A stretch of DNA of 64,000 nt from a virus. Position numbers and translations under genes: made by a program. Positions 1 through 64,000 of the stretch are shown piece after piece (within the stretch, counting starts at the first letter, position 1; the number at the start of each line of letters is the position of its first letter). The notes under the pieces are model-generated. The model saw only the letters and a program-made list of their open reading frames with translations. It had not been told where the DNA came from and made no database searches. The DNA lies in the IMG/VR virus record IMGVR_UViG_3300046321_000098, positions 1 through 64,000 of that record. One strand, written 5' to 3'.

Positions 1-1311
1 CCTCGAACAAGGGGTGTGATATTCCGTAAGACAACAAAACAACTTAGTAACAGTGGCGGTCTTTTTGATGCAGCTATCCAACTATATAAAAAAGTTGACC
101 CAAATTTAAAGATTAGAAACCGTGACTTAGAGATCATATTCAGTTCTGGTGCTACACTTAAATTTGCATATCTGGATAATCCCTCTGATAAGTACAATTG
201 GCAGGGCGCAGAGCTGAACTTTCTTGGTTTTGACGAAATTCAGCAGCTTTCCAGAGCTAACGTAGTCTATCTTTTCAGTAGATTACGGTCAACATCTGTG
301 GACTTCAAGAAGCAAATCTTTGCTACAGGCAACCCTGACTACGATTCATTCATTCGTGAATGGGTTGAATACTCTTTAGACGAAAGAGGTATTCCTATCT
401 TGAAGGACGAATATCCTAATAGATACTTTGTTCAGGTATCAGGTGGTGGAATGGAGTGGTCAGATTCAAGAGAAGAGTTGGAGAAGATACACGGTGAAGG
501 CGGTGAGTCAGGTATTATGAGCTTCAAGTTTGTACCTGGGAATATATACAGTAATCCTGTATTAATGAAGAATGACCCCAGCTATATCTCTAAGTTAAAA
601 GCTCTTCCCTTGGTAGAAAAAGAGCGTCTACTTTATGGCTCTTGGTACGCACGAGAAAGTGCATCAGGTTATTGGAAAGAACACTGGACGACCGAAGTTC
701 TTTATCCACCAGCTAGGGTCTTAAAACGAGTTCGTTGTTGGGATTTGTCTTTCACAAAACCAAATGAATCGAGTTCAAAGAACCCTGACTACACAGCGGG
801 TGTACTGATGTCAAAAGACACAAAAGCACTGTACACCGTTGAGGATGTTGTCCGTATCCGAGACAGAGCGCACGTTGTTGAGGAGCTTATTCTTAACACA
901 GCAAAAGCAGACGGTAACAACGTAATTGTCGGGTTACCGCTCGACCCCGCTGGTGGTGGAGCTTATGCAAAAGGCTTACAGAAACGCCTACTTGAAGCTG
1001 GTTTCATCTGCAGATTGGTTAAACCTGTGAAAGCGAAGGTTCAACGTTTCGCACCGTTCGCAGCAGTAGCAGAGGGCGGTTTTGTGAGTATTGTAAAGGG
1101 TGATTGGAACTCGGAATATCACCGTGAACTAGAAACATTTGATGGTTCTAATAAATTTAAGGACGATCAAGCCGATGCCTCTAGTGATTGTTTTGCTTTG
1201 TTAAACAAGCAACAAAACCTCCCCTCCTTCCAACTCCCCAACCTAACCCAATCCACCCAATTCGGCTTCCAATCTTCACAAATCCCATCCGACCTAGTAA
1301 CACCCCTCTAG
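1..1311 (+). CDS. terL: Terminase large subunit (5' end cut by window edge)
   Basis: Motor ATPase and nuclease that packages DNA into the procapsid. The frame is open from base 1, so the GTG at 16 is only an internal codon; the Walker A part lies outside the window. Visible motifs: Walker B-like LNFLGFDE followed by IQQL in the ATPase domain, then the C-terminal RNase H-like nuclease with the acidic motifs CWDLSF, DPAGGG and DDQADA. The portal gene follows 23 nt later, the usual order. The last 40 residues are rich in Pro, Gln and Ser and probably disordered. The family call is strong; the missing N-terminus cannot be judged. Confidence 0.93.
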   Translation, partial: PRTRGVIFRKTTKQLSNSGGLFDAAIQLYKKVDPNLKIRNRDLEIIFSSGATLKFAYLDNPSDKYNWQGAELNFLGFDEIQQLSRANVVYLFSRLRSTSVDFKKQIFATGNPDYDSFIREWVEYSLDERGIPILKDEYPNRYFVQVSGGGMEWSDSREELEKIHGEGGESGIMSFKFVPGNIYSNPVLMKNDPSYISKLKALPLVEKERLLYGSWYARESASGYWKEHWTTEVLYPPARVLKRVRCWDLSFTKPNESSSKNPDYTAGVLMSKDTKALYTVEDVVRIRDRAHVVEELILNTAKADGNNVIVGLPLDPAGGGAYAKGLQKRLLEAGFICRLVKPVKAKVQRFAPFAAVAEGGFVSIVKGDWNSEYHRELETFDGSNKFKDDQADASSDCFALLNKQQNLPSFQLPNLTQSTQFGFQSSQIPSDLVTPL

Positions 1312-1334
1312 GCTTAAAACATTCAGGTTATTAA

Positions 1335-2795
1335 ATGACAAGAAAACAAATAAAAAAAGCTCAATCATCATTAGATAAACCTGAACCGTTTCAACTAGGT
1401 GAGATGGGAATATCTGGTGCTCCAATCTTTGCAGGCATTCCAGCCAACGAGATTAAGCGAGAGCTGAATTTTCCTACTAACTTGACAACGTTTAAAAAGA
1501 TGATGTTGCATCCAGCAGTGAATGCAAGTATGTCATTGCATAAATCAATGTTAAGCAAGGCAACCTTCCGTGTCTTACCTTGCAAGAATCCTACAGCAAA
1601 AGAGAAGTTCCAAGCTAAGAAGATTGAAGAAATGCTTACTGACATGGATACACCTTTGGAGGATGTTGTTTCCTCCAGCTTGTCAGCATTGGAATATGGT
1701 TTCGCCCCACTTGAAAAAGTGTTTCGCTTACGGGAAAAAGCCTTTGGGTCTAAATACAGTGATGGATTGATTGGTGTCAAAAAGTTAGCCTTACGACACC
1801 AAGAGTCAATTGACACCTTCATCTTCGATGATGAAGGTAACGAAGTCCTCGGTTTGAAACAAAGCTTGACGAATGTAAATGACCCAATGGGGCGTTACAC
1901 TAAATGTGCCAAGGGTGACATTGTGTTACCCCGTGAGAAGTTCATGCTTTTTACCGTAGGTAACGACAAGAGTAATCCTTATGGAACTAGCCCTTTGAGG
2001 AATGTTTTTTTACCGTGGAAGTATTTGCAAGCGATTGAGGAACTTGAGGCAAGTGGCATTGCCAAGGATCTAGCTGGACTACCTTTTATTCGCATCCCTG
2101 CTCAAATGATGTCAGCCGATGCAAGTACAGAGCAGAAGCTTGCTTTTGAGCAATTCAAAGCAATCGGACGTAATCTACAAAACAACGCACAAGCTTGTGT
2201 AATCTTACCAAGTGATTGTGACCCTGATACACGTCAACCTTTGTTCAGTTTAGAGTTACTGGAAAACGTATCAAAGAAGAGTTTCAACACTACCGATGTG
2301 AAGTCCTACTACCGTGAGATGATTTTCATTGGGTTGAGTGCTGATTTGTTGCTGATGGGAAACACAACCACAGGTTCATTTGCATTGGGTGCAATTAAGC
2401 AATCCTTGACAGGTGCAACCGTCGAAGGCTACCTCAAAAACATTGTTCAAACATTCAACCTTGATTTGATTAAACACTTGTACGAGTTGAACAGCTGGGA
2501 TGTCAGCCGCATGTGCGAACTGGATTTTGAGGGGTTCGAAGATGTGGATTTAGACTCCTTTAGTAAGTCAATCCAACGAATTGGGTCTGTAGGTTATCTC
2601 CCACGTACACTAGATGTCGTCAACGACATTCTAAGAAAGCACGGATTAGACGCACTGCCAGAAGGTACTGAACTGGATGATATTTTACCAGAGAAAACAT
2701 CGAAAGCCTCAGAAGGCATGAAAACTGCTGCTGACGGTACAGCCAATGAAGTTACTGGTAAAGACTCTGCTAGTTTGAATACCGAGAATAGTTGA
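1335..2795 (+). CDS. Portal protein
   Basis: A 486-residue protein directly after the terminase, fitting the dodecameric portal ring at the DNA entry vertex. The sequence resembles the DUF935/Mu gp29-like portal group: an N-terminal AGIPANEIKRE segment, a central region with ALEYGF and KFMLFTVGND, and a long helical C-terminal part. The start is ATG after a weak purine-rich leader. The last ~35 residues are rich in Ser, Thr and Glu and look flexible. The -35 box of the next promoter overlaps the stop codon. Size and position make portal the best call; subfamily is uncertain. Confidence 0.85.
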   Translation: MTRKQIKKAQSSLDKPEPFQLGEMGISGAPIFAGIPANEIKRELNFPTNLTTFKKMMLHPAVNASMSLHKSMLSKATFRVLPCKNPTAKEKFQAKKIEEMLTDMDTPLEDVVSSSLSALEYGFAPLEKVFRLREKAFGSKYSDGLIGVKKLALRHQESIDTFIFDDEGNEVLGLKQSLTNVNDPMGRYTKCAKGDIVLPREKFMLFTVGNDKSNPYGTSPLRNVFLPWKYLQAIEELEASGIAKDLAGLPFIRIPAQMMSADASTEQKLAFEQFKAIGRNLQNNAQACVILPSDCDPDTRQPLFSLELLENVSKKSFNTTDVKSYYREMIFIGLSADLLLMGNTTTGSFALGAIKQSLTGATVEGYLKNIVQTFNLDLIKHLYELNSWDVSRMCELDFEGFEDVDLDSFSKSIQRIGSVGYLPRTLDVVNDILRKHGLDALPEGTELDDILPEKTSKASEGMKTAADGTANEVTGKDSASLNTENS

Positions 2796-2820
2796 TATTT
2801 GTAACATTTCGTGTTACAAT
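2792..2820 (+). promoter_or_regulatory. Sigma70-like promoter with internal dyad (late promoter type)
   Basis: TTGATA at 2792-2797, a 17-nt spacer and TACAAT at 2815-2820 preceded by TGT, an extended -10 layout. An inverted repeat, TTGTAACA and TGTTACAA with 5 nt between, spans 2799-2819, so its right arm coincides with the -10. The same layout recurs at 9192-9220 and 16498-16526. The -35 overlaps the portal stop codon. It would drive the RNA element, the HNH gene and the virion genes downstream. Confidence 0.7.
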
Positions 2821-2828
2821 TGTAGATT

Positions 2829-2896
2829 GACAACGGCTAGGGTCATTCCCGAAAAGAAGATTAGTTACCTTCCTGCCTGTTGTTTTATTAGTAACT
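2829..2896 (+). ncRNA. Structured leader RNA, copy 1 (three-way junction plus pseudoknot)
   Basis: Hand folding gives P1 (2830-2837 with 2875-2877 and 2879-2883, one bulged T at 2878), P2 (GGG 2840-2842 with CCC 2848-2850), P3 (GAAG 2856-2859 with CTTC 2869-2872), and a 6-bp pseudoknot between the P3 loop (AGTTAC, 2863-2868) and GTAACT at 2891-2896. P1 is followed by TTTTATT. The copy at 14288-14359 keeps the same fold with compensatory changes. It lies between a promoter and the HNH gene at 2917. Function unknown; not a class I recognise. Confidence 0.7.
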
Positions 2897-2916
2897 TCCA
2901 TTAACTAAGGAATACA

Positions 2917-3510
2917 ATGACAAAGATACTTAAGAAATATGAGTTAAATAGGGAGTATGTAGTTCAGATATTAGAGTATGAACCACAAACTGGTGAATTT
3001 TTCTGGCTAGTACCCAAGGCAATGAGAGTTAACATTGGAGACTTAGCGGGTAACTATCGTAAGCAAAGTGGATATGTAACAATTAGTATTGATAATGTAG
3101 ACTACAAAGCGCATCACTTAGTCTGGTTGTACCATTATGGAGTTTTCCCTGTACTAGAGATTGACCACATAGACGGTAATCGAGCGAATAATAGGGTGGA
3201 TAATCTAAGAGAGGTCACATCCTCTACCAACGCAATGAATCGTAAAATGAGGGAAGATTGTTCATCAGGGGTCACTGGGGTAAGCCTGAGAAGAGGAAAA
3301 GGGAGAAACGGGAATCCATATCACGCATGGGTGGCGTTCTGGTGTGATTCAGACGGTAAACAGCGGTTTAAGAATTTTGCTGTAATCAAATACGGGTTTG
3401 ATACCGCCAAGCAAATGGCAATATCCTACAGAGAAGCACGTATACGTGAACTAAACACAGCAGGCGCTGATTACACAGAAAGACATGGAAAGCAATGTTC
3501 ACAGCATTAA
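2917..3510 (+). CDS. Free-standing HNH homing endonuclease
   Basis: 197 residues. The N-terminal part reads LEYEPQTGEFFW, then the HNH core with HHLVW and IDHIDGNRANNR followed by NLREVT, typical of phage HNH_3-type enzymes; the C-terminal half looks like an AP2-like DNA-binding module. Such enzymes nick or cut cognate alleles lacking the gene. It sits between the portal gene and the next virion gene, and its end overlaps the next start (3495). The same enzyme type occurs at 17504, 33613, 43349 and 54596. It is preceded by a promoter and a structured RNA. Confidence 0.92.
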   Translation: MTKILKKYELNREYVVQILEYEPQTGEFFWLVPKAMRVNIGDLAGNYRKQSGYVTISIDNVDYKAHHLVWLYHYGVFPVLEIDHIDGNRANNRVDNLREVTSSTNAMNRKMREDCSSGVTGVSLRRGKGRNGNPYHAWVAFWCDSDGKQRFKNFAVIKYGFDTAKQMAISYREARIRELNTAGADYTERHGKQCSQH

Positions 3511-4148
3511 ACACTCTCCCCTCATTAGAGGGGAAACCTAGAGACATTCGTGTACTCTTTGCAGACACAGCTAATACAGCCTTAAATTCAGGACGCTCGG
3601 AAGATGAAGCAATTTTTAAGGGTTTAGCTGTCGTAAAGCAAGCAGAGCAGTTCAGTATTAAAAAATACACCAGACCTGTTATCCCTTTGCACTTACAAGC
3701 AATACTAGACCTCAAGAATGCTCCTAAACCCTCTAAAGAAGAGCTACAAGAGCTTGAAAAAGCAAATGAACCTGTAAGTAGCTTACAAGCTGGAAAAGAG
3801 ATTGTTAGTGCTGAATTTGACTATCAAGGACGTTTAACATTAAAGTTCAAGGATGGTAAGAAAATCATCAGCAATGTTGCCCCTGTTACAGCGGTGCAGA
3901 ACACAGTTGTTGTTACAGCCTCAGGTGGCACGGGAACAATCAGTACTGAAACAGAGGGACTTGATGAGCTTACCTACAGCGGAGAGGATTTACAAAGAGT
4001 GGACTACGCAGATGGTACATATAAGCTCTTGTATTGGACGAATGGCGTCTTGGAGTATGTAGACCACTTCCAAACAGACCAAACAGTTCGTAAGACTCTT
4101 AACTACACACTTGGGGTATTGACCTCGGTTTTAACAGAAATATTATAA
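3495..4148 (+). CDS. Virion-module protein of unknown function (possible ChaB-like N-terminus)
   Basis: 217 residues. The N-terminus (LNTLPSLEGKPRDIR, then LFADTANTALN and AIFKGLAVVKQ) resembles the ChaB-like segment found in some phage head-region proteins; the rest is beta-rich with GRLTLKFKDGK and Thr/Ser-rich stretches. Its ATG lies inside the end of the HNH gene, so the endonuclease insertion either supplied or displaced its ribosome binding site. The next gene starts 2 nt after its stop, suggesting coupling. Function is not known; the ChaB link is a weak pattern match. Confidence 0.6.
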   Translation: MFTALNTLPSLEGKPRDIRVLFADTANTALNSGRSEDEAIFKGLAVVKQAEQFSIKKYTRPVIPLHLQAILDLKNAPKPSKEELQELEKANEPVSSLQAGKEIVSAEFDYQGRLTLKFKDGKKIISNVAPVTAVQNTVVVTASGGTGTISTETEGLDELTYSGEDLQRVDYADGTYKLLYWTNGVLEYVDHFQTDQTVRKTLNYTLGVLTSVLTEIL

Positions 4149-4149
4149 A

Positions 4150-6744
4150 ATGACAGCATATACTCTAGCAGCTAACGCAAATTTGAGACAGGTGGGTACT
4201 GCAGGTGTATGGGGTGTGGTAACTGCGAGAACTGGCGGTGATACAGTAGATAGTAATGGATTCAATTTAACAATAGACCAAGACACAAGGTACGGTTTTA
4301 GTGGTACAACTTCTACAAGTTTTGGCTCTATAACCATTAACGCAAACAAAGGTGGTCAATTAAATATTGATGCTAGGTTTGTTCGTATGATACCGTTTAC
4401 AGGTGGCTCTGGGACAATTACTGCAGGTACGACAATTACTTGCGGCTCAGGTACTGGGGCAGTCATTGGGTTATATTCCTCATTAACAACTGCTCCAGTG
4501 TTAACAGGAGTGGCATCAGGTTGGATTAAAGTAACCGCTTGGAACGGTATATCTTTTCCTACCAGTGGTACATTTACTCAGGCAGGTTATACATTCACAA
4601 TCTCAGGTGCAAGCATTGTAGGGTTTATTGAGGTGGTGGGAGATGAAGCTGGGACGATTGTAGCAAATCGATTAGGTTCAGTGAACATCACAGGGGAGTG
4701 GTTTGAGGTTGGCACAACATCAGGCTCCTCTGCTACGACTTACCAGCTTCCCACCAATGGTGCTATTCAATACTACCCATCATTATGGGTGGAGACAGGT
4801 GTAGGTACAGGTGTATATGAATCTTATCCGAACTCTGGCTCTTTGGTTGCAGCAAGTTCTACACCAACAGACGCAGTACGTGGTAAGTTCTGCTGGACAA
4901 CTACAGCAGGGGTGCTACGATTCGGCTCAGACGGAACAAACACTGTAGGTTATCTCCCACCAGCAGGGTTAAAAATCCGCTTACCAAATATCCTTTTAAA
5001 CAATTGCACCACGGCAGCAAGGACTGCAAATGTCTTACCAAACGCTACCTTAGCAACAAGGTACGATTTTACCTGTACTGGCGGTGGCGTTGTAAACATC
5101 AACAAAGCTAACTGTAACTGGTATCCAAGTTTTAACCAAGCATTTTCTGTAAATCTTAGCTACACAGGCATCGCAGAGCAACTACTTGTTTCTGAGATTG
5201 CTCAACCTTGCATTTGGGATAATGTTGCTGTGGGACAATCCGCAGCACAGGCTCAAATTGCTTTATCCATGTCCTTGTGCTTTGCAGGTGGAACAATTAG
5301 TAATTGTAATTTTACTCGTGCAACTCAGGCTACAGCTCTGGCTGTACGGACACTTACAGATATTTCAGATTTTGTGTTCACTGGGAATCGTTGGAGGTCT
5401 AGGGTTCTTCGTGCTGCTGCGAATACAATGATGGCAACTGATACTAGGGTTGCAGATTGTACGTTCACAAATGAAGTGACTATGGGGCAGATTAACCTTG
5501 TGACCTGTACTAATGTAACGTACACAAACCGCGTTTACTATGACCAACTTATAGCAACTACAGCAACCAATCCTTTAAGTGCTTGGGCTTTGTCTTCAAA
5601 CTGCGTAAATATTAAATTAGATGGTTTAACTTTTGGAGGGTTGACAAATGCTCACCCTTACACAGCTATCCTAAGTATTGCTGCTGCAGGGTGTACAGGT
5701 ATTAAATTAAGAAACATCGGCACAAGCCTTGTGCCGTTGAGTCTAGGTTCTGCAAATGCAACAGGTTTGATATACACCCTTGCCGCTGGTGCTGCTGCCT
5801 CTGATGTTAAAGTACAAAGGGTTTACTGCTCGAACACTAGAATAGGTGTTATGACAGGAGACAACTCCAGTACACGAGTGGTGGAAGAGAGTGTTTTTGG
5901 GGACTATGCTAATGCAGCTGTTGTTGCCGCTGTTTTAAACTACACTAGAAAAGGTAGAGGCGGTACGATAGCTGTTACAGCACAAACTGCTATTTACGGT
6001 ACACATTGGTACGACTGCTACACAAGCACAACAGCAGGACGTATTGGTTTAATGATGAATGAGGCAACATCATTAACCTCGTCTCAGATTACTTTGACAA
6101 ACGGTGCAGCGTTTACTTCAACAGGTGGTTTGTACATGCCAACAATAGGTATGACAGCCCTCTTTGAGATACCTTATTACCTAATTGGTCATACTGGGTT
6201 TCAGAACTCACCTGCTATTATGGCAGGGGGTACATCTACTAACTACACGTATGGTTTTCAGATAGATAAGAATGACGGTGCTGGTTGGAGTACATTAACT
6301 TCTGGTTCTACGACTACAACTCTTGCAACTGCTTTAAATGCTTTAACAGGTATTAATGCATTACTGGGGTTTAAGCTGAGAATCAAGATTACAACTACAG
6401 TTGCAAACACTACAGCTATAACCTCATTCTATTTACTCACCAGCTCAACTACAACAACTCAGGGTTATCAGTATCCATTAGAGACTAATACTTTCACCTT
6501 GACTGGGTTAGTATCAGGGTCAGATATTGTGATAAAGACAAGTGATACAAACACAGCATTGGTTAACGTAGACCAGAACCTGACAGACTCTTACGGCTAT
6601 GTTTATACTTTCACTCCGAGTACTTATGTGGATATAAAAGTGATAAAAGCTGGTTATATCCCTTATCAAGTCTATGACTACCTTCTCAGTAGTGCCGATG
6701 CTTCACTACCTATCGCTCAAGTTATAGACAGGAATTATGTATGA
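4150..6744 (+). CDS. Large beta-rich adhesin/fibre-like virion protein
   Basis: 864 residues dominated by Thr, Ser, Gly, Ala and Asn with many short beta repeats, as in beta-helix spikes and fibres. No catalytic motif is evident. It starts 2 nt after the previous stop with no clear Shine-Dalgarno sequence, so translation is probably coupled. Its place between portal and prohead protease is unusual for a tail spike and would suit a head- or neck-attached fibre. The next small gene overlaps by ATGA. It is likely a structural protein; the exact location in the virion is inference. Confidence 0.6.
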   Translation: MTAYTLAANANLRQVGTAGVWGVVTARTGGDTVDSNGFNLTIDQDTRYGFSGTTSTSFGSITINANKGGQLNIDARFVRMIPFTGGSGTITAGTTITCGSGTGAVIGLYSSLTTAPVLTGVASGWIKVTAWNGISFPTSGTFTQAGYTFTISGASIVGFIEVVGDEAGTIVANRLGSVNITGEWFEVGTTSGSSATTYQLPTNGAIQYYPSLWVETGVGTGVYESYPNSGSLVAASSTPTDAVRGKFCWTTTAGVLRFGSDGTNTVGYLPPAGLKIRLPNILLNNCTTAARTANVLPNATLATRYDFTCTGGGVVNINKANCNWYPSFNQAFSVNLSYTGIAEQLLVSEIAQPCIWDNVAVGQSAAQAQIALSMSLCFAGGTISNCNFTRATQATALAVRTLTDISDFVFTGNRWRSRVLRAAANTMMATDTRVADCTFTNEVTMGQINLVTCTNVTYTNRVYYDQLIATTATNPLSAWALSSNCVNIKLDGLTFGGLTNAHPYTAILSIAAAGCTGIKLRNIGTSLVPLSLGSANATGLIYTLAAGAAASDVKVQRVYCSNTRIGVMTGDNSSTRVVEESVFGDYANAAVVAAVLNYTRKGRGGTIAVTAQTAIYGTHWYDCYTSTTAGRIGLMMNEATSLTSSQITLTNGAAFTSTGGLYMPTIGMTALFEIPYYLIGHTGFQNSPAIMAGGTSTNYTYGFQIDKNDGAGWSTLTSGSTTTTLATALNALTGINALLGFKLRIKITTTVANTTAITSFYLLTSSTTTTQGYQYPLETNTFTLTGLVSGSDIVIKTSDTNTALVNVDQNLTDSYGYVYTFTPSTYVDIKVIKAGYIPYQVYDYLLSSADASLPIAQVIDRNYV

Positions 6745-6941
6745 AATCACCTCCTAAAATTACACTCCGTATAACGGACTCTACTGATGGTAAAAATATC
6801 GGATATGAGTTTGTTTTCTTAACAAATCAGATTGTCTTTGGAGATGGTGTAACCATTGACTTTGATAAAACAATTCCCTTGACGGACGGTATCCGTTTTG
6901 CATCTAGTTCTTATATCATCGACACTATACAGGTAAAATAA
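6741..6941 (+). CDS. Small beta-strand protein, unknown
   Basis: 66 residues starting in an ATGA overlap with the large fibre-like gene. The sequence alternates hydrophobic and polar residues (ITLRITDS, GYEFVFLT) with no Cys, signal peptide or membrane segment. The next gene starts 2 nt after its stop. It probably belongs to the same virion substructure, perhaps as a small partner or chaperone of the fibre-like protein. No family recognised. Confidence 0.6.
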   Translation: MKSPPKITLRITDSTDGKNIGYEFVFLTNQIVFGDGVTIDFDKTIPLTDGIRFASSSYIIDTIQVK

Positions 6942-6942
6942 A

Positions 6943-8619
6943 ATGGCAAAAATCACAAACCGCGCTCAACTAAATATAGGTACAGAGCTAACAGTAGATG
7001 TAGGTACTAGGACTATTACATTAAATGTTGCAGGTAACCTTGTAGCAAAAGATGGTGTATCTTGGCAAGCACTTTATTCTAAGTTAATTCAACTTTGGGA
7101 ATCCTCTGCATATAATGAACACCCTTTTCCGTTCTATACAATTGACGCTCTGTCAGGTCAGTTTAATATAGGTTTTGATGGTACTAGATACAACAACTGG
7201 GTATTTGGTGGAACTTTGGCTACAGGTACACGTCTGTATCTGCGTGATGGTGGTTGGAATGAGTACACCCCCACAGGTGCAGGTGCTGACGGTACGGCGG
7301 CAGCGGGATCGATTTCAAGCACCTTTGCAGGTGTAGTGTCCCTAGGTTCTGTTTCAACCGCTGCACAACTTTATTATCAAAAAGTAGCGGCAGGTGCTGC
7401 GATTGACTTTACTTACACAGATGCTGCTAACTTAGGTGTGCAAGTTTATGGTGACGCTGCAAACGGTAACTTCACTAATAACACTTACATGAAGGGTTAT
7501 TGCCGTATTTACGCTAAGAAGTACACTGACTCTGTTTTAGCGGATACAGGTAAGACAGGTACTGGTGCATATCTTGTTAATTTGTTGCTATCTAACTCTG
7601 ACGACTTAGACATTGTTAACACCGATACGGACGTTATTACAACACCTATTACACCCTATAATAAGATGCGTATCAACTATTTCTCTGGTGCTTTCCAGAA
7701 GGACGTTGACCTTGTGGGTACGCCTCGTAGTTTTGGTATTGTCGTGGATGTAGGCACTCACTCAGGTATTGATGGTTCTGGCACTTCTGGTGCACCTGTA
7801 TTTACTTCCACAGTAGGAGGTATCACAGGTGCAAATTTCACAGGTGGTACACTACGCATTCACACCGGCGCTGCGAAAGGTCTGTATACGATTAGTGGTT
7901 CTCCTACAAGTACAGTGGTAACTTTAACAACTAACTTATTAGGTGCTGCCTCTGGAGCAAGTTTTACGCTTTCACCTGCTACACCTGTTACAGCAACACT
8001 GAAGCAAGTTTACACATTCGTACAAGCCAAGTTACGTCAAGCTACTACAATTAATAATGTCAACGGTGGTACTTCCGTAATCGGTAAAACAGCTTCGTTG
8101 CTGATGAACTGGACAGCTAAACTTGTTTGTGGATTTTATGCCCCAACAAACCCCGCTGGAGGTGGCACAGGTGTAATTGTTGAAGGTCTAGCAGATGCAG
8201 ATATTAATACAATTCAGTTCTTCGATAATTCCGCAGCTCAACGTGAGTACCCTTTTGCTTCTGCAGGTACACTAGATTTCTCTGCTAATTTAGTAGGTGG
8301 CTGGTACGTATTGTATTATTCCGATTTATCTTCTACGAACGACTGGGGTACTACCAACGCTGTTATTGTTAAAAACAAAGCAGGAGTAGATATTGCGGGG
8401 ACAGTTGGTGCAGCGTCTATACCTTTCAATTATGACTACACCAATGACACAGCAGGTGGATTACGCACAGGAAGTACAGACACTGCTGTTACCCTAGTAG
8501 CAGGTAAGTCTGGTTCTGCTAAACCTGTTGTTGTGGCAACATCTCCTAGTGGTGGTTTAACTGCCTCAAAAGGAATTAAAATTGCAGCAGTTGCCGAAAC
8601 TGACCGAGCCTACGCATAA
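6943..8619 (+). CDS. Beta-rich virion protein
   Basis: 558 residues, Gly/Ala/Thr/Ser-rich with an Ig-like or jelly-roll flavour (SGAPVFTSTVGG, TGANFTGGTLRIH). The N-terminal ~80 residues (WQALYSKLIQLWESS) are the least repetitive and may anchor it to the particle. No enzyme motif is seen. It lies in a tight run of four structural-type genes from 3495 to 9114 that ends before a promoter. A head- or neck-associated minor structural protein is the best guess. Confidence 0.6.
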   Translation: MAKITNRAQLNIGTELTVDVGTRTITLNVAGNLVAKDGVSWQALYSKLIQLWESSAYNEHPFPFYTIDALSGQFNIGFDGTRYNNWVFGGTLATGTRLYLRDGGWNEYTPTGAGADGTAAAGSISSTFAGVVSLGSVSTAAQLYYQKVAAGAAIDFTYTDAANLGVQVYGDAANGNFTNNTYMKGYCRIYAKKYTDSVLADTGKTGTGAYLVNLLLSNSDDLDIVNTDTDVITTPITPYNKMRINYFSGAFQKDVDLVGTPRSFGIVVDVGTHSGIDGSGTSGAPVFTSTVGGITGANFTGGTLRIHTGAAKGLYTISGSPTSTVVTLTTNLLGAASGASFTLSPATPVTATLKQVYTFVQAKLRQATTINNVNGGTSVIGKTASLLMNWTAKLVCGFYAPTNPAGGGTGVIVEGLADADINTIQFFDNSAAQREYPFASAGTLDFSANLVGGWYVLYYSDLSSTNDWGTTNAVIVKNKAGVDIAGTVGAASIPFNYDYTNDTAGGLRTGSTDTAVTLVAGKSGSAKPVVVATSPSGGLTASKGIKIAAVAETDRAYA

Positions 8620-8631
8620 TGGAGTAAATTA

Positions 8632-9114
8632 ATGGCATTAACAATCGACCCTGCTACAAAAAGATTTGTACTGGATAGCAACAATGTCACAGTTCAAAGC
8701 ATATACTCAGCTTGGGTTGATTGGCTAGCTGTCGGGGACAATAGTAAATATTTACCTGCTTTTTCTACTGTAGGTGGTGACACTTTAGGAGGGGGGTTGT
8801 CAATACCTCCTTATTACTTTTTAATAAATGGCTGGCGTGTTCGCCCAATGGAAGCTAATCAGACACTGGTTCTTACGGGTAACCTGTTTGTGGATGGTGG
8901 TGGTGATCCCATTGTACCAACACTCGGTGTATTCAATGTTTTGGTGAAGTCCGTTGTTCCTGTCCAAGCTCAAGGTATCTCTACTGGTGGTGCAGCAGAC
9001 CCTGCAGTTGTAGCACAAGCAGTACGTGACGCTCTAGCTGTTGAACTAGCAAGAATAGATAAAAAGATTTCATCAAGAGCCACTGCTGCTGATATTGTGG
9101 CACTATCTAGGTAG
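8632..9114 (+). CDS. Minor virion protein, unknown
   Basis: 160 residues beginning MALTIDPATKRF. It has a beta-rich N-terminal domain (SIYSAWVDWL, INGWRVRP) and a short C-terminal helix with alternating charges (RIDKKISSRA) that could be a trimerisation or docking helix. A ribosome binding site (GGAGTAAATT) precedes the ATG. It resembles small structural proteins seen with beta-rich virion proteins in other phages, but I cannot assign a name. Confidence 0.6.
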   Translation: MALTIDPATKRFVLDSNNVTVQSIYSAWVDWLAVGDNSKYLPAFSTVGGDTLGGGLSIPPYYFLINGWRVRPMEANQTLVLTGNLFVDGGGDPIVPTLGVFNVLVKSVVPVQAQGISTGGAADPAVVAQAVRDALAVELARIDKKISSRATAADIVALSR

Positions 9115-9191
9115 TAATTGAATATAAATATCTGATATAACATAAAATAGTGATAAAGTCCAGAATTATTTTAATAATACTTACTTTTCCC

Positions 9192-9220
9192 TTGATTTTT
9201 ATGTAACAATATGTTATAAT
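9192..9220 (+). promoter_or_regulatory. Promoter for the head gene cluster
   Basis: TTGATT at 9192-9197, a 17-nt spacer and TATAAT at 9215-9220 preceded by TGT (extended -10). TGTAACA at 9202-9208 forms an imperfect dyad with TGTTATA at 9212-9218. It lies in the 128-nt gap before the protease gene (ATG 9243). Layout matches 2792-2820 and 16498-16526. Confidence 0.75.
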
Positions 9221-9242
9221 TGAATATAAGTACAGGAAAATA

Positions 9243-10028
9243 ATGAATAATAAATTTAAACCCACGGATGCTGTACTAGATAACATCCAAAGAGGTATTG
9301 CTCTTAGTAAGAAATATGAGCGAAACTCTTTTGCTGGTCAGCACCGCAAACAGCAAGTTGATATTACTAAGTCCTACTTAGTCAACGGCTTTGACATTAA
9401 AGCTGTGAGTAATATCTATCACACACTGTCTAAATTAGAGAAATCAATTAAACCTGATACTCGTTTGTGGGATGGTGGTTGTACTGATGACGTGATTAAA
9501 TATTATGCTCATGGTGGTAAGGCGGGACTTGCTTGGTCAAGGTTAGTCTTAAAAGAACAAGGAATGCTTGACTCTTATAAAAGAGATGTTACTACGGCTG
9601 AAACAGAAGAAACTGAAAACGACTCTATTGGAAGCATCGGAGTTCTGAAGTCAGTCGATGAGATGCAACGGATGGCAACCTTTGTTGTACTGGAGCCTCA
9701 AGATGATTCAGGCATGACGAGTGACTTGCATGGAGATTACTATGACGCACAGACTGTAGAAAAAGCTTGTAGGAGTTTTAATAACCAGTGCAAAAAAGCT
9801 AATCTTTTTCATGCTGTTGAAACCACAGCATTCACCTTCGTAGAGTCATATATAACACCTGCTGACATGATTATCAATGAAACTTTCATTAAGAAAGGAA
9901 CGTGGTTAGCAACAATCCAAGTAAGTGAAGAACCTGAGTACGAATTTATCTGGCAAGGTATCCTTTCTGGCGAGTTCAATGGGTTATCTATTCAAGCTAT
10001 GGGGACAGTAGAACAACTCACAGATTAA
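9243..10028 (+). CDS. XkdF-like prohead protease
   Basis: 261 residues. The C-terminal ~130 residues match the XkdF putative serine protease pattern: LHGDYYDAQTVEKACRSF, then NLFHAVE, FVESYI, KKGTW and the ending GEFNGLSIQ with a following Gly. The His in NLFHAVE and the Ser in VESYI are candidate catalytic residues. The N-terminal ~100 residues are extra and helical. The position directly upstream of a scaffold-like gene, decoration and major capsid genes fits capsid maturation. The start has a GGAAAAT leader. Activity itself is inferred from family. Confidence 0.75.
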   Translation: MNNKFKPTDAVLDNIQRGIALSKKYERNSFAGQHRKQQVDITKSYLVNGFDIKAVSNIYHTLSKLEKSIKPDTRLWDGGCTDDVIKYYAHGGKAGLAWSRLVLKEQGMLDSYKRDVTTAETEETENDSIGSIGVLKSVDEMQRMATFVVLEPQDDSGMTSDLHGDYYDAQTVEKACRSFNNQCKKANLFHAVETTAFTFVESYITPADMIINETFIKKGTWLATIQVSEEPEYEFIWQGILSGEFNGLSIQAMGTVEQLTD

Positions 10029-10035
10029 GGAACAC

Positions 10036-11058
10036 ATGACAAAAATTAAAGCAACAAAAAAACTTACTGATATTGACTTCAGCGGCAAGAATGCTGCTGT
10101 AGCACTTGTCGGAAAAGCAAACGGTGGAGCAGCCAACGGTTTCACTTCATTATTAGTCAAGTCGGCTAAATATACTGATGAGCATGTTGAGAAGGCTGCA
10201 AAGATACGTATCACTATGAGTATCGAGGACTTCTTGGTCAAGTTTTATGGGCTGTGGCACGACGAAGCTGAGGTACTAGCCAGAGCACTTGGGTTTGATA
10301 CCAAGTCTGACGAGGAAATTCCAGACACTTACGAAGACTACATTGCCTCGCAAGTAGCAGCAATTGAGGTCTTAAAGGGTTTAGAACAATCTGAGGATGT
10401 TAATAAGTCCCTATCAGAACTTGAACCCGACGATTACTTAGCACTTTTGAAGTCACAAGAACTCTTGGAAAAGGCGTTCAAGAAGATTGACAAAGGTGCA
10501 ACAAATTCTAAGCCAACTGTTAAGACGGTTAGCAGCGAAGAAGGCACTTCTATTGCCGTGGCATCTGCCAAAGAAGTAGAAAAAGCAAAAGCTGAAGACG
10601 TGTCTTCTAGCGAAACAAAACCAACGGAGAAATCTAAGATGACAGTTAAAACAGTCGAACAAGAAGTGATTGTGGAAATGGTCGAGAAGTCCCAATTTGA
10701 GAGCATTGAAAAAGCGCTCAAAGAACAGGCTGTAGCTCTTGAAAAAGCCCTCGAAACAGTAAAACAATTTGAAAAAGAAAAAGCCGAAGCAGTCCAGAAG
10801 TCCCGCAAAGATTTGTTGACAGCAACAGTAAAGGATGCAGACAAGGTGGAGGCTTTGTTTAAAGGCTTTGCAAATGTTGAGTCTCAGGAGATTTTTGAAA
10901 GTGCCATTAAAGCCCTAGAAGGCATGATGACAGCACAAACAAATTCAGACTTGTTCAAAGAATTAGGTGCTAGCACTCAAGCTCTAAAACAAGATGAAGA
11001 TACACCCTTGATGAAAGCAGCTAAGGCTGCCGCCGCACAAGCCAAGTCTACAAAATAA
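10036..11058 (+). CDS. Scaffold-like capsid assembly protein
   Basis: 340 residues, highly charged, Lys/Glu/Ala-rich, with a long predicted coiled coil at about residues 190-270 (repeats of KALKEQ and EKALET) and a Lys-rich tail (KAAKAAAAQAK). This composition and its place between protease and decoration genes are typical of scaffolding proteins that line the procapsid and are removed by the protease. The N-terminal ~110 residues look folded. No sequence family is certain. Confidence 0.65.
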   Translation: MTKIKATKKLTDIDFSGKNAAVALVGKANGGAANGFTSLLVKSAKYTDEHVEKAAKIRITMSIEDFLVKFYGLWHDEAEVLARALGFDTKSDEEIPDTYEDYIASQVAAIEVLKGLEQSEDVNKSLSELEPDDYLALLKSQELLEKAFKKIDKGATNSKPTVKTVSSEEGTSIAVASAKEVEKAKAEDVSSSETKPTEKSKMTVKTVEQEVIVEMVEKSQFESIEKALKEQAVALEKALETVKQFEKEKAEAVQKSRKDLLTATVKDADKVEALFKGFANVESQEIFESAIKALEGMMTAQTNSDLFKELGASTQALKQDEDTPLMKAAKAAAAQAKSTK

Positions 11059-11078
11059 TTTAATTAAGGAATAACAAG

Positions 11079-11474
11079 ATGTCTGTAATCGCAACTTCGA
11101 CGCATACAAAGTCAAATGTGCTCAAAAAAGAAATTTGGGCGGGTGAGGGTTTCGCTGAAACTGTTATCGTAATCAATGATACCGCTGGTACTCTCTTGGT
11201 AGGTACAGTTCTCGGTAAAGTAACTGCCACTGGTAAGTACAAACGTGCAGTTCAAACAGCAGTAGACGGTTCAGCAGTAGCTGCAGCTATCGTGATGAAT
11301 GAACAAACAATTCTCGGCGCTACGGATACTAAAGCTGTTGCCCTGACTCGGGGCTTCGCTAAAGTCTCTAAAGCAGGTCTAGTTCTGGATGCAACTTATG
11401 ACTTGCAAGCAGAAAAAGATGTTATCTATGCGTCTCTTGAAGCCCTAGGTATTCAAGTTTTGGACACTATCTAA
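11079..11474 (+). CDS. Head decoration protein (lambda gpD-like)
   Basis: 131 residues, just before the major capsid gene. The pattern SNVLKKEI..GEGFAETVIV, GTVLGKVTATGKY and a later G-rich beta core match the head decoration family that trimerises on expanded capsids and stabilises them. A clear AAGGAATAAC leader precedes ATG 11079. Length fits the gpD family (about 110-130). Confidence 0.85.
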   Translation: MSVIATSTHTKSNVLKKEIWAGEGFAETVIVINDTAGTLLVGTVLGKVTATGKYKRAVQTAVDGSAVAAAIVMNEQTILGATDTKAVALTRGFAKVSKAGLVLDATYDLQAEKDVIYASLEALGIQVLDTI

Positions 11475-11495
11475 TAATTAAGGAAAATATATAAC

Positions 11496-12518
11496 ATGAC
11501 AACCCGCAGCTTTACAAATAGCTTTGAAGTAGTTGATAGCACTCGTGAACTTAACACCTTGCCTCAGACATGGACACTCTTAAGTGATTCTGGTTTGTTC
11601 AAGGATGAGTTCTTGTCGCAAAACGTAGTCACCTTCCAAGAAACCAAAGGTTCTATTGCAATAGTTAAAGACCAAATCCGTGGTTCAAAACCACAGACTA
11701 CCTCCAACGATTTGCGTAAGATTCACTCTTACTCTTTGACTCACCACCCTCTGACGGATGCCTTGTACCCTGACGATATTGCTGGTAAGTCAGCTTATGA
11801 TGATTTGAACTCCGCTGACACTGAAGCAAAAGCTTTGTTGCGTAAAATGCAAAAGATTCAAAAGTCGTTCGATGTGACTAAAGAGATTGCACGTTTCCAG
11901 ACTATTACAACTGGTGCAGCTTGGGCACCGAATGGTACAGTAGTCGCTAACTACTACACGGACTTTGGTTTCACTCGTAATGAGGTTGACTATGTGTTTG
12001 GTACATCCACGACAGACATTGCAGCTAAGTGCGAAGCAATCATCCGTGGCTTCCAAGATTCAGCGACAGACGGTGTAATTATCAATTCTGTTACTGCATA
12101 TTGCAGCCCTGTGTTCTTTGCTAAACTGATTAACCACGCCCGTGTTCAGACAGCTTACACTTACTTCACATCTACAACTGGTCAAAATGTGTTGCGTGAA
12201 CGTGCTGGTGGTATGGGTCTGTATCGTCGCTTCACTTATGCCAATATCAACTTCGTTGAAGTGCCGACAGTCTTGGCAGGTCAGGCGCTTATTCCAAGTG
12301 GTGATGCGTATTTTATAGCTGAGTCAGATGATGACTCATTCGTTACAGTGTATGGCCCTGCAAACCGTTTCGGCTTGGTTAACACTATTGCAATGCCTCA
12401 GTATTTGTGGCAATTCCGTGACCCTCGTGGCACAGAAATCACGCTTGAAGCTGAGTGCAATATGCTCTCCCTGTTGAAGCGTCCTAACTTTGTTGCTCGT
12501 GGCTTTAGCTCCACTTAA
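11496..12518 (+). CDS. Major capsid protein (lambda gpE-like)
   Basis: 340 residues; main shell protein with an HK97-type fold of the lambda gpE group. Visible signatures are the N-terminal segment with SGLFKDEFL, then a Gly-rich RERAGGMG loop with FTYANINFVEV, and the near-terminal MPQYLWQFRDPRG. Length matches gpE (341). Leader AAGGAAAAT. A strong intrinsic terminator follows at 12536-12560, which would set apart the high-expression head genes. Confidence 0.9.
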   Translation: MTTRSFTNSFEVVDSTRELNTLPQTWTLLSDSGLFKDEFLSQNVVTFQETKGSIAIVKDQIRGSKPQTTSNDLRKIHSYSLTHHPLTDALYPDDIAGKSAYDDLNSADTEAKALLRKMQKIQKSFDVTKEIARFQTITTGAAWAPNGTVVANYYTDFGFTRNEVDYVFGTSTTDIAAKCEAIIRGFQDSATDGVIINSVTAYCSPVFFAKLINHARVQTAYTYFTSTTGQNVLRERAGGMGLYRRFTYANINFVEVPTVLAGQALIPSGDAYFIAESDDDSFVTVYGPANRFGLVNTIAMPQYLWQFRDPRGTEITLEAECNMLSLLKRPNFVARGFSST

Positions 12519-12535
12519 TACAGAGTAATAAGATT

Positions 12536-12560
12536 GCCCTCTTTATTGAGGGCTTTCTTC
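12536..12560 (+). terminator. Intrinsic terminator after the capsid gene
   Basis: GCCCTC (12536-12541), loop TTTATT, GAGGGC (12548-12553), then TTTCTTCT. Perfect 6-bp GC-rich stem with a pyrimidine tail, 17 nt after the major capsid stop. It likely attenuates transcription into the connector genes. Confidence 0.8.
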
Positions 12561-12620
12561 TAAGGCTACCTTTGTTGTTGGTTTTAGAAGAGATACAAAC
12601 AAAAAGAAAAGAGAAACACC

Positions 12621-13037
12621 GTGGCTTTAAACCTTATTCAGCAAGTACGTCTTTTGACACAAGACAACGCCGTGGGCTTTTACTTTGTGACAGATGAAGA
12701 AATTCAGTTCTTCCTAGACCGCAATAATCAAAACGTAAACAAGACAGCGTTAGAAGTAGCTAAAGTTATTCTGTTGCAACTGAGCATGTGGAGTGCTAAT
12801 GAAACTGTAGACATCTTCTCCGTAACAGGTGGAAGTAAATCAGCAGAACAGTACCGACTCTCCTTGCAAATGTTTCTACGCTCTCCTGAACTCAATCCAG
12901 TATTTGCAAATGTAAATGCTTATGCAGGTGGGATTAGTCTAATTGATATGCAAGCTAATGTAGATAACTCAGATAACAACTACATTTGCACTCCTAACAG
13001 TTCAACTGCACAGACTGTACAAAACTTTGGAGTCTAG
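12621..13037 (+). CDS. Head-tail connector/adaptor protein
   Basis: 138 residues, GTG start after AAAGAGAAACACC. Helical N-terminus (LNLIQQVRLLTQDN, then FYFVTDEEIQFFLD) resembles small adaptor proteins that sit under the portal. First of four connector/tail-completion genes after the capsid. The C-terminal third is Asn-rich. Position is the main support; the specific family is uncertain. Confidence 0.65.
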   Translation: MALNLIQQVRLLTQDNAVGFYFVTDEEIQFFLDRNNQNVNKTALEVAKVILLQLSMWSANETVDIFSVTGGSKSAEQYRLSLQMFLRSPELNPVFANVNAYAGGISLIDMQANVDNSDNNYICTPNSSTAQTVQNFGV

Positions 13038-13039
13038 TA

Positions 13040-13399
13040 ATGGCTAACAGATTTCTACTAGCAAGCATTGACGCTGTGAAACGCAATGGACTATCTTGCA
13101 ACTACATAAAAGTTCAAACTGGTGTTTACAATGTCGAGACTGGATCGGTTACTAATACTGAGACGACTTATCCTGTAGTGATGTATAAAAAACACATTAA
13201 GACAAGTCAGTACAATTACCCAAACTTAATAGGTAAAGATGTTGGTGTATTTTACTTAGCTAACTATCAATTAACTTTTACACCTTCTGTTAAAGATAAA
13301 ATTTTCTACGATAACCAGACTTATATTGTAGAGTCCTTCGAGAACTGTGTAGCTCACTCACAGACCGTCCTATTCAAAATTCTAGCTGTGAGGACTTAG
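13040..13399 (+). CDS. Head-tail joining protein (stopper-like)
   Basis: 119 residues, beta-rich, starting 2 nt after the previous stop. Features such as TTYPVVMYKKH, QLTFTPSVKDKIFYD and a C-terminal VLFKILAVRT fit the small beta-barrel stopper or joining proteins placed here in siphoviruses. No catalytic motif. Assigned by order and size. Confidence 0.6.
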   Translation: MANRFLLASIDAVKRNGLSCNYIKVQTGVYNVETGSVTNTETTYPVVMYKKHIKTSQYNYPNLIGKDVGVFYLANYQLTFTPSVKDKIFYDNQTYIVESFENCVAHSQTVLFKILAVRT

Positions 13400-13400
13400 T

Positions 13401-13862
13401 GTGATTACCGCTGATGAGAGTGAATGCAGTAAATCCCTGCAGGAGTACAGAATTGAAGTAGAACGTAAACTCAAAGCGATGGTTTCAGGGTTTGCAAGAG
13501 AGATAGCTGAGACAGCTTCCTCAAAGACTACTATTGGCGATGAAACTAAGCTCTATGACTTATACGCCGCGCGTGAACTAGCCAGAGGTATCGACGCAAA
13601 AGCAGGCTTCCACAAAGGAGCTTGGGTATACACCGAAGGTGGTCTAACCTTTGACCCTAAAATTTACTCCACAGGTATGATGGCAAACGAAGTTGAATAC
13701 CAAGCCCAAGCTAACTACAAGATTGGTGATAGCTTTTCAATCGGTGCAGAAGGTACAGCTTATGAGATGCTTCAAGAGCGTGATGATATTGAAGGTGAAA
13801 CCCTTTCAGCCATTCAGACCGCCCACAAAGTGGATTTGAAGCGTTTTTACGATGAAGGATAA
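13401..13862 (+). CDS. HK97 gp10-like tail-joining protein
   Basis: 153 residues, GTG start immediately after the previous stop. A helical N-terminal part (LQEYRIEVERKLKAM) is followed by a beta region with YDLYAARELARGI and ANYKIGDSFSIG. Order (adaptor, stopper, gp10-like, terminator) matches siphovirus tail-completion genes. The family link is by pattern and position. Confidence 0.6.
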   Translation: MITADESECSKSLQEYRIEVERKLKAMVSGFAREIAETASSKTTIGDETKLYDLYAARELARGIDAKAGFHKGAWVYTEGGLTFDPKIYSTGMMANEVEYQAQANYKIGDSFSIGAEGTAYEMLQERDDIEGETLSAIQTAHKVDLKRFYDEG

Positions 13863-13864
13863 CT

Positions 13865-14281
13865 ATGCCTATATTGGCAACAAAAAGAGCGTTAGAACGC
13901 CGTTTAACAGCTTTAACCCCCACTGTACCGACAGCCTTTGAGGGTGTGAGTTTTGAGCCACCTACAACTCTATATCAGCGATGTCAGTTTCGTATTGATT
14001 CACCAGAGGACACAACATTAAGTGCAGGTACTGGCATTGGATATTACAGAGAACGGATTCAATTTCAAGTCTTTGTAATTGCAGAACCAAACCAAGGTAC
14101 AGCCGCAGCACTTACCCGTGCCGAACTGATTAGAAATCTCTTTAAAAAAGGTACAACCCTTTTAGAAGGTAGTTACAGAATATATGTTCTAACTACACCA
14201 AAGGTGGGGTCTACAGCACAGATTGGTACGAGGTCTATTGTGCCTGTGATGGTTGATGTGATTACAGAAGTCTATTCGTAG
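13865..14281 (+). CDS. Tail terminator / tail completion protein (DUF4128-like)
   Basis: 138 residues. The pattern PILATKRALERRL, then GVSFEPP and YYRERIQFQVFV with a C-terminal IVPVMVDVITEVY fits the DUF4128/gpU-like minor tail proteins that cap the tail tube. It ends directly before the second structured RNA and the broken GIY-YIG gene; the tail tube gene follows those. Confidence 0.7.
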   Translation: MPILATKRALERRLTALTPTVPTAFEGVSFEPPTTLYQRCQFRIDSPEDTTLSAGTGIGYYRERIQFQVFVIAEPNQGTAAALTRAELIRNLFKKGTTLLEGSYRIYVLTTPKVGSTAQIGTRSIVPVMVDVITEVYS

Positions 14282-14287
14282 GTTTAT

Positions 14288-14359
14288 AAACAGGCTAGGG
14301 GTTGCTCCCGAAACAGAAGAGTCATTACCTTCTCTTGCCTTGTTTTCTTTTTAGTAATG
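14288..14359 (+). ncRNA. Structured leader RNA, copy 2 (three-way junction plus pseudoknot)
   Basis: Same fold as 2829-2896. P1 pairs 14288-14295 with 14337-14339 and 14341-14345, keeping one bulged T (14340). P2 pairs 14298-14300 with 14307-14309. P3 pairs 14316-14319 with 14329-14332, plus one A-T pair. The P3 loop CATTAC (14323-14328) pairs with GTAATG (14354-14359). Three P1 pairs and two pseudoknot pairs differ from copy 1 by compensatory change. A T-rich run (TTTTCTTTTT) follows P1. It precedes the GIY-YIG gene. Confidence 0.7.
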
Positions 14360-14376
14360 TTCTTTAATGGAGAAGT

Positions 14377-15147
14377 ATGCTTTTATTAACAAAAGACAAA
14401 TTGAACCAAATACTTAAGCAAAATCGTGGAAAATCTTACACTTATGGGCTGTGTCGTGGTTCAGGGGATTTATTCTATGTGGGTGTAGGGATACGCCAAA
14501 GAGTTCTTAATCATACCTATGAACATGAACTAAATCGTGGTGGGAATAAGCATAAAATAAGTATTATTAAAAGAAAATAAAACATACTTTAGACTGTTAT
14601 TTTTTAATTCTCTTTTAATAAGGATAGAGCAGTTTGTCTTGAGGTGGAAAAAGATTTAATAAGAAAGTTTGGACGTTCAGATATCCAAACAGGCTCACTG
14701 ACAAACTTGACAAATGGCGGTGAAATTGGCGCAAACGGTGTGGTTGTTTCTGCTGAAACTAGATTAAAACTCTCCGAAAAAGTACAGGAAAGAGTTGAAG
14801 TAATAAGAGAACAACAACGCGAACGCTGGAAAATTTTAACAGAGGATGAGAAACTGCAACGCATCCTTAACATGACGCGCGGCAGTGGTACTCCTGAGCA
14901 TCTTGCTAAGTTATCAAAGGCACAACTGAAAAAGTGGAGTAATCCAGAGTACAAAAAACGTCTCTCGAAGATACAAGTAACAGCCCAAGGTGCTCTTGCA
15001 GAAGACCATAGAAGAAGAACAACAGCTTACTGGGCAAACCCAGAAAACAAAGAAAAACGATTAGAACAGAATAGGTTACGAAGGGCTGCAAAGTTAAGTA
15101 ACCCTGTCTTGAGTCCGATAGAAGAACGGGTTGCTGTACCCACTTAA
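14377..15147 (+). pseudogene. GIY-YIG homing endonuclease broken by two frameshifts
   Basis: The N-terminal GIY-YIG half is in 14377-14580 (SYTYGLC, DLFYVGVG, RVLNHTYEHEL). The C-terminal half, in the same frame from about 14608 to 15147, has LEVEKDLIRKFGR, GSLTNLTNGGE and helical DNA-binding repeats (KKWSNPEYKKRLS). Between them the frame holds three stops, but frame 3 reads IKHTLDCYFLILF across 14577-14615, exactly the missing linker. Reading through needs -1 near AAAATAAAA (14574-14582) and +1 near CTCTTTT (14610-14616). It is a decayed gene, a sequencing artefact in A and T runs, or, least likely, recoded. An intact enzyme would be about 250 residues. Confidence 0.8.
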
Positions 15148-15197
15148 AAACAGGACATTTTGCAAAATGTATTTTATAAGTAAACAAGGAATCAATA

Positions 15198-16409
15198 ATG
15201 CCATCAATTTCACGTGGAACGGCGAAAGTAATCGCCTACAAAAAAGAAACAACATTCGGTGTCTTAGCAGGCGCTGCCTCTGGTAAACAACTTCGCCGTG
15301 TTACAGGTAATTTCAATTTAAGCAAAGAAACTTACGAGTCAAACGAAATTCGCTCAGACCGCCAATTAGCGGATTATCGTCACGGTGTTCGTAGTACAGA
15401 GGGTTCATTGAACGGTGAACTGTCGCCTAATTCTTACTCTGATTTTATCCAAGCAATTCTTGCTAGGGACTTTACAACTGGAGCTATCGCTACAGGCTTG
15501 ACAGTAACTATTGCAGCTTCTGGTTTGTTGTGGACAGTCACTCGTACTGCAGGCTCATGGTTGACAGATGGTATGACTGTTGGTAAAGTTATTGCTCTTA
15601 CAGGTGGGACACTAAACGTACTGACTACAGGTAAGAATTTATTGATTGTAGCTACGACAGCTCTGGTATTAACTGTCAAGGTTCTTAACAACACAGCCCT
15701 CTTTACAGATACAGCGGTAGCATCTGTTACCGCAACAGTGCGAGGTAAAGACACTTTTGTTCCTGCTACTGGACATACCGACCAATCTTTCACCGTAGAA
15801 GAGTGGTACTCCGATATTGCTCAGTCAGAGGTGCATACAGGTTTAAAAGTAGGCTCAATGAACACGCAGCTACCTGCCACTGGTTTAGCCACTGTGGACT
15901 TCTCTTTCCAAGGGAAGGACTTGACACAGACAGGTACTGCTCAGTATTTCACTACTCCTACAGCACAAGGTACAAATGGTATTTTTGCTGCAGTACAAGG
16001 TGCAGTCATTGTAAATGGACAACCTGTGGCACTGATTACTTCAGCGGATTTCTCAATCGAACGTGCTCTGGAAAATGCTGTTGCGGTGGGTTCAAACTCA
16101 GTTGCAGATATTTTCACAGGACGTATTAAGGCAATGGGTAACCTCAGTGTTTACTTCCAAGACGCTGTGTTCCGTGACTACTTTAAAGATGAGACTGTTG
16201 TTTCTTTAGTTTTTGCAATGACCACATCTGATGCAGCAAATGCGGATTTTGTAAGTTATGTTTTACCTAAAGTAAAACTTGGGTCATTCACCAAAGATGA
16301 CCAAGAGCTAGGTTTAGTCGCCAGTACTTCGTTCCAAGCGTTACTTAATGACATTTCAACAGGTGGTCTACCCTTGACCACTGTTGCAGTACAAGACAGT
16401 ACACTGTAA
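15198..16409 (+). CDS. Major tail tube protein
   Basis: 403 residues. The N-terminal pattern (SRGTAKVIAYKKETTFG, SNEIRSDRQ, GSLNGELS) matches tail tube proteins of long-tailed phages. A Thr/Val-rich insert at about residues 95-180 looks like an Ig-like surface domain, and the tube fold resumes after it (SFTVEEWYSD, FSFQGKDLTQTG). Leader AAGGAATCAATA. A terminator follows, then a fresh promoter for the chaperones and tape measure. Confidence 0.85.
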   Translation: MPSISRGTAKVIAYKKETTFGVLAGAASGKQLRRVTGNFNLSKETYESNEIRSDRQLADYRHGVRSTEGSLNGELSPNSYSDFIQAILARDFTTGAIATGLTVTIAASGLLWTVTRTAGSWLTDGMTVGKVIALTGGTLNVLTTGKNLLIVATTALVLTVKVLNNTALFTDTAVASVTATVRGKDTFVPATGHTDQSFTVEEWYSDIAQSEVHTGLKVGSMNTQLPATGLATVDFSFQGKDLTQTGTAQYFTTPTAQGTNGIFAAVQGAVIVNGQPVALITSADFSIERALENAVAVGSNSVADIFTGRIKAMGNLSVYFQDAVFRDYFKDETVVSLVFAMTTSDAANADFVSYVLPKVKLGSFTKDDQELGLVASTSFQALLNDISTGGLPLTTVAVQDSTL

Positions 16410-16427
16410 TTAAACTCTAGTGAGTTC

Positions 16428-16460
16428 AACCCCCTCAGAGCAATCTGTAGGGGGTTTTTT
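16428..16460 (+). terminator. Intrinsic terminator after the tail tube gene
   Basis: AACCCCCT (16428-16435) pairs with AGGGGGTT (16449-16456); the loop contains a further AGA/TCT pairing, and TTTTTT follows. Strong rho-independent terminator 19 nt after the tube stop. Confidence 0.9.
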
Positions 16461-16497
16461 ATTGCTTATCTTCTACCCTAATTCCTGCATCTTTCAC

Positions 16498-16526
16498 TTG
16501 ACAATTTTGTAACCTTATGTTACAAT
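16498..16526 (+). promoter_or_regulatory. Strong promoter for tail chaperone / tape measure genes
   Basis: Consensus TTGACA (16498-16503), 17-nt spacer, TACAAT (16521-16526) with TGT before it. TTGTAAC (16507-16513) and GTTACAA (16519-16525) form a dyad with 5 nt between. Best match to consensus of the three late-type promoters. A 99-nt leader separates it from ATG 16626. Confidence 0.85.
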
Positions 16527-16625
16527 AGATTATGTGCGATTAATAATATCTATAACAATTGCACAAGACCAAGGTTCAATTCTGAGCCTTTTTAATTTAC
16601 TCACTAGAACATAAAGGAACTAAAT

Positions 16626-17057
16626 ATGTCGTTTGATCTAATAAAACATGACCCCGCCAAACTCGCAGAGGCTGGTTACACCTTCCCAATCGTCACGCCA
16701 GACGGTAACATTCAGGAAGCTACCCTCACCGTCCGTGGCGCACATTCAGCTAAAGTACGCACCTTTCAACGCAGCATCCAAAACCAATGGCAACAGCGTG
16801 ATGCAGCAGCTAAGCGACGTGGAAAAGAAAAAGCGGACGAGTTGACTCCAGAGGAGTATGACGAACTCGGTGTTCGTTCAGCTTGTGCCCGTCTGATTGG
16901 GTGGACTGGACTTGTTGAGAACGGCAAAGAGGTTGTCTACTCAGAGTCTGAAGCAGAACGCTTAATGACTGCACATCAGTTCTTACGGGAGTTGGTGGTC
17001 AGTGAAAGCGAGAACTCAGGAAATTTTACCCAAAAGAAGACATCGCTCAAACCTTAG
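16626..17057 (+). CDS. Tail assembly chaperone (gpG-like)
   Basis: 143 residues, upstream of the tape measure. Charged, mostly helical, with AAAKRRGKEKADEL and a conserved-looking CARLIGWTG. In many long-tailed phages this gene makes G and a rarer G-T fusion by frameshifting. A classic slippery heptamer A AAT TTT lies at 17021-17027, ten codons before the stop, and the -1 frame is open into the next gene. Leader AAAGGAACTAAAT. Confidence 0.8.
   Translation: MSFDLIKHDPAKLAEAGYTFPIVTPDGNIQEATLTVRGAHSAKVRTFQRSIQNQWQQRDAAAKRRGKEKADELTPEEYDELGVRSACARLIGWTGLVENGKEVVYSESEAERLMTAHQFLRELVVSESENSGNFTQKKTSLKP
17021..17027 (+). other. Candidate -1 programmed frameshift heptamer (AAATTTT)
   Basis: In the zero frame the codons are gga aat ttt acc. 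Slippage from AAT TTT to AAA TTT gives Asn-Phe followed by YPKEDIAQTLEYC in the -1 frame, open to 17407. The heptamer has the X XXY YYZ form. The fusion would be about 260 residues (134 + 126). Synteny with the tape measure supports it; no stimulatory structure was established. Confidence 0.7.
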
Positions 17058-17407
17058 AATACTGCAAGCAAGAATTTGAGGGCAGTGTGTCTGGTTCCAA
17101 CGGGTCTAGTATCCGTGATCAGTTGATGAATGTCTGGAAACAAACAGGGCACAAACCTAAAGAGTTAGAAAATCTAACTGAAATACCTAGTTCTTGTATT
17201 GAGGTTTGGCAATGGTTTCTACAACTCAATGAAACAAGGTCTTCAAATGGTTTCGGGTTTGACCCTATTGGATACGGGGACATCTGTGCTTTTTTCCAAT
17301 TGATTCAAATAGTGCCTGAGATGTGGGAACTAGATTTGATTAGGGGATTGGACAGGACTGTACTTGGGGTATACGCTGCAAAGCAAAAAGCAGACAGTAA
17401 AAAATAG
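17027..17407 (+). CDS. Tail assembly chaperone C-terminal (gpT-like) part, reached by frameshift
   Basis: The frame is open upstream of any good start; an internal GTG at 17087 exists but has no strong leader. The segment reads KEDIAQTLEYCKQEF, then WKQTGHKPKELEN and a Trp/Phe-rich end, ending KQKADSKK. A G-T fusion chaperones the tape measure during tail assembly in lambda-like phages. Between this gene and the tape measure an HNH gene has inserted; the 96-nt gap 17408-17503 contains a possible hairpin but no gene. Confidence 0.7.
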   Translation, partial: YPKEDIAQTLEYCKQEFEGSVSGSNGSSIRDQLMNVWKQTGHKPKELENLTEIPSSCIEVWQWFLQLNETRSSNGFGFDPIGYGDICAFFQLIQIVPEMWELDLIRGLDRTVLGVYAAKQKADSKK

Positions 17408-17503
17408 TAAGATTAACAGCGTCAGTCGTAGGCATACGCGCAAGTGAAGTTCTGCTCCAACAGAGACTCATCTGATGTTTGTTTTAAAATGTTTTGGAGG
17501 ACA

Positions 17504-18019
17504 ATGGTGGAAATTAATAAGAACAAAGCACTTTCACAAGACGAGTGGAAAGCATTGGTAGACTACAACCCAGACACAGGTGTCTTTGTTTGGAAAGTTA
17601 ATCGTTATCGCACACAAGCTGGTGACATTGCAGGTTACCGTAAACCTAACGGGTATATCTCTATTCGTACAAACAAGAAGCATCATCCATGTCACCGAAT
17701 AGCTTGGATAATTACGTATGGTGTTGATACTGATGGGTTCATAGACCACATTAACGGTGACAAAAGTGACAACAGAATTGTAAATTTACGTGTAGCTAAT
17801 AAGTCCGCGAATGGGTTTAATACTACAAAACGTGCTAACAATACATCAGGTTACAAAGGTGTCACTTGGCACAAACAAATTGGTAAGTGGGCAGCTCGTG
17901 CAAAAGTAAACTATGAGTGTTATCACTTAGGGTTATTTGATGACGTACTAGAAGCTGCTAAAGCATACGACGATTTTGCGAAAGCAAACCACGGCGAATT
18001 TTACAAAGATAATCTATAA
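17504..18019 (+). CDS. Free-standing HNH endonuclease (HNH plus AP2-like)
   Basis: 171 residues from ATG 17504, chosen because TTGGAGGAC precedes it; the frame is also open from 17444. HNH core: CHRIAWI then FIDHINGDKSDNR and NLRVANKS. AP2-like C-terminus: GYKGVTWHKQIGKW, AARAK, HLGLFDDVLEAAKAYD. It has inserted between chaperone and tape measure genes and carries its own terminator downstream. Paralogous to the HNH genes at 33613 and 43349. Confidence 0.93.
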   Translation: MVEINKNKALSQDEWKALVDYNPDTGVFVWKVNRYRTQAGDIAGYRKPNGYISIRTNKKHHPCHRIAWIITYGVDTDGFIDHINGDKSDNRIVNLRVANKSANGFNTTKRANNTSGYKGVTWHKQIGKWAARAKVNYECYHLGLFDDVLEAAKAYDDFAKANHGEFYKDNL

Positions 18020-18024
18020 ATTAT

Positions 18025-18048
18025 AGCCTCCTCGTGAGGCTTTATTTT
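18025..18048 (+). terminator. Intrinsic terminator after HNH gene
   Basis: AGCCTC (18025-18030), loop CTCGT, GAGGCT (18036-18041), then TTATTTT. It ends the HNH unit just before the tape measure leader, so tape measure expression would need readthrough. Confidence 0.75.
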
Positions 18049-18095
18049 CAAATATCAATCATCTGGTATTTCAAAATAATGACAGGATAAAAGAA

Positions 18096-21000
18096 ATGTT
18101 TGAACTCTCCTCCCTAAAGTTTAACGTAAACACAGAAAAGCTCAAAGAAGCTATCGAGATGGTAGATGAATTAGGCACGTCTGTTAACAAACTTAAAACA
18201 CCCCTAAAAGGTTTAGAGACAGCGGCAACAACAGCAGGTGATGCTGTTGTTAAAGGAGCAGGTGCAGGGACAACCGCACTGCAGAAACAGACAAAACAAA
18301 CGGACATGATGGGTCACGCTGTAGAACGCTTTTATAAAGAGAAAGAAAAAGCAGCAAAAGCAGACGAGATTGTTCAGAAACGCAGTCAAAGTATTCTTGA
18401 GAAACAGGTATCCGTCCTCAGTATTATGGGCGACGGTTGGTCAAAAGGTCAAGCAGGTGTTCTTGCCGCAGCTCAGGCTGCTGGTATAGCTAACAATGAG
18501 TTTCAGAAACTAAAAGACACACTGGCTTCCCAAAGAAGACTTGTTGGTGGTGATCCATTTGACAAAAGTGCAAGCGGTCTTGTTGGTTTGAAACAAGGTC
18601 TAGGAGAGGCTCGTGAAGGCTACCGTCAACTCACAGTTTACGAAAAAGAATACGCAAGATTAAAAGCGGAGGGCAATGGTGTAGAGATGCGACTGGTTGC
18701 CCTTAATCGTAAAGAAACTGACAGTCTGTATCGTGACAAGCAACGAATGATTGAGCAATACAAAATGCTCAAAACAGCTCAGTTTGACTCTAGCGACACT
18801 GCGATGATTGAGAAGCAAAAGAACGCTTACAAGGACTTAGTATCTAATGTTAAGAACCTCGAAAATACATACAAAGAAGTAGCCACTGCCAAGCGCCCAC
18901 TGGATAATATTCGCACAGTTGATGCGACGAAACGCCGCGACCAGTTAAACTACATTGCTCGTGGCACTTCCGTACAATTAGGTGATATTGGTGTCTCACT
19001 AGCAGGTGGTCAGAATCCTATCACTGTAGCGATCCAACAATTTGACCAGTTGCGTAGTATTCTTGGTGGTGTTGGCAACGACACCAAGGCTATGCAGGAA
19101 GTGATGCAAAATGCATTCACCCAAATTGTGCAGGGATTTGCATACGTTGCAACTGCAATGGGGCAGTTTGTTGTTGGTGCTGTTGTCAATACATCAAAGG
19201 CACTTCTAACATTCGCAAGCGACATCACAGGTACAACCTATGTTTTAGCAACTTTACGCAAAGCCTTGGTTAGTCTTTCAGGTAGTGAAGCATCAGGTGT
19301 TGTTAAAACCTTTGACAGCATAGGTAAAGTTATTGTAGGAATCTCAGCTACACTCGTAGCATCACTCACCGTAGGTTTAATCGGCGTAGCCCTAGCCTAC
19401 AAAGAAATCATCCAGACATCTCAAGACCTCTCAGTAGCTCTTGCAATGTCAGGCGGTGCAATCGCCATCAACAAAGACGAAGCCTTAAAAATGTCAGCAG
19501 CACTGGCAAGTACATCAGGCACGTCTATGCAAGTCGTAGGTGTTATCACTGAGATTGCTAAAGCAGGTAACTTAGGTAAAGACTCAATAGCTGGTATCAC
19601 CAAAGCCTCTTTGGACTTGCAAAAGTACGGTGGTATTGCTGTTAAAGACACAGTGGCTTTGTACGCTAAATTAGCTGATGACCCTGTAAAGGGTTTGACT
19701 GAACTCGCCTTGAAAACAGGTGATGTATCTCAAGCGACTCTTGACCATATTGGAAAACTTGTTGCACAAGGCGACTCCGTTAATGCGGTGACATTAGCCA
19801 TTGAAGAGATGAACCGTGTGAATGGTTTAGCTTCACAGCAAATGCTTGCTGATATGAGTCCATTAGAAGTGCTCTGGTCTGAAATGAAAGGTCAATTAAC
19901 CTCTTTGAAAGAAGAGTTTTACGCGATAGCAGGTTCATCTGAACTTGTTAACGTCTTTGCAACAGCTTGGAGAACTGTTTCTGTAATGGTGTCCGAAGTT
20001 TGGTTTGTAATTAAAGGTGTAGGTAAAGAGATAGGCGGTTTAGCTGCACAATTAGGTGCTCTTGCATCTGGAGATTTCAAAGGCGCTTCCAACATCAGAG
20101 GCATGATGGTAGAGGACGCTAAAGCAGCAAGAACGGCACAAGATGCGTTAACTAAATCTATTGTAGAAGGAACAAGTTCAAGGTCTAGTGCAGAAAAGCA
20201 GTACATCAACGTAATGCAAGCTGGTGCTATTGTTCGCCGTGAAATGACTGAAGCTGATAAAGCTCAGAATATCGCAGGAATCAAAGCAGGAGAATCTTTA
20301 AAGAAAGAAGCTGAAAAATACAACAACGTATCTAACCTAGATGGTGCAGGACGTGAAAAAGCTAAACAAGCGGCAATAGATAAAGTGCGTAAGTTAACCG
20401 TAGAAAGTATGAAAGCTCATGGTGCTGATGTTGTAGCCATTGAGAAAAAATTAGCTGAAACTACAGCAAACATTGAGGAGCAGTACAAGCCTAAGAAAGA
20501 AAAGTCCAATTCGTCAGGTATTAACGACTCAATTAAAGCAGAACAAAAGACAATTGAGGATGCCCGTAAAGGTATTCAGCGAAGTGCAAACATGCAAATG
20601 GACGCACTTAACAGCTTGCACAAACGTGAGTTAGTTAATGATGTTGATTTCTTTAATCAGAAGTTCCTGATTGAAAAAGAAAGCATCGACAACTCCATTG
20701 ATCTACTCAAGCAAGAGCAATCTATTGCAAGCAAGAAAAAGAATAGCCTAGCAGAAGTACAAGCCTTCCAAGGCAAGATAAGGGACGAGCAGGATAAGCT
20801 CAAGGACAAAGAATTAGAACGTAACTATGCCTTGCTGGACTTACAAGACAAGCTCGCTAAGGCTAGTATCAAAGCGTCCTTGACTGAAATAACAGCACTG
20901 CAAGAAAAGAACAAAGCTCAAAAGTTAGACAACGAATTGATCGGTTTAACTATTCAAGAGACTCAAGCCTTGAAAGCAGTAAGAGCAGACAGTGTTATTG

Positions 21001-23750
21001 CTTTACAAGCAGAGCATGTTGCTTATATGGAAAAGTACGGTTTGTCTGAATCAAGTGCAACAGCTTATGAGCTTGAGAAGCAAAAGCTGAACGCACTCAG
21101 AGAAGCACGTAACCTTGACACTGATGCAATCGCTCGTCACACAGAAGCAGAGCGTAAGAAGTTGAATGAAACTGTCAACGAAGGCTTTAGAAAAGATGGG
21201 TTAAATCTTGAAGATGCTCAAGCTGAGTTGAACTTTAGAGAGTCTTTGATTGGAACCTACGGTGTTCAAAAAGAAGAGGCTAAACAAGCCTACGAACTTG
21301 AGAAGCAGATGCTGCAAGTTAACCGCAAGCAGACCGAGGATTTAATCAGTGTTAGAAAACAGTACAACGCTTTATTAACCAACAACCCAGAGCAGAATAG
21401 TAAGACACTTAGTGATTTAGCTGCTGTTGAAGCAGTTATCAATTCCAACGCTGAAAAACAAATCCAACAGATTCAAAAGGGTGCGAAGATTGCACAGAAG
21501 GAACTATTGGATGGTAAATTTGACAAGGTAGCAGAGGGTCTAGCGGATGCCTTGGTAACAGGTATGACTAAGGGGGCTAAAGCGGGTCGTAAAAAGTTAC
21601 GTGACCTGATTGTTGCAGAACTTGAAAAGACAATTACTCTTTCTATTACAGCAAACATCAAGGGGTTGCTTGGTGGGGGGCAAGGTGGTGGATTGCTGGA
21701 TAGTTTATTTGGTAAGGTCACTGACAGTCTTTTCTCAAAAGGTGCGGATTTACTTGGAGGCTTGTTTGGTAGCAGCGGAGCGGCAGGAGCGTTTGGTGCT
21801 TCGTCAACTTTTGGTGTAGCTACTGGTACAATAGGTACTGGTGGCTTGAGCGCGGCTGGTGGTACTGGTGCGGCGGCACTGGCTGAACTGAGCACAGGCA
21901 TTGCTGGATTAGGAACAGCGGCAACCACAACCGCTGCCGCTGCAGCATCTGGAGCAGTAGCTACAGGCGGTTTAGGTGCTTCTATTTTAGGAGCAATTCC
22001 TGGCGTTGGCTGGTTAGCACTAGGTATTGGGGCTTTGATAGGAATTTTCGGCTCTGGAAAAGATAAGATTCCTACGGTATTAAACGACCTAGCTTTATTT
22101 AATAACTCTCTTATTGGCTTACCTTTTCTTGAACTTGCGATAGGCAGTGATGAGGCGGCACAAGGCTTGCGTGATGTGATGTATGGTTTAGAGAACTCAT
22201 CCCCTACCATGCGTAAACTTGCTGGTGAAACTTTAAGTCTAAGTGTCGAGTTGCTAAGAGCGACTGGAGATATTGCAGGTGCTGCAAATCTAGCTAGAAA
22301 CATTGGTACAAGGGGAATGTCTGAAAAAGAAATTGCTGTATATGACTACAACGAGAAACTACGCAGTCAAATCGAAGCAGCAAGAGCAGGTGCAAGTGCA
22401 GCCCAAGCAGCAGCCCAAGCTGAAGAGCAGTTAGCTAAGACTCGTTGGGATTTAGCGGGTAAGTTGAACATCCTCCTAGGGCGTACAACACAGAAGGAGT
22501 TTGACCGTGCTACACAGTTAGCTGGTACAACAGATGCTGCATCTCTTAGTATGTTGAATTTAATCTTTCAAATGGAAGACCTGCATTTAGCGGTAGATGC
22601 CGCCTACGGTGTGCTTGAAAGAAGTGTAGCTGCTGAACGTAAACTTGGTGAAGTGCGTTTAAAGGCTGCTACAGACCTCCAAACATTGCTTAAAGCATCG
22701 AAAACAGCTAACACTGTAGAAGTATCTAGGAAAGCAGCCCAAGCGCAGTTAAGTATGTTCTTGGCAGTGGCTAAGGCAAGTGGCTTCTTGCCATCTGCGG
22801 AAACGTTAAAACCTTTGCTAGATTCAATTGGCAAACCTTCCGAGGACTTGTTTAGTACTTTTGAGGATTATCAAAGAGACTTCCTAAAGACTTCTAGGAA
22901 TATTGCAGAAATGTCTGGACTAGCAGATAAGCAAGTGACAATGGAGCAAAAAACTCTTGACGCTTTAGATGCACAACTAGCGAATGCTAAGGCACAGTTA
23001 GACGCGCTGAAAGGTGTAGATAATTCAGTCAAGGATGTTTCAACAGCTGTTAATGATTTTAGTGCAGTAATGCAAGCTTTATCTGCCGCGCAGAGTTCAG
23101 CCGCAACCTTTAGTTACCCTGCTCCGTCCTCTGGCGGCGGAGGTGGCGGTAGTTCAGGTTCTGGTGGTTCATCCTCTGCAGCATCTACACCTACGTTTGA
23201 AGATATTATCGGTCAAGATAATAAGGACATTGTTGACGCATACAGAGAGTACTACAACCGCAACCCTGATCCCACTGGCTACAAGGGGTTTTTGGATTCA
23301 AAACTAACTGGAGATAAGTTGTCACAAGCGATTTTAGGTGCTTCTGCATCTAATACAGCAAGTGCGGATTATCGTATGGCAGTCTCAAGGAGTTATGACC
23401 CGCTAGACCCTATTAAGAAGTTTTGGAAAAGCAAAACCTCAACTAATACAGATATAGAGGGTTCATTCGCACAAGGTATTAATAGTGTGCCTTACGACAT
23501 GACTGCACAGATACACAAAGGTGAAAGAATTTTACCTGCTGCAGACAACACCGAACTGTTTGCAAGATTGCAAAGTCCTCAAGACAACGCTGTTGTTATG
23601 GCAGCAGCTATTGCAAGATTAACAGAGGAAGTAAAGATGCTGAGAAGTGAAACACGTCAGGGTGTTGTTAATACAGGGAAAGCTGCAGAAAGTTTAAGAA
23701 ATATGACAAATGAAAATGGAACAGCTTTTAATGTTGTAATGGAAACATGA
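18096..23750 (+). CDS. Tape measure protein
   Basis: 1884 residues, the longest gene here, sets tail length (roughly 280 nm at 0.15 nm per residue, an inference). Domains in order: helical N-terminus; hydrophobic stretch at about residues 340-440; long charged coiled-coil region at about 700-1160; Gly/Ala-rich hydrophobic segment near 1295-1320 (GAIPGVGWLALGIGALIG); Gly/Ser linker near 1690; a DUF4214-like unit at about 1705-1770 (AYREYYNRNPDPTGY); and a C-terminal VPYDMTAQIHKGERILPA, common in tape measure tails. The next gene overlaps by ATGA. Confidence 0.95.
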   Translation: MFELSSLKFNVNTEKLKEAIEMVDELGTSVNKLKTPLKGLETAATTAGDAVVKGAGAGTTALQKQTKQTDMMGHAVERFYKEKEKAAKADEIVQKRSQSILEKQVSVLSIMGDGWSKGQAGVLAAAQAAGIANNEFQKLKDTLASQRRLVGGDPFDKSASGLVGLKQGLGEAREGYRQLTVYEKEYARLKAEGNGVEMRLVALNRKETDSLYRDKQRMIEQYKMLKTAQFDSSDTAMIEKQKNAYKDLVSNVKNLENTYKEVATAKRPLDNIRTVDATKRRDQLNYIARGTSVQLGDIGVSLAGGQNPITVAIQQFDQLRSILGGVGNDTKAMQEVMQNAFTQIVQGFAYVATAMGQFVVGAVVNTSKALLTFASDITGTTYVLATLRKALVSLSGSEASGVVKTFDSIGKVIVGISATLVASLTVGLIGVALAYKEIIQTSQDLSVALAMSGGAIAINKDEALKMSAALASTSGTSMQVVGVITEIAKAGNLGKDSIAGITKASLDLQKYGGIAVKDTVALYAKLADDPVKGLTELALKTGDVSQATLDHIGKLVAQGDSVNAVTLAIEEMNRVNGLASQQMLADMSPLEVLWSEMKGQLTSLKEEFYAIAGSSELVNVFATAWRTVSVMVSEVWFVIKGVGKEIGGLAAQLGALASGDFKGASNIRGMMVEDAKAARTAQDALTKSIVEGTSSRSSAEKQYINVMQAGAIVRREMTEADKAQNIAGIKAGESLKKEAEKYNNVSNLDGAGREKAKQAAIDKVRKLTVESMKAHGADVVAIEKKLAETTANIEEQYKPKKEKSNSSGINDSIKAEQKTIEDARKGIQRSANMQMDALNSLHKRELVNDVDFFNQKFLIEKESIDNSIDLLKQEQSIASKKKNSLAEVQAFQGKIRDEQDKLKDKELERNYALLDLQDKLAKASIKASLTEITALQEKNKAQKLDNELIGLTIQETQALKAVRADSVIALQAEHVAYMEKYGLSESSATAYELEKQKLNALREARNLDTDAIARHTEAERKKLNETVNEGFRKDGLNLEDAQAELNFRESLIGTYGVQKEEAKQAYELEKQMLQVNRKQTEDLISVRKQYNALLTNNPEQNSKTLSDLAAVEAVINSNAEKQIQQIQKGAKIAQKELLDGKFDKVAEGLADALVTGMTKGAKAGRKKLRDLIVAELEKTITLSITANIKGLLGGGQGGGLLDSLFGKVTDSLFSKGADLLGGLFGSSGAAGAFGASSTFGVATGTIGTGGLSAAGGTGAAALAELSTGIAGLGTAATTTAAAAASGAVATGGLGASILGAIPGVGWLALGIGALIGIFGSGKDKIPTVLNDLALFNNSLIGLPFLELAIGSDEAAQGLRDVMYGLENSSPTMRKLAGETLSLSVELLRATGDIAGAANLARNIGTRGMSEKEIAVYDYNEKLRSQIEAARAGASAAQAAAQAEEQLAKTRWDLAGKLNILLGRTTQKEFDRATQLAGTTDAASLSMLNLIFQMEDLHLAVDAAYGVLERSVAAERKLGEVRLKAATDLQTLLKASKTANTVEVSRKAAQAQLSMFLAVAKASGFLPSAETLKPLLDSIGKPSEDLFSTFEDYQRDFLKTSRNIAEMSGLADKQVTMEQKTLDALDAQLANAKAQLDALKGVDNSVKDVSTAVNDFSAVMQALSAAQSSAATFSYPAPSSGGGGGGSSGSGGSSSAASTPTFEDIIGQDNKDIVDAYREYYNRNPDPTGYKGFLDSKLTGDKLSQAILGASASNTASADYRMAVSRSYDPLDPIKKFWKSKTSTNTDIEGSFAQGINSVPYDMTAQIHKGERILPAADNTELFARLQSPQDNAVVMAAAIARLTEEVKMLRSETRQGVVNTGKAAESLRNMTNENGTAFNVVMET

Positions 23751-25165
23751 GTAACAATGTAAAAATTATTAAACCGATAACTGTAACTAATTCAATGATA
23801 GTTAGTACAAATCTTTTTGATACTCCTTTAAATGGTTGGTACTCTGGAGGTACATATAACACAGGGGATTATGTAAGTATTCCAGAAGATGGGGGCTACT
23901 CTTTCTACAAGTCCCTTCAGAATAGTAATACTAATCATCCACCAAGCACTTCTCCGACTTGGTGGGTTTTCAGTAACTTTAATTATTCGACTTATGTACA
24001 AGGTGCAGGGTATGCTCTTGGCGCACGAGTATTAGACCCAGTAACTAACTACGTTTACGAGAGTCTAACAGCAAATAATAATGGCGTACTAGACCCAGTT
24101 GCTACACCTCCTTGGTTAAACATTGGGGTAAATGCTTCTATATTGCCAGCTTTTTGGCTTCCTAGCACTACTTACGCACTAGGGGAGAAGATATTGTATA
24201 TACAAAGCACCCTTGGTGGAACTTTTGGACAACCTGACACAATTGTTCGTCAAATTGTCTACACTTCTCTTCAAGCGGGAAATATCGGTAACGACCCCTT
24301 CACGACACCAGCTTTTTGGGCTACAGATGTAACTTACCCTGTACCTTGGTTAAGTAGTGTTAATTATGTAAGTCAAAGAGTTGTATACACTCCAGACGGA
24401 AACCTTTGGCAGACTCCGTTTGGATGTAGGGGGATATTGCCAGCTGCTGAATATCCAGTTAACTGGTTTAAAGTTAAACCTAATAACCGTACCGCTATGT
24501 TCGATGACTTAAGCTCATCAGGCACTGAAGCTAATAAGCAAATACTGGTGACAGTGGCAAGCGGTGTAGTTACATCTATCGGTTTAGTTGCTGTTAACGC
24601 CGATGTAGCAAAAATAACGGTAAGAGACGGTTTAGCTGGTGCTATTGTATTTCAGAAAACAATAGGTTTATCTGGGGGCAATGCTTCAAATGGGTGGGAT
24701 TATTATTTTAGTGACCCAACAATAAGAAAAAGACAAGCATACATAAGTGGGATACCTCCTTATCTAAATTCCCATGTGACTTTAGAATTGACTGGAACAG
24801 GTGCTATTAGTATTGGGAATTTCATTCTAGGTGTCACAAAAGAGCTAGGTCTACCAGAGTACGGCGTAACTTCTGAAATCCTAGATTTTAGCAAAAAAAC
24901 GACAGATGATTTTGGTAGAACAACCTTTGTCAGACGAGGTTTTAAAAGAACAATGGATTGTAACATGTTCATTGAGAAATCTCAGTTATCTAGGATAGAG
25001 AATTTACTAGAGGATGTTCGCTCTACTCCAATTTTAGTTATTGCATCAGAAGACCCTGCTTACTCTGAGACAGCTATTCGATACTGCTTCTATAAATCAT
25101 TTAGAACAGAAATAAACTACCCTACATTTTCATTTTGTAGTATTCAATTTGAAGGATTAATTTAA
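23747..25165 (+). CDS. Distal tail protein with repeated carbohydrate-binding-like modules
   Basis: 472 residues, ATGA overlap with the tape measure. The first ~240 residues hold four aromatic units of the kind W..G.TY..GDYV...G..Y.S, seen at GWYSGGTYNTGDYV, YVQGAGYALGARV, WLPSTTYALGEKI and WLSSVNYVSQRVV, resembling CBM5/12-type chitin-binding modules. The C-terminal ~100 residues (EYGVTSEILDFSKKT, FSFCSIQFEG) look like a tail-docking domain. Likely distal tail or tip protein that touches surface glycans; binding is inferred. Confidence 0.65.
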   Translation: MSNNVKIIKPITVTNSMIVSTNLFDTPLNGWYSGGTYNTGDYVSIPEDGGYSFYKSLQNSNTNHPPSTSPTWWVFSNFNYSTYVQGAGYALGARVLDPVTNYVYESLTANNNGVLDPVATPPWLNIGVNASILPAFWLPSTTYALGEKILYIQSTLGGTFGQPDTIVRQIVYTSLQAGNIGNDPFTTPAFWATDVTYPVPWLSSVNYVSQRVVYTPDGNLWQTPFGCRGILPAAEYPVNWFKVKPNNRTAMFDDLSSSGTEANKQILVTVASGVVTSIGLVAVNADVAKITVRDGLAGAIVFQKTIGLSGGNASNGWDYYFSDPTIRKRQAYISGIPPYLNSHVTLELTGTGAISIGNFILGVTKELGLPEYGVTSEILDFSKKTTDDFGRTTFVRRGFKRTMDCNMFIEKSQLSRIENLLEDVRSTPILVIASEDPAYSETAIRYCFYKSFRTEINYPTFSFCSIQFEGLI

Positions 25166-25166
25166 T

Positions 25167-26525
25167 ATGACACTCGCAACTTACACAGGTAATATACCAA
25201 ATCGCTTAACAGGAGCTGACACTTTTAGTTCTGACGTGGATTATTATCATGCTTATTTTACACCGTTTATTGCTCAATTTAACGCTGATGTGGCAGCTCT
25301 GAATTTAAACTCCGTTATTGACACAAGTGCTTCAAGTGTCTTAATTGGTACAGGAACAAAGAGTTTCACAGTCAGCCTCAATAAAAGTTTTCAAGCTGGA
25401 CAGTTTCTAATTTTTGCTGACAGTGCCGCGCCTTCGACTAACAGCATGGTTGTACAAGTTACTAGCTATAATACAAGCTCTGGTGCTATTGTAGTTAACT
25501 CCCTTTCTGTGTATGGCTCAGGGACAAAGACTGCATGGGTAATATCTCTTACTGGAGCACCTGCACAATTACCAAGTGGTCAAGCTGGACGAGCTGCGCT
25601 AGATATTAAACAGCAAGAGAGTGTTGATTATTCTTTTGCTTCAGGTTCGTTAACATTAAAACTAAACCCAACCAATCTCGATTTTAGATCCACTACAACT
25701 TCTAGTGGTGTACCTGTTAATATTGTCGCAGCCGGTCAATTAACGACAGTAATTAGTTCAGGTTCTACTGCAGGAATGGTATCAGGTGTATCAGGGGATA
25801 TTTTATTACTCGCTATTAATAATGCGGGGACTATGGAGTTAGCTTGGAGCAACACAGTAAACCCTTTTATTTTTGACGAGACTAGCTTAATCAACACTGT
25901 TGCCGAAGGAGGAGCAGGCGCTGCAGATTCAGCTTCTACAATATACTCTACAACAGCTAGAACAGGGGTAGCTTATAGGGTTGTAGGTTTATTTAGAAGC
26001 ACTCAAACAACTGCAGGTACTTGGGCGCAGACTCCTACGCTTGTACAAGGCGCAGGGTTTGCAACACTAGGTATATTCAATAAAAGAAGTCTAGTAGATA
26101 TACCCTTACCAGCTTTTAGCGCTTACGCTAACACTAACCAATCTGTTGCTACAAGCACTTTCACAAAAGTGCAGCTACAAGTTAAAGAGTACGACACTTC
26201 CAACAGTTTTGATAATACATCGTTATACAGGTTTACACCACAAGTTGCAGGATATTATCAAGTTAATGGCGGCACTAACTATGTATTACCTGCTGCTAGT
26301 ATGCTTTGTGTTCTTTACAAGAATGGTGTTATTTATAAACGTGGAACTCAAAGTGGTTCTGCAGCTTCTGCAGGCTACGGGTCAACAGTTCACTCCTTAA
26401 TCTACTTAAATGGCACATCGGATTATATTGAATTGTACACTTATCAAGCCTCTGGAGGCACAATAGGCACACTTGGAACTATAGATGGAACTTATTTCAA
26501 CGGTGTTTTGTTAAAGGCAGGTTAA
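25167..26525 (+). CDS. Tail fibre/tip protein with C1q-like C-terminal domain
   Basis: 452 residues, starting 1 nt after the previous stop. The C-terminal ~130 residues have the C1q/TNF-like pattern: FSAYANTNQSVATSTFTKV, FDNTSLYRFTPQVAGYYQVNG, then VLYKNGVIYKRG, SLIYLNGTSDYIELY and YFNGVLL. Such trimeric domains end fibres of many phages and bind receptors. The N-terminal part presumably docks to the tail. A host-range determinant by inference. Confidence 0.75.
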   Translation: MTLATYTGNIPNRLTGADTFSSDVDYYHAYFTPFIAQFNADVAALNLNSVIDTSASSVLIGTGTKSFTVSLNKSFQAGQFLIFADSAAPSTNSMVVQVTSYNTSSGAIVVNSLSVYGSGTKTAWVISLTGAPAQLPSGQAGRAALDIKQQESVDYSFASGSLTLKLNPTNLDFRSTTTSSGVPVNIVAAGQLTTVISSGSTAGMVSGVSGDILLLAINNAGTMELAWSNTVNPFIFDETSLINTVAEGGAGAADSASTIYSTTARTGVAYRVVGLFRSTQTTAGTWAQTPTLVQGAGFATLGIFNKRSLVDIPLPAFSAYANTNQSVATSTFTKVQLQVKEYDTSNSFDNTSLYRFTPQVAGYYQVNGGTNYVLPAASMLCVLYKNGVIYKRGTQSGSAASAGYGSTVHSLIYLNGTSDYIELYTYQASGGTIGTLGTIDGTYFNGVLLKAG

Positions 26526-26984
26526 ATGTTAGATACTATTCTATTTCTTTATCCGAGTGCTATACCATTAACTGATTTTATATTGGAAGACTCAGGGAAC
26601 GGTGTAGAAATAAAAAACTGGAATACAGGTAAACTAGGTGATACTCCTGCTCTAGCTACTTTAGCCTCTACAATAGTACCACCCAAGACACAAGCGGAGT
26701 TAGACTATCTTCGCTATGTTAAACGCAGCCAAGCTAAGGATAAAATACTAGACGAGTTTGCTGCAGAAAACATGGGACGCATTAGGGCAGGTACTTGGAC
26801 TGTTCCTAATCTAATTGCCTTGACGCAAGATGCTCAGTTGACAACCCTTCTCAGTAATATTAATACACTAAGTTTTGAGTTAGCAATTAGTTCTGTTCAG
26901 TCTTTAACAAACCCCTTAATCACCCCTGTCATTAAAACATCTTGGATTTCAAAACTCCAAGCTAACTTGTTCTTAACACCATGA
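26526..26984 (+). CDS. Tail-associated protein, possible fibre assembly factor
   Basis: 152 residues directly after the C1q-like fibre gene. It has a short beta N-terminus (MLDTILFLYPSAIP) and a helical C-terminus (LDYLRYVKRSQAKDKILDE, LANLF-like end). Location behind a fibre gene is typical of fibre assembly proteins, but no family motif is clear. Start ATG 1 nt after the previous stop. Confidence 0.5.
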   Translation: MLDTILFLYPSAIPLTDFILEDSGNGVEIKNWNTGKLGDTPALATLASTIVPPKTQAELDYLRYVKRSQAKDKILDEFAAENMGRIRAGTWTVPNLIALTQDAQLTTLLSNINTLSFELAISSVQSLTNPLITPVIKTSWISKLQANLFLTP

Positions 26985-27421
26985 AAATCGGATTTAAAAA
27001 GGGGCATAAATTCTATAGCCCAATTGTAAGAACCTTTACTACTTCACAATGGTCACATGCTGCTGTGTGGATTGGTGATAACCTTTATGAGTCTACGGCT
27101 TTAAAAGGTGATAAATACAAATCTGGTGTGAGGTGCTACCCAATTTCACAAGAAATTAGTGATGAGTATGAGTGGTTTGATTGTAATGTTCCTGATAAGC
27201 TAGCACTTGAAAGGTTTAATCAAATTAGCGGCTGCTCCTACGACTACTTCAGTTTACTCTCTTTCTTGACTTTAAAAGTACGAGATTCTAAGCGGTATTA
27301 TTGCTATGAATTAGTTTTGTACATGATGACAGGAAATGTAAATGAAAGAGCAACAGGTGAAGTCTTATTAACCCATCTTGCAAGACTTCAGAAAGCACAA
27401 AATGGAACAAACATTATTTGA
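26981..27421 (+). CDS. Permuted papain-fold (NlpC/P60-like, YiiX-type) hydrolase
   Basis: 146 residues. Permuted order with catalytic-type His first (QWSHAAVWIG, His26) and Cys later (RYYCYELV, Cys108), as in YiiX/YebB-like members of the NlpC/P60 clan. LYESTALKGD fits the strand after the His. Next to tail-tip genes it may open peptidoglycan during DNA entry or process tail proteins. No signal peptide. Activity is inferred from the two motifs. Confidence 0.65.
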   Translation: MKIGFKKGHKFYSPIVRTFTTSQWSHAAVWIGDNLYESTALKGDKYKSGVRCYPISQEISDEYEWFDCNVPDKLALERFNQISGCSYDYFSLLSFLTLKVRDSKRYYCYELVLYMMTGNVNERATGEVLLTHLARLQKAQNGTNII

Positions 27422-27593
27422 AAAATACCTTGCGAGAGAGTATACACAGACTACAGGGGTAATCATTCTGGGTTTTGTATCTTTGTGGTTGGGCTTTCTT
27501 GAGTCCACAGCATTGGTAACACTGGTTGGGCTTGCCCTTGGTGTGTATGGCGCTAGTAAATATGCCGAAAAGAAATTGGAGTTAGAAAAATGA
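27402..27593 (+). CDS. Small two-helix membrane protein (lysis region)
   Basis: 63 residues from ATG 27402, overlapping the upstream gene by 20 nt. Two hydrophobic segments (GVIILGFVSLWLGFL and ALVTLVGLALGVYGA) and a charged C-terminus (YAEKKLELEK). First of three small membrane proteins before the lysozyme, so a holin or antiholin candidate. Which of the three is the holin cannot be told from sequence. Confidence 0.6.
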   Translation: MEQTLFEKYLAREYTQTTGVIILGFVSLWLGFLESTALVTLVGLALGVYGASKYAEKKLELEK

Positions 27594-27793
27594 AATTAGA
27601 AATCAAAGAGGTGTTTTGGTTAACTGTCGTGATAACAGGTTTACTGTTCTTTACAGGAATAGCTGTTGTGCCATTCACGACGAGTTTAACCACAGACCCC
27701 TACACACAGAACATTATGTACGCGATTGGGAGGTTACCTGTAGTGTTTACTGCTATTTATTTTTATTTGAGTCTATTAGGGGAAAAGCGATGA
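27590..27793 (+). CDS. Small two-helix membrane protein (lysis region)
   Basis: 67 residues, ATGA overlap on both sides. Transmembrane segments at about 9-27 (WLTVVITGLLFFTGIAVV) and 44-62 (AIGRLPVVFTAIYFYLSLL), short basic C-terminus (GEKR). Possible holin component or helper. Tight coupling suggests fixed stoichiometry with its neighbours. Confidence 0.6.
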   Translation: MKLEIKEVFWLTVVITGLLFFTGIAVVPFTTSLTTDPYTQNIMYAIGRLPVVFTAIYFYLSLLGEKR

Positions 27794-28053
27794 ATGAAAC
27801 AGGGTATGAACTGTTTGGTTTTAAGGTGTCAATGACTGGAGGTATTACTTGGTTTGCTTCAATGATGCAGGGAATTGATTTAACACAGGTACTTGGTTTT
27901 GTGGCTTTAGTGGTAGGTGTGTTTATCCAAATCGTTTCACACATTAGGAATAAGAAAGCAGATGAACGTGCGAAGCAGCAACACACCCTTGAGATGAAAT
28001 TGTTAACTAAGCAACTGGAAGAACTGGAGGAGAAGGATGGACGCGAATCGTAA
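27790..28053 (+). CDS. Holin candidate
   Basis: 87 residues from ATG 27790. One clear membrane helix (VLGFVALVVGVFIQIVSHI), a shorter hydrophobic one near ITWFASMM, and a long charged C-terminal tail (NKKADERAKQQHTLEMK). Charged tails and overlap with the lysozyme gene (28037) are typical of phage holins. The best holin candidate of the three, but unproven. Confidence 0.6.
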   Translation: MNETGYELFGFKVSMTGGITWFASMMQGIDLTQVLGFVALVVGVFIQIVSHIRNKKADERAKQQHTLEMKLLTKQLEELEEKDGRES

Positions 28054-28570
28054 GTCGATAGCAGCACTGACCATTACTGCTGCTCTTCTGTTGGGCGTTT
28101 CTCAGCACGAAGGGTTTAGGGATACCGCTTACATTCCAATCAAAGGTGATGTACCGACTATTGGTTTTGGTAGTACCGTTCACCCTGATGGGACTCCTGT
28201 AAAACTTGGCGACACAATCTCAAGAAAGACAGCGGAGTCTTACCTGAAGGGTGATTTAGATAAGTTCAAGGTGGGGTTAATGAAATGCGTTAAAGCACCG
28301 TTGTACGAGAATGAGTTCAATGCTTATATGGAGTTAACCTACAACATCGGAGCGAGTGCTTTCTGTAATAGCTCTATTCCTCGTAAGTTAAATACGGGGC
28401 AGTACGAAGAAGCTTGTAAGACAATTTTACAGTTCAATAAGATGAGGGACACCTCTAAACCGATGGTGCGAAATGCTCAGGGTAAGATGGTTTATCAACT
28501 GAAAGTCATTAAAGGTCTTGACAATCGCCGCAAGAGTGAACACCGTGAATGCATAGGAGGGTCTGTATGA
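28037..28570 (+). CDS. SAR-type endolysin (GH24 lysozyme)
   Basis: 177 residues. N-terminal weakly hydrophobic Gly/Ala helix (AALTITAALLLGVS) fits a signal-arrest-release anchor, followed at once by the catalytic Glu25 in QHEGFRDTAY and the GDVPTIGFGST segment with Asp and Thr of the GH24 triad; the Asp lies a few residues later than in T4/P21 enzymes, a spacing seen in a common subgroup. It cleaves peptidoglycan glycan strands. It overlaps holin-like and spanin genes. Confidence 0.9.
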   Translation: MDANRKSIAALTITAALLLGVSQHEGFRDTAYIPIKGDVPTIGFGSTVHPDGTPVKLGDTISRKTAESYLKGDLDKFKVGLMKCVKAPLYENEFNAYMELTYNIGASAFCNSSIPRKLNTGQYEEACKTILQFNKMRDTSKPMVRNAQGKMVYQLKVIKGLDNRRKSEHRECIGGSV

Positions 28571-29085
28571 TACTAAATCCATTAAACGGTGTCTATGGTA
28601 GCTTGATAAAGTTTGGGCTTGTTGTTACCCTTCTAGCAGGGCTTTACGGGGGTTACAAATATCAACTACATAGTGCGTACAAAGAGGGCGTAACAGTGAC
28701 CCAAACACAGCACGAAGCTGAACGCCTAGCTGCTAATGAGGTCTTGCACTTGAAGAAACTAGCAGCAGATAAAGACCTTCAACGAGAATTAGAAAAACAA
28801 AGGATTAAGTACAATGAACAACTCGCTACTATTAACGCTAATGCTAACAGTCTCATTAACAGCCTGTCAGACCGCGCCAGTCGTCCAGAACCAAGCAGTT
28901 CAAGTGCAGATACCGTTGCAACAGAAAGTTCCAGAGGCGCTTACCCAAGCCAGCTTTTTAGAGAAGATGCAGCAGCTTTTATCAATCTCGCACGAGACGC
29001 TGAGGAAGTGAGATTAGCCCTTTTGCAATGTTACAAAGATTATGACACTGTAAAACAAGCTGTCGAATCCTTTAATCAGAAATAA
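28567..29085 (+). CDS. Rz: Inner-membrane spanin (Rz-like)
   Basis: 172 residues, ATGA overlap with endolysin. One N-terminal membrane helix (LIKFGLVVTLLAGLYGGY) and then a periplasmic coiled coil (EAERLAANEVLHLKKLAADKD), the i-spanin layout. A lipoprotein gene is nested in another frame at 28814-29011, the classic Rz/Rz1 arrangement, so together they would fuse inner and outer membranes at the last step of Gram-negative lysis. Confidence 0.88.
   Translation: MILNPLNGVYGSLIKFGLVVTLLAGLYGGYKYQLHSAYKEGVTVTQTQHEAERLAANEVLHLKKLAADKDLQRELEKQRIKYNEQLATINANANSLINSLSDRASRPEPSSSSADTVATESSRGAYPSQLFREDAAAFINLARDAEEVRLALLQCYKDYDTVKQAVESFNQK
28814..29011 (+). CDS. Rz1: Outer-membrane spanin lipoprotein (Rz1-like), nested in Rz
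   Basis: 65 residues in the +1 frame wholly inside Rz. Signal peptide ends in lipobox LTAC (Cys18), followed by a Pro/Gln-rich stretch (QTAPVVQNQAVQVQIPL) typical of o-spanins. The C-terminal part is more helical than in lambda Rz1. Nested position plus lipobox makes the call secure. Confidence 0.88.
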   Translation: MNNSLLLTLMLTVSLTACQTAPVVQNQAVQVQIPLQQKVPEALTQASFLEKMQQLLSISHETLRK

Positions 29086-29092
29086 GCCCCAC

Positions 29093-29124
29093 ACCCCATC
29101 GGCTCACACCTTTGGGGTATTTTT
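29093..29124 (+). terminator. Intrinsic terminator ending the late operon
   Basis: ACCCCA (29093-29098) pairs with TGGGGT (29113-29118), loop of 14 nt, then ATTTTT. It lies 8 nt after the spanin stop and just before a promoter, marking the end of the late transcription unit. Confidence 0.75.
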
Positions 29125-29167
29125 ACGCCTGTAGTTTTTACACAACAAAGTATTTTTGCCATAGTGC

Positions 29168-29210
29168 TTGCAAACCTAAATCTTGTGTGCTATACTTCGT
29201 TATCTAAACA
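29168..29210 (+). promoter_or_regulatory. Promoter plus conserved ATCTAAACA start region
   Basis: TTGCAA (29168-29173), 17-nt spacer, TATACT (29191-29196), then ATCTAAACA at 29202-29210, where transcription should begin. The same nonamer lies at 50964, 59285 and 63851, so it is probably a shared 5' mRNA end. It drives the accessory/replication genes from 29226. Confidence 0.7.
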
Positions 29211-29225
29211 ACATACAGGAGTAAA

Positions 29226-29621
29226 ATGATGAATTGGGACGACCGTAGAGATTTTAATGTGCTGTTAGGGCAAACACTTACAAGCGTAGAAATCAACGAT
29301 TTACGTGACGAGATTACATTCACAACAGATGAAGGTGTTGTCTATAAGATGCTGCACGATCAAGATTGTTGTGAGTCTGTCGATATTGAAGACATTTGTG
29401 GAGACTTAGAGGACTTAATTGGAACGCCTATTTTGGTTGTAGAAGAATCCTCTAGTAAAGAGTATCAGGCTCATCAGGTTAAATCAGGGGAGGAGTCCTT
29501 TACTTGGACTTTCTATAAACTTGCTACAATTAAAGGGTGGGTTGATATTCGTTGGTTTGGTTCAAGCAATGGGTACTATTCCGAAGGTGTGGACTTATAC
29601 GAGGTGACAAACGATGAGTGA
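29226..29621 (+). CDS. Conserved phage protein of unknown function (DUF7448-like)
   Basis: 131 residues. Characteristic [18 protein letters not shown], then [26 protein letters not shown] and a terminal [13 protein letters not shown]; this motif set recurs in small phage proteins whose role is unknown. The paired Cys in DCCE could bind metal. ATG at 29226 or 29229, leader AGGAGTAAA. First gene after the accessory promoter. Confidence 0.75.
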
Positions 29622-29751
29622 TTGCGAGAAATTCTATGCAGCAATCGTAGCCAAGTTAGGCGGTACAAGAAATTGGGAGCAATTGTCCCCAATGGAGCAG
29701 CATAACTTCGTGCAGGCTTTGAACATCATTTTACAGGTCTGTAGCCAATGA
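29614..29751 (+). CDS. Small protein, unknown
   Basis: 45 residues. ATG 29614 overlaps the upstream gene and ends in an ATGA overlap with the next. Sequence has [14 protein letters not shown] and [20 protein letters not shown], a compact helical protein. Support is the coupling on both sides and protein-like composition. Confidence 0.6.
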
Positions 29752-29894
29752 TAGATTTTAAGAACTTAACCCACGAAGAACTAGTCAAAGTAGTGGAGGC
29801 ATTAGCTGGTGAGCTTGGTGTTTACTTTGATAAACATACTCTTATCAATGGAGAGTATGTTATAACCCTTCACCGTTACACAGACTCAGATTAA
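29748..29894 (+). CDS. Small protein, unknown
   Basis: 48 residues, ATGA overlap with 29614-29751. Begins [19 protein letters not shown] and ends HRYTDSD; acidic, one helix plus a short strand pair. The methyltransferase gene follows 8 nt later. No family recognised. Confidence 0.55.
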   Translation: MIDFKNLTHEELVKVVEALAGELGVYFDKHTLINGEYVITLHRYTDSD

Positions 29895-29902
29895 GGCTAC
29901 AA

Positions 29903-30417
29903 ATGACAAAAGTAAAAACAGGCTTCACACACGAATCACAAGCAGCTAAGAGTGTTGAGTGGTACACACCTCCAAGTATATTTCAAGGGTTAAGCACACA
30001 ATTTTCAATGGACACATGCGCTCCAGAGGGGGGTCTACCTTGGATTCCAGCCTTGCACTCACTATCTGTCAAGGATAATGGTTTAACTGCGCCTTGGTAC
30101 GGTTTTGTGTGGTGTAATCCGCCATACGGAAAAGAGACACCTTTGTGGTTGAAAAAGATGCTGGAGCACAACAACGGTATTGCTTTAGTATTTAGCAGGA
30201 CTGATTGCAAATGGTTTTACGATTATGTGGTAAAAGCAGGTGCTGTGTTATTCCTAAAGGACGAGTAAAGTTCGTAGATGGTAACGGTGACTCTGGAAAC
30301 AGTGGAGCAGGTAACGGGAGTATGTTAGTTGCTTACGGCGAAGAGGCTAAGGAAGTTTTAGAAAGGTGCAGCCTTCGGGGTGCTTTATATTATCCAACTA
30401 AGGAGAATCAAATATGA
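29903..30417 (+). pseudogene. dam: Phage Dam-type adenine methyltransferase, split by a frameshift
   Basis: First part (29903-30268): SVEWYTPPSIF, MDTCAPEG, catalytic motif IV as NPPYG (Asn72), ending AGAVLFLKDE and stop. The second part is in the -1 frame and continues the same protein: PKGRVKFVDGNG, then SMLVAYGEEA and ALYYPTKENQI, stop 30415-30417. The join lies at 30253-30260 (CCTAAAGG). Loss of one base, for example an A, would explain it. An intact enzyme of about 170 residues would methylate adenine, perhaps for restriction evasion. Mutation, sequencing error or recoding cannot be told apart here. Confidence 0.8.
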
Positions 30418-30707
30418 CAAACAAACCTGACCACAACCTCCCACAACAGATTAGTCTTCGCTATGCTATTCCAAACAGGTATCTTGATCGTTCCCTTAGT
30501 TTTAGTAAGGCTGAGGCAGTCAGAAAGTTGGAGTTTCAATTGGCACATTGTCTGACAGGGGATATGTTTTCTGAGCGACAAAGTTTTGACCAAACAACAG
30601 TTTTTGAATTGAATGGTTACTTTGTAACACCTCAAGCACTTGAAAAACTTGTGCAAGATAGGGTACATAAGGTACAATGTGGCTACCCTATTGTGGCTTT
30701 TTATTAA
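30414..30707 (+). CDS. Hypothetical protein
   Basis: 97 residues, ATGA overlap with the methyltransferase remainder. Motifs: NLPQQISLRYAIPNRYLD, AEAVRKLEFQLAHCL and FELNGYFVTPQALEKLV. Mixed alpha/beta, no membrane segment. Ends 10 nt before a small lipoprotein gene. Function unknown. Confidence 0.65.
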   Translation: MTNKPDHNLPQQISLRYAIPNRYLDRSLSFSKAEAVRKLEFQLAHCLTGDMFSERQSFDQTTVFELNGYFVTPQALEKLVQDRVHKVQCGYPIVAFY

Positions 30708-30717
30708 GGAGAGAAAA

Positions 30718-30912
30718 ATGAAGAAATATCTTATAGCAGCAGTAATTATGTTTTCATTAATAGGTTGCTTCCATCAAACAATAAACTCAAACGACATCCA
30801 CCGAGCACAGACTTTTTATTTAGAGAAAGGTCTACAGGTTGTGCAAATCAAGGCAGTTTTCGGAGGTACAGAGACTGTGACCTGTTCGGACGACAAGGAG
30901 AGTCAAATATGA
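30718..30912 (+). CDS. Small lipoprotein
   Basis: 64 residues. MKKYLIAAVIMFSLIGC is a lipoprotein signal with lipobox LIGC (Cys17); the mature part has VVQIKAVFGGTETVTCSDD with one more Cys. Leader AAGGAGAGAAAA. Phage lipoproteins of this size can act in superinfection exclusion, but nothing here proves it. Confidence 0.7.
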   Translation: MKKYLIAAVIMFSLIGCFHQTINSNDIHRAQTFYLEKGLQVVQIKAVFGGTETVTCSDDKESQI

Positions 30913-31280
30913 TAGTCTTAATTAAACACCTCATCCCCTTTGTTGAGAGGAGACTTTGTGCCTTACTTCGTCAAATAGAAGAGGACGTAGTGGAAAATTT
31001 AAAACTTGAAAAAGAGTTTAATGATAAGTTCTTTAATAAGCTACTTAACAATAAGTACCAGTCAAATAAGTATCCCTGGAGTAAATCGCCATCACAGGAT
31101 TTTAAGGATACACTGACTTTTCTGAGAGGAATGGTTTACCACTCAAATAATAATATTAAGGATACAGTAAACCTTGGTGAGTTTTGTTCAAGGTACAGTT
31201 CTATGTACTCATCAATTGAAGCTGCTATCCTGACACAACACGCAGGGGATTACTCGATAAAGGAGAAGACGAATGATTAA
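30909..31280 (+). CDS. Hypothetical helical protein
   Basis: 123 residues from ATG 30909 (ATGA overlap). Helical, charged: HLIPFVERRLCALLRQIEED, then KFFNKLLNNKYQSNKYPW and SMYSSIEAAILTQHAG. No motif recognised. Overlaps the next gene by 8 nt. Confidence 0.6.
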   Translation: MIVLIKHLIPFVERRLCALLRQIEEDVVENLKLEKEFNDKFFNKLLNNKYQSNKYPWSKSPSQDFKDTLTFLRGMVYHSNNNIKDTVNLGEFCSRYSSMYSSIEAAILTQHAGDYSIKEKTND

Positions 31281-31539
31281 GATTACCCCCCTCACAAAAG
31301 AACGAATCAAGAAGTTCAACGTATTTGGTGCTGATGTGTCAATTGGTTTTGCTAAGTACGTCCTTGAGAAAGCAACGCTACGAGCTTGTTATACAATAGG
31401 TGTAGGATGGCACTCGCAACCTATTAACTACCTCTACGACCACGAAGAACTTGATGGTATAATCACGCATAGATTTATTTTGTGGCGTGTAAAGATTGAG
31501 GTTAAGACTGCGATAGAATATACTTATTCGTTTACTTAA
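31273..31539 (+). CDS. Hypothetical protein
   Basis: 88 residues. Begins MIKITPLTKERIKKFN and contains CYTIGVGWHSQPINYLYDHEE; beta-rich C-terminus (RFILWRVKIEVK). Start overlaps the upstream gene. Function not recognised. Confidence 0.6.
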   Translation: MIKITPLTKERIKKFNVFGADVSIGFAKYVLEKATLRACYTIGVGWHSQPINYLYDHEELDGIITHRFILWRVKIEVKTAIEYTYSFT

Positions 31540-31548
31540 AGGAGAGAT

Positions 31549-31947
31549 ATGGAAGAAGTTCTTTATAAAAAAGTAGGCAAGAAGTACATCCCTGTTCGGC
31601 AAACATTCGGCGCTTATGCTTTACCGACAATGAAGTTAGGGTCTTTTGTTTTGACTTACGCTTATACCGATGGTGGGCAATCTTACACTTATGAAGTCAC
31701 TCCAGATACTGCTTCATTTATTGCAGCATCAAAGGTGGCACAAAAAGCAATGGAAGAAGTCATTCAAGAGAAGTGTAGATATGTACCTGAGCGCGTTAAG
31801 TTCACAAAGAAGCAGCAAGCTATTATGGAGGACTTTCAAAATCAGATGTTCAAGGCTGGTGGTAACATGCCTACATGGTGGACAAGTGCTTCAGGATACG
31901 AGATAGCTCAAGCAGGTATTGATGCTGTGCGGAATTATAAACCATAA
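31549..31947 (+). CDS. Hypothetical protein upstream of primase-helicase
   Basis: 132 residues after AAGGAGAGAT. N-terminal strands (YKKVGKKYIPVRQTF, MKLGSFVLTYAY), a helix with KVAQKAMEEVIQEKCRY and a C-terminal MPTWWTSASGYEIAQAGIDA. Small basic/acidic mix, possibly a replication accessory by position only. Confidence 0.6.
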   Translation: MEEVLYKKVGKKYIPVRQTFGAYALPTMKLGSFVLTYAYTDGGQSYTYEVTPDTASFIAASKVAQKAMEEVIQEKCRYVPERVKFTKKQQAIMEDFQNQMFKAGGNMPTWWTSASGYEIAQAGIDAVRNYKP

Positions 31948-31954
31948 GGAAATT

Positions 31955-33613
31955 ATGACATACAATACAAAGGGTAAAATGAAAAAAGAAGATAATTATG
32001 TAGCAAAAGAAAAGGTAACAGAAGTTGAGAAATTTCCAATCCTTGAGTGCAAAGAACGGGGGATTCGTCAAGAGACTTTAGACATCTTTGGAGTACGGGC
32101 AGGTCTTTCTCAGGTTGATGGAAAAACTGTAGAGGCTTACTATTTCCCTTCCTTCAATAAGAAGGGGAAAATTGTTGGTTACATGAAACAGGACTTGACT
32201 AAATCCAAAGATGAAAAAGGTCACTGGTCTGCTGTTGGGTCAGTCTCTCTAAATAACAAATTGTTTGGGCAAGATGTTGCTGAAACCGTAGGACGAAAGC
32301 GGAATAATCTGGTTGTTACTGAGGGACAGTGGGATACTCTTTCTGTTTATCAATCAATGGTTGACAGTGTAAAAGGTACACCCTATAGCGGTATTGAACC
32401 TTTTGTTTGCAGTATTCCCCTTGGTACAGGTAATGCTGTAGAGGCACTGCTACACAACGAGGATTTTGCTAAATCTTTTACAGGATTGACTATCTTTTTT
32501 GATGATGATTATTGCACACCTGCTGAGGCTAAAAAGGGTATTTTAAAAGGGCATGAGGCGCGTGAAGCTGTAGCCAATGCCTTCGTAGGGTCTAAGCTTT
32601 CTTTGTTCACTGTGTACCCATCTAAGGGATACAAAGATGCTTCTGACTACATGCAGAATGAGGACTCAAAACTTCTAGCTAAGGATGTATCTTTTAACAA
32701 GAAATCCTTTAGTGCCGAAAAGATTGTGAAAGCTTCAGACATATCCGTTGATGAATTGATTGCACCACGTCCAGAAGGTGTGTATGTAGATAGTTTCCCT
32801 CTCTTGATGGAGAAGATACACGGCTTCCGTAAACGAGAGTTGGTACTATTGACAAGTCCCAGTGGTGTCGGTAAATCAACGGTTACATCTTTCTTTGCAA
32901 ATGCTTTTGTGGAGAAGGGTGAAAAAGTTGGAATGATTTACCTTGAAGAAACAAAGGTTGAAACACTTCAACGTGTTATTGCAAGTAAACTAAAAGTGAA
33001 CTACTTGAAGTTTAAAAACAACCCCTTGAGCCTAGCCACACGAGAACAAATTGAACAAGCAAAACGTGAAGTTGACGAAGGTGATAAACTTGTTATGCTT
33101 GACCACTTTGGGTCTTTACCTATCAGTCAGTTGATGCAAAAAATTAAACACATGCATTTTGTAGAAGGATGTAATTATATTTTACTTGACCATCTTTCTG
33201 TGGTAATATCAGGTTCTGATATTGCAAACGAACGTAAGGAACTGGATATTGTTATGACCGAGCTTGCCGCATTCTGTGCAGCTAATGATGTTTGCATTAT
33301 TGCAGTATCGCACATTAACCGTGATTCGATTTCAGACCAATTGAAACCTAAGAAGGGTGAAGAAGATAAGCCTTTTTGGATTCGGGTGGGAAAAGAAAGT
33401 ATGAGGGGAAGTGCCTCTTTAGAGCAACTGAGCTTTATTGTGTTAGCATTAGAGCCTGAGATTATGCCTAACCGTAAACGAGGAAGAGTGCGCTTAGTTG
33501 TACTGAAGAACCGTCCTTGGGGTTTCTTGGGGCAGTGTGACACATTCTCAGTTGACGATAACACATGGGAAGTTGTTCTTTCAGATTTGGAAGAGGAACA
33601 GAAAGGGTTTTAA
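31955..33613 (+). CDS. TOPRIM primase / DnaB-like helicase (T7 gp4/Twinkle type)
   Basis: 552 residues from ATG 31955 (leader ATAAGGAAATT). TOPRIM motifs: VTEGQWD (Glu123) and FFDDD (from Asp183). RecA-like helicase: Walker A SPSGVGKST (Lys307), Walker B-like YILLDHLSV, VSHINRDS and the KESMRGSASLEQLS segment typical of hexameric DnaB-like helicases. No N-terminal zinc-binding primase domain is present, unlike full-length T7 gp4. It would unwind the fork for the polymerase at 34128. The stop overlaps the next ATG (TAATG). Confidence 0.92.
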   Translation: MTYNTKGKMKKEDNYVAKEKVTEVEKFPILECKERGIRQETLDIFGVRAGLSQVDGKTVEAYYFPSFNKKGKIVGYMKQDLTKSKDEKGHWSAVGSVSLNNKLFGQDVAETVGRKRNNLVVTEGQWDTLSVYQSMVDSVKGTPYSGIEPFVCSIPLGTGNAVEALLHNEDFAKSFTGLTIFFDDDYCTPAEAKKGILKGHEAREAVANAFVGSKLSLFTVYPSKGYKDASDYMQNEDSKLLAKDVSFNKKSFSAEKIVKASDISVDELIAPRPEGVYVDSFPLLMEKIHGFRKRELVLLTSPSGVGKSTVTSFFANAFVEKGEKVGMIYLEETKVETLQRVIASKLKVNYLKFKNNPLSLATREQIEQAKREVDEGDKLVMLDHFGSLPISQLMQKIKHMHFVEGCNYILLDHLSVVISGSDIANERKELDIVMTELAAFCAANDVCIIAVSHINRDSISDQLKPKKGEEDKPFWIRVGKESMRGSASLEQLSFIVLALEPEIMPNRKRGRVRLVVLKNRPWGFLGQCDTFSVDDNTWEVVLSDLEEEQKGF

Positions 33614-34128
33614 TGGGTAAAGTTTTAACACAAGAGTACTTGAAAGAGATATTAGAGTATAATCCTGAGAGTGGATTGTTTATTTGGAAGGTGCGAAAGT
33701 CTCGCCGATCTGCCATCGGCTCTGGTGCAGGAACTAGAAGTAAGAAGGGGTACTTCAGTATTTCTATTGATTCAAAAGTTTACCGCAGTCATCGTTTAGC
33801 TTGGTTATACGTTTATGGAAAGTTCCCTGAGAACGGGATTGACCATATCAACGGAAATCCATCTGATAATTCGATACATAACTTACGGATTGCAAGTCAG
33901 CAGAGCAATAATAAGAACGTAACAACAAGGTGCAACAATAGTTCTGGTTATAAGGGTGTGAGTTTTGATAAGAACACAGGTAAATGGAAAGCTCAGGCGC
34001 AAGTGAATGGTAAGAAAAAACATCTAGGGTTGTTTACAACTCCAGAAGAGGCTTCAGTGGTGTATAACGAGTATACAAAGGAGCACTTTAAAGAGTTCTA
34101 TAGGAATACTATAAATAAAGGAAAATAA
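33613..34128 (+). CDS. Free-standing HNH endonuclease between helicase and polymerase
   Basis: 171 residues. Leader in AAAGGGTTTTAATG, so the start shares bases with the helicase stop, and its own stop overlaps the polymerase ATG (TAATG). HNH core: SHRLAWLYVYG, IDHINGNPSDN and NLRIASQQSNN. AP2-like C-terminus: GYKGVSFDKNTGKW and HLGLFTTPEEASVVYN. Clean overlaps on both sides suggest an old, well-fitted insertion. The adjacent polymerase also holds an intein. Confidence 0.93.
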   Translation: MGKVLTQEYLKEILEYNPESGLFIWKVRKSRRSAIGSGAGTRSKKGYFSISIDSKVYRSHRLAWLYVYGKFPENGIDHINGNPSDNSIHNLRIASQQSNNKNVTTRCNNSSGYKGVSFDKNTGKWKAQAQVNGKKKHLGLFTTPEEASVVYNEYTKEHFKEFYRNTINKGK

Positions 34129-37100
34129 TGATTTTAAACGGATGGTGCTTTGACTGTGAAGCAGATAATTTATACCTTCAAGCTAAGAAAATTTGGTACA
34201 TCCGTCTTAAATCCTTAGACGGAACCCGTAGCCTAGCACTGCACCCTTTCAGGTCTTCCAAGGATGAAATCTACAATCAATTTATGGAATGGGTGGACTC
34301 TTTTGAAGACGGTGCTCACGTTGTATTCTTTAACGGACTTGGTTATGACTTATGGCTTATTTGGAAACTGCTAGATATTCAACCTCGTGTTGGGAAGCAA
34401 GGTAAGGACTGGATTGAGGACAAGCACGTCCAATTCATCGACGGTTATGTGCTGAGCATGTACCTCAACCCAAACAACCCTAGGCACTCCCTAGGTGCCC
34501 TATCAGGTTCTGAAAGTGATGATGGTAAGATTGATTACCGTAACAGTCTAATCAAGGCTGGTGCGATGACGGGCTTAGAGCCAAAAGGTCACGAGTTCTC
34601 GTTCTACCACCCTCTCACAGAGCCGTACTGTGACCGAGACGTTGATGCTACCATTCGTGTTGTAAAAGACTTATGGAAGCAGGCTCAAGGTATGTACGGT
34701 GAATCATGGCTTCATCCTAGCTTTCGACAGATGCAAAAAGATTACTGGCTGTACAGCGCACAAGCCTACACTGGTGTCAAATTTGATATAAACAAGGCTA
34801 AGGAATTAGTCATCCATATCGAACAAGAAATGAAGGTACTTAAAGACTACGTAGACCCGTTACTACCATCCAGACCACTGAAGACTGCTGAGTTGAGTTA
34901 CTACAAGCAACCAGCGAAGCCTTTCTCCAAGTCAGGTGAAATATCGTCAAGCATGGAGAAGTTCTTAGTTAAGCACAACGCAACATTAGTTGACCGAATC
35001 ATTACAGCTTATGGCGAGTCCGTGCCTGTTGAGTCCAACGCAGTTTTACCTGTTAAGCTTCCGATGGAAATTGACGACAACGTAGAATTGAAGCAATACT
35101 TCCTAGATAACGGGTGGATACCTAGTGATGATTACTGGAATCATAAAAAAGGTACTGACGGTAAACCAGAGCGAGATGCGAACAATAAGTTTACTAGAAC
35201 TACTCCTAAAATCAATCACGCTGGAAAAATTTGCCCTAATTTACTAAAGCTTGATGGGGACGTGCCGAAGAAAGTTGTTAAGTTTCTAAGCTACCGAAAC
35301 CGATTAGGTGTTGTCACTGGTTGGTTGAACAACTGGAGACTTGAGTTTGATGGTAGACTCAGTGCTGAGATTTCAGGCTATGCTCCAACCTCAAGGGTTA
35401 AGCATAAGTTAGTTGTCAATGTACCAAAGGCTGCAGATGATGTGTTGCTTGGTCACGAGATGAGGGAGTTATTCTGTGTAGATAAGGGTAACTGGTACAT
35501 TGGAACAGACGCTTCTGCTCTTGAAAATCGTACCCTTGCTGGGTACACCTACAAGTACGACAACGGGGAGTTTGCAAGAGTTCAATTAGAGGGTGACCCA
35601 CATTGCTACTCAGAAGATACTGAGATTTTAACACCTAATGGTTGGTCTACTTTTGGTAATCTAACTAAAGGGGAGAAGGTTGCACAGTGGGATAACGGTG
35701 AGATTTCATTTGTTAAGCCAAGCCGTGTTATCTGGCAAGATTACGAAGGAGAAATGGTAAGTCTATCAGGTATGGCTGTTGATTTCCTTGTCACACCTAA
35801 TCATAGAGTACTTGTAACAAACGTAAAAAGCGGGAAAAGCAAGGTAAAACTAGCACATACACTGCACAATCGAAACTCTAATTGGAGATTGCCCACTCAC
35901 GGATTAACAACCTCTAAGGGTCTAGAACTGTCGAACGATGAAATCAGATTTATTGTTGCTCTACAAGCTGACGGTAGTATGAGTAAAACTGCTTTCAGGT
36001 TCGAGTTTGTAAAAGATAGGAAAATAGTTAGGATGCGGAATATTCTGTGCAACTTAGGTATACCTTATACAGAGTCCACTGGTAAAAGTAATACAACTAC
36101 TCGCTTTTACGTGAAGCATGTTGACGCAGGTTTTGTGTTCAAGGGTATAACTATTAATAAAGTATTCTCTAACTTGTTGCTAGGAATGTCTCTAATGCAG
36201 TGTGAGACCTTCATCGAGGAGATTAGGCACTGGGACGGTACTACACTGAGAAGTGGTGACACCGTTTTAGATACGACCTGCGAGGAGAGCTGTGACATGG
36301 TTGCAACTATTGCAGCCCTAGTGGGTAGAAAATCGCGCAGGTCTGTGTTTGACAAACGAGGTGGTTTTGGTGACTGTACAATTCATAGGTGTTATATCTC
36401 TAAGGACAGTTCTTCGATAGGTGCTGCTGTACTTGGAACAAGTATAAAAGCAGTTGAGTATAAGGGTAAGATTGGTTGTGTCAGTGTTCCAAGTACATTC
36501 GTGGTTGTGAGGAGGAATGGTAAAATTCTAATCTCTGGTAATACTTTCAATGCTTTTGCCTTCTTCCCTCACTTGTTGAAGAAGTTTGATACTGATAACC
36601 AAGAGAATAAAGAGAACCCTGAGTTCAAACCTTGGCGAAACAAGGCTAAGACTGGTGCATACCTACTAGCCTTTGGTGGTGGCGCACCTAAGCTTGCCTC
36701 AAGCCTCGGATTATCTAAATCCGATGGTCAAGCTGCTTTTAATAACTACTGGGAGAAGAATAAAGGTCTTGGGTTACTGAAGAAAGCAGTAGAGGGTTAC
36801 TACGACACTACAGGGAATAAGAAATACATTCCTGCAATTGATGGTAGGATTGTTTCGGTACGAGGTAAAAATGTTTTACTATCCTGCCTTGGGCAAGGAT
36901 GTGGAGCAATTGCTATGTCCTATGCAGGTTGCTTAATGGATAATTGGCTAGGAGACTTCTACCTCGACGAATTAGGCAGACCTTACTACGATGTTGATGG
37001 ATACAAGATAAGACGTATATCCTTCTTCCACGACGAATATTCTTGGGAAGTTGAAGACGGCGCACAAGACAGGATTAGGGAGTTAAGTGTAAAAGGTATT

Positions 37101-37190
37101 GTTAAGGCTGGCGAAGTCCTAAAATTAGTATTACCATTAGCAGCAGAGGGTAAAATGGCTTTTGAAGGTACTTGGCAAAATGTGCATTAA
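34128..37190 (+). CDS. Family A DNA polymerase (T7 gp5 type) containing an intein
   Basis: 1020 residues before splicing, 707 after. Exonuclease motifs: DCEAD (Asp9, Glu11) and VFFNGLGYDLW. Polymerase motif A: GTDASALENRT (Asp461). Motif B helix: RNKAKTGAYLLAFGGG from Arg837. Motif C: FFHDEY (His968-Asp969-Glu970). The intein (residues 493-805) interrupts the T7-like GDPH|TFNA site shortly after motif A, so activity needs splicing. Spliced length equals T7 gp5 (704). No separate processivity factor was identified. Confidence 0.95.
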   Translation: MILNGWCFDCEADNLYLQAKKIWYIRLKSLDGTRSLALHPFRSSKDEIYNQFMEWVDSFEDGAHVVFFNGLGYDLWLIWKLLDIQPRVGKQGKDWIEDKHVQFIDGYVLSMYLNPNNPRHSLGALSGSESDDGKIDYRNSLIKAGAMTGLEPKGHEFSFYHPLTEPYCDRDVDATIRVVKDLWKQAQGMYGESWLHPSFRQMQKDYWLYSAQAYTGVKFDINKAKELVIHIEQEMKVLKDYVDPLLPSRPLKTAELSYYKQPAKPFSKSGEISSSMEKFLVKHNATLVDRIITAYGESVPVESNAVLPVKLPMEIDDNVELKQYFLDNGWIPSDDYWNHKKGTDGKPERDANNKFTRTTPKINHAGKICPNLLKLDGDVPKKVVKFLSYRNRLGVVTGWLNNWRLEFDGRLSAEISGYAPTSRVKHKLVVNVPKAADDVLLGHEMRELFCVDKGNWYIGTDASALENRTLAGYTYKYDNGEFARVQLEGDPHCYSEDTEILTPNGWSTFGNLTKGEKVAQWDNGEISFVKPSRVIWQDYEGEMVSLSGMAVDFLVTPNHRVLVTNVKSGKSKVKLAHTLHNRNSNWRLPTHGLTTSKGLELSNDEIRFIVALQADGSMSKTAFRFEFVKDRKIVRMRNILCNLGIPYTESTGKSNTTTRFYVKHVDAGFVFKGITINKVFSNLLLGMSLMQCETFIEEIRHWDGTTLRSGDTVLDTTCEESCDMVATIAALVGRKSRRSVFDKRGGFGDCTIHRCYISKDSSSIGAAVLGTSIKAVEYKGKIGCVSVPSTFVVVRRNGKILISGNTFNAFAFFPHLLKKFDTDNQENKENPEFKPWRNKAKTGAYLLAFGGGAPKLASSLGLSKSDGQAAFNNYWEKNKGLGLLKKAVEGYYDTTGNKKYIPAIDGRIVSVRGKNVLLSCLGQGCGAIAMSYAGCLMDNWLGDFYLDELGRPYYDVDGYKIRRISFFHDEYSWEVEDGAQDRIRELSVKGIVKAGEVLKLVLPLAAEGKMAFEGTWQNVH
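35604..36542 (+). other. Intein with LAGLIDADG-type homing endonuclease in DNA polymerase
   Basis: 313 residues, from Cys493 (CYSEDTEILTPNGW, block A) to Asn805, followed by extein Thr806. C-terminal block ends KILISGN, so the usual penultimate His is Gly. Block B-like segment: FLVTPNHRVLV. Two DOD motifs, FIVALQADG (Asp615) and FIEEIRHWDG (Asp703), suggest a two-motif LAGLIDADG endonuclease. Nucleophiles (Cys1, Asn-last, Thr+1) are all present, so splicing is plausible. Confidence 0.93.
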
Positions 37191-37236
37191 TCTCCACATG
37201 TTGCAAATAAACAACCACAAACACATAACTTTGCGC

Positions 37237-37267
37237 TATAATTAAGTTTTTAACAAAAGGAGTAAAT
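37237..37267 (+). promoter_or_regulatory. Candidate promoter with shared TTAAGTTTTTAACAAAA leader
   Basis: TATAAT at 37237-37242 with a poor -35. It runs into TTAAGTTTTTAACAAAAGGAG (37242 on), which recurs almost exactly at 60079. The leader supplies the Shine-Dalgarno sequence for ATG 37268. The promoter is moderate; the repeated leader is clear. Confidence 0.55.
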
Positions 37268-37450
37268 ATGTTCGGATTTTTAGAAGATGTAGTAAAAACA
37301 GTATCAGCGGTAGTAACTGTACCAGTCGGTATTGTTGCCGATGTCGTTACAATGGGTGGGCAGCTTAATGACAAGGATAAACCCTATACAGCCGAGGCAG
37401 TTGAGGATTTTATGAAGAATCTTAGCAATATTACTAAACCAAGAGGTTAG
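37268..37450 (+). CDS. Small conserved phage protein, unknown
   Basis: 60 residues: MFGFLEDVVKTVSAVVTVPVG, then VADVVTMGG and DKDKPYTAEAVEDFMKNL. The hydrophobic first half may associate with membrane or protein. This pattern of a short hydrophobic helix followed by a KPYT motif recurs in small phage proteins; role unknown. Confidence 0.65.
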   Translation: MFGFLEDVVKTVSAVVTVPVGIVADVVTMGGQLNDKDKPYTAEAVEDFMKNLSNITKPRG

Positions 37451-37451
37451 G

Positions 37452-37781
37452 ATGCAGCACTACAATTGGAATAAACTAGACGAGATTGCTTGCAAAGCCT
37501 TGAACAAGTACGGTGTTCATATTGCTTACGGCTTAGATGACACACCAGAGGATGATAAAATTGCAGAATTTGTTTGTAAAGAAGTTCGACGCCTTTACGC
37601 AGATAGTGCAACTTATCACAATTTCATGTCAGCAATTGTGTGCGGAGGTTTGTTAACCTTCGACACAAAAGAAGAGGCTTGGGCTTTCTACAAAATCTTT
37701 GAGCAAGATCTCACAGATTCATCAAGTATTTATGCTTGTATTTATTCGCCAACAGAAGGTTGTATGACGGAGAATACTTGA
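37452..37781 (+). CDS. Hypothetical protein
   Basis: 109 residues: WNKLDEIACKALNKYGVHIAYG, DDKIAEFVCKEVRRLYAD, EEAWAFYKIFEQDL, with a Cys-containing end. Helical, possibly DNA- or protein-binding. Ends overlapping the next start by one base. Confidence 0.6.
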   Translation: MQHYNWNKLDEIACKALNKYGVHIAYGLDDTPEDDKIAEFVCKEVRRLYADSATYHNFMSAIVCGGLLTFDTKEEAWAFYKIFEQDLTDSSSIYACIYSPTEGCMTENT

Positions 37782-38059
37782 TGAAACCGATTCTGAATCT
37801 CTATGCCAACAAAAGGCAAGCAGTACAAGCTTTTGAAAAATGCATAGTCGAGGGGCAATACTATAAGGCTTCTTCTCCTTGTATGCGAATAGAGACATTT
37901 GATTCACTGGTGTACTTCATGTATTACACATCTTATGAAAATGCTAGACACAATGAACTTTGCCAAGTGTGGGGTGAAATCAACTTCTTTGTTGAATTAC
38001 CTGAGAATGTAAGGCTGCACTATTTATCGAGGATTCGACAGGTAAAGGAGAGTAATTAA
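37781..38059 (+). CDS. Hypothetical protein
   Basis: 92 residues from ATG 37781, which shares a base with the previous stop (TTGATG). Contains LYANKRQAVQAFEKC, YKASSPCMRIETFDSLVYF and LPENVRLHYLSRIRQ. No family recognised. Its stop overlaps the next ATG. Confidence 0.6.
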   Translation: MKPILNLYANKRQAVQAFEKCIVEGQYYKASSPCMRIETFDSLVYFMYYTSYENARHNELCQVWGEINFFVELPENVRLHYLSRIRQVKESN

Positions 38060-38475
38060 TGTACGACTACTACACAAAAGACATTGAATCAGTGCATGAC
38101 TTAGATGACGATGGGATTTTTGTTTTTGGTTCTAACTTAGCAGGTAGGCATGGTAAAGGTGCAGCAAAGTTTGCGCGTGATTACTTAATGGCAGACATTG
38201 GAACAGGTTATGGTTTCACAGGCTTTTGTTTCGCCATACCCACAAAAGGTTATAACCTAGAGGTGTTGTCTCTTGAGGATATTGAGGAGTTTGTTAGACT
38301 TTTTAAAATATGTGCAAAAGAAGAACCTAACAACACATTTTATGTGACTAAAATTGGTTGTGGTCTTGCAGGTTACAAAGACCACGAGATTGCACTACTG
38401 TTTAAAGGGTCACCAAGCAATTGTAAGTTTCACATAGACTGGAAGATGTACCTACAAAATCCAGTCTTACGGTAG
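38059..38475 (+). CDS. Macrodomain-like phage protein
   Basis: 138 residues. IFVFGSNLAGRHGKGAAKFA, the central FAIPTKGYN and TKIGCGLAGYKDHEIALLF match a small phage/bacterial family distantly related to macro domains (A1S_2505-like), where the GSN..G.HG.GAA loop would bind ADP-ribose-like ligands. Possibly removes or reads ADP-ribose made by host defences; this is inference. Leader AAAGGAGAGTAATTA. Confidence 0.7.
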   Translation: MYDYYTKDIESVHDLDDDGIFVFGSNLAGRHGKGAAKFARDYLMADIGTGYGFTGFCFAIPTKGYNLEVLSLEDIEEFVRLFKICAKEEPNNTFYVTKIGCGLAGYKDHEIALLFKGSPSNCKFHIDWKMYLQNPVLR

Positions 38476-38544
38476 AGTTCACGATCTTTAAAATCGTCCA
38501 CGGCATATTGCCACAATTTAAATAAACGAAAAAGGAGTTAATAA
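38476..38544 (+). other. 69-nt gap with a small hairpin
   Basis: ACGAT (38481-38485) can pair with ATCGT (38493-38497); no T-run follows, so it is unlikely to terminate. The segment ends in AAAAAGGAGTTAATAA, the SSB-like gene leader. No promoter of note. Confidence 0.35.
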
Positions 38545-39552
38545 ATGAGTGATTTTACATTTGAAGCCTATGGTGTATCACAGAACGAGGGTAAACAAAA
38601 GAGCACAGTGGACTACGAGGCACTTAATACTTACGTTGTAGAGGCGGTAGGTTGTCAGCAACCAGAGGTGCTGATTGGTACTATCGTCGGTATTGTAGAC
38701 GTTGGTGTACAACGTATGGAAGATGCTGAGATTGTCTTTACTGGCACTGAGGACGAAGAAGCTGATATTATTGCAGACAAGCCTGATACTTACTTCAAGG
38801 ATGGTTTTGATAACGGTAAACCAGTTCGATATAAGTGCTATCCACAACGTGATCAACAATCTGTAGCATTGGTTGTGGACTTCCCATCGGTTATGCTTAA
38901 CAAGGCACAATTCTTTAAGGCTGGTAGCACAGAAGAAAAACCTTTGCGTATGGTGCTTGGCGGTGAGTTCTGGAACAGCAATCTAAAGCAAAAATTGATG
39001 CAACGTCCTACTGCACTCAAGGTTATGAAGAACACCGATGGAAAATGGAGCTTCAACGATAAGCACCTTTTGTACAAGATGGCAATTGCCTCGAAACTGA
39101 TTGAGCCAAAGGGTGTATTCCTTCCTGAGCACATTGGTAAACTGCTTGGTAAGTCATTTCAGTTTGAAGTTCAAATCTTCAATAAAAAAGGTAAGGACAA
39201 TAAAGATTATTACACTGAAAAAGTTGGGTTCAAGGCAGGACTTGGACGTGGTATGACAGCAGAACCTTTACCGACAGAACCATTTGTTGTGCAGTTTAAC
39301 AAAGAGAACAGCCCTGAATCCTTAAAAGAACTGCGTTTTCACGTTGTGAATACAATCAAGAATGCTGTGAATTATGAAGGTTCACCAATCAGTAAGCAGT
39401 TAGACGCTGCTCGTAGTTATACGAAGCCTGTTGAATCAGCTAATGATGATGCACCTGACGATGTGCCATCTACACCACCAGTTAAAGCGCCTGTGCGAAC
39501 ACCACGAGTAGCTAAGGCTGTACCAGAGGAGTCTGAAGATATTCCGTTTTAA
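38545..39552 (+). CDS. Single-stranded DNA-binding protein (SSB-like)
   Basis: 335 residues. The C-terminus ends SEDIPF, the hallmark acidic tip by which bacterial SSBs recruit partners, after a Pro-rich linker. The core is beta-rich with GEFWNSNLKQKLMQRPTAL and GKSFQFEVQIFNKKGKDNKDYY, consistent with an OB-like fold. Located in the replication cluster. Larger than classical SSB; a phage-specific family. Family is inferred from tip, size and context. Confidence 0.75.
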   Translation: MSDFTFEAYGVSQNEGKQKSTVDYEALNTYVVEAVGCQQPEVLIGTIVGIVDVGVQRMEDAEIVFTGTEDEEADIIADKPDTYFKDGFDNGKPVRYKCYPQRDQQSVALVVDFPSVMLNKAQFFKAGSTEEKPLRMVLGGEFWNSNLKQKLMQRPTALKVMKNTDGKWSFNDKHLLYKMAIASKLIEPKGVFLPEHIGKLLGKSFQFEVQIFNKKGKDNKDYYTEKVGFKAGLGRGMTAEPLPTEPFVVQFNKENSPESLKELRFHVVNTIKNAVNYEGSPISKQLDAARSYTKPVESANDDAPDDVPSTPPVKAPVRTPRVAKAVPEESEDIPF

Positions 39553-39556
39553 ACGG

Positions 39557-39640
39557 GTTTAACAGAGGCTAGGGCGATTATTTTAAGATTTGGGTATGAA
39601 CGTACTCAGATTGGGAATAATCGTTCGTAGAAGGTTTAAT
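39557..39640 (+). other. Structured intergenic element with GGCTAGGG
   Basis: CGATTATT (39575-39582) pairs perfectly with AATAATCG (39616-39623); inside, TGGGTA (39591-39596) pairs with TACTCA (39603-39608). The GGCTAGGG just 5' of the stem also opens both pseudoknotted RNAs, but no matching P1 3' strand is present. It could be an RNA leader, remnant or processing site. CCGTT/AACGG around the SSB stop (39544-39556) may form a weak terminator. Confidence 0.5.
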
Positions 39641-39657
39641 TTAATAAGGAGAAACAT

Positions 39658-39876
39658 ATGGAATCTAAAGAAATTATTGCTAAGATGGTATCAGTGTACG
39701 CAGAGATTGAAGCACACACAGAGCGAATGAAAGAACTTAAAGAAGAGGCTAAGGCTATTGGGACTGATCCAAGTATTCTAGCTACAGTAGCTAAGGCTAT
39801 CTTCGATGGTAAATCAGGTAAACTTCGTGGAAAGTACGAGGAGACCTTGGATATTCTTGATAAACAGGACGAGTAA
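39658..39876 (+). CDS. Small coiled-coil protein (weakly GapR/DUF2312-like)
   Basis: 72 residues: IIAKMVSVYAEIEAHTERMKE, then LKEEAKAIGTDPSILATVAKAI. A helix followed by a short helical hairpin with EAKA.G.DP..L recalls GapR/DUF2312-type DNA-associated proteins, but the match is weak. Leader AAGGAGAAACAT. Next gene starts 1 nt after the stop. Confidence 0.6.
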   Translation: MESKEIIAKMVSVYAEIEAHTERMKELKEEAKAIGTDPSILATVAKAIFDGKSGKLRGKYEETLDILDKQDE

Positions 39877-39877
39877 T

Positions 39878-40087
39878 ATGAGCGTAACTATTACTATTTC
39901 AGTGGACTTGTTTGAGCATATTAAGAAAGTCAGTTCGCAGTTTGAAGAATTACCAGAAGATTTCAATCCTTATGACCAGTTTGGCGGCAATATGGATGAT
40001 TCCTTTTGGGGTGGAGCTACTTACGGAGAGAATGAACTAGCTGCACAGATTATTGGTTCTTATGAAGCAAACAAAGTTCAAGGATAA
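39878..40087 (+). CDS. Hypothetical protein
   Basis: 69 residues from ATG 39878. Begins MSVTITISVDLFEHIKKV and is acidic (ELPEDFNPYDQFGGNMDD). It overlaps the exonuclease start region by 26 nt. No family recognised. Confidence 0.6.
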   Translation: MSVTITISVDLFEHIKKVSSQFEELPEDFNPYDQFGGNMDDSFWGGATYGENELAAQIIGSYEANKVQG

Positions 40088-41087
40088 AAAGAAAAGGGTT
40101 GTGCTTGTTGATTCAGATATTTTAATATACCGTGTAGCAGCAGCCTGTGAAGTAAGGTCAGTTGAAGTCAAGCACAACAAATCAGGGCGAGTAAAGGTGT
40201 TCAAGAACAAGACAGCATTTAAAGATTTTCTTAAAGAAAAGTCCTTTGAGTACGTTGAAAATGATTACACCTTTATGGATTTACAACAAGTCAATGAAGA
40301 TATGTCGTGGCAGTTTATTTTAAACAACCAAGTTAAATCTTTCAAAGAGACATTGTGGGGCGATGAGTTAATCTTTTTAATCTCAGGAGAAGGGAACTTC
40401 CGTGATGACTTGCCGTTACCTAAAAAATACAAGGGTAATCGTGATGACATGATGAAACCTCTACTCCGCCAAGACTGTAAGGAGTATTTGAAGGGTAAGT
40501 ACAAAGCTGTTTTGATTAACAACGAGGAAGTTGACGACGCAATCGTTTGGATGGGTTATGAGTATCTTGCAAAAGGTTACGAAGTTATTATTGTAACCTC
40601 AGATAAAGATGCGAACGCTTATTCAGGTTTGAAGTTGTATAACTACACACATGAAAAACCAGGGATTGTTGAGATACCTGAATTTGGGTCTTTGTGGGTG
40701 GATGATAAAGGTGCAGTCAGAGGATTAGGTTTCTTGTGGGGGTGTTTTCAACACGTCAAGGGCGATGTTACCGATGGGTTCAAACCTTGCGAGCTTGCTG
40801 GTGTAAAGTACGGAGATATTTCAGCGTACAATTTGTTAAAAGACTGTCAAAACGAGCAAGAAGCCTTGGTAAAGGTTTGTCAACAGTACCAGTCTTGGTA
40901 TCCGAAGCAAATCGAATACAAGGATTGTTTTGGTGTGAAACACCTTGCAGGTTGGAAATTCTTAGCAGGTTTGTATTTCAAATGCTCACGTATGAAGACT
41001 ACAAAAGATGACAAGGTAGTGTTTTATGACTTTGCGAAAAGTTATGGGCTGGACTTACTAGATTGGGCAGATGAACTTGAAGATTGA
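40062..41087 (+). CDS. 5'-3' exonuclease (T7 gp6-like / PIN-FEN type)
   Basis: 341 residues from ATG 40062 (a TTG at 40053 is possible). Motifs in order: VLVDSDILIYR, YKGNRDDMMKPLL, NEEVDDAIVWMG, IVTSDKDANAYSG, then GDVTDGFKP. These acidic clusters bind the two metals of FEN/T7 gp6-type nucleases, which remove RNA primers and degrade host DNA. Works with the adjacent polymerase and SSB. Overlaps the next gene by 17 nt. Confidence 0.88.
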   Translation: MKQTKFKDKKKRVVLVDSDILIYRVAAACEVRSVEVKHNKSGRVKVFKNKTAFKDFLKEKSFEYVENDYTFMDLQQVNEDMSWQFILNNQVKSFKETLWGDELIFLISGEGNFRDDLPLPKKYKGNRDDMMKPLLRQDCKEYLKGKYKAVLINNEEVDDAIVWMGYEYLAKGYEVIIVTSDKDANAYSGLKLYNYTHEKPGIVEIPEFGSLWVDDKGAVRGLGFLWGCFQHVKGDVTDGFKPCELAGVKYGDISAYNLLKDCQNEQEALVKVCQQYQSWYPKQIEYKDCFGVKHLAGWKFLAGLYFKCSRMKTTKDDKVVFYDFAKSYGLDLLDWADELED

Positions 41088-41580
41088 AACAAAAGACCTC
41101 TACGGTGCTAAGGATGTAAAAGAAGTTCGAGAGCTATTAGTTCAAGAGCAGGAGCAGCTTGATAAGTTAACCCTTTCTTTAATGCATCCCTCTCAGTATG
41201 TACTTGACCACAACCACCAGAACTTATTCGTCCGTGGAGTTTTAAATCGTGCAACTAATTCAATGCTAGGTAAGATTGAAAACGCTTTCAACAGGTACAT
41301 CAAACACTGGTACACAGGAAGCTTGTCAAACTTCCTCAGACAGTGTGCAAGTTATTTAGAGCACCCACCAGATGAAAGGTTTAGACATCCGCAGTGGCAA
41401 AAGCAACTAAAAGTGCAGTTCAACAAACTATCCGAAGGGCAGAAACGAACAGTGCTGGAGACGTTTGAGAAACCAGACGGTAAGAATGGTAAAGAGCGTA
41501 AGGCGATATTCGCTAAACTAATCCTCGATAGAAATCTAGGCTATGAAAAAATCAGTAATATTTTAAAAGGAGTAAATTAA
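41071..41580 (+). CDS. Endonuclease VII-like HNH resolvase
   Basis: 169 residues. VLDHNHQNLFVRGVLNRATNSMLGKIENAF matches the DH.H....RG.L...N...G core of phage recombination endonuclease VII, though the usual Cys pairs are absent. The rest is helical (FLRQCASYLEHP, GYEKISNILKG). It would cleave branched DNA before packaging. Call based on this motif and replication context. Confidence 0.65.
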   Translation: MNLKIETKDLYGAKDVKEVRELLVQEQEQLDKLTLSLMHPSQYVLDHNHQNLFVRGVLNRATNSMLGKIENAFNRYIKHWYTGSLSNFLRQCASYLEHPPDERFRHPQWQKQLKVQFNKLSEGQKRTVLETFEKPDGKNGKERKAIFAKLILDRNLGYEKISNILKGVN

Positions 41581-41581
41581 T

Positions 41582-41872
41582 ATGGAAAACCAAGCAAGGA
41601 CTTGTATAGATGTTGTATGTTCAGCGGTGTCGTTCAATAGGGAAGGGTTCATAATTTCAGATGTTAAGCAAATCGAACGAGACAACACTGTCCATCTTTT
41701 GTTTAAGGACATTAAAAATACCAAGACGGTTCAGTGGATGCAAGATTTTCTTAACGCTTTTAAAACAACAGGTGTAGCAATTGAGTTAACACAGAGTGCA
41801 AAAAACTTGGTGCGGCATATTGGGTTAGCAGAGTGCTTAAACGGATTAAATGAACAAAAAGGAGTTAACTAA
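41582..41872 (+). CDS. Hypothetical protein
   Basis: 96 residues after AAAAGGAGTAAATTA. Contains CIDVVCSAVSFNREGFIISD, VHLLFKDIKNTKTVQWM and LVRHIGLAECLNGL. Mixed fold. The next gene's ATG follows at once. Confidence 0.6.
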   Translation: MENQARTCIDVVCSAVSFNREGFIISDVKQIERDNTVHLLFKDIKNTKTVQWMQDFLNAFKTTGVAIELTQSAKNLVRHIGLAECLNGLNEQKGVN

Positions 41873-42361
41873 ATGCAAGACAACAACACCCCAACTTGGG
41901 GCTTCACTTACCGAGACATAGACGGCGCAATTAGCACTAAGTCTTTTGAAGCTATTTCATGGACAAGAGCACTACAAGAGTTTGTGTACTTTCTGAAGGG
42001 TGCAGGATTTAGCTTAGATGACGACTCTATCCAAATTAAGCACGAACACTACGATGAATCTCTTTGGTTTGGATACATCTGTCCCAATGTTGACGAAGAA
42101 GAAACTGAAGATTGGAGACACCCTGATGACACAGACCTCTCAATGCACTTCTGCCCTCCGTTTGAAGGTGACCCAACTGATTGTGCTTTTAAACACGATC
42201 CCACTTTAAAAGACCTCAAGGAGTCTGTTGACGCTTTAGTTTTAGAGATTAGTGCTTTGAATTACTACAAAGAGAAAGAGTTGCAAGAGCAAGAAGCATG
42301 GGCAAAGACTATGGACTCTTTCATTGATTCATTACGTTATACACAAGGAGAGAAAGTTTGA
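41873..42361 (+). CDS. Hypothetical acidic protein
   Basis: 162 residues. TPTWGFTYRDIDGAISTK, WTRALQEFVYFLKGAG, then very acidic DEEETEDWRHPDDTD, and a helical end (ALNYYKEKELQEQEAW). The stop overlaps the TTG start of the next gene. No family recognised. Confidence 0.6.
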   Translation: MQDNNTPTWGFTYRDIDGAISTKSFEAISWTRALQEFVYFLKGAGFSLDDDSIQIKHEHYDESLWFGYICPNVDEEETEDWRHPDDTDLSMHFCPPFEGDPTDCAFKHDPTLKDLKESVDALVLEISALNYYKEKELQEQEAWAKTMDSFIDSLRYTQGEKV

Positions 42362-43284
42362 GTTATACAACAGAACAACAAAAAGCAATTACATTTTTAA
42401 AGCAATCAGGGTTATCTAGCCGTGCAATTGCAAATGAGTTAGACATCTCTAAATCTGGAGTTAATTATTTCCTAGCACGAGAAACGGAAGTAGTTGTTAA
42501 AAGCAAAGAACCTAGGATTCTTATCTTAGACTTAGAAACAGCAGCAGCAGTTGCTATGACTTTTGGCAGGTTTAAAATTAACCTCGGGCAAGACAACATT
42601 GTGTCAGAAGGTGGTTGGATTATGTGCGCGAGCTGGCAATGGCTAGGTGAAGACGTGGTTCATAGCATTGCACTCACACCCACTGAAGTCGCTGCATGTG
42701 ATGATTCCCGTATCATTGCAACCTTTTGGGAGCTTTACGAGCAAGCCGATGCTATTGTGGCGCACAATGCGCTTCAGTTTGACCATAAAGTTTTACAAGC
42801 TCGTACAGCATTCAATGGCTTCCCTCCTTTACCGACTGTCAAGGTGCTAGACACACTGGTGCTTGCAAAGAAGCATTTACGCTTACCAAGTAACAAACTG
42901 GACTCAATAGGAGAATATTTTGGTCTTGGACGTAAAATCGACAACGGTGGAATCTCCCTCTGGAAGCGAGTTCAAAGCGGCGAGAAGGCAGCAATGAAGG
43001 AGATGGTGGAATACTGCGAACAGGACACACGATTGCTTACAGAGGTTTATTTACGCTTACGTGCGATAGGTCACGCTGGTTCGGACTTCAATGCAGGGTT
43101 GTATCACGATGATGATAAGAAACGGTGCCGACGCTGTGGTTCTGAGCATGTGCATGAAACAGGGCGAACCAGTAATACATCTTTAAGTGTGTTTACTGAG
43201 TACCGTTGTAATGATTGTGGTGCGACACAGAGGGACAGAGTTTCAATAACAACAAAAGCTAAACGTGCTGTGTTATTAATGTAA
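42358..43284 (+). CDS. DEDD-type 3'-5' exonuclease with N-terminal HTH and C-terminal zinc ribbon
   Basis: 308 residues, TTG start in a TTGA overlap with AAGGAGAG upstream. Residues 1-45: helix-turn-helix (GLSSRAIANELDISKSGVNYFL). Residues ~54-240: RNase H-like exonuclease with LDLET (Asp58, Glu60), VAHNALQFD and EYCEQDTRLL (DEDDy style). C-terminus: CRRCGSEH and CNDCGAT, a four-Cys zinc ribbon. The three-domain layout suggests sequence- or structure-targeted DNA/RNA trimming. Followed by a terminator. Confidence 0.78.
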   Translation: MSYTTEQQKAITFLKQSGLSSRAIANELDISKSGVNYFLARETEVVVKSKEPRILILDLETAAAVAMTFGRFKINLGQDNIVSEGGWIMCASWQWLGEDVVHSIALTPTEVAACDDSRIIATFWELYEQADAIVAHNALQFDHKVLQARTAFNGFPPLPTVKVLDTLVLAKKHLRLPSNKLDSIGEYFGLGRKIDNGGISLWKRVQSGEKAAMKEMVEYCEQDTRLLTEVYLRLRAIGHAGSDFNAGLYHDDDKKRCRRCGSEHVHETGRTSNTSLSVFTEYRCNDCGATQRDRVSITTKAKRAVLLM

Positions 43285-43297
43285 ATTATGATGTAGT

Positions 43298-43337
43298 AAC
43301 TCCTGTAAATTATGATTTTCACAGGAGTTTTAATTTT
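43298..43337 (+). terminator. Intrinsic terminator before an HNH gene
   Basis: AACTCCTGT (43298-43306) pairs perfectly with ACAGGAGTT (43321-43329), 14-nt loop, then TTAATTTT. The 3' arm ends near the Shine-Dalgarno AGGAG of the HNH gene at 43349. Confidence 0.8.
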
Positions 43338-43348
43338 AGGAGTTAAAT

Positions 43349-43864
43349 GTGCTTACACAGAATTACTTAAAAGAGGTCTTGGAGTACAACGCAGGACAAG
43401 GGCAGTTTTACTGGATAAAGAAAACCTCTTCAAAAAGTAGAATAAAAGTCGGAGTTATTGCGGGTAATTTAAACATAGATGGTTATAGACGAATTAAGAT
43501 TTGTGGTAAGAAGTACCAAGAACATCTTCTTGTATGGTTCTATAACTACGGATATTTCCCTATTAAGGTACTTGACCATATTGACGGTAATCCATCTAAT
43601 AACAGACTGGAAAATCTAAGAGAGTGTTCCCAAAGTGAGAATAATAGGAATAAAGGAATAGCTGTTAACAACACAACAGGTTTCAGAGGAGTAACTTACT
43701 GCAAGAAGAAGAAAAAGTTCAAGTCTACGGCTTGCTTAAATGGTAAAAAGATTCATCTTGGTTATTTCTCCACTGGTGAGGAAGCCTCTCTCGTTTGTGA
43801 AGCCGCAACAAAGGATCTACACGGAGAATTTTACAGAGATACAACAAAAGATGTAAAAATCTGA
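43349..43864 (+). CDS. Free-standing HNH endonuclease
   Basis: 171 residues, GTG start (an overlapping ATG at 43347 is out of frame and soon stops). HNH core: HLLVWFYNYGYFP, LDHIDGNPSNNR and NLRECSQSENN. AP2-like end: GFRGVTYCKKKKKF and HLGYFSTGEEASLV. Very Lys-rich. It sits between replication and nucleotide genes, flanked by a terminator and a promoter. Confidence 0.92.
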   Translation: MLTQNYLKEVLEYNAGQGQFYWIKKTSSKSRIKVGVIAGNLNIDGYRRIKICGKKYQEHLLVWFYNYGYFPIKVLDHIDGNPSNNRLENLRECSQSENNRNKGIAVNNTTGFRGVTYCKKKKKFKSTACLNGKKIHLGYFSTGEEASLVCEAATKDLHGEFYRDTTKDVKI

Positions 43865-43870
43865 TATAAT
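43862..43870 (+). promoter_or_regulatory. Extended -10 promoter for nucleotide metabolism genes
   Basis: TGATATAAT: TGn at 43862-43864 and TATAAT at 43865-43870, partly inside the HNH stop region; -35 is weak. The transcript would begin with the GAAA-loop hairpin at 43874-43899. Confidence 0.6.
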
Positions 43871-43873
43871 ACA

Positions 43874-43899
43874 CTCCATCGAGCGAAAGCTCTTTGGAG
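43874..43899 (+). ncRNA. 5' leader hairpin with GAAA tetraloop
   Basis: CTCCA (43874-43878) / TGGAG (43895-43899) outer stem, TC/TT internal loop, GAGC/GCTC inner stem, GAAA loop (43885-43888), followed by TTTTAATTTTATT. At the expected 5' mRNA end it may stabilise the transcript or act as an attenuator. Confidence 0.6.
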
Positions 43900-43928
43900 T
43901 TTTAATTTTATTAAAAAGGAGAAACAAC

Positions 43929-44294
43929 ATGATAGAACGTAAAACAGTTAGACAAAAACTAATATCTTTTGACACAGACGAACTTCGTTGCTTTTTTGAC
44001 GAAGTTGAAGTCAAGGAAGCATTACAAAAGTTCACAGCAAGTATTGAGCGACAACTAAACACCCTTGCAGCTAAAAACGCAGACAAGTGCATATTCTATC
44101 TTGAAACTTCATGTGATGATTACGGCAAGGATGTTATAGACGGAATTTATTTGAGTGCAGAGCGCCCTGAAACAGATGAAGAAGTACAACTACGTATTAA
44201 CAAAGAGAATATTCAAGCGGAGTGGAACTTAGTCTACGAGCAACAAGAGTACCGACGATTGAAACAGAAGTTTGAGGGAACAAGTAATGACTGA
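43929..44294 (+). CDS. Hypothetical protein
   Basis: 121 residues after AAAAAGGAGAAACAAC. Charged helical start (RKTVRQKLISFDTDELRCFFDEVEV, in two pieces) and IFYLETSCDDYGKDVIDGIYL in the middle. No family recognised. Start of the nucleotide operon. Confidence 0.6.
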   Translation: MIERKTVRQKLISFDTDELRCFFDEVEVKEALQKFTASIERQLNTLAAKNADKCIFYLETSCDDYGKDVIDGIYLSAERPETDEEVQLRINKENIQAEWNLVYEQQEYRRLKQKFEGTSND

Positions 44295-44469
44295 AATCCA
44301 AATCAAGTCCTGTAAAGACTCGCTTCTCTGGTACAATAGCCAAGTTGGACAAACCTTCACCTCTTACCGTGAATACGATGACTCGTACTTAGTGCGCTGT
44401 CCAGATGGTTTGTCAAACATTATATACAAAGTAGATTGTGAAATTATTAAAGGAGAAATGAATGAATAA
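44287..44469 (+). CDS. Small hypothetical protein
   Basis: 60 residues from ATG 44287 (leader GAGGGAACAAGTA), overlapping both neighbours by 8 nt. MTEIQIKSCKDSLLWYNSQVG, then YREYDDSYLVRCPDGLSN; probably a small beta protein. Function unknown. Confidence 0.6.
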   Translation: MTEIQIKSCKDSLLWYNSQVGQTFTSYREYDDSYLVRCPDGLSNIIYKVDCEIIKGEMNE

Positions 44470-44980
44470 AATGCAAGAGTTATACGAGCTAACTAAACGG
44501 TTTAATGACATCTCAGGAGCAACAAAAGAGGTGAGCGAGAAATCACTGATTGAGCAGTACACTTACATTCGAGAAGAGTTCAAGGAGATGGCAGATACTT
44601 TTGGTGATGATGTTTACTACGACAGTTCTCAGTTGAGCCTTGAAACACGGATGGTTGAACCACTGTTGGATGATTGCTTGGACGTGCTCATAACTGTCTT
44701 TGGAATGCTGCAAAAGCTCGAAACACTTGGAGTAGATGTAAACGGTGCAGCTATCGCTACAGCAGAAAACAACCTATCTAAGTACCCTGCAGCACCAGCG
44801 GTGGCACACGAGACTGTTGAGCGTAGAGCTCGTGAAGGTATGGAAGTTCTAACTAAGTTTAATGAAGAATATGGTGTCTATACACTTCGCAATGCTGTTA
44901 CAATGAAGGTTGTCAAACCTTATAATTTTGTCAGTAATGATTTGAGGGTTTTTGTTCCTAAAGATTTGGAGATTAAATAA
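44462..44980 (+). CDS. MazG-like nucleotide pyrophosphohydrolase
   Basis: 172 residues. Helical MazG/HisE pattern: YIREEFKEMADTF (E..E..) followed by LLDDCLDVLITVFGML (D..D), the magnesium-binding core of all-alpha NTP pyrophosphatases; HisE-like C-terminus with LSKYPAAP. It may hydrolyse NTPs or ppGpp-like nucleotides to favour phage growth. Located with dNTP genes. Leader AAAGGAGAAATG. Confidence 0.7.
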   Translation: MNKMQELYELTKRFNDISGATKEVSEKSLIEQYTYIREEFKEMADTFGDDVYYDSSQLSLETRMVEPLLDDCLDVLITVFGMLQKLETLGVDVNGAAIATAENNLSKYPAAPAVAHETVERRAREGMEVLTKFNEEYGVYTLRNAVTMKVVKPYNFVSNDLRVFVPKDLEIK

Positions 44981-45477
44981 TGGAAAATACAGATAAAATT
45001 GTGAATGGTGTGACTTATGAAAGAGTACCCATCACTGTACTACATGGACAAATATCTTGTGTTGGTTGTGCTCACAAAACTAACCCTGACAGAGGCTTAT
45101 GCGGTAGTTTAACAACAGCAGATTGTGCAAAAGAATACGTATGGCAAGTTAAGGATGTTACTAAATCTTCGGTTCAAGGTGTCAAAACAGACACAGGTAA
45201 GCCCCGCTACACCCTTATCCCCCCGTTTGCCTTAGAACAAGTAGCTATCTGTTTAACAGAGGGTTTAAAGACACATCCTGCAAAAGATAATTGGAAACTT
45301 GTTGAGAAAGGTAAGGAGCGATTCTTGGACTCGTTGTATCGACATTGGAACCAGTATCAAATGGGTGAAATTTTTGACAGGGATAACCCGAATGTTCGGA
45401 ACTTGGCTGCAATAATTGTGAATGCGTTATTTGTGCTTGAATTTGAAACTAATCCAGAATTGAAAGGAAATAAATAA
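44980..45477 (+). CDS. dATP/dGTP diphosphohydrolase-like protein (DUF5664) with Cys-rich N-terminus
   Basis: 165 residues, start overlapping the previous stop. N-terminal CVGCAHKTNPDRGLCGSL and DCAKEYVWQVK form a small Cys cluster shared in style with the protein at 51501. Then TDTGKPRYTLIPPFALEQVA, LYRHWNQYQMGE and VRNLAAIIVNALFVLEFE, the dGTP_diPhyd_N/DUF5664 pattern. Could shape the purine dNTP pool. No purZ partner gene was seen. Confidence 0.65.
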   Translation: MENTDKIVNGVTYERVPITVLHGQISCVGCAHKTNPDRGLCGSLTTADCAKEYVWQVKDVTKSSVQGVKTDTGKPRYTLIPPFALEQVAICLTEGLKTHPAKDNWKLVEKGKERFLDSLYRHWNQYQMGEIFDRDNPNVRNLAAIIVNALFVLEFETNPELKGNK

Positions 45478-46140
45478 TTGGAATTTATTAAAGCAAAAAT
45501 AATTGGTTATACCCAACCATCAGAGGAGTTCAAAGACTCCTTCTCAAACCTAAAAGAATTGGTTGCATACTGTAGCCGTGTATCTAACCCAAGTAATCAG
45601 TTCAATAATGACACTGCAGATAAGTTAATTAATTACTTGGTTAAGAATAAACACTGGTCACCATTAGAAATGTGTAGTTTGACTTTAGAACTGGAATGCC
45701 CACGAGACATTGCACGACAGCTTTTACGTCACCGTTCATTTAGTTTTCAGGAGTTTAGTCAAAGATATGCAGACCCTACTAAAGATATGCACTTCATTCT
45801 CCGTGAAGCACGTCTACAGGACTCTAAGAACCGTCAGAACAGTATTGAATCCAGTGATAGAGAACTTCAAAACCTTTGGGAAGAAAAGCAGCAAGAGGTT
45901 ATTCATGCGGCTAAGGAAGCCTACGAGTGGGCTGTGATCAACGGTATTGCAAAAGAACAAGCTCGTGTAGTTCTTCCAGAGGGCAACACTATGTCCCGAT
46001 TATATGTACAAGGTACTTTAAGATCTTGGATTCATTATATTGAAGTGCGTAAAGATATTAGCACACAGAAAGAACACAGAGAACTTGCACTAAAGATAGC
46101 TGAAGTAATATCTAGAGTATTTAGTTTAAGTAATCTGTAA
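45478..46140 (+). CDS. thyX: Flavin-dependent thymidylate synthase
   Basis: 220 residues, TTG start after GAAAGGAAATAAATAA. The ThyX signature reads RHRSFSFQEFSQRY from Arg84, with NKHWSPLEMC before it and an end with LPEGNTMSRLYVQGTLRSWIHY split across the substrate site. Converts dUMP to dTMP with FAD and NADPH. Part of the dNTP operon; a promoter follows over its stop. Confidence 0.93.
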   Translation: MEFIKAKIIGYTQPSEEFKDSFSNLKELVAYCSRVSNPSNQFNNDTADKLINYLVKNKHWSPLEMCSLTLELECPRDIARQLLRHRSFSFQEFSQRYADPTKDMHFILREARLQDSKNRQNSIESSDRELQNLWEEKQQEVIHAAKEAYEWAVINGIAKEQARVVLPEGNTMSRLYVQGTLRSWIHYIEVRKDISTQKEHRELALKIAEVISRVFSLSNL

Positions 46141-46165
46141 CAATTGTTACAAAACGTGGTATAAT
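46136..46165 (+). promoter_or_regulatory. Promoter with a perfect 16-bp palindrome in the -35 position
   Basis: TGTAACAATTGTTACA (46136-46151) is fully self-complementary; TGG TATAAT follows at 46157-46165, an extended -10. The palindrome covers the -35 zone and overlaps the thyX stop. Half-sites match the TGTAAC motif of the late promoters. Likely operator of the nrd genes. Confidence 0.65.
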
Positions 46166-46191
46166 AGTAAGTCCAAATTAACAGGAGAATT

Positions 46192-46551
46192 ATGAAAACA
46201 AAACAGGAAAAGATTACTACATCTAGCATTATCGCTTTGTGCTATGTGTCAGCAATGGATATTGCAGAAATTAAACCAGATTACACATATAAATGGGGGG
46301 ACGAAAATCCTGAATTATTCAATGATATTTTGTATCAGTTCGGGATGGACACAACCAGTTTCATTGAGCGTCAGGAAAGTGTGACACACCGTTCACGCCT
46401 GAATCGGCTAGTAACAGCAGACCGTTGGGTTGGTAACGAACGAATTGACGACGATTGGATAAAGTCTAGTTATGCTAGCCGTGAAGCGAGAGATAAGGCG
46501 AGTGGAAGTAAATTATTGAATGATATTTATCGTATGAAGGGTTTAAGTTAA
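46192..46551 (+). CDS. Hypothetical protein before nrdB
   Basis: 119 residues, leader CAGGAGAATT. ALCYVSAMDIAEIKPDY, WGDENPELFNDILYQFGMD and VTHRSRLNRLVTADRWVG. Its stop overlaps the nrdB ATG (TAATG), so it is translationally tied to RNR. No family recognised. Confidence 0.6.
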   Translation: MKTKQEKITTSSIIALCYVSAMDIAEIKPDYTYKWGDENPELFNDILYQFGMDTTSFIERQESVTHRSRLNRLVTADRWVGNERIDDDWIKSSYASREARDKASGSKLLNDIYRMKGLS

Positions 46552-47540
46552 TGAGTGAACAACTTGCACAACATTTAATTCCGATTGATGAATTTCAAGA
46601 GCCTATTGATTTTGCAAAGACACAGCTTAAAATCATGTGGTTTCCAGACGAGATTAAAGTAGAAAAAGATATTCAAGATGTGTTGGTTAACTTCTCTGAA
46701 GCTGAAAAAGAAGCGGTCATTACAACTTTAAAACTTTTTAGTCTTTACGAGACCCATGCTGGTGATGAGTACTGGGGGGGACGTTTTAAGAAAATGTTCA
46801 CTGGTGCGGAGTTTCACAGGTTAGCCAGTGTCAACTCAATGGTAGAACTTGCAGTACATGCTCCGTTCTACAAGAAGATTAATGAACTACTTCATATTGA
46901 CAACCCAGAATTTTATTTATCCTATGTAAATAACCCAGTATTAAATGCACGGATAAAACACATCGGTGAAATTATAGACCATCCGAATGACCTAGTATCA
47001 CTTGGTGCTTTCTCCATGATAGAAGGGGCTGTGCTTTATAGTAGTTTTGCTTTTTTAAAGCACTTTCAATCTGAAGGTAAAAATAAACTTATGAGCACAG
47101 TTCGAGGTATTAATTTCAGTGTTCGAGATGAGAATTTACATTCGATGTCAGGTGCTTGGTGTTTTAAGCATAAAGTAAAGATTAACAAGGTATCTGAGAT
47201 TGAGTTAAAAAAAGTAGAGGTAATTTTACGCGAGACAGCACATAAGTTACTTGAACACGAGAAAGAGATTATCGCGCTCACATTTAGTAAAGGAAAAATT
47301 GAAGGTATCACAGCGCATCAGTTAGAGAACTTCACAATGTCACGTCTAAATGAGTGCCTGAAGAACTTAGGTTTTGCTAAGGAATTTGATGTGAAATATG
47401 ACCCAATAAGTTCTTGGTTTTATAAGGGTATTAACAGCTACCAAATGAATGATTTCTTTTCTGGACAAGGAAGAGAGTACAGTCGAGAGTGGGATGAGCA
47501 TGGTTTTGTATGGAAATTAGAAAAGGAAACAACAAAATGA
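46551..47540 (+). CDS. nrdB: Ribonucleotide reductase small subunit
   Basis: 329 residues, class I R2. Metal-ligand helices: ETHAGDEYW, MVELAVHAPFY, MIEGAVLYSSF and RDENLHSM. The second helix reads Glu-x3-His-x3-Tyr, whereas E. coli R2 is Glu-x2-His-x3-Tyr, so the cofactor subtype may differ. Pairs with NrdA, whose ATG overlaps its stop (ATGA). Confidence 0.92.
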   Translation: MSEQLAQHLIPIDEFQEPIDFAKTQLKIMWFPDEIKVEKDIQDVLVNFSEAEKEAVITTLKLFSLYETHAGDEYWGGRFKKMFTGAEFHRLASVNSMVELAVHAPFYKKINELLHIDNPEFYLSYVNNPVLNARIKHIGEIIDHPNDLVSLGAFSMIEGAVLYSSFAFLKHFQSEGKNKLMSTVRGINFSVRDENLHSMSGAWCFKHKVKINKVSEIELKKVEVILRETAHKLLEHEKEIIALTFSKGKIEGITAHQLENFTMSRLNECLKNLGFAKEFDVKYDPISSWFYKGINSYQMNDFFSGQGREYSREWDEHGFVWKLEKETTK

Positions 47541-49240
47541 CAGATAACTTATATCGCCGTTTAAGCGAAGAACGAAAGACACTCCAAGGACAGGATTTAA
47601 TTCCAGAATGGTATACAACTGCAGGTTGGCAGCTATTTAAAGAGAAGTACCTCTACGAAACTGACCGAGCGGTACGAGGACAATTTGAACGAATTGCAAC
47701 CACTGCTGCAAAACACTTAAAAGGGACTAAGTTTGAATCTCAAGCTGAATCCAAGTTCTTCGAGTTATTTTGGAAGGGTTGGTTGTCACCATCCACGCCT
47801 GTGCTTGCTAACATGGGTACAACTAGAGGTTTACCAGTGTCGTGTTCTGGTACGTTCGTAGATGACAGCATTGACGGTTTCTACAGCAACCGCCGTGAAG
47901 TAGCTATCCTAACCAAGCACGGTTTTGGTACAGCAAGCTACTTAGGTGCAATTCGACCTCGTGGTGCTGTAATTAGTAAAGGCGGTAAAGCATCTGGTGT
48001 ACTACCTGTATTAAAAGGTCACATCCAAGACATGAGAGATGTAGCACAAGGTACGGCGCGGCGTGGTGCTTGGGCAGGTTATATTGAAATTGACCATGAC
48101 GCATTTGACGAGATTGCAGATTTTGTAGAGGCAGAACCAGATGATGCGAACATTGGTTGGATCATTAAAGATTCTTTTGTAGCTAAATTAGATGCAGGTG
48201 ATAACGAGTCCACACGAAGATTTCAGAAAGCTTTGAAGTTGAAAATGCTGACAGGTAAAGGTTATTTTATGTTCATGGACAAGATTAATCGCAAGCGTCC
48301 TGAAAGTTATTTGAAAAATAACCTTGAGGTTGTCACGAGTCAACTTTGCAGCGAGATCACACTTTTTTGTGATAAAGAGCATACATTTACTTGTGTCTTA
48401 TCCTCAATGAACGTATCAAAATATGACGAGTGGAAAGACACGGATGCTGTACAGTGGGCAACTATTTTCTTAGACTGTGTTGCTTCTGAGTTTATCGAAC
48501 AAGCGAAGGACATTTCAGGCTTAGAGAAAGCAGTCTTGTACACTGTAAAAGGAAGAAGTTTAGGGTTAGGGCAATGTGGTTTTCACACTTACCTTCAGGA
48601 GAAGATGATTCCTTTTGAAGCCTTTGAAGCCCACATGATTAATTTAGATGTTGCAGCACACATTGATAAGGAATCCTTGGTTGCGTCGAAATTACTAGCA
48701 ACTGAGCTTGGTGAACCAGAGTGGTGTAAAGGGTTAGGTATCAGGAATACTCACCGTATCGCTGTTGCTCCGACAAAATCCACAGCTTTAATTATGGGGG
48801 GTGTATCTGAGGGAATCAGTCCAGACCCTGCAATGAGTTTTACACAGCTTACTGCAGCGGGTGAAGTTGATAGATTGAACCCTGTACTCCTTAACTTAAT
48901 GAAAAGTAAAGGTATTTATAGTGTTCACAAGGTTAAAGAAATCACAGACAAACAAGGAAGTGTACAACATGTGGATTGGTTGACTCAAGAAGAGAAGGAT
49001 GTATTTAAAACAGCTTTTGAAATCAACATGAAATCAGTGCTGCGTTTAGCTGCAACAAGGGGTCGTTATGTTGATCAGTGGCAGTCTCTAAACCTGTTTT
49101 TCTCAGCAGAAGCTGCGCCTGAGTGGATAGCTGAAGTGCATCAAGAGGCGTTTACTAATCAAGATATTCTTGGGTTGTACTATATTTATACTCAAGCAGG
49201 CGTTCAATCGGCTGACGGTGAATGTATTGCTTGTCAATAA
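47537..49240 (+). CDS. nrdA: Ribonucleotide reductase large subunit (short form)
   Basis: 567 residues from ATG 47537, short for R1 (about 700-760). Present: PVSCSG (Cys103), the thiyl-radical segment QLCSEI (Cys271), TCVLSS (Cys286), substrate loop APTKSTALIMGGVSEG, radical-transfer YY in GLYYIYT, and the C-terminal redox pair CIACQ. The N-terminus starts at about the catalytic barrel, with no ATP-cone, so the usual dATP feedback site is missing. Makes dNDPs with NrdB. Confidence 0.92.
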   Translation: MTDNLYRRLSEERKTLQGQDLIPEWYTTAGWQLFKEKYLYETDRAVRGQFERIATTAAKHLKGTKFESQAESKFFELFWKGWLSPSTPVLANMGTTRGLPVSCSGTFVDDSIDGFYSNRREVAILTKHGFGTASYLGAIRPRGAVISKGGKASGVLPVLKGHIQDMRDVAQGTARRGAWAGYIEIDHDAFDEIADFVEAEPDDANIGWIIKDSFVAKLDAGDNESTRRFQKALKLKMLTGKGYFMFMDKINRKRPESYLKNNLEVVTSQLCSEITLFCDKEHTFTCVLSSMNVSKYDEWKDTDAVQWATIFLDCVASEFIEQAKDISGLEKAVLYTVKGRSLGLGQCGFHTYLQEKMIPFEAFEAHMINLDVAAHIDKESLVASKLLATELGEPEWCKGLGIRNTHRIAVAPTKSTALIMGGVSEGISPDPAMSFTQLTAAGEVDRLNPVLLNLMKSKGIYSVHKVKEITDKQGSVQHVDWLTQEEKDVFKTAFEINMKSVLRLAATRGRYVDQWQSLNLFFSAEAAPEWIAEVHQEAFTNQDILGLYYIYTQAGVQSADGECIACQ

Positions 49241-49259
49241 CAAACAAAGGAGAAACAAA

Positions 49260-49514
49260 ATGAAAGACAAAATCGTAACCATCTTCCGCACGAAACAGTG
49301 CAAGAACGGTAAAGCGCTAACAGAAGCAGTACGATTACTGCCTGTTGATCAAGAGTCAGTCCAAGTGGTGTACGTCAACGAGGAACCAGCTATAGCAACG
49401 TTTTTCAGAATTATCGAATCACCTACCGTCCTGATGTTCGAAGATGGCGAGGAAACTGTCCGACACGAAGGTGCAGTACCTCCTGAAATCATTCTTGCTT
49501 TCCTAAACAGCTAA
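49260..49514 (+). CDS. Thioredoxin-fold protein lacking the CxxC pair
   Basis: 84 residues, leader AAGGAGAAACAAA. IVTIFRTKQCKNGKAL, VYVNEEPAIA, ESPTVLMFEDGEE (cis-Pro loop) fit a small thioredoxin/glutaredoxin fold next to nrdA, but the active site reads CKNG with one Cys only. It could be a monothiol partner or a non-catalytic relative. Followed by a terminator. Confidence 0.7.
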   Translation: MKDKIVTIFRTKQCKNGKALTEAVRLLPVDQESVQVVYVNEEPAIATFFRIIESPTVLMFEDGEETVRHEGAVPPEIILAFLNS

Positions 49515-49520
49515 CCAAAC

Positions 49521-49554
49521 GAAAACCTCCTTGTTTAACCACTCGGGGGTTTTC
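49521..49554 (+). terminator. Intrinsic terminator ending the nrd operon
   Basis: GAAAACCTCC (49521-49530) pairs with GGGGGTTTTC (49545-49554) with one wobble, 14-nt loop, and a C/T-rich tail. Lies 7 nt after the thioredoxin-like stop. Confidence 0.75.
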
Positions 49555-49598
49555 TCTCGCCTTTACAAACTGTTACAAAAATATTTCTTATAAATCTG

Positions 49599-49626
49599 TT
49601 GACACAGTAATCAACTCTGCTACAAT
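49599..49626 (+). promoter_or_regulatory. Promoter for 49.6-50.9 kb genes
   Basis: TTGACA (49599-49604), 16-nt spacer, TACAAT (49621-49626). A TGTTACAAAA half-site lies upstream at 49571-49580. The leader continues CCAAACATCATCAAC, reminiscent of the ATCTAAACA class. Confidence 0.75.
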
Positions 49627-49657
49627 CCAAACATCATCAACAACAAAGGAGTAAACC

Positions 49658-50020
49658 ATGCTATACATCACACCATCACAACGAGCACAAATCAAGCAAC
49701 GAGCAGTTCAAATTCGCCAGACTGTAGGTCAAGGAAAGCAAGACAACGCCGCTGCGAAACTAAAAGTAAAGAAAGAATTAACACAAGGGGAAACACAGCA
49801 ACTGTTGCACATTCTCCACGGAGAATTAGAGTGTACAACGTCTAATAAAGAACGTGAAAACGAAACGGCAAGTGAAATGTGGATAGGTGCAAACAAAGAC
49901 GACGAGGAAGGTCAAAACTACTTCGAGGAGTTTTCGTTCTACAATTCTCTTGCTAAGAAAAGTAAACAAAAAGAGAAAACCCTTGTCAACCTTATCACCA
50001 AGCTCAAAGGAATGCGCTAG
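49658..50020 (+). CDS. Hypothetical charged protein
   Basis: 120 residues after AAAGGAGTAAACC. Lys/Gln-rich: QRAQIKQRAVQIRQTVGQG, then LLHILHGELECTTSNK and an acidic stretch with ANKDDEEGQNYFEEF. Helical, soluble. First gene of its operon; role unknown. Confidence 0.6.
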   Translation: MLYITPSQRAQIKQRAVQIRQTVGQGKQDNAAAKLKVKKELTQGETQQLLHILHGELECTTSNKERENETASEMWIGANKDDEEGQNYFEEFSFYNSLAKKSKQKEKTLVNLITKLKGMR

Positions 50021-50205
50021 TGAAAGCAGTAGATTTAACTAACCTACACAATTGGCAACGAGTCAAGACATTGACCAATGCTTTACACATGGAAAAAGAT
50101 TATGACTGTGAACTGTCACCTTACGCTAAAGTCCTCCTTGCGAACTTGACTAAATTAACAATAGAAGCACTAGAATACGCGAAAGGGAATGAATATGATA
50201 ACTAA
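50020..50205 (+). CDS. Small hypothetical protein
   Basis: 61 residues, GTG start overlapping the previous stop. KAVDLTNLHNWQRVKTLTNAL and a helical ALEYAKGNEYDN end. Overlaps the next gene. Unknown. Confidence 0.55.
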   Translation: MKAVDLTNLHNWQRVKTLTNALHMEKDYDCELSPYAKVLLANLTKLTIEALEYAKGNEYDN

Positions 50206-50494
50206 GGATTATGTAGAAGCACACCCTGAACTGTGGCAAGATATTCTAGTACCTCATGTTGTTCACGGCTGGATGTGGGATTTTGCTAAGACAGCGGAGC
50301 ATCTAGGTTATAAATTCTTCCTGTGGAACGATGTTGTGTACCTTTCGACAACAGGACGCATGGCAACACTGGGAGAGGTACAACCCCTAACGTTTACAAC
50401 ACCTAGTTACCACCGTATCAAGATTGTTACATCAACGAAAGCGGGTATAGGTATGGTGTTAAAAGACACATTTCTAAAGAATTGCCACAATTAA
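50195..50494 (+). CDS. Hypothetical protein
   Basis: 99 residues from ATG 50195, preferred over 50189 because AAAGGG then lies at proper spacing. ITKDYVEAHPELWQDIL, HVVHGWMWDFAKTAEHLGYKF, YLSTTGRMATLGE. No family recognised. Confidence 0.6.
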   Translation: MITKDYVEAHPELWQDILVPHVVHGWMWDFAKTAEHLGYKFFLWNDVVYLSTTGRMATLGEVQPLTFTTPSYHRIKIVTSTKAGIGMVLKDTFLKNCHN

Positions 50495-50495
50495 A

Positions 50496-50924
50496 ATGAA
50501 GCAAAAGTACAAAACCGCGTACTTAGACATGGCTGAGCGATTCGGTCAGACATCAGAAGCTACACGCCTTAAAGTTGGTGCTCTGATTATCAGGGACGAT
50601 ACCATCATCGCTCAGGGTGTAAATGGAACTCCAAGGGGTTGGTTGACAAATTTGTGCGAGGACGCAGACAGTAGTACCAACAGTGTAGTACGACACGCTG
50701 AAGTAAACGCTTTAAACAAGCTCAGACGCTCTAACAGCTCATCAAATGGTGCTACTATGTTCTGCAGTCACGCTTGCTGCTTACCGTGTGCTATAGAGCT
50801 TGTGGATGCTGGTATCAAGGAATTCTATTTCAAGCACGAATACAGGGACATGAGTGGATTGGATTATTTAGAGTCTAAAGGTGTCAAAGTTGAATGGCTA
50901 GACCAAGAGTGTAAATCTTTGTAA
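50496..50924 (+). CDS. dCMP deaminase
   Basis: 142 residues. Zinc/catalytic motif HAEVNAL (His67, Glu69) and CSHACCLPCAIEL with Cys95 and Cys98. In this CDA-fold enzyme the usual Pro before the first Cys is Cys94. Converts dCMP to dUMP, feeding ThyX. Start ATG 2 nt after the previous stop; a promoter follows. Confidence 0.88.
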   Translation: MKQKYKTAYLDMAERFGQTSEATRLKVGALIIRDDTIIAQGVNGTPRGWLTNLCEDADSSTNSVVRHAEVNALNKLRRSNSSSNGATMFCSHACCLPCAIELVDAGIKEFYFKHEYRDMSGLDYLESKGVKVEWLDQECKSL

Positions 50925-50951
50925 AATCGGCACAACCTTTGGATTTCTGTG

Positions 50952-50972
50952 TATAATCTACGTATCTAAACA
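50952..50972 (+). promoter_or_regulatory. Promoter -10 with conserved ATCTAAACA start
   Basis: TATAAT (50952-50957), 6 nt, ATCTAAACA (50964-50972), then AAAGGGAACG as ribosome site. The -35 is poor. Same spacing as at 29191 and 59273. Confidence 0.6.
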
Positions 50973-50985
50973 AAAGGGAACGAAC

Positions 50986-51507
50986 TTGTTAGTATCTATC
51001 ACGGATCAAAGACTTATTCAAGAAACTATTCAATCTTGTCTTAATAAGATTCTGGGTGAAACTATAGCGAATTACTTCAAGATTGTTGTAGAATTTAAAA
51101 ATAAACTAGGAACTGTGGCTGGACTAGCTTACCGAGCAGAGCAAAGGATTGTACTAAACGAAGCGTTGTTCCTGAACAACAAAGAGCACTTTTTCAGTGA
51201 TATAATTCCACATGAAGTTGCTCACATCTTGCAGTACGTTCTTTACCCAGATGAGCGACTACATCACGGTAAAAAGTGGAGATTAATTATGCAACAATTT
51301 GGATTACAACCTAATGCCTATCACGACTTAGATGTGTCAAAAGTGGATAATAAGGTACATCGCTACACCTGTAACTGTGAAGGTGGTTACAAGTATCATC
51401 AAATACTTGATAATGAACATAGAAAGTTACAAAGTGGTCAAGCAAGAAAGTGTGGAACTTGCGAGACTAGGATTATTCATTTTCCACGAGGAGATTCAGT
51501 ATGGTAG
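50986..51507 (+). CDS. SprT-like zinc metalloprotein
   Basis: 173 residues, TTG start with AAAGGGAACGAAC before it. Zincin motif HEVAH (His76-His80) with a later HHGKKW, and a C-terminal zinc ribbon (YTCNC, CGTCETR), the SprT/Spartan layout. Could cut DNA-protein crosslinks or host DNA-bound proteins; the function is inferred from family. Confidence 0.85.
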   Translation: MLVSITDQRLIQETIQSCLNKILGETIANYFKIVVEFKNKLGTVAGLAYRAEQRIVLNEALFLNNKEHFFSDIIPHEVAHILQYVLYPDERLHHGKKWRLIMQQFGLQPNAYHDLDVSKVDNKVHRYTCNCEGGYKYHQILDNEHRKLQSGQARKCGTCETRIIHFPRGDSVW

Positions 51508-51887
51508 GTGATAAATTAGAAATTAAAGAATTTGACGGTGAAAGACTTCAAGCTGTTGGATCAGACGGCTCGTGTATTGGTTGTGAATATGAAGAAGGCT
51601 GGAATTGCGTCGATATTTTGAAGACTCACCCATGCTCCTCTACAAAACGCTATGACGGGAAGGAAGTTATATGGTTGAAAATTCAACACGGTAAAGACCC
51701 TAGACTAACTTCAGTTAAAGAAGTAAAAGACAAGGTTAAGGCTCTACAACAAACAATCCAAGAGCTTATAAGCACTTTTGAAGGTGAGACAGCTACAAGG
51801 GTAAGTGCTGTTGATTTCACGGCTTGTCAAGAGACAAGTGGTGCTCATTGTACCTACGACGTAGCAATTACAGTTACCTTGAATTAA
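51501..51887 (+). CDS. Cys-rich hypothetical protein
   Basis: 128 residues. CIGCEYEEGWNCVDILKTHPC and RYDGKEVIWLK form an N-terminal Cys cluster like that of the protein at 44980. The C-terminal half has a helix (KVKALQQTIQELI) and strand (CTYDVAITVTLN). Possibly a zinc-binding accessory. Overlaps the SprT-like gene by 7 nt. Confidence 0.6.
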   Translation: MVGDKLEIKEFDGERLQAVGSDGSCIGCEYEEGWNCVDILKTHPCSSTKRYDGKEVIWLKIQHGKDPRLTSVKEVKDKVKALQQTIQELISTFEGETATRVSAVDFTACQETSGAHCTYDVAITVTLN

Positions 51888-51896
51888 AGGAAATAC

Positions 51897-52061
51897 ATGA
51901 TTAAGTACTTTAGCAAAAACACACAAGGCAAGGATTACTTTACTGGGGACACACCCTTACAGAAACCTACTAAACTTGGGAATGTGTATTACATTGATAT
52001 AGGGGCATGTTTTGGTAAGGATTTGACGCTTCTGAGCACAGAAGAATTAATAAGGATTTGA
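51897..52061 (+). CDS. 54-residue protein resembling the C-terminal end of a PP2A-like phosphatase
   Basis: ATG 51897, leader AAAGGAAATAC. TGDTPLQKPTKLGN, VYYIDIGACFGKDLTLL matches the GHTP...GN..YIDTGA.FG.KLTLL end of calcineurin-fold phosphatases such as ApaH/NinI types. The metal His of GHTP is Asp here, and the rest of the enzyme is absent. A remnant or an independent small protein. Confidence 0.55.
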   Translation: MIKYFSKNTQGKDYFTGDTPLQKPTKLGNVYYIDIGACFGKDLTLLSTEELIRI

Positions 52062-52140
52062 ACTTTACAAAGAGTTACAAAATTCAGTGAAAACAGGTAG
52101 AGATTTAATATAGAATACATCTATTGAAACAAAGGAGTAA

Positions 52141-53262
52141 ATGATGAAAACAGTACCAAAGATTACACGCGAAATATGGAACACTGCAAGCTGCACAATA
52201 GGATGTGCTGGAGGTGCATGGGAAATCTGCAACAAAGCCATTGAAATAGCCCTAGCAGAGCAGCAAGAGCAAAATCTAAAGAATGAGATTGAAGGGATGA
52301 GTACACCGGCTCTGAAAGCATACCTAAATTTATTGACTGAAAAACAAGAGCAATACATCACAGCAGCACAGGCGCGACGGCTAGGTTTTGGAAAAGTTTT
52401 AGTGAGACAAAAAGGTGAAAAATACTGGCAAGGTGTTACAGATGGTTTTTATTACTCGCCACAATTTGAATACCGCGCCATCAAGCAAGCACAGCCCGAG
52501 CCAGTTCAACCAGCCGTCGATGTAGACAAGGTACATCCGGAATGGGAGTTTGGGTCAGCACCGTTCAAGGATTGGTGCGGAAAATGGTTCGGCTCAGATT
52601 CCGATGAAACGTATCTGGCTAAAGCTGTCTTGTCTCTACCCATCAAAGCACAACCTGAGCCAACCGACAAACATACCGACGTTCGCGCTGAGTATGCCAA
52701 GCAAGTCAGAGACGATACTAGACATTTTTATTTGTGGAAACATAAAGCACCCTTACTGCCGCTCATTAATTGCTACGGCGCTCCTGAATTTCACCCTGAA
52801 TACGAATACCGCTGCACAGACATAAGCTGCTACGTTTCAAAAGACGGTGAGTCTGCTATCAGGATGTTGCGGACTGAGGCGCAGGAGTTGCAAGCCAAGA
52901 CTAGAGATGAGTGCGACTGGTTTACTCCGTTCAGCAGTCAACTTGACGTCGATGATGACTTTTTTAGCTTTGGCAGTAAAGGCACTTACACCTACCGCAC
53001 CAAAGCCACCATCAAACTAGACGGGCGCAGGGTCACACCTGAGCAGGCAGCGGCTGAGTGGGATGCTAAGAAAGAGACGCATGTAATGTGGTTTAAGTTT
53101 GCCAACATTGATTGGACAGACGTTATCGTATACCCCGAGGATTATGTTGAATACTTCGCTAATACTGCTAACTGCGAATACGAACTCCGCCCCAAGCAAC
53201 CAACATGGACAGGTAGCCGTGAAGATGTGATTGCTTTGCTTAAAGAAGTGGGGGTGCTATGA
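52141..53262 (+). CDS. Multi-repeat phage protein, unknown
   Basis: 373 residues, ATG 52141 or 52144 after AAAGGAGTAA. It appears built of several units ending in an aromatic YEYR-type strand (FEYRAIKQ, YEYRCTDI, CEYELRPK), with RVTPEQAAAEW between. Higher G+C by eye than neighbours, as for the whole 52.1-55.5 kb stretch. No known enzyme motif. Overlaps the next gene by ATGA. Confidence 0.6.
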   Translation: MMKTVPKITREIWNTASCTIGCAGGAWEICNKAIEIALAEQQEQNLKNEIEGMSTPALKAYLNLLTEKQEQYITAAQARRLGFGKVLVRQKGEKYWQGVTDGFYYSPQFEYRAIKQAQPEPVQPAVDVDKVHPEWEFGSAPFKDWCGKWFGSDSDETYLAKAVLSLPIKAQPEPTDKHTDVRAEYAKQVRDDTRHFYLWKHKAPLLPLINCYGAPEFHPEYEYRCTDISCYVSKDGESAIRMLRTEAQELQAKTRDECDWFTPFSSQLDVDDDFFSFGSKGTYTYRTKATIKLDGRRVTPEQAAAEWDAKKETHVMWFKFANIDWTDVIVYPEDYVEYFANTANCEYELRPKQPTWTGSREDVIALLKEVGVL

Positions 53263-53471
53263 ACGAACAACGCGCTTTTACTGTAGTGACAGTGATTCGG
53301 GGCTGTAAAACACCATGCCCGCATTACGATGGCGACGATATGTGTGATAGAGAATTTATTCGACCTGAGAACTTTAGACGCGCTATGAAGTTGTTCGTAG
53401 AAAACCAGCACACCCTTACCCCCACCTGCCCGATGTGGAATGAAGCTAAACCTATTGGAGAATTGAAATGA
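53259..53471 (+). CDS. Small Cys-containing protein
   Basis: 70 residues. VIRGCKTPCPHYDGDDMC and LTPTCPMWNEAK give four or more Cys that may bind zinc. ATGA overlaps on both ends. Unknown function. Confidence 0.6.
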   Translation: MNEQRAFTVVTVIRGCKTPCPHYDGDDMCDREFIRPENFRRAMKLFVENQHTLTPTCPMWNEAKPIGELK

Positions 53472-53614
53472 AATCTCAAGTAAAAATATGTAAAGTTTGG
53501 CACTTAGTAATGCCCAATGGAGCAATGCGATTGTTCTCTGGCGTTAAAAAATACAAGCACATGAACTTGAAAAAGATTTGCATCATGAAGATGAACTTAG
53601 AGGCGAGAAAATGA
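53468..53614 (+). CDS. Small basic protein
   Basis: 48 residues from ATG 53468 (ATGA overlap). MKSQVKICKVWHLVMPNG, then KKYKHMNLKKICIMK; strongly basic. Ends by overlapping the next ATG at 53611. Supported mainly by coupling. Confidence 0.45.
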   Translation: MKSQVKICKVWHLVMPNGAMRLFSGVKKYKHMNLKKICIMKMNLEARK

Positions 53615-53877
53615 CTCCATCACCAGAACAAATAGCAGAGTTAAATTGGGACGCAGCTAATACGTTAGTAGCGCAAGCCACCGAGATAGCCGAGCTAAAA
53701 GCAAAGCTAGCAGAGCTTATGCCGCTTGCGAAGTTTGGGGCGATGGTTATGTGTGATTTTTCGGCTTTGACCGTCACAAAAATAAACAATCATGCACTAT
53801 CGCAAGACCTTATCGGCAACGGCAGCGAAGTTAAACCAAGCATCGAAGCCACTATTGCCAAAATATTGAAGGACTAA
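53611..53877 (+). CDS. Small protein with coiled-coil start
   Basis: 88 residues. PSPEQIAELNWDAANTLVAQA, AELKAKLAELMPLAKFGAM, then KPSIEATIAKIL. Helical; typical of short accessory phage proteins. The next gene starts 1 nt after its stop. Confidence 0.55.
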   Translation: MTPSPEQIAELNWDAANTLVAQATEIAELKAKLAELMPLAKFGAMVMCDFSALTVTKINNHALSQDLIGNGSEVKPSIEATIAKILKD

Positions 53878-53878
53878 C

Positions 53879-54382
53879 ATGCAGTACATAATCACAGCCC
53901 AAAGAATTGCAGAAATTATTGCTTATGCAAAAATCTACGATGGTGAAAAAATATCAACTTTGCTTCAATCCCTCCCAGTCTTAGAGGGTGAGCCAGTGGG
54001 GATAGTGGTTTACAAGCCAAAAATGCTCAGGGTTGGCGCGTTAAATCAAGTAGGCTTGGCGTTGCCAGACCGTACAAAGCTCTATACCCACTCCGCACCA
54101 TTCACACCCAAATCCATTGTAGAAAAGTGCGCCCAAATCTGTGAGAGCAGGTTTAGATCACTTATGTCCGACAACAATATTACCGCAGGAAATGAGGCTA
54201 AGAAGTGTGCAAGTGCCGTACGTCATCACGGGTTAACTTATCCCATCACACCTATTACAGCGGATATGGTTACGGATGAGATGGTTGCAGCTTACGGCGC
54301 GAATTTTAATAGCTGGGACACGCCAACGTATTCGGAACAAATAGAGGCCGCTGTCAACGCATACATAGGATCAAAGAAATGA
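53879..54382 (+). CDS. Accessory phage protein with mosaic modules
   Basis: 167 residues. The middle LEGEPVGIVVYKPK and TKLYTHSAP match short modules found in varied phage accessory proteins, while ITADMVTDEMVAAYGANF and EAAVNAYIGSKK recur in others. Looks like shuffled segments. Function unknown. Confidence 0.6.
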   Translation: MQYIITAQRIAEIIAYAKIYDGEKISTLLQSLPVLEGEPVGIVVYKPKMLRVGALNQVGLALPDRTKLYTHSAPFTPKSIVEKCAQICESRFRSLMSDNNITAGNEAKKCASAVRHHGLTYPITPITADMVTDEMVAAYGANFNSWDTPTYSEQIEAAVNAYIGSKK

Positions 54383-54606
54383 AAATAAAAACACTTTACA
54401 CCGCAATAAATCATGTGGTCGCATCAATCGGCATGAACGGTGCAATTGACAGCAGAAGCGAGTTAATAGAGGAGCTAAAAGACGCACTGTTTGCCATTGA
54501 CGGTGGCGTTTACAAGCCCGAATTATTCGATGAAACACAATCAAAATTCACCCAGCTACAAGCCGAAGTGGAAGCGCTACAGGAGATATTAAATTATGCC
54601 AAGTAA
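54379..54606 (+). CDS. Small helical protein
   Basis: 75 residues, ATGA overlap. TLYTAINHVVASIGMNG, ELIEELKDALFAIDGG and a coiled-coil end (LQAEVEALQEILNYAK). It overlaps the HNH fusion gene by 11 nt. Unknown. Confidence 0.55.
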   Translation: MKIKTLYTAINHVVASIGMNGAIDSRSELIEELKDALFAIDGGVYKPELFDETQSKFTQLQAEVEALQEILNYAK

Positions 54607-55489
54607 AAAGGAGTTAGCTCTCACAAGAGAGCAAGTGTTAGGTATTCTTGAACTGAGGTTTCCTGAGTACGAGTTTTACTGGAAAGTAGCTATAGCTCGC
54701 AACGTCAAAGCTGGAAGCAAAGCTGGGCGATTGAACAAAGATGGATACACTGTAATCACTATAGATGGGAGCAAATTCAAGGCTCACCGTTTAGTCTGGT
54801 TTGTTACTTACGGGGAATTTCCTGATAATCAAATTGACCACCTTGACGGTAACCCCTCTAACAACAGGATTGAGAACCTTAGAGATGTTTCTAACAAAAC
54901 TAACGGGCAGAACCGCAAGAAGCGCAAACGACTTGATGAGGGTTTACCTACAGGAATCAAAGTCGGTAAGCGAAACAAGATTGGCGAAATTATTGGTTAT
55001 TACGCCTCTTGGTATGACATTAACGGCAAAAGGCAGGATATATATTTTGGGATTAAAAAGTGGTTAACTTTGGGGGCAGCGTTAGCTGCTTCTATAGCTA
55101 GACGCGAACTTGAAATGACTAATCTGCTTGACCTAGGCGCAGCATATACTGATAGACACGGGTGTGAAACTGCTAAGAACCACTGTAAGGATGCTGAGTG
55201 GCAACCTATTGAGACAGCGCCGAAGGACTACGTTACCGAGTTTGACGGATGGAATGGGGAGCGAGTTACAAATATCAGTTGGGAACATCCCGCTTATTCA
55301 CCCAAAGGACACTTTGCATGGTGCGTCAGTGAATATGTCGCCCATCACGGACACGACAATGTAGAAGTAAAAGGGTTAACCCACTGGATGCCTTTACCCA
55401 AGCCACCCGCTGCAATAGCTAAAGACACTCAGCTAACCGCACTTAGTGAAATGGTAAAACTTAGTCAGGAAATGGGGTTGTATAATTGA
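54596..55489 (+). CDS. HNH endonuclease fused to a DUF551 domain
   Basis: 297 residues. Residues 1-~190: HNH enzyme with FKAHRLVWFVTYGEFP, IDHLDGNPSNNR and NLRDVSNKTNG plus a long C-terminal DNA-binding part. From Trp202: WQPIETAPKD ... GLTHWMPLPKPP, the DUF551 signature of a small phage protein. The endonuclease appears to have landed in frame at the 5' end of a DUF551 gene. Both parts could be active; frame is intact throughout. Confidence 0.85.
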   Translation: MPSKKELALTREQVLGILELRFPEYEFYWKVAIARNVKAGSKAGRLNKDGYTVITIDGSKFKAHRLVWFVTYGEFPDNQIDHLDGNPSNNRIENLRDVSNKTNGQNRKKRKRLDEGLPTGIKVGKRNKIGEIIGYYASWYDINGKRQDIYFGIKKWLTLGAALAASIARRELEMTNLLDLGAAYTDRHGCETAKNHCKDAEWQPIETAPKDYVTEFDGWNGERVTNISWEHPAYSPKGHFAWCVSEYVAHHGHDNVEVKGLTHWMPLPKPPAAIAKDTQLTALSEMVKLSQEMGLYN

Positions 55490-55493
55490 GCCT

Positions 55494-55616
55494 ATGTTAC
55501 ACTTGTTTAAAACAGTTCAACGGATAGAAAATTCAAAGGTTCCCTACTCAAAATGGGGAAATAACACATATATCGACGATAATCATAGTAAATTTAATAT
55601 TAAAGTGGAGGTCTGA
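55494..55616 (+). CDS. Small hypothetical protein
   Basis: 40 residues: MLHLFKTVQRIENSKV, then PYSKWGNNTYIDDNH. Its TGA overlaps the next ATG (TGATG). The leader is poor. Included because of the overlap and plausible composition. Confidence 0.4.
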   Translation: MLHLFKTVQRIENSKVPYSKWGNNTYIDDNHSKFNIKVEV

Positions 55617-55843
55617 TGCATAGCGAAATTAAAATTGAAGAATGGAAGTGCAGTGACGAGGTTGTTAGACTTTACGAAGTTGAACGTAACTCTGTTGTCT
55701 CTGTTGTCGGAGACAACAATTGGGTACTACTCTTTGATCACATTGATGGAGCATACAGTTACTGCTTGGATTTACTATCAGGTGACGTAGTTCACCTTGC
55801 TGCTTATACGGACGTTAATTTATGGAACAAGAAAAATGCTTGA
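55616..55843 (+). CDS. Hypothetical protein
   Basis: 75 residues, leader AAGTGGAGGTCTG. HSEIKIEEWKCSDEVVRLYEV, WVLLFDHIDGAYSYCLDLLSG. Beta-rich, acidic. Overlaps the next start. Confidence 0.6.
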   Translation: MHSEIKIEEWKCSDEVVRLYEVERNSVVSVVGDNNWVLLFDHIDGAYSYCLDLLSGDVVHLAAYTDVNLWNKKNA

Positions 55844-56015
55844 GTCCTTTCATTTAACCCCCCTTGAACTTGCAGAGGTCAACGAGCTTTGTGACTTTTA
55901 TAGTGTGAACAACCTTTACGATTTAATTCATACTCAGCAAACACAGATTGAGAGACTTCAAGAAAAACTCAACGAGTATCAGGTTCGTTATTCATCTAAA
56001 GTTAGGTACGCCTAG
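55836..56015 (+). CDS. Small coiled-coil protein
   Basis: 59 residues from ATG 55836. LTPLELAEVNELCDFYSV, then HTQQTQIERLQEKLNEYQ, a coiled coil. The HU-like gene follows 1 nt later. Confidence 0.55.
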   Translation: MLESFHLTPLELAEVNELCDFYSVNNLYDLIHTQQTQIERLQEKLNEYQVRYSSKVRYA

Positions 56016-56016
56016 G

Positions 56017-56427
56017 ATGAGCATAGAAAAGACTAAGCTTCGTCTCAAAGACTTGGTACGCTTGACGGCAGATGAGTGCGATTATCACATTTACGAAGTT
56101 GAAGATGTACTTTCTACGTTTATAAGCGTATTACGCCACGAGTTGTACAAAGGGAACAGTGTGCTTATTGAAAAATTATGCAAGTTGCAAATTTACAAGC
56201 CTAAACCAAGGCGGCTTTACAACTTCAAGACAAAACGCTTGAAACTGTCACCGTCTCACCCAAAGCTTAAAGTCACACCAACTATAGGCTTACTTGACTA
56301 TATACGTGAACAAGAGGGTACTGGACTTGAAGTTAAAAAAGACACAGCTAACAAACGTCTTCAACACCATCAACACACCGAACAAGGAAAATATTATGAG
56401 CAAAACAAACCGCAACCAGTTCAGTAA
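56017..56427 (+). CDS. HU/IHF-like DNA-binding protein
   Basis: 136 residues from ATG 56017. The first ~90 residues follow HU: helix pair DLVRLTADECDYHIYEVEDVL split into the dimer helices, SVLRHELYKGNSVLIEKLCKLQIYKPKPRR giving the strand and start of the DNA-grasping arm. The Pro at the arm tip is not obvious. The C-terminal ~40 residues are a polar extension rich in Gln, His and Lys. May bend phage DNA in replication or packaging. Confidence 0.7.
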   Translation: MSIEKTKLRLKDLVRLTADECDYHIYEVEDVLSTFISVLRHELYKGNSVLIEKLCKLQIYKPKPRRLYNFKTKRLKLSPSHPKLKVTPTIGLLDYIREQEGTGLEVKKDTANKRLQHHQHTEQGKYYEQNKPQPVQ

Positions 56428-56563
56428 GAAGAGTTCCCAGAACCAGTATGATACTCAAGAATGGGACGAGGAAAACTTGAATTATCTTGAAGACATTTCA
56501 TCTGAATTTGGAAATCTTCCTCAGCTTCAGAGGTGGTCAATGAGTAGTGATGGAGAAGAGTAA
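56396..56563 (+). CDS. Small acidic protein
   Basis: 55 residues from ATG 56396 (leader AAGGAAAATATT), overlapping the HU-like gene by 32 nt. Basic N-terminus (KTNRNQFSKKSSQNQ) and acidic C-terminus (WDEENLNYLEDISSEFG). Unknown. Confidence 0.5.
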   Translation: MSKTNRNQFSKKSSQNQYDTQEWDEENLNYLEDISSEFGNLPQLQRWSMSSDGEE

Positions 56564-56579
56564 CAATTTGTAACAGTGC

Positions 56580-56607
56580 TTGCTTGGTTAAATATTTGAT
56601 GTAGAAT
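56580..56607 (+). promoter_or_regulatory. Candidate promoter of the tRNA-like gene
   Basis: TTGCTT (56580-56585), 16-nt spacer, TAGAAT (56602-56607), 12 nt before the tRNA-like 5' end. A TTTGTAACA site lies just upstream (56568-56576). Confidence 0.5.
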
Positions 56608-56619
56608 TGGTTCATAGAC

Positions 56620-56742
56620 GCAACAGTGGTGGAATTGGTAGACACAGGTGACTAGGGGGATTTATCTTAGAGTAAGGCGCTCAGAGCTTACCTACCCGAA
56701 ATCGCAGAGCAGGTGAAGGTTCAAATCCTTCCTGTTGCACCA
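56620..56742 (+). tRNA. tRNA-Leu-like gene with about 36 extra nucleotides; anticodon unresolved
   Basis: Acceptor GCAACAG (56620-56626) pairs with CTGTTGC (56732-56738), CCA end encoded. D-arm GTG...CAC with GGTAGA is Leu-like; T-arm GAAGG, TTCAAAT loop, CCTTC is perfect. Between them are 69 nt instead of the usual 30-35. GGTGA after the D-arm can pair with TTACC only across a 36-nt stretch, as if the anticodon loop were interrupted; CTTAGAG and CTCAGAG within it resemble Leu anticodon loops. An intron, a decayed tRNA or a tRNA-like RNA are all possible. Confidence 0.6.
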
Positions 56743-56768
56743 AGTTAATTAAACAAAAGGAATAAACA

Positions 56769-57035
56769 ATGTTAACAATTCACAAATATGATTTATATAG
56801 ACACGTAGGACGTGTTGCAATGCCTGTTGGTGCTACGGTTCTCTGTATTCAATATTAAGACAACAAACCTTCTCTGTGGGCTAAAGTAGACACGGATAAA
56901 CCTCTAAGTCCCCGCCAGTTTGTCCGATACGGTACAGGTTGGGAAATTGAAAATGATGATTACTACGCCGATGTCTATATTTCTACAGTGCAAGACAAAG
57001 ATGGACTTGTGTGGCACTGGTTTGAGGTTGTTTAA
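56769..57035 (+). pseudogene. Small conserved phage gene interrupted by an in-frame TAA
   Basis: Reads MLTIHKYDLYRHV, GATVLCIQY, then TAA (56856-56858), and continues in the same frame with DNKPSLWAKVD, RQFVRYGTGWEI and DGLVWHWFEVV to TAA at 57033. The whole matches a common small phage protein with ...GA.VLSVQ.Q.G.P.LWA.VD... and a terminal DGLVWH.FE. Gln is usual where the stop lies (CAA to TAA). Either a null mutation or stop readthrough. Leader AAAGGAATAAACA is intact. Confidence 0.7.
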
Positions 57036-57036
57036 C

Positions 57037-57393
57037 ATGTTTAAACACTCCCTAAAAAGCAAGACTGCACCAGCATCTTACAACGAGTCCAAAGACTGTT
57101 CAGTACGTGCTGTAGCTAATGCAAGCGGTAAGTCCTACGAAGATGTGCGTATCATTATGAAGGCTCTAGGGCGCAAGGATGGGCAGTTCATGGACATGAG
57201 AATGTGTGCTGCTGGCTGCATGAAAGCTGGTGGTCAGTTGTTCATTACTGAGTCCTTGAATGATTACAGGTTGAAGCAAGGACGGTATGTTGTATTTGTA
57301 CCACAGCACTGCTATGCATTAGTTGATGGGGAAATTCATGATACAATCAAACCTAATTCAAGTGATAAACTGCTTGGTGTTTTTAAGTTTTAA
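57037..57393 (+). CDS. Putative papain-like cysteine peptidase fold protein
   Basis: 118 residues from ATG 57037. ESKDCSVRAVANASGKSYEDV (Cys in DC..RA), then GRYVVFVPQHCYALVDGEIHDT with the His, the layout of small C39/papain-like phage proteins (DC.RAL ... H..A..DG..HD). May cleave or bind host proteins; activity unproven. Confidence 0.6.
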   Translation: MFKHSLKSKTAPASYNESKDCSVRAVANASGKSYEDVRIIMKALGRKDGQFMDMRMCAAGCMKAGGQLFITESLNDYRLKQGRYVVFVPQHCYALVDGEIHDTIKPNSSDKLLGVFKF

Positions 57394-57409
57394 ATAAGGA
57401 GTTAGATTA

Positions 57410-57754
57410 ATGTCTAAAGTTAAATTAAAGTGGCATGTCCAATCTGCACCCACAGGGCGTTACCGTAGTTTTGAATCTAGGGGATTTCCTAGTGCAGACT
57501 ATGCTAATCTTCCAAAAGCACTAGCTGCTGTTAGTTTGTCATGTAAAGACGAGTATATCCCCTCAGATGTCAAAATTGGTAAACACTCTGAAATTACAAT
57601 TCATATCGCCTTTTGGCATGAAGACAAGAAAGGTTTTGATTGGAAGCAGTTGAAATCTAAAGCTAAAACTTTAAAAGAGGCGAAAGAGATTGCAGAAGAT
57701 TTTATTAACACATATCCACAGGTTCAACCTAAAGAACATCATTGGAATTATTAA
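57410..57754 (+). CDS. Hypothetical conserved phage protein
   Basis: 114 residues after AAGGAGTTAGATTA. KLKWHVQSAPTGRYRSFESRG, ADYANLPKALAAVSLSC and ITIHIAFWHEDKKGFDWKQL, ending AEDFINTYPQVQPKEHHW. Mixed fold; seen as a type in phage early regions, function unknown. Confidence 0.65.
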   Translation: MSKVKLKWHVQSAPTGRYRSFESRGFPSADYANLPKALAAVSLSCKDEYIPSDVKIGKHSEITIHIAFWHEDKKGFDWKQLKSKAKTLKEAKEIAEDFINTYPQVQPKEHHWNY

Positions 57755-57766
57755 AGGAGAATAATT

Positions 57767-57877
57767 ATGGTTACAATTAGTACAGTAGAAATCTTTGCTG
57801 CACTTGGTGCTGTAGCATTAGGCGGTATAATGGGTGGATTGTGTGGGACAATGGTGTTTAAATTATTTAATAAGTAA
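57767..57877 (+). CDS. Small single-helix membrane protein
   Basis: 36 residues: MVTISTVEIFAALGAVALGG, then GGLCGTMVFKLFNK. One Gly-rich transmembrane helix. Good leader AAAGGAGAATAATT. Function unknown. Confidence 0.6.
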   Translation: MVTISTVEIFAALGAVALGGIMGGLCGTMVFKLFNK

Positions 57878-57888
57878 GGGGAAACTAA

Positions 57889-58116
57889 ATGACTGAATCA
57901 CAAAAGGCTTTTAAAAGATGGTTTGATGCTAACTATGCAGTGTACTATGGTCAACAAGCACCAATAGCTGTCAAGGCGGCATGGCTGGCAGCCGAAGCCT
58001 ACTGGCATGGGCAAGAGCAAAAGGAACTAGAGTCCAAGGAAATAGTTAGCGCACAGTTAAGAGAAAAACAAGAGCGACTACTAGATGCTGTAGTTGATGA
58101 AGCACGTTATCAATAA
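57889..58116 (+). CDS. Small hypothetical protein
   Basis: 75 residues. SQKAFKRWFDANYAVYYGQQA, AVKAAWLAAEAYWHGQEQK, then a charged helix. The FKRWF...A..AW.A.EA pattern is common in short phage proteins of unknown role. Confidence 0.6.
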   Translation: MTESQKAFKRWFDANYAVYYGQQAPIAVKAAWLAAEAYWHGQEQKELESKEIVSAQLREKQERLLDAVVDEARYQ

Positions 58117-58128
58117 GGAGTTAAGTAA

Positions 58129-58329
58129 ATGAACAAAGAATACAAACCAGTGAACATCAGCTACCGTGAGCATTTCAAACTTCATGGTTATTTGTCCCTG
58201 ACAATGATTGAAGAGCTTCTTGACAAGGTTGACGAGCTTGAGGGGCGGGTTTCCACGGCAGAGCATGATGCTGAAGAATCTCACAACGAAATGGTTTACT
58301 GGAGGGAGCAATGCGAAAATATGGATTAA
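58129..58329 (+). CDS. Small coiled-coil protein
   Basis: 66 residues, leader AAGGAGTTAAGTAA. ISYREHFKLHGYLSLTMIEEL, then VDELEGRVSTAEHDAEESHNE. Overlaps the hydrolase gene by 19 nt. Confidence 0.6.
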   Translation: MNKEYKPVNISYREHFKLHGYLSLTMIEELLDKVDELEGRVSTAEHDAEESHNEMVYWREQCENMD

Positions 58330-58805
58330 CCCTTGCTGTGTTGTTAGTTCCTTTCGTTGCAATAGCACAACCCTCTGAGCTTGACTGTCTCACAACTAAT
58401 GTCTTCTTTGAAGCGAGAGGTGAATCTAAGCGCGGTATGCAAGCAGTGGCTGATGTTACACTGAACAGGGTGAAGCACTCAGCTTTCAAGGCTCAAGATA
58501 CAGTGTGTAAGGTAGTGTTTGCACCGTATCAATTTAGCTGGGTGAGTCAGCAACCTAAGAAGCGCATCCAGAAGCTTTTAAACAGGGATTTAAGCGATTT
58601 AAAGGACAAGGACTTAGCTGCATATCAAAAAGCACAAGAAGTTGCTGTAAAGGTTTTAAATGAAGGGTACAAACCTTTGCTACCCTCTTGGGTGATTTCA
58701 TTTCATTCTGTTGGTATTACACCACAATGGGTAAATAGTATGAGAAAATACAGTACAATAGGTGGGCATGTGTTTTACGGTTTTAAACGAAAGGGAATGA
58801 AATGA
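58311..58805 (+). CDS. Secreted SleB-like cell-wall hydrolase
   Basis: 164 residues. Signal peptide (YGLTLAVLLVPFVAIAQP), then the Hydrolase_2/SleB pattern: CLTTNVFFEARGE with catalytic Glu, VADVTLNRVKH, FAPYQFSWVSQ, FHSVGITPQWV and GGHVFYGF. A peptidoglycan lytic enzyme sent to the periplasm, separate from the late lysis cassette. May act in superinfection control or early envelope change; role inferred. Confidence 0.85.
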   Translation: MRKYGLTLAVLLVPFVAIAQPSELDCLTTNVFFEARGESKRGMQAVADVTLNRVKHSAFKAQDTVCKVVFAPYQFSWVSQQPKKRIQKLLNRDLSDLKDKDLAAYQKAQEVAVKVLNEGYKPLLPSWVISFHSVGITPQWVNSMRKYSTIGGHVFYGFKRKGMK

Positions 58806-58996
58806 ATCTACAAGAGTTTAAGGAAGAATACAGCGGAGCGCCAATTAATGTGGTTGAACTTGCTTGTTCAATAATAGACCACTTAGATTTAGATGGAGAT
58901 ATAACTCACGACCTTTATCACAGTGCCTCAAGTTTTATAAGTGCATATAACACCTTCACCCGTACTTTGTTTGATGCTAATATTGAGTTAGGTTAA
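58802..58996 (+). CDS. Small acidic protein
   Basis: 64 residues, ATGA overlap with the hydrolase. NLQEFKEEYSGAPINVVELAC and SIIDHLDLDGDITHDLYH; helical and acidic. Unknown. Confidence 0.6.
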   Translation: MNLQEFKEEYSGAPINVVELACSIIDHLDLDGDITHDLYHSASSFISAYNTFTRTLFDANIELG

Positions 58997-58998
58997 CT

Positions 58999-59244
58999 AT
59001 GAAACTAACAAAACAACTCTTACTGTCCTGCATCCTAGGTCTAACACTAGGTGCTACATCAGGGCTTGCCAAAGCAGAACCAAACACCAAGGACTTTAAC
59101 CCAGAACCGTTTAAGGTAGTCTGTGTCAAAAACTCCCTGTATCTGGTCTGGGAACATCGTGATCTGGTTGTGCAAATCAAGGGTATATTCTGCAGCAATA
59201 CAGAAGACCTTGTTAAGTTACCAAAAGTTACAAATATTTTGTAG
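58999..59244 (+). CDS. Small exported protein
   Basis: 81 residues. Signal peptide (KQLLLSCILGLTLGATSGLAKA) and a mature part with two Cys (VVCVKNSLYLVWEHRDL, GIFCSNTEDL) that could form a disulfide. Envelope-directed; superinfection or spanin-like roles are guesses. Confidence 0.65.
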   Translation: MKLTKQLLLSCILGLTLGATSGLAKAEPNTKDFNPEPFKVVCVKNSLYLVWEHRDLVVQIKGIFCSNTEDLVKLPKVTNIL

Positions 59245-59272
59245 AGATTTCATAAATAACTCAAAATCCATG

Positions 59273-59293
59273 TACACTCCAAGCATCTAAACA
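59273..59293 (+). promoter_or_regulatory. Promoter -10 with conserved ATCTAAACA start
   Basis: TACACT (59273-59278), 6 nt, ATCTAAACA (59285-59293), then AAAGGAGGAGTCA as ribosome site. -35 unclear. Third of four copies of this start sequence. Confidence 0.6.
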
Positions 59294-59306
59294 AAAGGAG
59301 GAGTCA

Positions 59307-59600
59307 ATGTCAAACAAGATTAAAATCCAAATTCTTGAGTATGTCCTTGAGAACTTATGGGATGGAGTAGGTGATTACCGCTCAATGTATATTTGTAATC
59401 TAATTGAAAATGCAGATATTGATACAAGGGTACAAGACAAGTTCCGAGATATTATAGCTGAAAGATTGGACTATGCATTTTGCCTGAAAGTTTGGCTGCA
59501 TTCAAACGGTGTTCCATTGATGGACTTAACACCTAAAAATGTTCAAGCACATCGCAGGGCTTGGGTTAAGTTATTGATTAAAGAATTTGGAGGGAAATGA
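59307..59600 (+). CDS. Early phage protein, first of a tandem paralogous pair
   Basis: 97 residues. LENLWDGVGDYRSMYICNLIE, IIAERLDYAFCLKVWLHSNG and QAHRRAWVKLLIKEFG. The same W..G...YIC..IE...K..I..RL....VQ..R..W...L..EF framework recurs in the next gene. Function unknown. Confidence 0.65.
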   Translation: MSNKIKIQILEYVLENLWDGVGDYRSMYICNLIENADIDTRVQDKFRDIIAERLDYAFCLKVWLHSNGVPLMDLTPKNVQAHRRAWVKLLIKEFGGK

Positions 59601-59601
59601 A

Positions 59602-60033
59602 ATGTCAAAGTTATCAAAAGTATTTAGAGATGCTAATAAGTTAGTGTGGGATGGTGGTTGTACTTATACTGATGCACATGAGAATGGTTTTAAAATGTAC
59701 ATTTGTCACAGCATTGAAAAAGTAATCCAAGGGGCTTTGCAAACTAAGGCTAAAACTATTATTCTTTCTCGGTTAGGTGTTAATAACAATGGGGAGTGCC
59801 ACACTGTCGTTAGTTATCTACGTGAGGTGCTAGGAATTTCTTATGAGGACACAACAGATGGTTTTAGAGTACAAAAATACCGTAAAGATTGGTTAACTGC
59901 ACTAGAGCAAGAGTTCAAAGAAATTGAAAATAAGTTCCCGAAAGGAGTGCATCATATTGATGGTAATAAAAATAATTGGGATATGAGTAACCTCGTGAAG
60001 CTAAGAAAACCCAATAATTTTAGCGGATTTTAG
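59602..60033 (+). CDS. Paralogue of the preceding gene with an HNH-like tail
   Basis: 143 residues from ATG 59602. LVWDGGCTYTDAHENGFKMYIC, SIEKVIQGALQTKAKTIILSRLG, QKYRKDWLTALEQEF share the framework of 59307-59600. Then VHHIDGNKNNWDMSNL, the second half of an HNH motif (HHIDGN...N..NL). Only half of the nuclease is present, so probably inactive or a fusion remnant. Confidence 0.65.
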   Translation: MSKLSKVFRDANKLVWDGGCTYTDAHENGFKMYICHSIEKVIQGALQTKAKTIILSRLGVNNNGECHTVVSYLREVLGISYEDTTDGFRVQKYRKDWLTALEQEFKEIENKFPKGVHHIDGNKNNWDMSNLVKLRKPNNFSGF

Positions 60034-60050
60034 GAGTTATCAGGATTTTA

Positions 60051-60101
60051 TGGTAGAATTGTAAGACTCAATCAGGAGTTAAGTTTTTAACAAAAAGGAG
60101 T
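60051..60101 (+). promoter_or_regulatory. Extended -10 promoter and repeated leader
   Basis: TGG TAGAAT (60051-60059) is an extended -10. The leader TTAAGTTTTTAACAAAAAGG starts at 60079 and recurs at 37242. It carries the ribosome site for ATG 60107. Confidence 0.5.
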
Positions 60102-60106
60102 GAATT

Positions 60107-60289
60107 ATGGGTAAAATTATCGCAGGGCTTTTATTATACATTACAATTATTATTGGAGGAATCTATGGGTGGATTATGAACATTGTTCAATTAGTTCAGA
60201 ATGATATTGTCTGGACTTCTGGTATGTCAATTGGACGTATCATTGGTATTTTTGTTGCACCTCTTGGTGCTGTGTTGGGTTATTTCTAA
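60107..60289 (+). CDS. Small membrane protein
   Basis: 60 residues with two membrane helices (IIAGLLLYITIIIGGIYGW and IGRIIGIFVAPLGAVLGYF). Leader AAAAAGGAGTGAATT. Early membrane protein of unknown function. Confidence 0.65.
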   Translation: MGKIIAGLLLYITIIIGGIYGWIMNIVQLVQNDIVWTSGMSIGRIIGIFVAPLGAVLGYF

Positions 60290-60299
60290 AGGAGACTAT

Positions 60300-60812
60300 A
60301 TGAAAAAAGTATTTAAAGGTCTAGCTGTAGTTTTGTTTGCAATGGCTATTACAGCTTGTGGTGATAAACCAACAGTGGAGAGTGTCATGCGTGACGGCGG
60401 AGCAGTGCATAAGGAAAACTCATTTTCGTTTGTAACAGTAGAGGAGCAGCGTAACCAAGGTCGTGCTAATGCCTCTGCAAGCGCAGCGGAATATCAACGT
60501 CAAAACCCTCGTCTACAAGGATGGGACACTATCATCAAAGCGGATACAATGCACAGTAGCACCTGCCCTCAAGGTGATGGTTGGGCAGAGGTTGTATTTA
60601 TGCGAACTGAACGAGAAGAGGGTAAGACAAAGAATCTCCAGATTGAAAAGGCAACAACAATGTGCAGTACAGTCTCAACAGCACAAGGGTGTGTGATGGT
60701 TAGTCCAGTAGATAATTGGTCAAAACATCCAGCTAAAGGCAAGGATGGCGCTTGCCAGAGTACACTTGAAGTCCCATTTCCGCTGCCAAAAGTAGCAGGA
60801 GCTAAGTCTTGA
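60300..60812 (+). CDS. Lipoprotein
   Basis: 170 residues. Signal with lipobox ITAC (Cys20). The mature part has AEYQRQNPRLQGWDTI, STCPQGDGWAEVVFM, TMCSTVSTAQGCVMV with four Cys likely disulfide-bonded. Candidate surface exclusion factor by type; unproven. Leader AAGGAGACTAT. Confidence 0.7.
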   Translation: MKKVFKGLAVVLFAMAITACGDKPTVESVMRDGGAVHKENSFSFVTVEEQRNQGRANASASAAEYQRQNPRLQGWDTIIKADTMHSSTCPQGDGWAEVVFMRTEREEGKTKNLQIEKATTMCSTVSTAQGCVMVSPVDNWSKHPAKGKDGACQSTLEVPFPLPKVAGAKS

Positions 60813-60955
60813 ACACAATTGGATTATTTGCTGGACGTGGTGATGTCATCCTTTCAATGATGATTGCATTTTCAGGTGGAGCATGGGTTGGCTACAAGTT
60901 GAATGATTTTGTAGCTTGGGTGAAGTTTAAATGCAACAAAAAGGAGAAAGTATGA
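60809..60955 (+). CDS. Small membrane protein with TTG start
   Basis: 48 residues, TTG in a TTGA overlap with the lipoprotein gene. NTIGLFAGRGDVILSMMIAFSG, GAWVGYKL, basic end (KFKCNKKEKV). One membrane helix. Ends in ATGA overlap with the next gene. Confidence 0.55.
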   Translation: MNTIGLFAGRGDVILSMMIAFSGGAWVGYKLNDFVAWVKFKCNKKEKV

Positions 60956-61161
60956 TTTTGAATAATTCAGGCGTAAGCCAATTGGTACTAGGGCTAATGG
61001 CTAAGGTGATTTCACCTTTTGCAAGTAAAGAACCAAAGACGTATAACAACCGTAATATGTTAACTAGCTCAGATGAAGTGATTACAGCGCATAATAGCTC
61101 TGTTGAGACTCGTCAAGTAAAGCGAAGTACAGAACGCTTAAACAAGAAATTGGGTAAGTAA
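60952..61161 (+). CDS. Small hypothetical protein
   Basis: 69 residues after AAAAGGAGAAAGT. SGVSQLVLGLMAKVISPFASK, ITAHNSSVETRQVKRSTERL. Amphipathic then basic. Unknown. Confidence 0.55.
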   Translation: MILNNSGVSQLVLGLMAKVISPFASKEPKTYNNRNMLTSSDEVITAHNSSVETRQVKRSTERLNKKLGK

Positions 61162-61319
61162 TCTTTCTGAGGTGTTTTCGTAAGAGGGCATCTTGGAAAG
61201 AAAATTTGAAAATCTTGTAGCTATTTTGTAAAGATTTCAGAAATTTTACAGGATTTTTGGTGACATTCTGAAAATTATGTGGATAATTTATAGGTATTTT
61301 GAATAATTTAGGAGATTTT
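61162..61319 (+). other. 158-nt AT-rich gap without a gene
   Basis: A run of related AT-rich phrases (GAAAATTTGAAAATC, GTAAAGATTTCAGAAATTTTAC, GGATAATTTATAGG). GTAAAGATTT and AGAAATTTTAC can partly pair. No promoter consensus stands out. Confidence 0.4.
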
Positions 61320-61526
61320 ATGGAAAACACTGGAGACTTAGTTTATCGCCTAAGAGAACGTGCTAGAATACGTAGGCAGATACCGACAAAGAGGAGTGTA
61401 TTACTTGGTGAAACTGATAGACTTGCTGACCTACTTGAAGAAGCTGCTTATGAGATCGAGAGAATACGTTTCATTGAGAAACAGGTAACTCTTATGGAAC
61501 ATTTAGAATTTGAAAGGAGTAATTAA
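61320..61526 (+). CDS. Small basic helical protein
   Basis: 68 residues: LVYRLRERARIRRQIPTKR, then LADLLEEAAYEIERIRFIE. The basic first helix could contact nucleic acid. Stop overlaps the next ATG (TAATG). Confidence 0.6.
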   Translation: MENTGDLVYRLRERARIRRQIPTKRSVLLGETDRLADLLEEAAYEIERIRFIEKQVTLMEHLEFERSN

Positions 61527-61843
61527 TGGATATCTATAGTATTGGTGAAGAGAAATGCATTGACGGCGTTTGGGGGCGTGAAGTGAATGGGAGGTTTTAC
61601 GATTGGGTATCTCAAAATGACGGAGAGGGTTTATACCGTAAATTAGATATTGATAGTTTGTTTTATCAGCCCTATGCTGCTTATGATGCTAAGGTTAGCC
61701 TTAACGGAGAGACTGTGTACGTGCAAAGTAAAGAGTATTTAAAAGCATACACACCTAAACATATCAAAGACCTTGAGAACCTAAAGCGTGGCGATATTGT
61801 TTGGGTTATAACCGGTGGTGCTTGGTCAGTAATGACATTCTGA
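61526..61843 (+). CDS. Hypothetical protein
   Basis: 105 residues, leader GAAAGGAGTAATTA. IYSIGEEKCIDGVWGREVNG, YQPYAAYDAKVSLNGETVYVQ and KRGDIVWVITGGAWSVM, the last SH3-like. Last + strand protein gene before the tRNA and control region. Confidence 0.6.
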   Translation: MDIYSIGEEKCIDGVWGREVNGRFYDWVSQNDGEGLYRKLDIDSLFYQPYAAYDAKVSLNGETVYVQSKEYLKAYTPKHIKDLENLKRGDIVWVITGGAWSVMTF

Positions 61844-61973
61844 GGATACGGATATAGTAAAGGTACTTTCTAATGCGTAGATAAGTTCAGTTTTTCAGGT
61901 CTTGTTCACCTAAATAATGTATTGGAAGTGAAGGAAGTGCATATTAAACGTCCCTTTAACATCTAACCTCTAA
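61844..61973 (+). other. 130-nt gap before tRNA-Arg
   Basis: No coding potential seen. AGGTCTTGTTCACCT contains a short AGGT/ACCT hairpin. No clear promoter. Confidence 0.3.
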
Positions 61974-62048
61974 ACGCCTATAGCTCAATGGACAGAGCCT
62001 CAACCTTCTAAGTTGATTATCCAAGTTCGATTCTTGGTAGGTGTACCA
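61974..62048 (+). tRNA. tRNA-Arg (anticodon TCT)
   Basis: Acceptor ACGCCTA/TAGGTGT (one G-T pair), D-stem GCTC/GAGC, anticodon stem TCAAC/GTTGA, loop CTTCTAA with anticodon TCT at 62007-62009, T-stem CCAAG/CTTGG, loop TTCGATT, CCA encoded. Reads AGA, useful to an AT-rich phage. A transcription terminator follows at 62113. Confidence 0.92.
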
Positions 62049-62112
62049 GAATTAATAACCCAAGGAATGCTTACAAAGCTCTCCAAGAGATTTTATAAAC
62101 CCCCAGTAAGGC

Positions 62113-62137
62113 TAACCCCTTCTGGGGTTAATTTTCG
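62113..62137 (+). terminator. Intrinsic terminator after tRNA-Arg
   Basis: TAACCCC (62113-62119), loop TTCT, GGGGTTA (62124-62130), then ATTTTCG. Ends the rightward early/middle unit. Confidence 0.8.
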
Positions 62138-62181
62138 TCTGTAAGCCTTAGCTACGCAGTAGTGGGTGTTAAGTAGGATTC

Positions 62182-62330
62182 GATTTAAAAAGTCGTATCG
62201 GAGTAAATGGTTTTGATTTGAAAAGCCGTGGGTGGTGCAATGGTTCAAAGCGAAAAAGCCGCTACGGGTCTTATGGATAGAGTTTGTTTTCTTTCAAAGA
62301 TATTCAATTTGGAAAGCCGTGGAGGGGTTT
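62182..62330 (+). repeat. Four degenerate copies of an ATTTGAAAAGCCGTGG-like repeat
   Basis: Copies near 62187 (GATTTAAAAAGTCGTATCGG), 62215 (GATTTGAAAAGCCGTGGG), 62247 (AAAGCGAAAAAGCCGCTACG) and 62308 (AATTTGGAAAGCCGTGGA). No convincing protein is encoded. Could be a protein-binding array (packaging or replication) or a repeat-rich RNA. Confidence 0.6.
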
Positions 62331-62462
62331 AAGGCTACAGCAGTGGGTACTGCAGCAAAGGTTACAATTTGTAGCAGTTGTAAGGTTTGTAACAAATTGT
62401 TTCAAAGTGTAAGTAAGGTTACTTTAAGGCTATGTTGTGACTGGTTAGTAAGTTATAGGTGT

Positions 62463-62485
62463 AAAAAAGCCCGCTAATGCGGGCT
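62463..62485 (-). terminator. Terminator for the minus-strand mini-operon
   Basis: Palindrome AGCCCGC, TAAT, GCGGGCT at 62468-62485. On the - strand it is followed by TTTTTT (62468-62463), a strong rho-independent terminator placed 54 nt after the last - strand stop. Confidence 0.85.
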
Positions 62486-62538
62486 AATTAGGCAGCTTAA
62501 AAACTCTAAGGTTTAACTAATTAAATACATTTTAAGCC

Positions 62539-62694
62539 TTAATTAATCAAAGTAGCTGAAATCGAGTGTATCCATTTGTTACCCTCTAAGAATAAAAGAG
62601 AACCGTTGGAACTGACACGGAGGATTTTACCCGTTTTTAATTCGCCATATGAAATATATTGCACAGTATCCCCTATTTGAAATAATGCCCTCAT
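62539..62694 (-). CDS. Small minus-strand protein, SH3-like
   Basis: 51 residues read from 62694 down to 62539; the ATG overlaps the upstream stop (ATGA). MRALFQIGDTVQYISYGELK, then TGKILRVSSNGSLLFLEGN and WIHSISATLIN: a small beta barrel pattern. Supported by overlap, terminator and composition. Function unknown; possibly regulatory. Confidence 0.7.
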   Translation of the reverse strand: MRALFQIGDTVQYISYGELKTGKILRVSSNGSLLFLEGNKWIHSISATLIN

Positions 62695-62846
62695 TTTTCA
62701 GTTAATCCTAGACATCTGGCTAATTGGGTTAATGTAGTATTAATCGTTTCACAATTTTTGAACTGTATTTGTACACTATCAGAGTGGACATTTGTTGTAT
62801 TGACTGTTTCAGCATCTGCAAAATATTGAGTATTAGTTTGCCCCAT
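62691..62846 (-). CDS. Small minus-strand protein
   Basis: 51 residues read from 62846 to 62691. The - strand leader AGGGGGGATCATT is a strong ribosome site. MGQTNTQYFADAETVNTTN, then VQIQFKNCETINTTLTQLAR and CLGLTEK; two similar TVNTT/TINTT phrases. First gene of a divergent two-gene operon. Unknown function. Confidence 0.7.
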   Translation of the reverse strand: MGQTNTQYFADAETVNTTNVHSDSVQIQFKNCETINTTLTQLARCLGLTEK

Positions 62847-62914
62847 AATGATCCCCCCTATGCCTGTAATGTGCTAATCAACTACTGACTAGCTTTCAAT
62901 ATTACATAAGTAAG

Positions 62915-62920
62915 ATTATA
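62915..62920 (-). promoter_or_regulatory. -10 box of the minus-strand operon
   Basis: TATAAT on the - strand (plus ATTATA 62915-62920), with TTGCAT-like sequence about 15 nt further upstream. 68 nt before the - strand start at 62846. Confidence 0.45.
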
Positions 62921-62940
62921 CACATAAAGCAAGTAATGCA

Positions 62941-63625
62941 ATAAAATAATTATTTGAATTGTAACAATCTGTAATGATTGTAGCATAAAACCAACACGTC
63001 AAAACGGCTTACAATGTGTTATTTTAGAGATTTAATACTAGGGTAGCCAAACTTAGAATAATCGCTCTAAGGACTTATAAATTGAATAGCTGTAACAAAG
63101 TACTTTAATTTGTAACTATTTGTAATATTACTTGACACCTTAGAATTTATGTGCTAGTCGGTTACTTATTGTTACAACTTATTTATTGACAAACTGCAGA
63201 TAATGTACTAATAAAATATATTACAAACAGTTACACCTGAAACCATTGACAACCCTTTGATTTTATGCTAGCAAGTCTATTACATTTAGTAACAATATTA
63301 ATTTGACAGTATTAAAATTTTGTGCTGCAGCTCTGATATATGTTCTAATTGCCTAGCATAAAATACAATTTTAGGTGTAACAAGGTGTAATAATTCGTTG
63401 TTTATTAGAGACAAAACGCACAGAATCGCTCAGATAAATTTTTTGATACTAGGACAGCTTGAACGTCAAATAATCTGTTTAAATCGCCCTATTCCATAAT
63501 CTGTAACATTAGACAGCTAATTTGTAACAATTCAATGTATTACCTTGATTAATGAAATATTAACGTATTTAAGAACATAATTTGGTTGTGCCTGATTTTA
63601 AGCACTAACTTATAAAGGTTTAAAA
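62941..63625 (+). promoter_or_regulatory. 685-nt non-coding control region with tandem promoter-like units
   Basis: No protein gene on either strand. Four perfect TTGACA boxes at 63132, 63186, 63246 and 63303 (54-60 nt apart), each with a 17-nt spacer ending in TGTGC, GTAC, ATGC or TGTGC before TAG/TAA/TAG/TGC. Many TGTAAC/GTTACA half-sites lie between. ATACTAGG-N2-AGC occurs on both sides (63035, 63446). Best read as a divergent early control region, possibly with replication origin function. Confidence 0.6.
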
Positions 63626-63802
63626 ATGTTTACTTATATTGCATTGTATCGTGGCAAACAAATTGAGCACACGGCAGCAACGTCTTACGCTGCACAATTA
63701 GTCGCGGTTAAACAATTTAAAGCGAAAAAATCTTATGAAGTAGATGTTTATTTAGTAGCAAAGCCAAACAGTGAAACTGTAACGCAAGTTATTACTAATT
63801 AA
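63626..63802 (+). CDS. Small early phage protein
   Basis: 58 residues from ATG 63626. FTYIALYRGKQIEHTAATSY, AAQLVAVKQFKAKKSYEVDVYL: a pattern (A.TSY.AQ..A...FK.KKS) common in tiny phage proteins of unknown function. First + gene after the control region. Confidence 0.75.
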   Translation: MFTYIALYRGKQIEHTAATSYAAQLVAVKQFKAKKSYEVDVYLVAKPNSETVTQVITN

Positions 63803-63850
63803 TTGTAAAACATTGTAACGGTCAACAAAAATAGCCAATTTACAGATACA

Positions 63851-63859
63851 ATCTAAACA
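63851..63859 (+). promoter_or_regulatory. Fourth ATCTAAACA start sequence
   Basis: ATCTAAACA lies 21 nt before ATG 63881. A TACAGA box ends 4 nt upstream (63841-63846); -35 not clear. Confidence 0.45.
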
Positions 63860-63880
63860 TCAACAAAACGGGAAACTAAT

Positions 63881-64000
63881 ATGCACAATCGTTCAGAGTT
63901 TACAGCAAGTCAACAATTGCAAGCTACAATCAAGCATCATAATTTCAAGGTGTCAAAAAATGAAACTAAGCCGTCAATTGTAGCATGGTTCATTTTGATT
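63881..64000 (+). CDS. Partial gene cut by the right edge
   Basis: 40 residues visible: MHNRSEFTASQQLQATIKHH, NFKVSKNETKPSIVA, then WFILI at the edge. Leader ACGGGAAACTAAT. Too little to classify. Confidence 0.6.
   Translation, partial: MHNRSEFTASQQLQATIKHHNFKVSKNETKPSIVAWFILI

Follow-up and report, generated by a model that had tools for sequence, protein, structure and literature searches.

Two int-alpA RNA leaders in a viral genome: likely switches in the translation of mobile-element genes, with dimerisation as a possible gate

The window analysed here is a stretch of 64,000 nt, positions 1-64,000 of the 82-kb viral record IMGVR_UViG_3300046321_000098. It holds two copies of an RNA element on the plus strand, each followed by an endonuclease gene (Table 1). 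The original prediction folded copy 1 into three helices, P1, P2 and P3, and a pseudoknot, and held that copy 2 keeps every helix. All the elements of copy 1 were found where they had been placed, and P1, P2, P3, the P3 loop (L3) and the pseudoknot of copy 2 could be located at 14288-14359. The pattern CTAGGGN{3,8}CCCGAAA has two sites in the window, which are the two copies, against none in 100 shuffles. Single-sequence minimum-energy folding of the plus strand found neither copy significantly stable (z of -0.82 and -0.13), so that the case for structure rests on comparison. The element is also longer than first described, as a Shine-Dalgarno hairpin (P4) follows 3' of positions 2896 and 14359; the loop of this hairpin repeats the sequence of the pseudoknot strand (PK1). 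Both points were lacking in the prediction.

Table 1. Coordinates of the two RNA copies and of the features around them in the window.
Feature	Position	Strand	Details
Copy 1, sigma-70-like promoter	2792-2820	+	TTGATA, 17 nt, TACAAT; TG before the second hexamer; 10/12 consensus matches
Copy 1, perfect 8-bp inverted repeat	2799-2819	.	TTGTAACA-TTTCG-TGTTACAA; across promoter spacer and -10
Copy 1, core	2830-2883	+	three-way junction
Copy 1, P1	2830-2837/2875-2883	+	bulged T2878
Copy 1, UA between P1 and P2	2838-2839	+	
Copy 1, P2 hairpin	2840-2850	+	stem 2840-2842/2848-2850, 3 bp; loop UCAUU
Copy 1, GAAAA between P2 and P3	2851-2855	+	
Copy 1, P3	2856-2859/2869-2872	+	loop L3 2860-2868
Copy 1, PK1	2891-2896	+	GUAACU; 6 bp with L3 AGTTAC 2863-2868
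Copy 1, P4 Shine-Dalgarno hairpin	2896-2912	+	UUCC-AUUAACUAA-GGAA
Copy 1 gene, HNH + AP2, homing-endonuclease-like	2917-3510	+	197 aa; HNH_3 1.6e-16, AP2 6.5e-9 (Pfam); phrog_99 3.3e-44
Copy 2, core	14288-14344	+	
Copy 2, P1	14289-14295/14337-14344	+	
Copy 2, P2	14298-14309	+	loop GUUGCU
Copy 2, P3	14315-14319/14329-14333	+	loop L3 14320-14328
Copy 2, PK1	14354-14359	+	GUAAUG; pairs with L3 CAUUAC
Copy 2, P4 Shine-Dalgarno hairpin	14360-14374	+	UUCU-UUAAUGG-AGAA
Copy 2 gene, Seg-like GIY-YIG-type endonuclease start	14377-14580	+	67 aa; interrupted
Copy 2 gene, remainder in another frame	14644-15147	+	phrog_314 homing endonuclease 9e-5

The consensus match upstream of copy 1 predicts a transcription start a few bases 5' of P1, and the inverted repeat across this promoter, of which the window has no second perfect copy, resembles a repressor operator. 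Upstream of copy 2, no sigma-70 promoter could be recognised. The last 16 nt of the HNH gene behind copy 1 (3495-3510) also belong to the start of its neighbour, which indicates that the insert continues into that gene instead of closing with a terminator. A BLAST search with copy 1 and its gene found no match among annotated phages. The start of the copy 2 gene resembles the N-terminus of an annotated Seg-like endonuclease of Rhizobium phage RHph_X2_25, which this RNA also precedes (41% over 27 aa, 2e-4). The split of the copy 2 gene over 14377-15147 reflects either a decayed gene or a sequencing error. The window has a single tRNA gene, a tRNA-Arg (TCT) at 61974-62048.

Both copies are almost certainly members of the Rfam family RF02996, int-alpA, and the earlier view of an unrecognised class was mistaken. 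At a relaxed threshold, Rfam gives RF02996 over the full length of both copies, with scores of 26.8 bits (copy 1) and 28.5 bits (copy 2) that lie below the curated cut-off of 35.8 bits; the alignments cover model positions 1-71 with P1, P2, P3 and the conserved CUAG, CGAAAAG and CUG. RF02996 was matched in all 15 genomes with GGCTAGGG-type relatives, and above the cut-off in 14 of them, which points to divergence of the window copies, not to a separate class, as the reason for their shortfall. A covariance model built from 90 relatives and leaving out the window copies found both again with 46.4 and 35.4 bits (E of ~1e-14 and ~1e-10, rough values that stem from a short calibration), and had no further match over the 82-kb record. 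In the reciprocal direction, the window-type model detects the canonical int-alpA loci L214 (1.4e-7), L237 (4.5e-9) and L213 (4.8e-11), which sit between an integrase gene and the one after it. The matches in the two directions thus make the window-type relatives and int-alpA one class.

The window copies share with this family the P1-UA-P2-GAAAA-P3-CU-P1' core and its length. They differ in being AT-rich and in having a GGG/CCC P2 with loops of 5-6 nt, in place of the GACG tetraloop that is common among canonical copies. They also serve endonucleases in structural modules: the place between int and alpA, which belongs to the name and is not a sequence criterion, is not theirs, as portal/tail genes flank them on one side and endonuclease genes on the other, nor is it general for the family as mapped here. 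The int-alpA RNA class was reportedly defined in an earlier published study. Rfam files this orphan family under the type 'Gene; sRNA', with no function given. Our literature search found no paper testing the function of int-alpA, and the only one found to name it merely records its presence in genomes (PMC12370729).

Homologues beyond the two copies, whose existence had been left as a check, are many, and occur in phages, prophages and bacterial genomes. At least 120 viral contigs carry the signature, and its tight pattern occurs at 90 places in GTDB genomes. The sample used for comparison comprises about 230 relatives, cleared of redundancy, from phages, from prophages and from roughly ten phyla of bacteria. 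Among the GTDB genomes, by our own grouping of their titles, are Alpha-, Beta- and Gammaproteobacteria, Desulfobacterota, Planctomycetota, Nitrospirota, Bacillota and Chloroflexota, as well as one cyanobacterium, one Streptomyces and several MAGs. A start codon with an open frame was found in 230 of the 234 relatives parsed, mostly 32-46 nt past the core, and -10-like hexamers lie 3-12 nt 5' of the core in 54 cases against 14 expected. We read the element from this sequence context as a cis leader of the following gene, not as a stand-alone RNA. Judging by the distance to the promoter, some relatives may begin transcription downstream of the outer part of P1.

The genes behind these leaders are varied. 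Among 83 downstream proteins scanned, 19 are DUF1376 and about 10 HNH, and the remainder includes integrases, Rha, KilA-N, DUF927, primase-like, tail and portal proteins. The proposed link to mobile endonucleases holds in the window and, in general, only in part. A third HNH and AP2 endonuclease of the window (17444-18019; phrog_99, 4.5e-67) is not preceded by int-alpA RNA, which shows that not all such genes of this phage come with it. In Enterobacter phage Tyrion, the RNA lies in a unit oriented opposite to the head genes, in Pseudomonas phage IME307 among tail genes, and in RHph_X2_25 directly 5' of the Seg-like homing endonuclease in the capsid module, the same situation as that of copy 2. 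In Escherichia coli, the canonical int-alpA is flanked by an integrase gene and by the next gene of the same strand.

The covariation first noticed between the two copies is borne out for P1 and P3 in the 90 relatives, where these helices have 297 compensated cells and a score of 0.397; the shuffles reach 112 and 0.120, and the signal collapses when the partner is slid by one column. Since the pattern used for the search fixes P2, this helix does not vary in the sample; canonical copies do vary it (GGTC/GGCC, GCCC/GGGC, TCTC/GAGA). The junction nucleotides (UA, GAAAA, CU) are near-invariant across phyla.

The comparison also points to a second partner for L3. In copy 1, UAACUAA (2902-2908) is complementary over 7 nt to UUAGUUA of L3 and continues into the AAGGA ribosome-binding site (2907-2911); in copy 2, UAAUG (14365-14369) is complementary to CAUUA of L3 and touches the GGAG ribosome-binding site (14369-14372). 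PK1, P4 and the repeat of the PK1 strand are present in both. Over 230 leaders, cleared of near-duplicates and uncorrected for shared ancestry, L3 pairs with PK1 over 5.62 bp on average, against 3.51 ± 0.07 when loops are swapped between leaders, and with a second site in the stretch from PK1 to the start codon over 4.85 bp, against 3.61 ± 0.06. This second pairing reaches at least 5 bp in 66% of the leaders and in 17% of the swaps. An independent set found with RF02996 (n=16) gives 5.25 against 3.52 for PK1 and 4.75 against 3.78 for the second site, each above all 500 swaps. In the 202 leaders where both pairings have at least 4 bp, they always share at least 2 nt of L3, and mostly 4-6. Since they use the same L3 bases, the two pairings are mutually exclusive. 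Their median duplex energies are close (-6.4 kcal/mol for PK1 and -4.65 kcal/mol for the second site).

The second site lies at the start of translation. Its 3' end is mostly 6-11 nt 5' of the start codon, i.e., at the Shine-Dalgarno position, and it is usually in the loop of P4. Using simple rules to assign P4 and the start codons, a P4 stem of at least 4 Watson-Crick pairs was found in 77% of the leaders against 30% with shuffled flanks, and about a quarter of the relatives lack a clear P4 by this criterion. The 3' arm of P4 mostly ends 0-5 nt before the start codon, and more than 100 different stems occur. Exclusive pairing over the ribosome-binding site, as in translational riboswitches, is thus what the comparison of leaders reveals.

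The loop of P2 is self-complementary across relatives. A 4-nt palindrome is present in 25 of 30 distinct 7-nt loops, against 7-10 expected, and nearly always in one register. Fifteen of the 16 possible tetramer palindromes occur in these loops, and the last, GGCC, is found in two int-alpA copies with the 6-nt loop CGGCCA. Loops of 8 nt have a 6-nt palindrome in 9 of 14 cases, where about 1 would be expected, and the register is always the same. Self-complementarity of the centre dinucleotide holds for all 30 distinct 7-nt loops, for 11 of the 14 of 8 nt and for all 14 of 5 nt; the other dinucleotide positions of 7- and 8-nt loops are near a quarter. Strongly self-complementary loops include AACTCGAG and AATCGCGA. 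Intramolecular extension of P2 was rejected as a source of the palindromes because it would not force the centre dinucleotide. There was no excess of pairing, relative to swapped loops, between the P2 loop and another site in the same leader.

Because the P2 loop is self-complementary while its sequence is otherwise free, we predict that two leaders form a kissing homodimer through it; self-complementarity is indeed kept while the loop sequence changes, as this kind of dimer demands. Known kissing-loop RNA dimers, as reviewed for the HIV-1 DIS, the GACG loops of MoMuLV/MoMuSV and the hatchet ribozyme (PMC7357161), also use self-complementary hairpin loops of 2, 4 or 6 nt, and the 7- and 8-nt loops likewise have two 5' nucleotides ahead of the palindrome. 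The GACG loop of canonical int-alpA is known to form a homodimer in murine retroviruses (PMC7357161). In contrast with these systems, the int-alpA loop belongs to a gene leader that also carries the likely Shine-Dalgarno switch, and its dimer is predicted from sequence. The most common P2 loops have 5 nt and a self-complementary centre of only 2 bp. Both window copies have short forms, with a weaker AU centre in copy 1 and a GC centre in copy 2, so that any dimer there would be weak.

We think it probable that the window RNAs are int-alpA 5' leaders acting in cis, in which L3 would switch over the ribosome-binding site, P2 would dimerise, and dimerisation or a junction factor would set the balance. 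Such leaders would likely switch the translation of mobile-element genes, with dimerisation as a possible gate. The three-way junction is the core, and L3 the shared partner of two strands. When L3 sits on PK1, the strand just past P1, the pseudoknot closes, which would leave only a weak hairpin of 4-6 bp over the ribosome-binding site, so that translation would be ON. When it pairs instead with the near-repeat of PK1 in the P4 loop, this loop-loop contact would lock P4 and hide the ribosome-binding site (OFF). The ON state is likely the default, as PK1 is transcribed first and its pairing is somewhat stronger. The P2 loops would join two leaders as a kissing homodimer, and we infer that the balance of L3 may be tipped by this dimerisation, by some ligand or protein acting on the invariant junction, or by both.

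Part of this anatomy would also suit a metabolite riboswitch, with the junction as an aptamer whose ligand stabilises PK1 and frees the ribosome-binding site, and with a palindromic P2 loop that only aids folding or packing. The near-invariant junction nucleotides and the classical translation expression platform speak for it, and translational riboswitches likewise combine a junction core with exclusive pairings by which the ribosome-binding site is exposed or hidden. Yet int-alpA has no known ligand and the genes it serves share no pathway or metabolic theme (DUF1376, HNH, integrase, tail, primase), and an aptamer would leave the self-complementary centre of every distinct 7-nt P2 loop unexplained, so that we regard this explanation as unlikely. 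We give still less credit to an exonuclease-resistant or 5'-stabilising RNA, in which the L3 pseudoknot would wrap the 5' end and protect the mRNA. The likeness to exonuclease-resistant RNAs suggested by the original prediction stands for the topology, since the loop of the third arm pairs beyond the closing stem as in flavivirus-type xrRNA (compared by topology alone), and the promoter-like hexamers just 5' would set P1 at the 5' end of the transcript. It does not stand for the function: the RNA sits over the ribosome-binding site, which points to control of translation, and protection would explain neither P4 nor the repeat of the PK1 strand, which in int-alpA duplicates the partner strand at the start codon.

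The Rfam type label would favour a trans-acting small RNA, a very improbable reading given the start codon and open frame at a preferred distance behind nearly all relatives, the complementarity of L3 to the ribosome-binding site of its own gene beyond swapped controls, and the stretch from core to gene, which has no terminator-like site in the two window copies. Least credible of all is a DNA element that serves in recombination or replication or as an operator, and whose inverted repeats would merely resemble RNA. Its occurrence in mobile elements and its inverted repeats would fit; the strand-fixed relation to the following gene, a covariation that tolerates G-U pairs and fifteen different palindromes in one loop register, which no sequence-specific DNA binder would accept, speak strongly against it.

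If the window RNAs are cis leaders with a dimerising P2 loop, they might even count their own copies: dimerisation would shift L3 between PK1 and the ribosome-binding site and make translation dosage-dependent with neither protein nor metabolite, a tentative idea that we hold to be rather doubtful. A dimerisation-gated leader, if true, would add an unusual mode of gene control and offer a simple means of making expression dosage-sensitive. An orphan family filed as sRNA gains here an anatomy that makes its function testable, that of a putative leader on phage and prophage genes in about ten phyla, with two competing pairings at the start site and a loop that seems to evolve under self-complementarity alone. 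The RNA may also serve as a marker of separately regulated phage genes, homing endonucleases included. Two leaders of a single MAG, L150 and L177, have different palindromic P2 loops (CATCGAA and AATGCAA), and paralogues such as these may be kept from cross-pairing.
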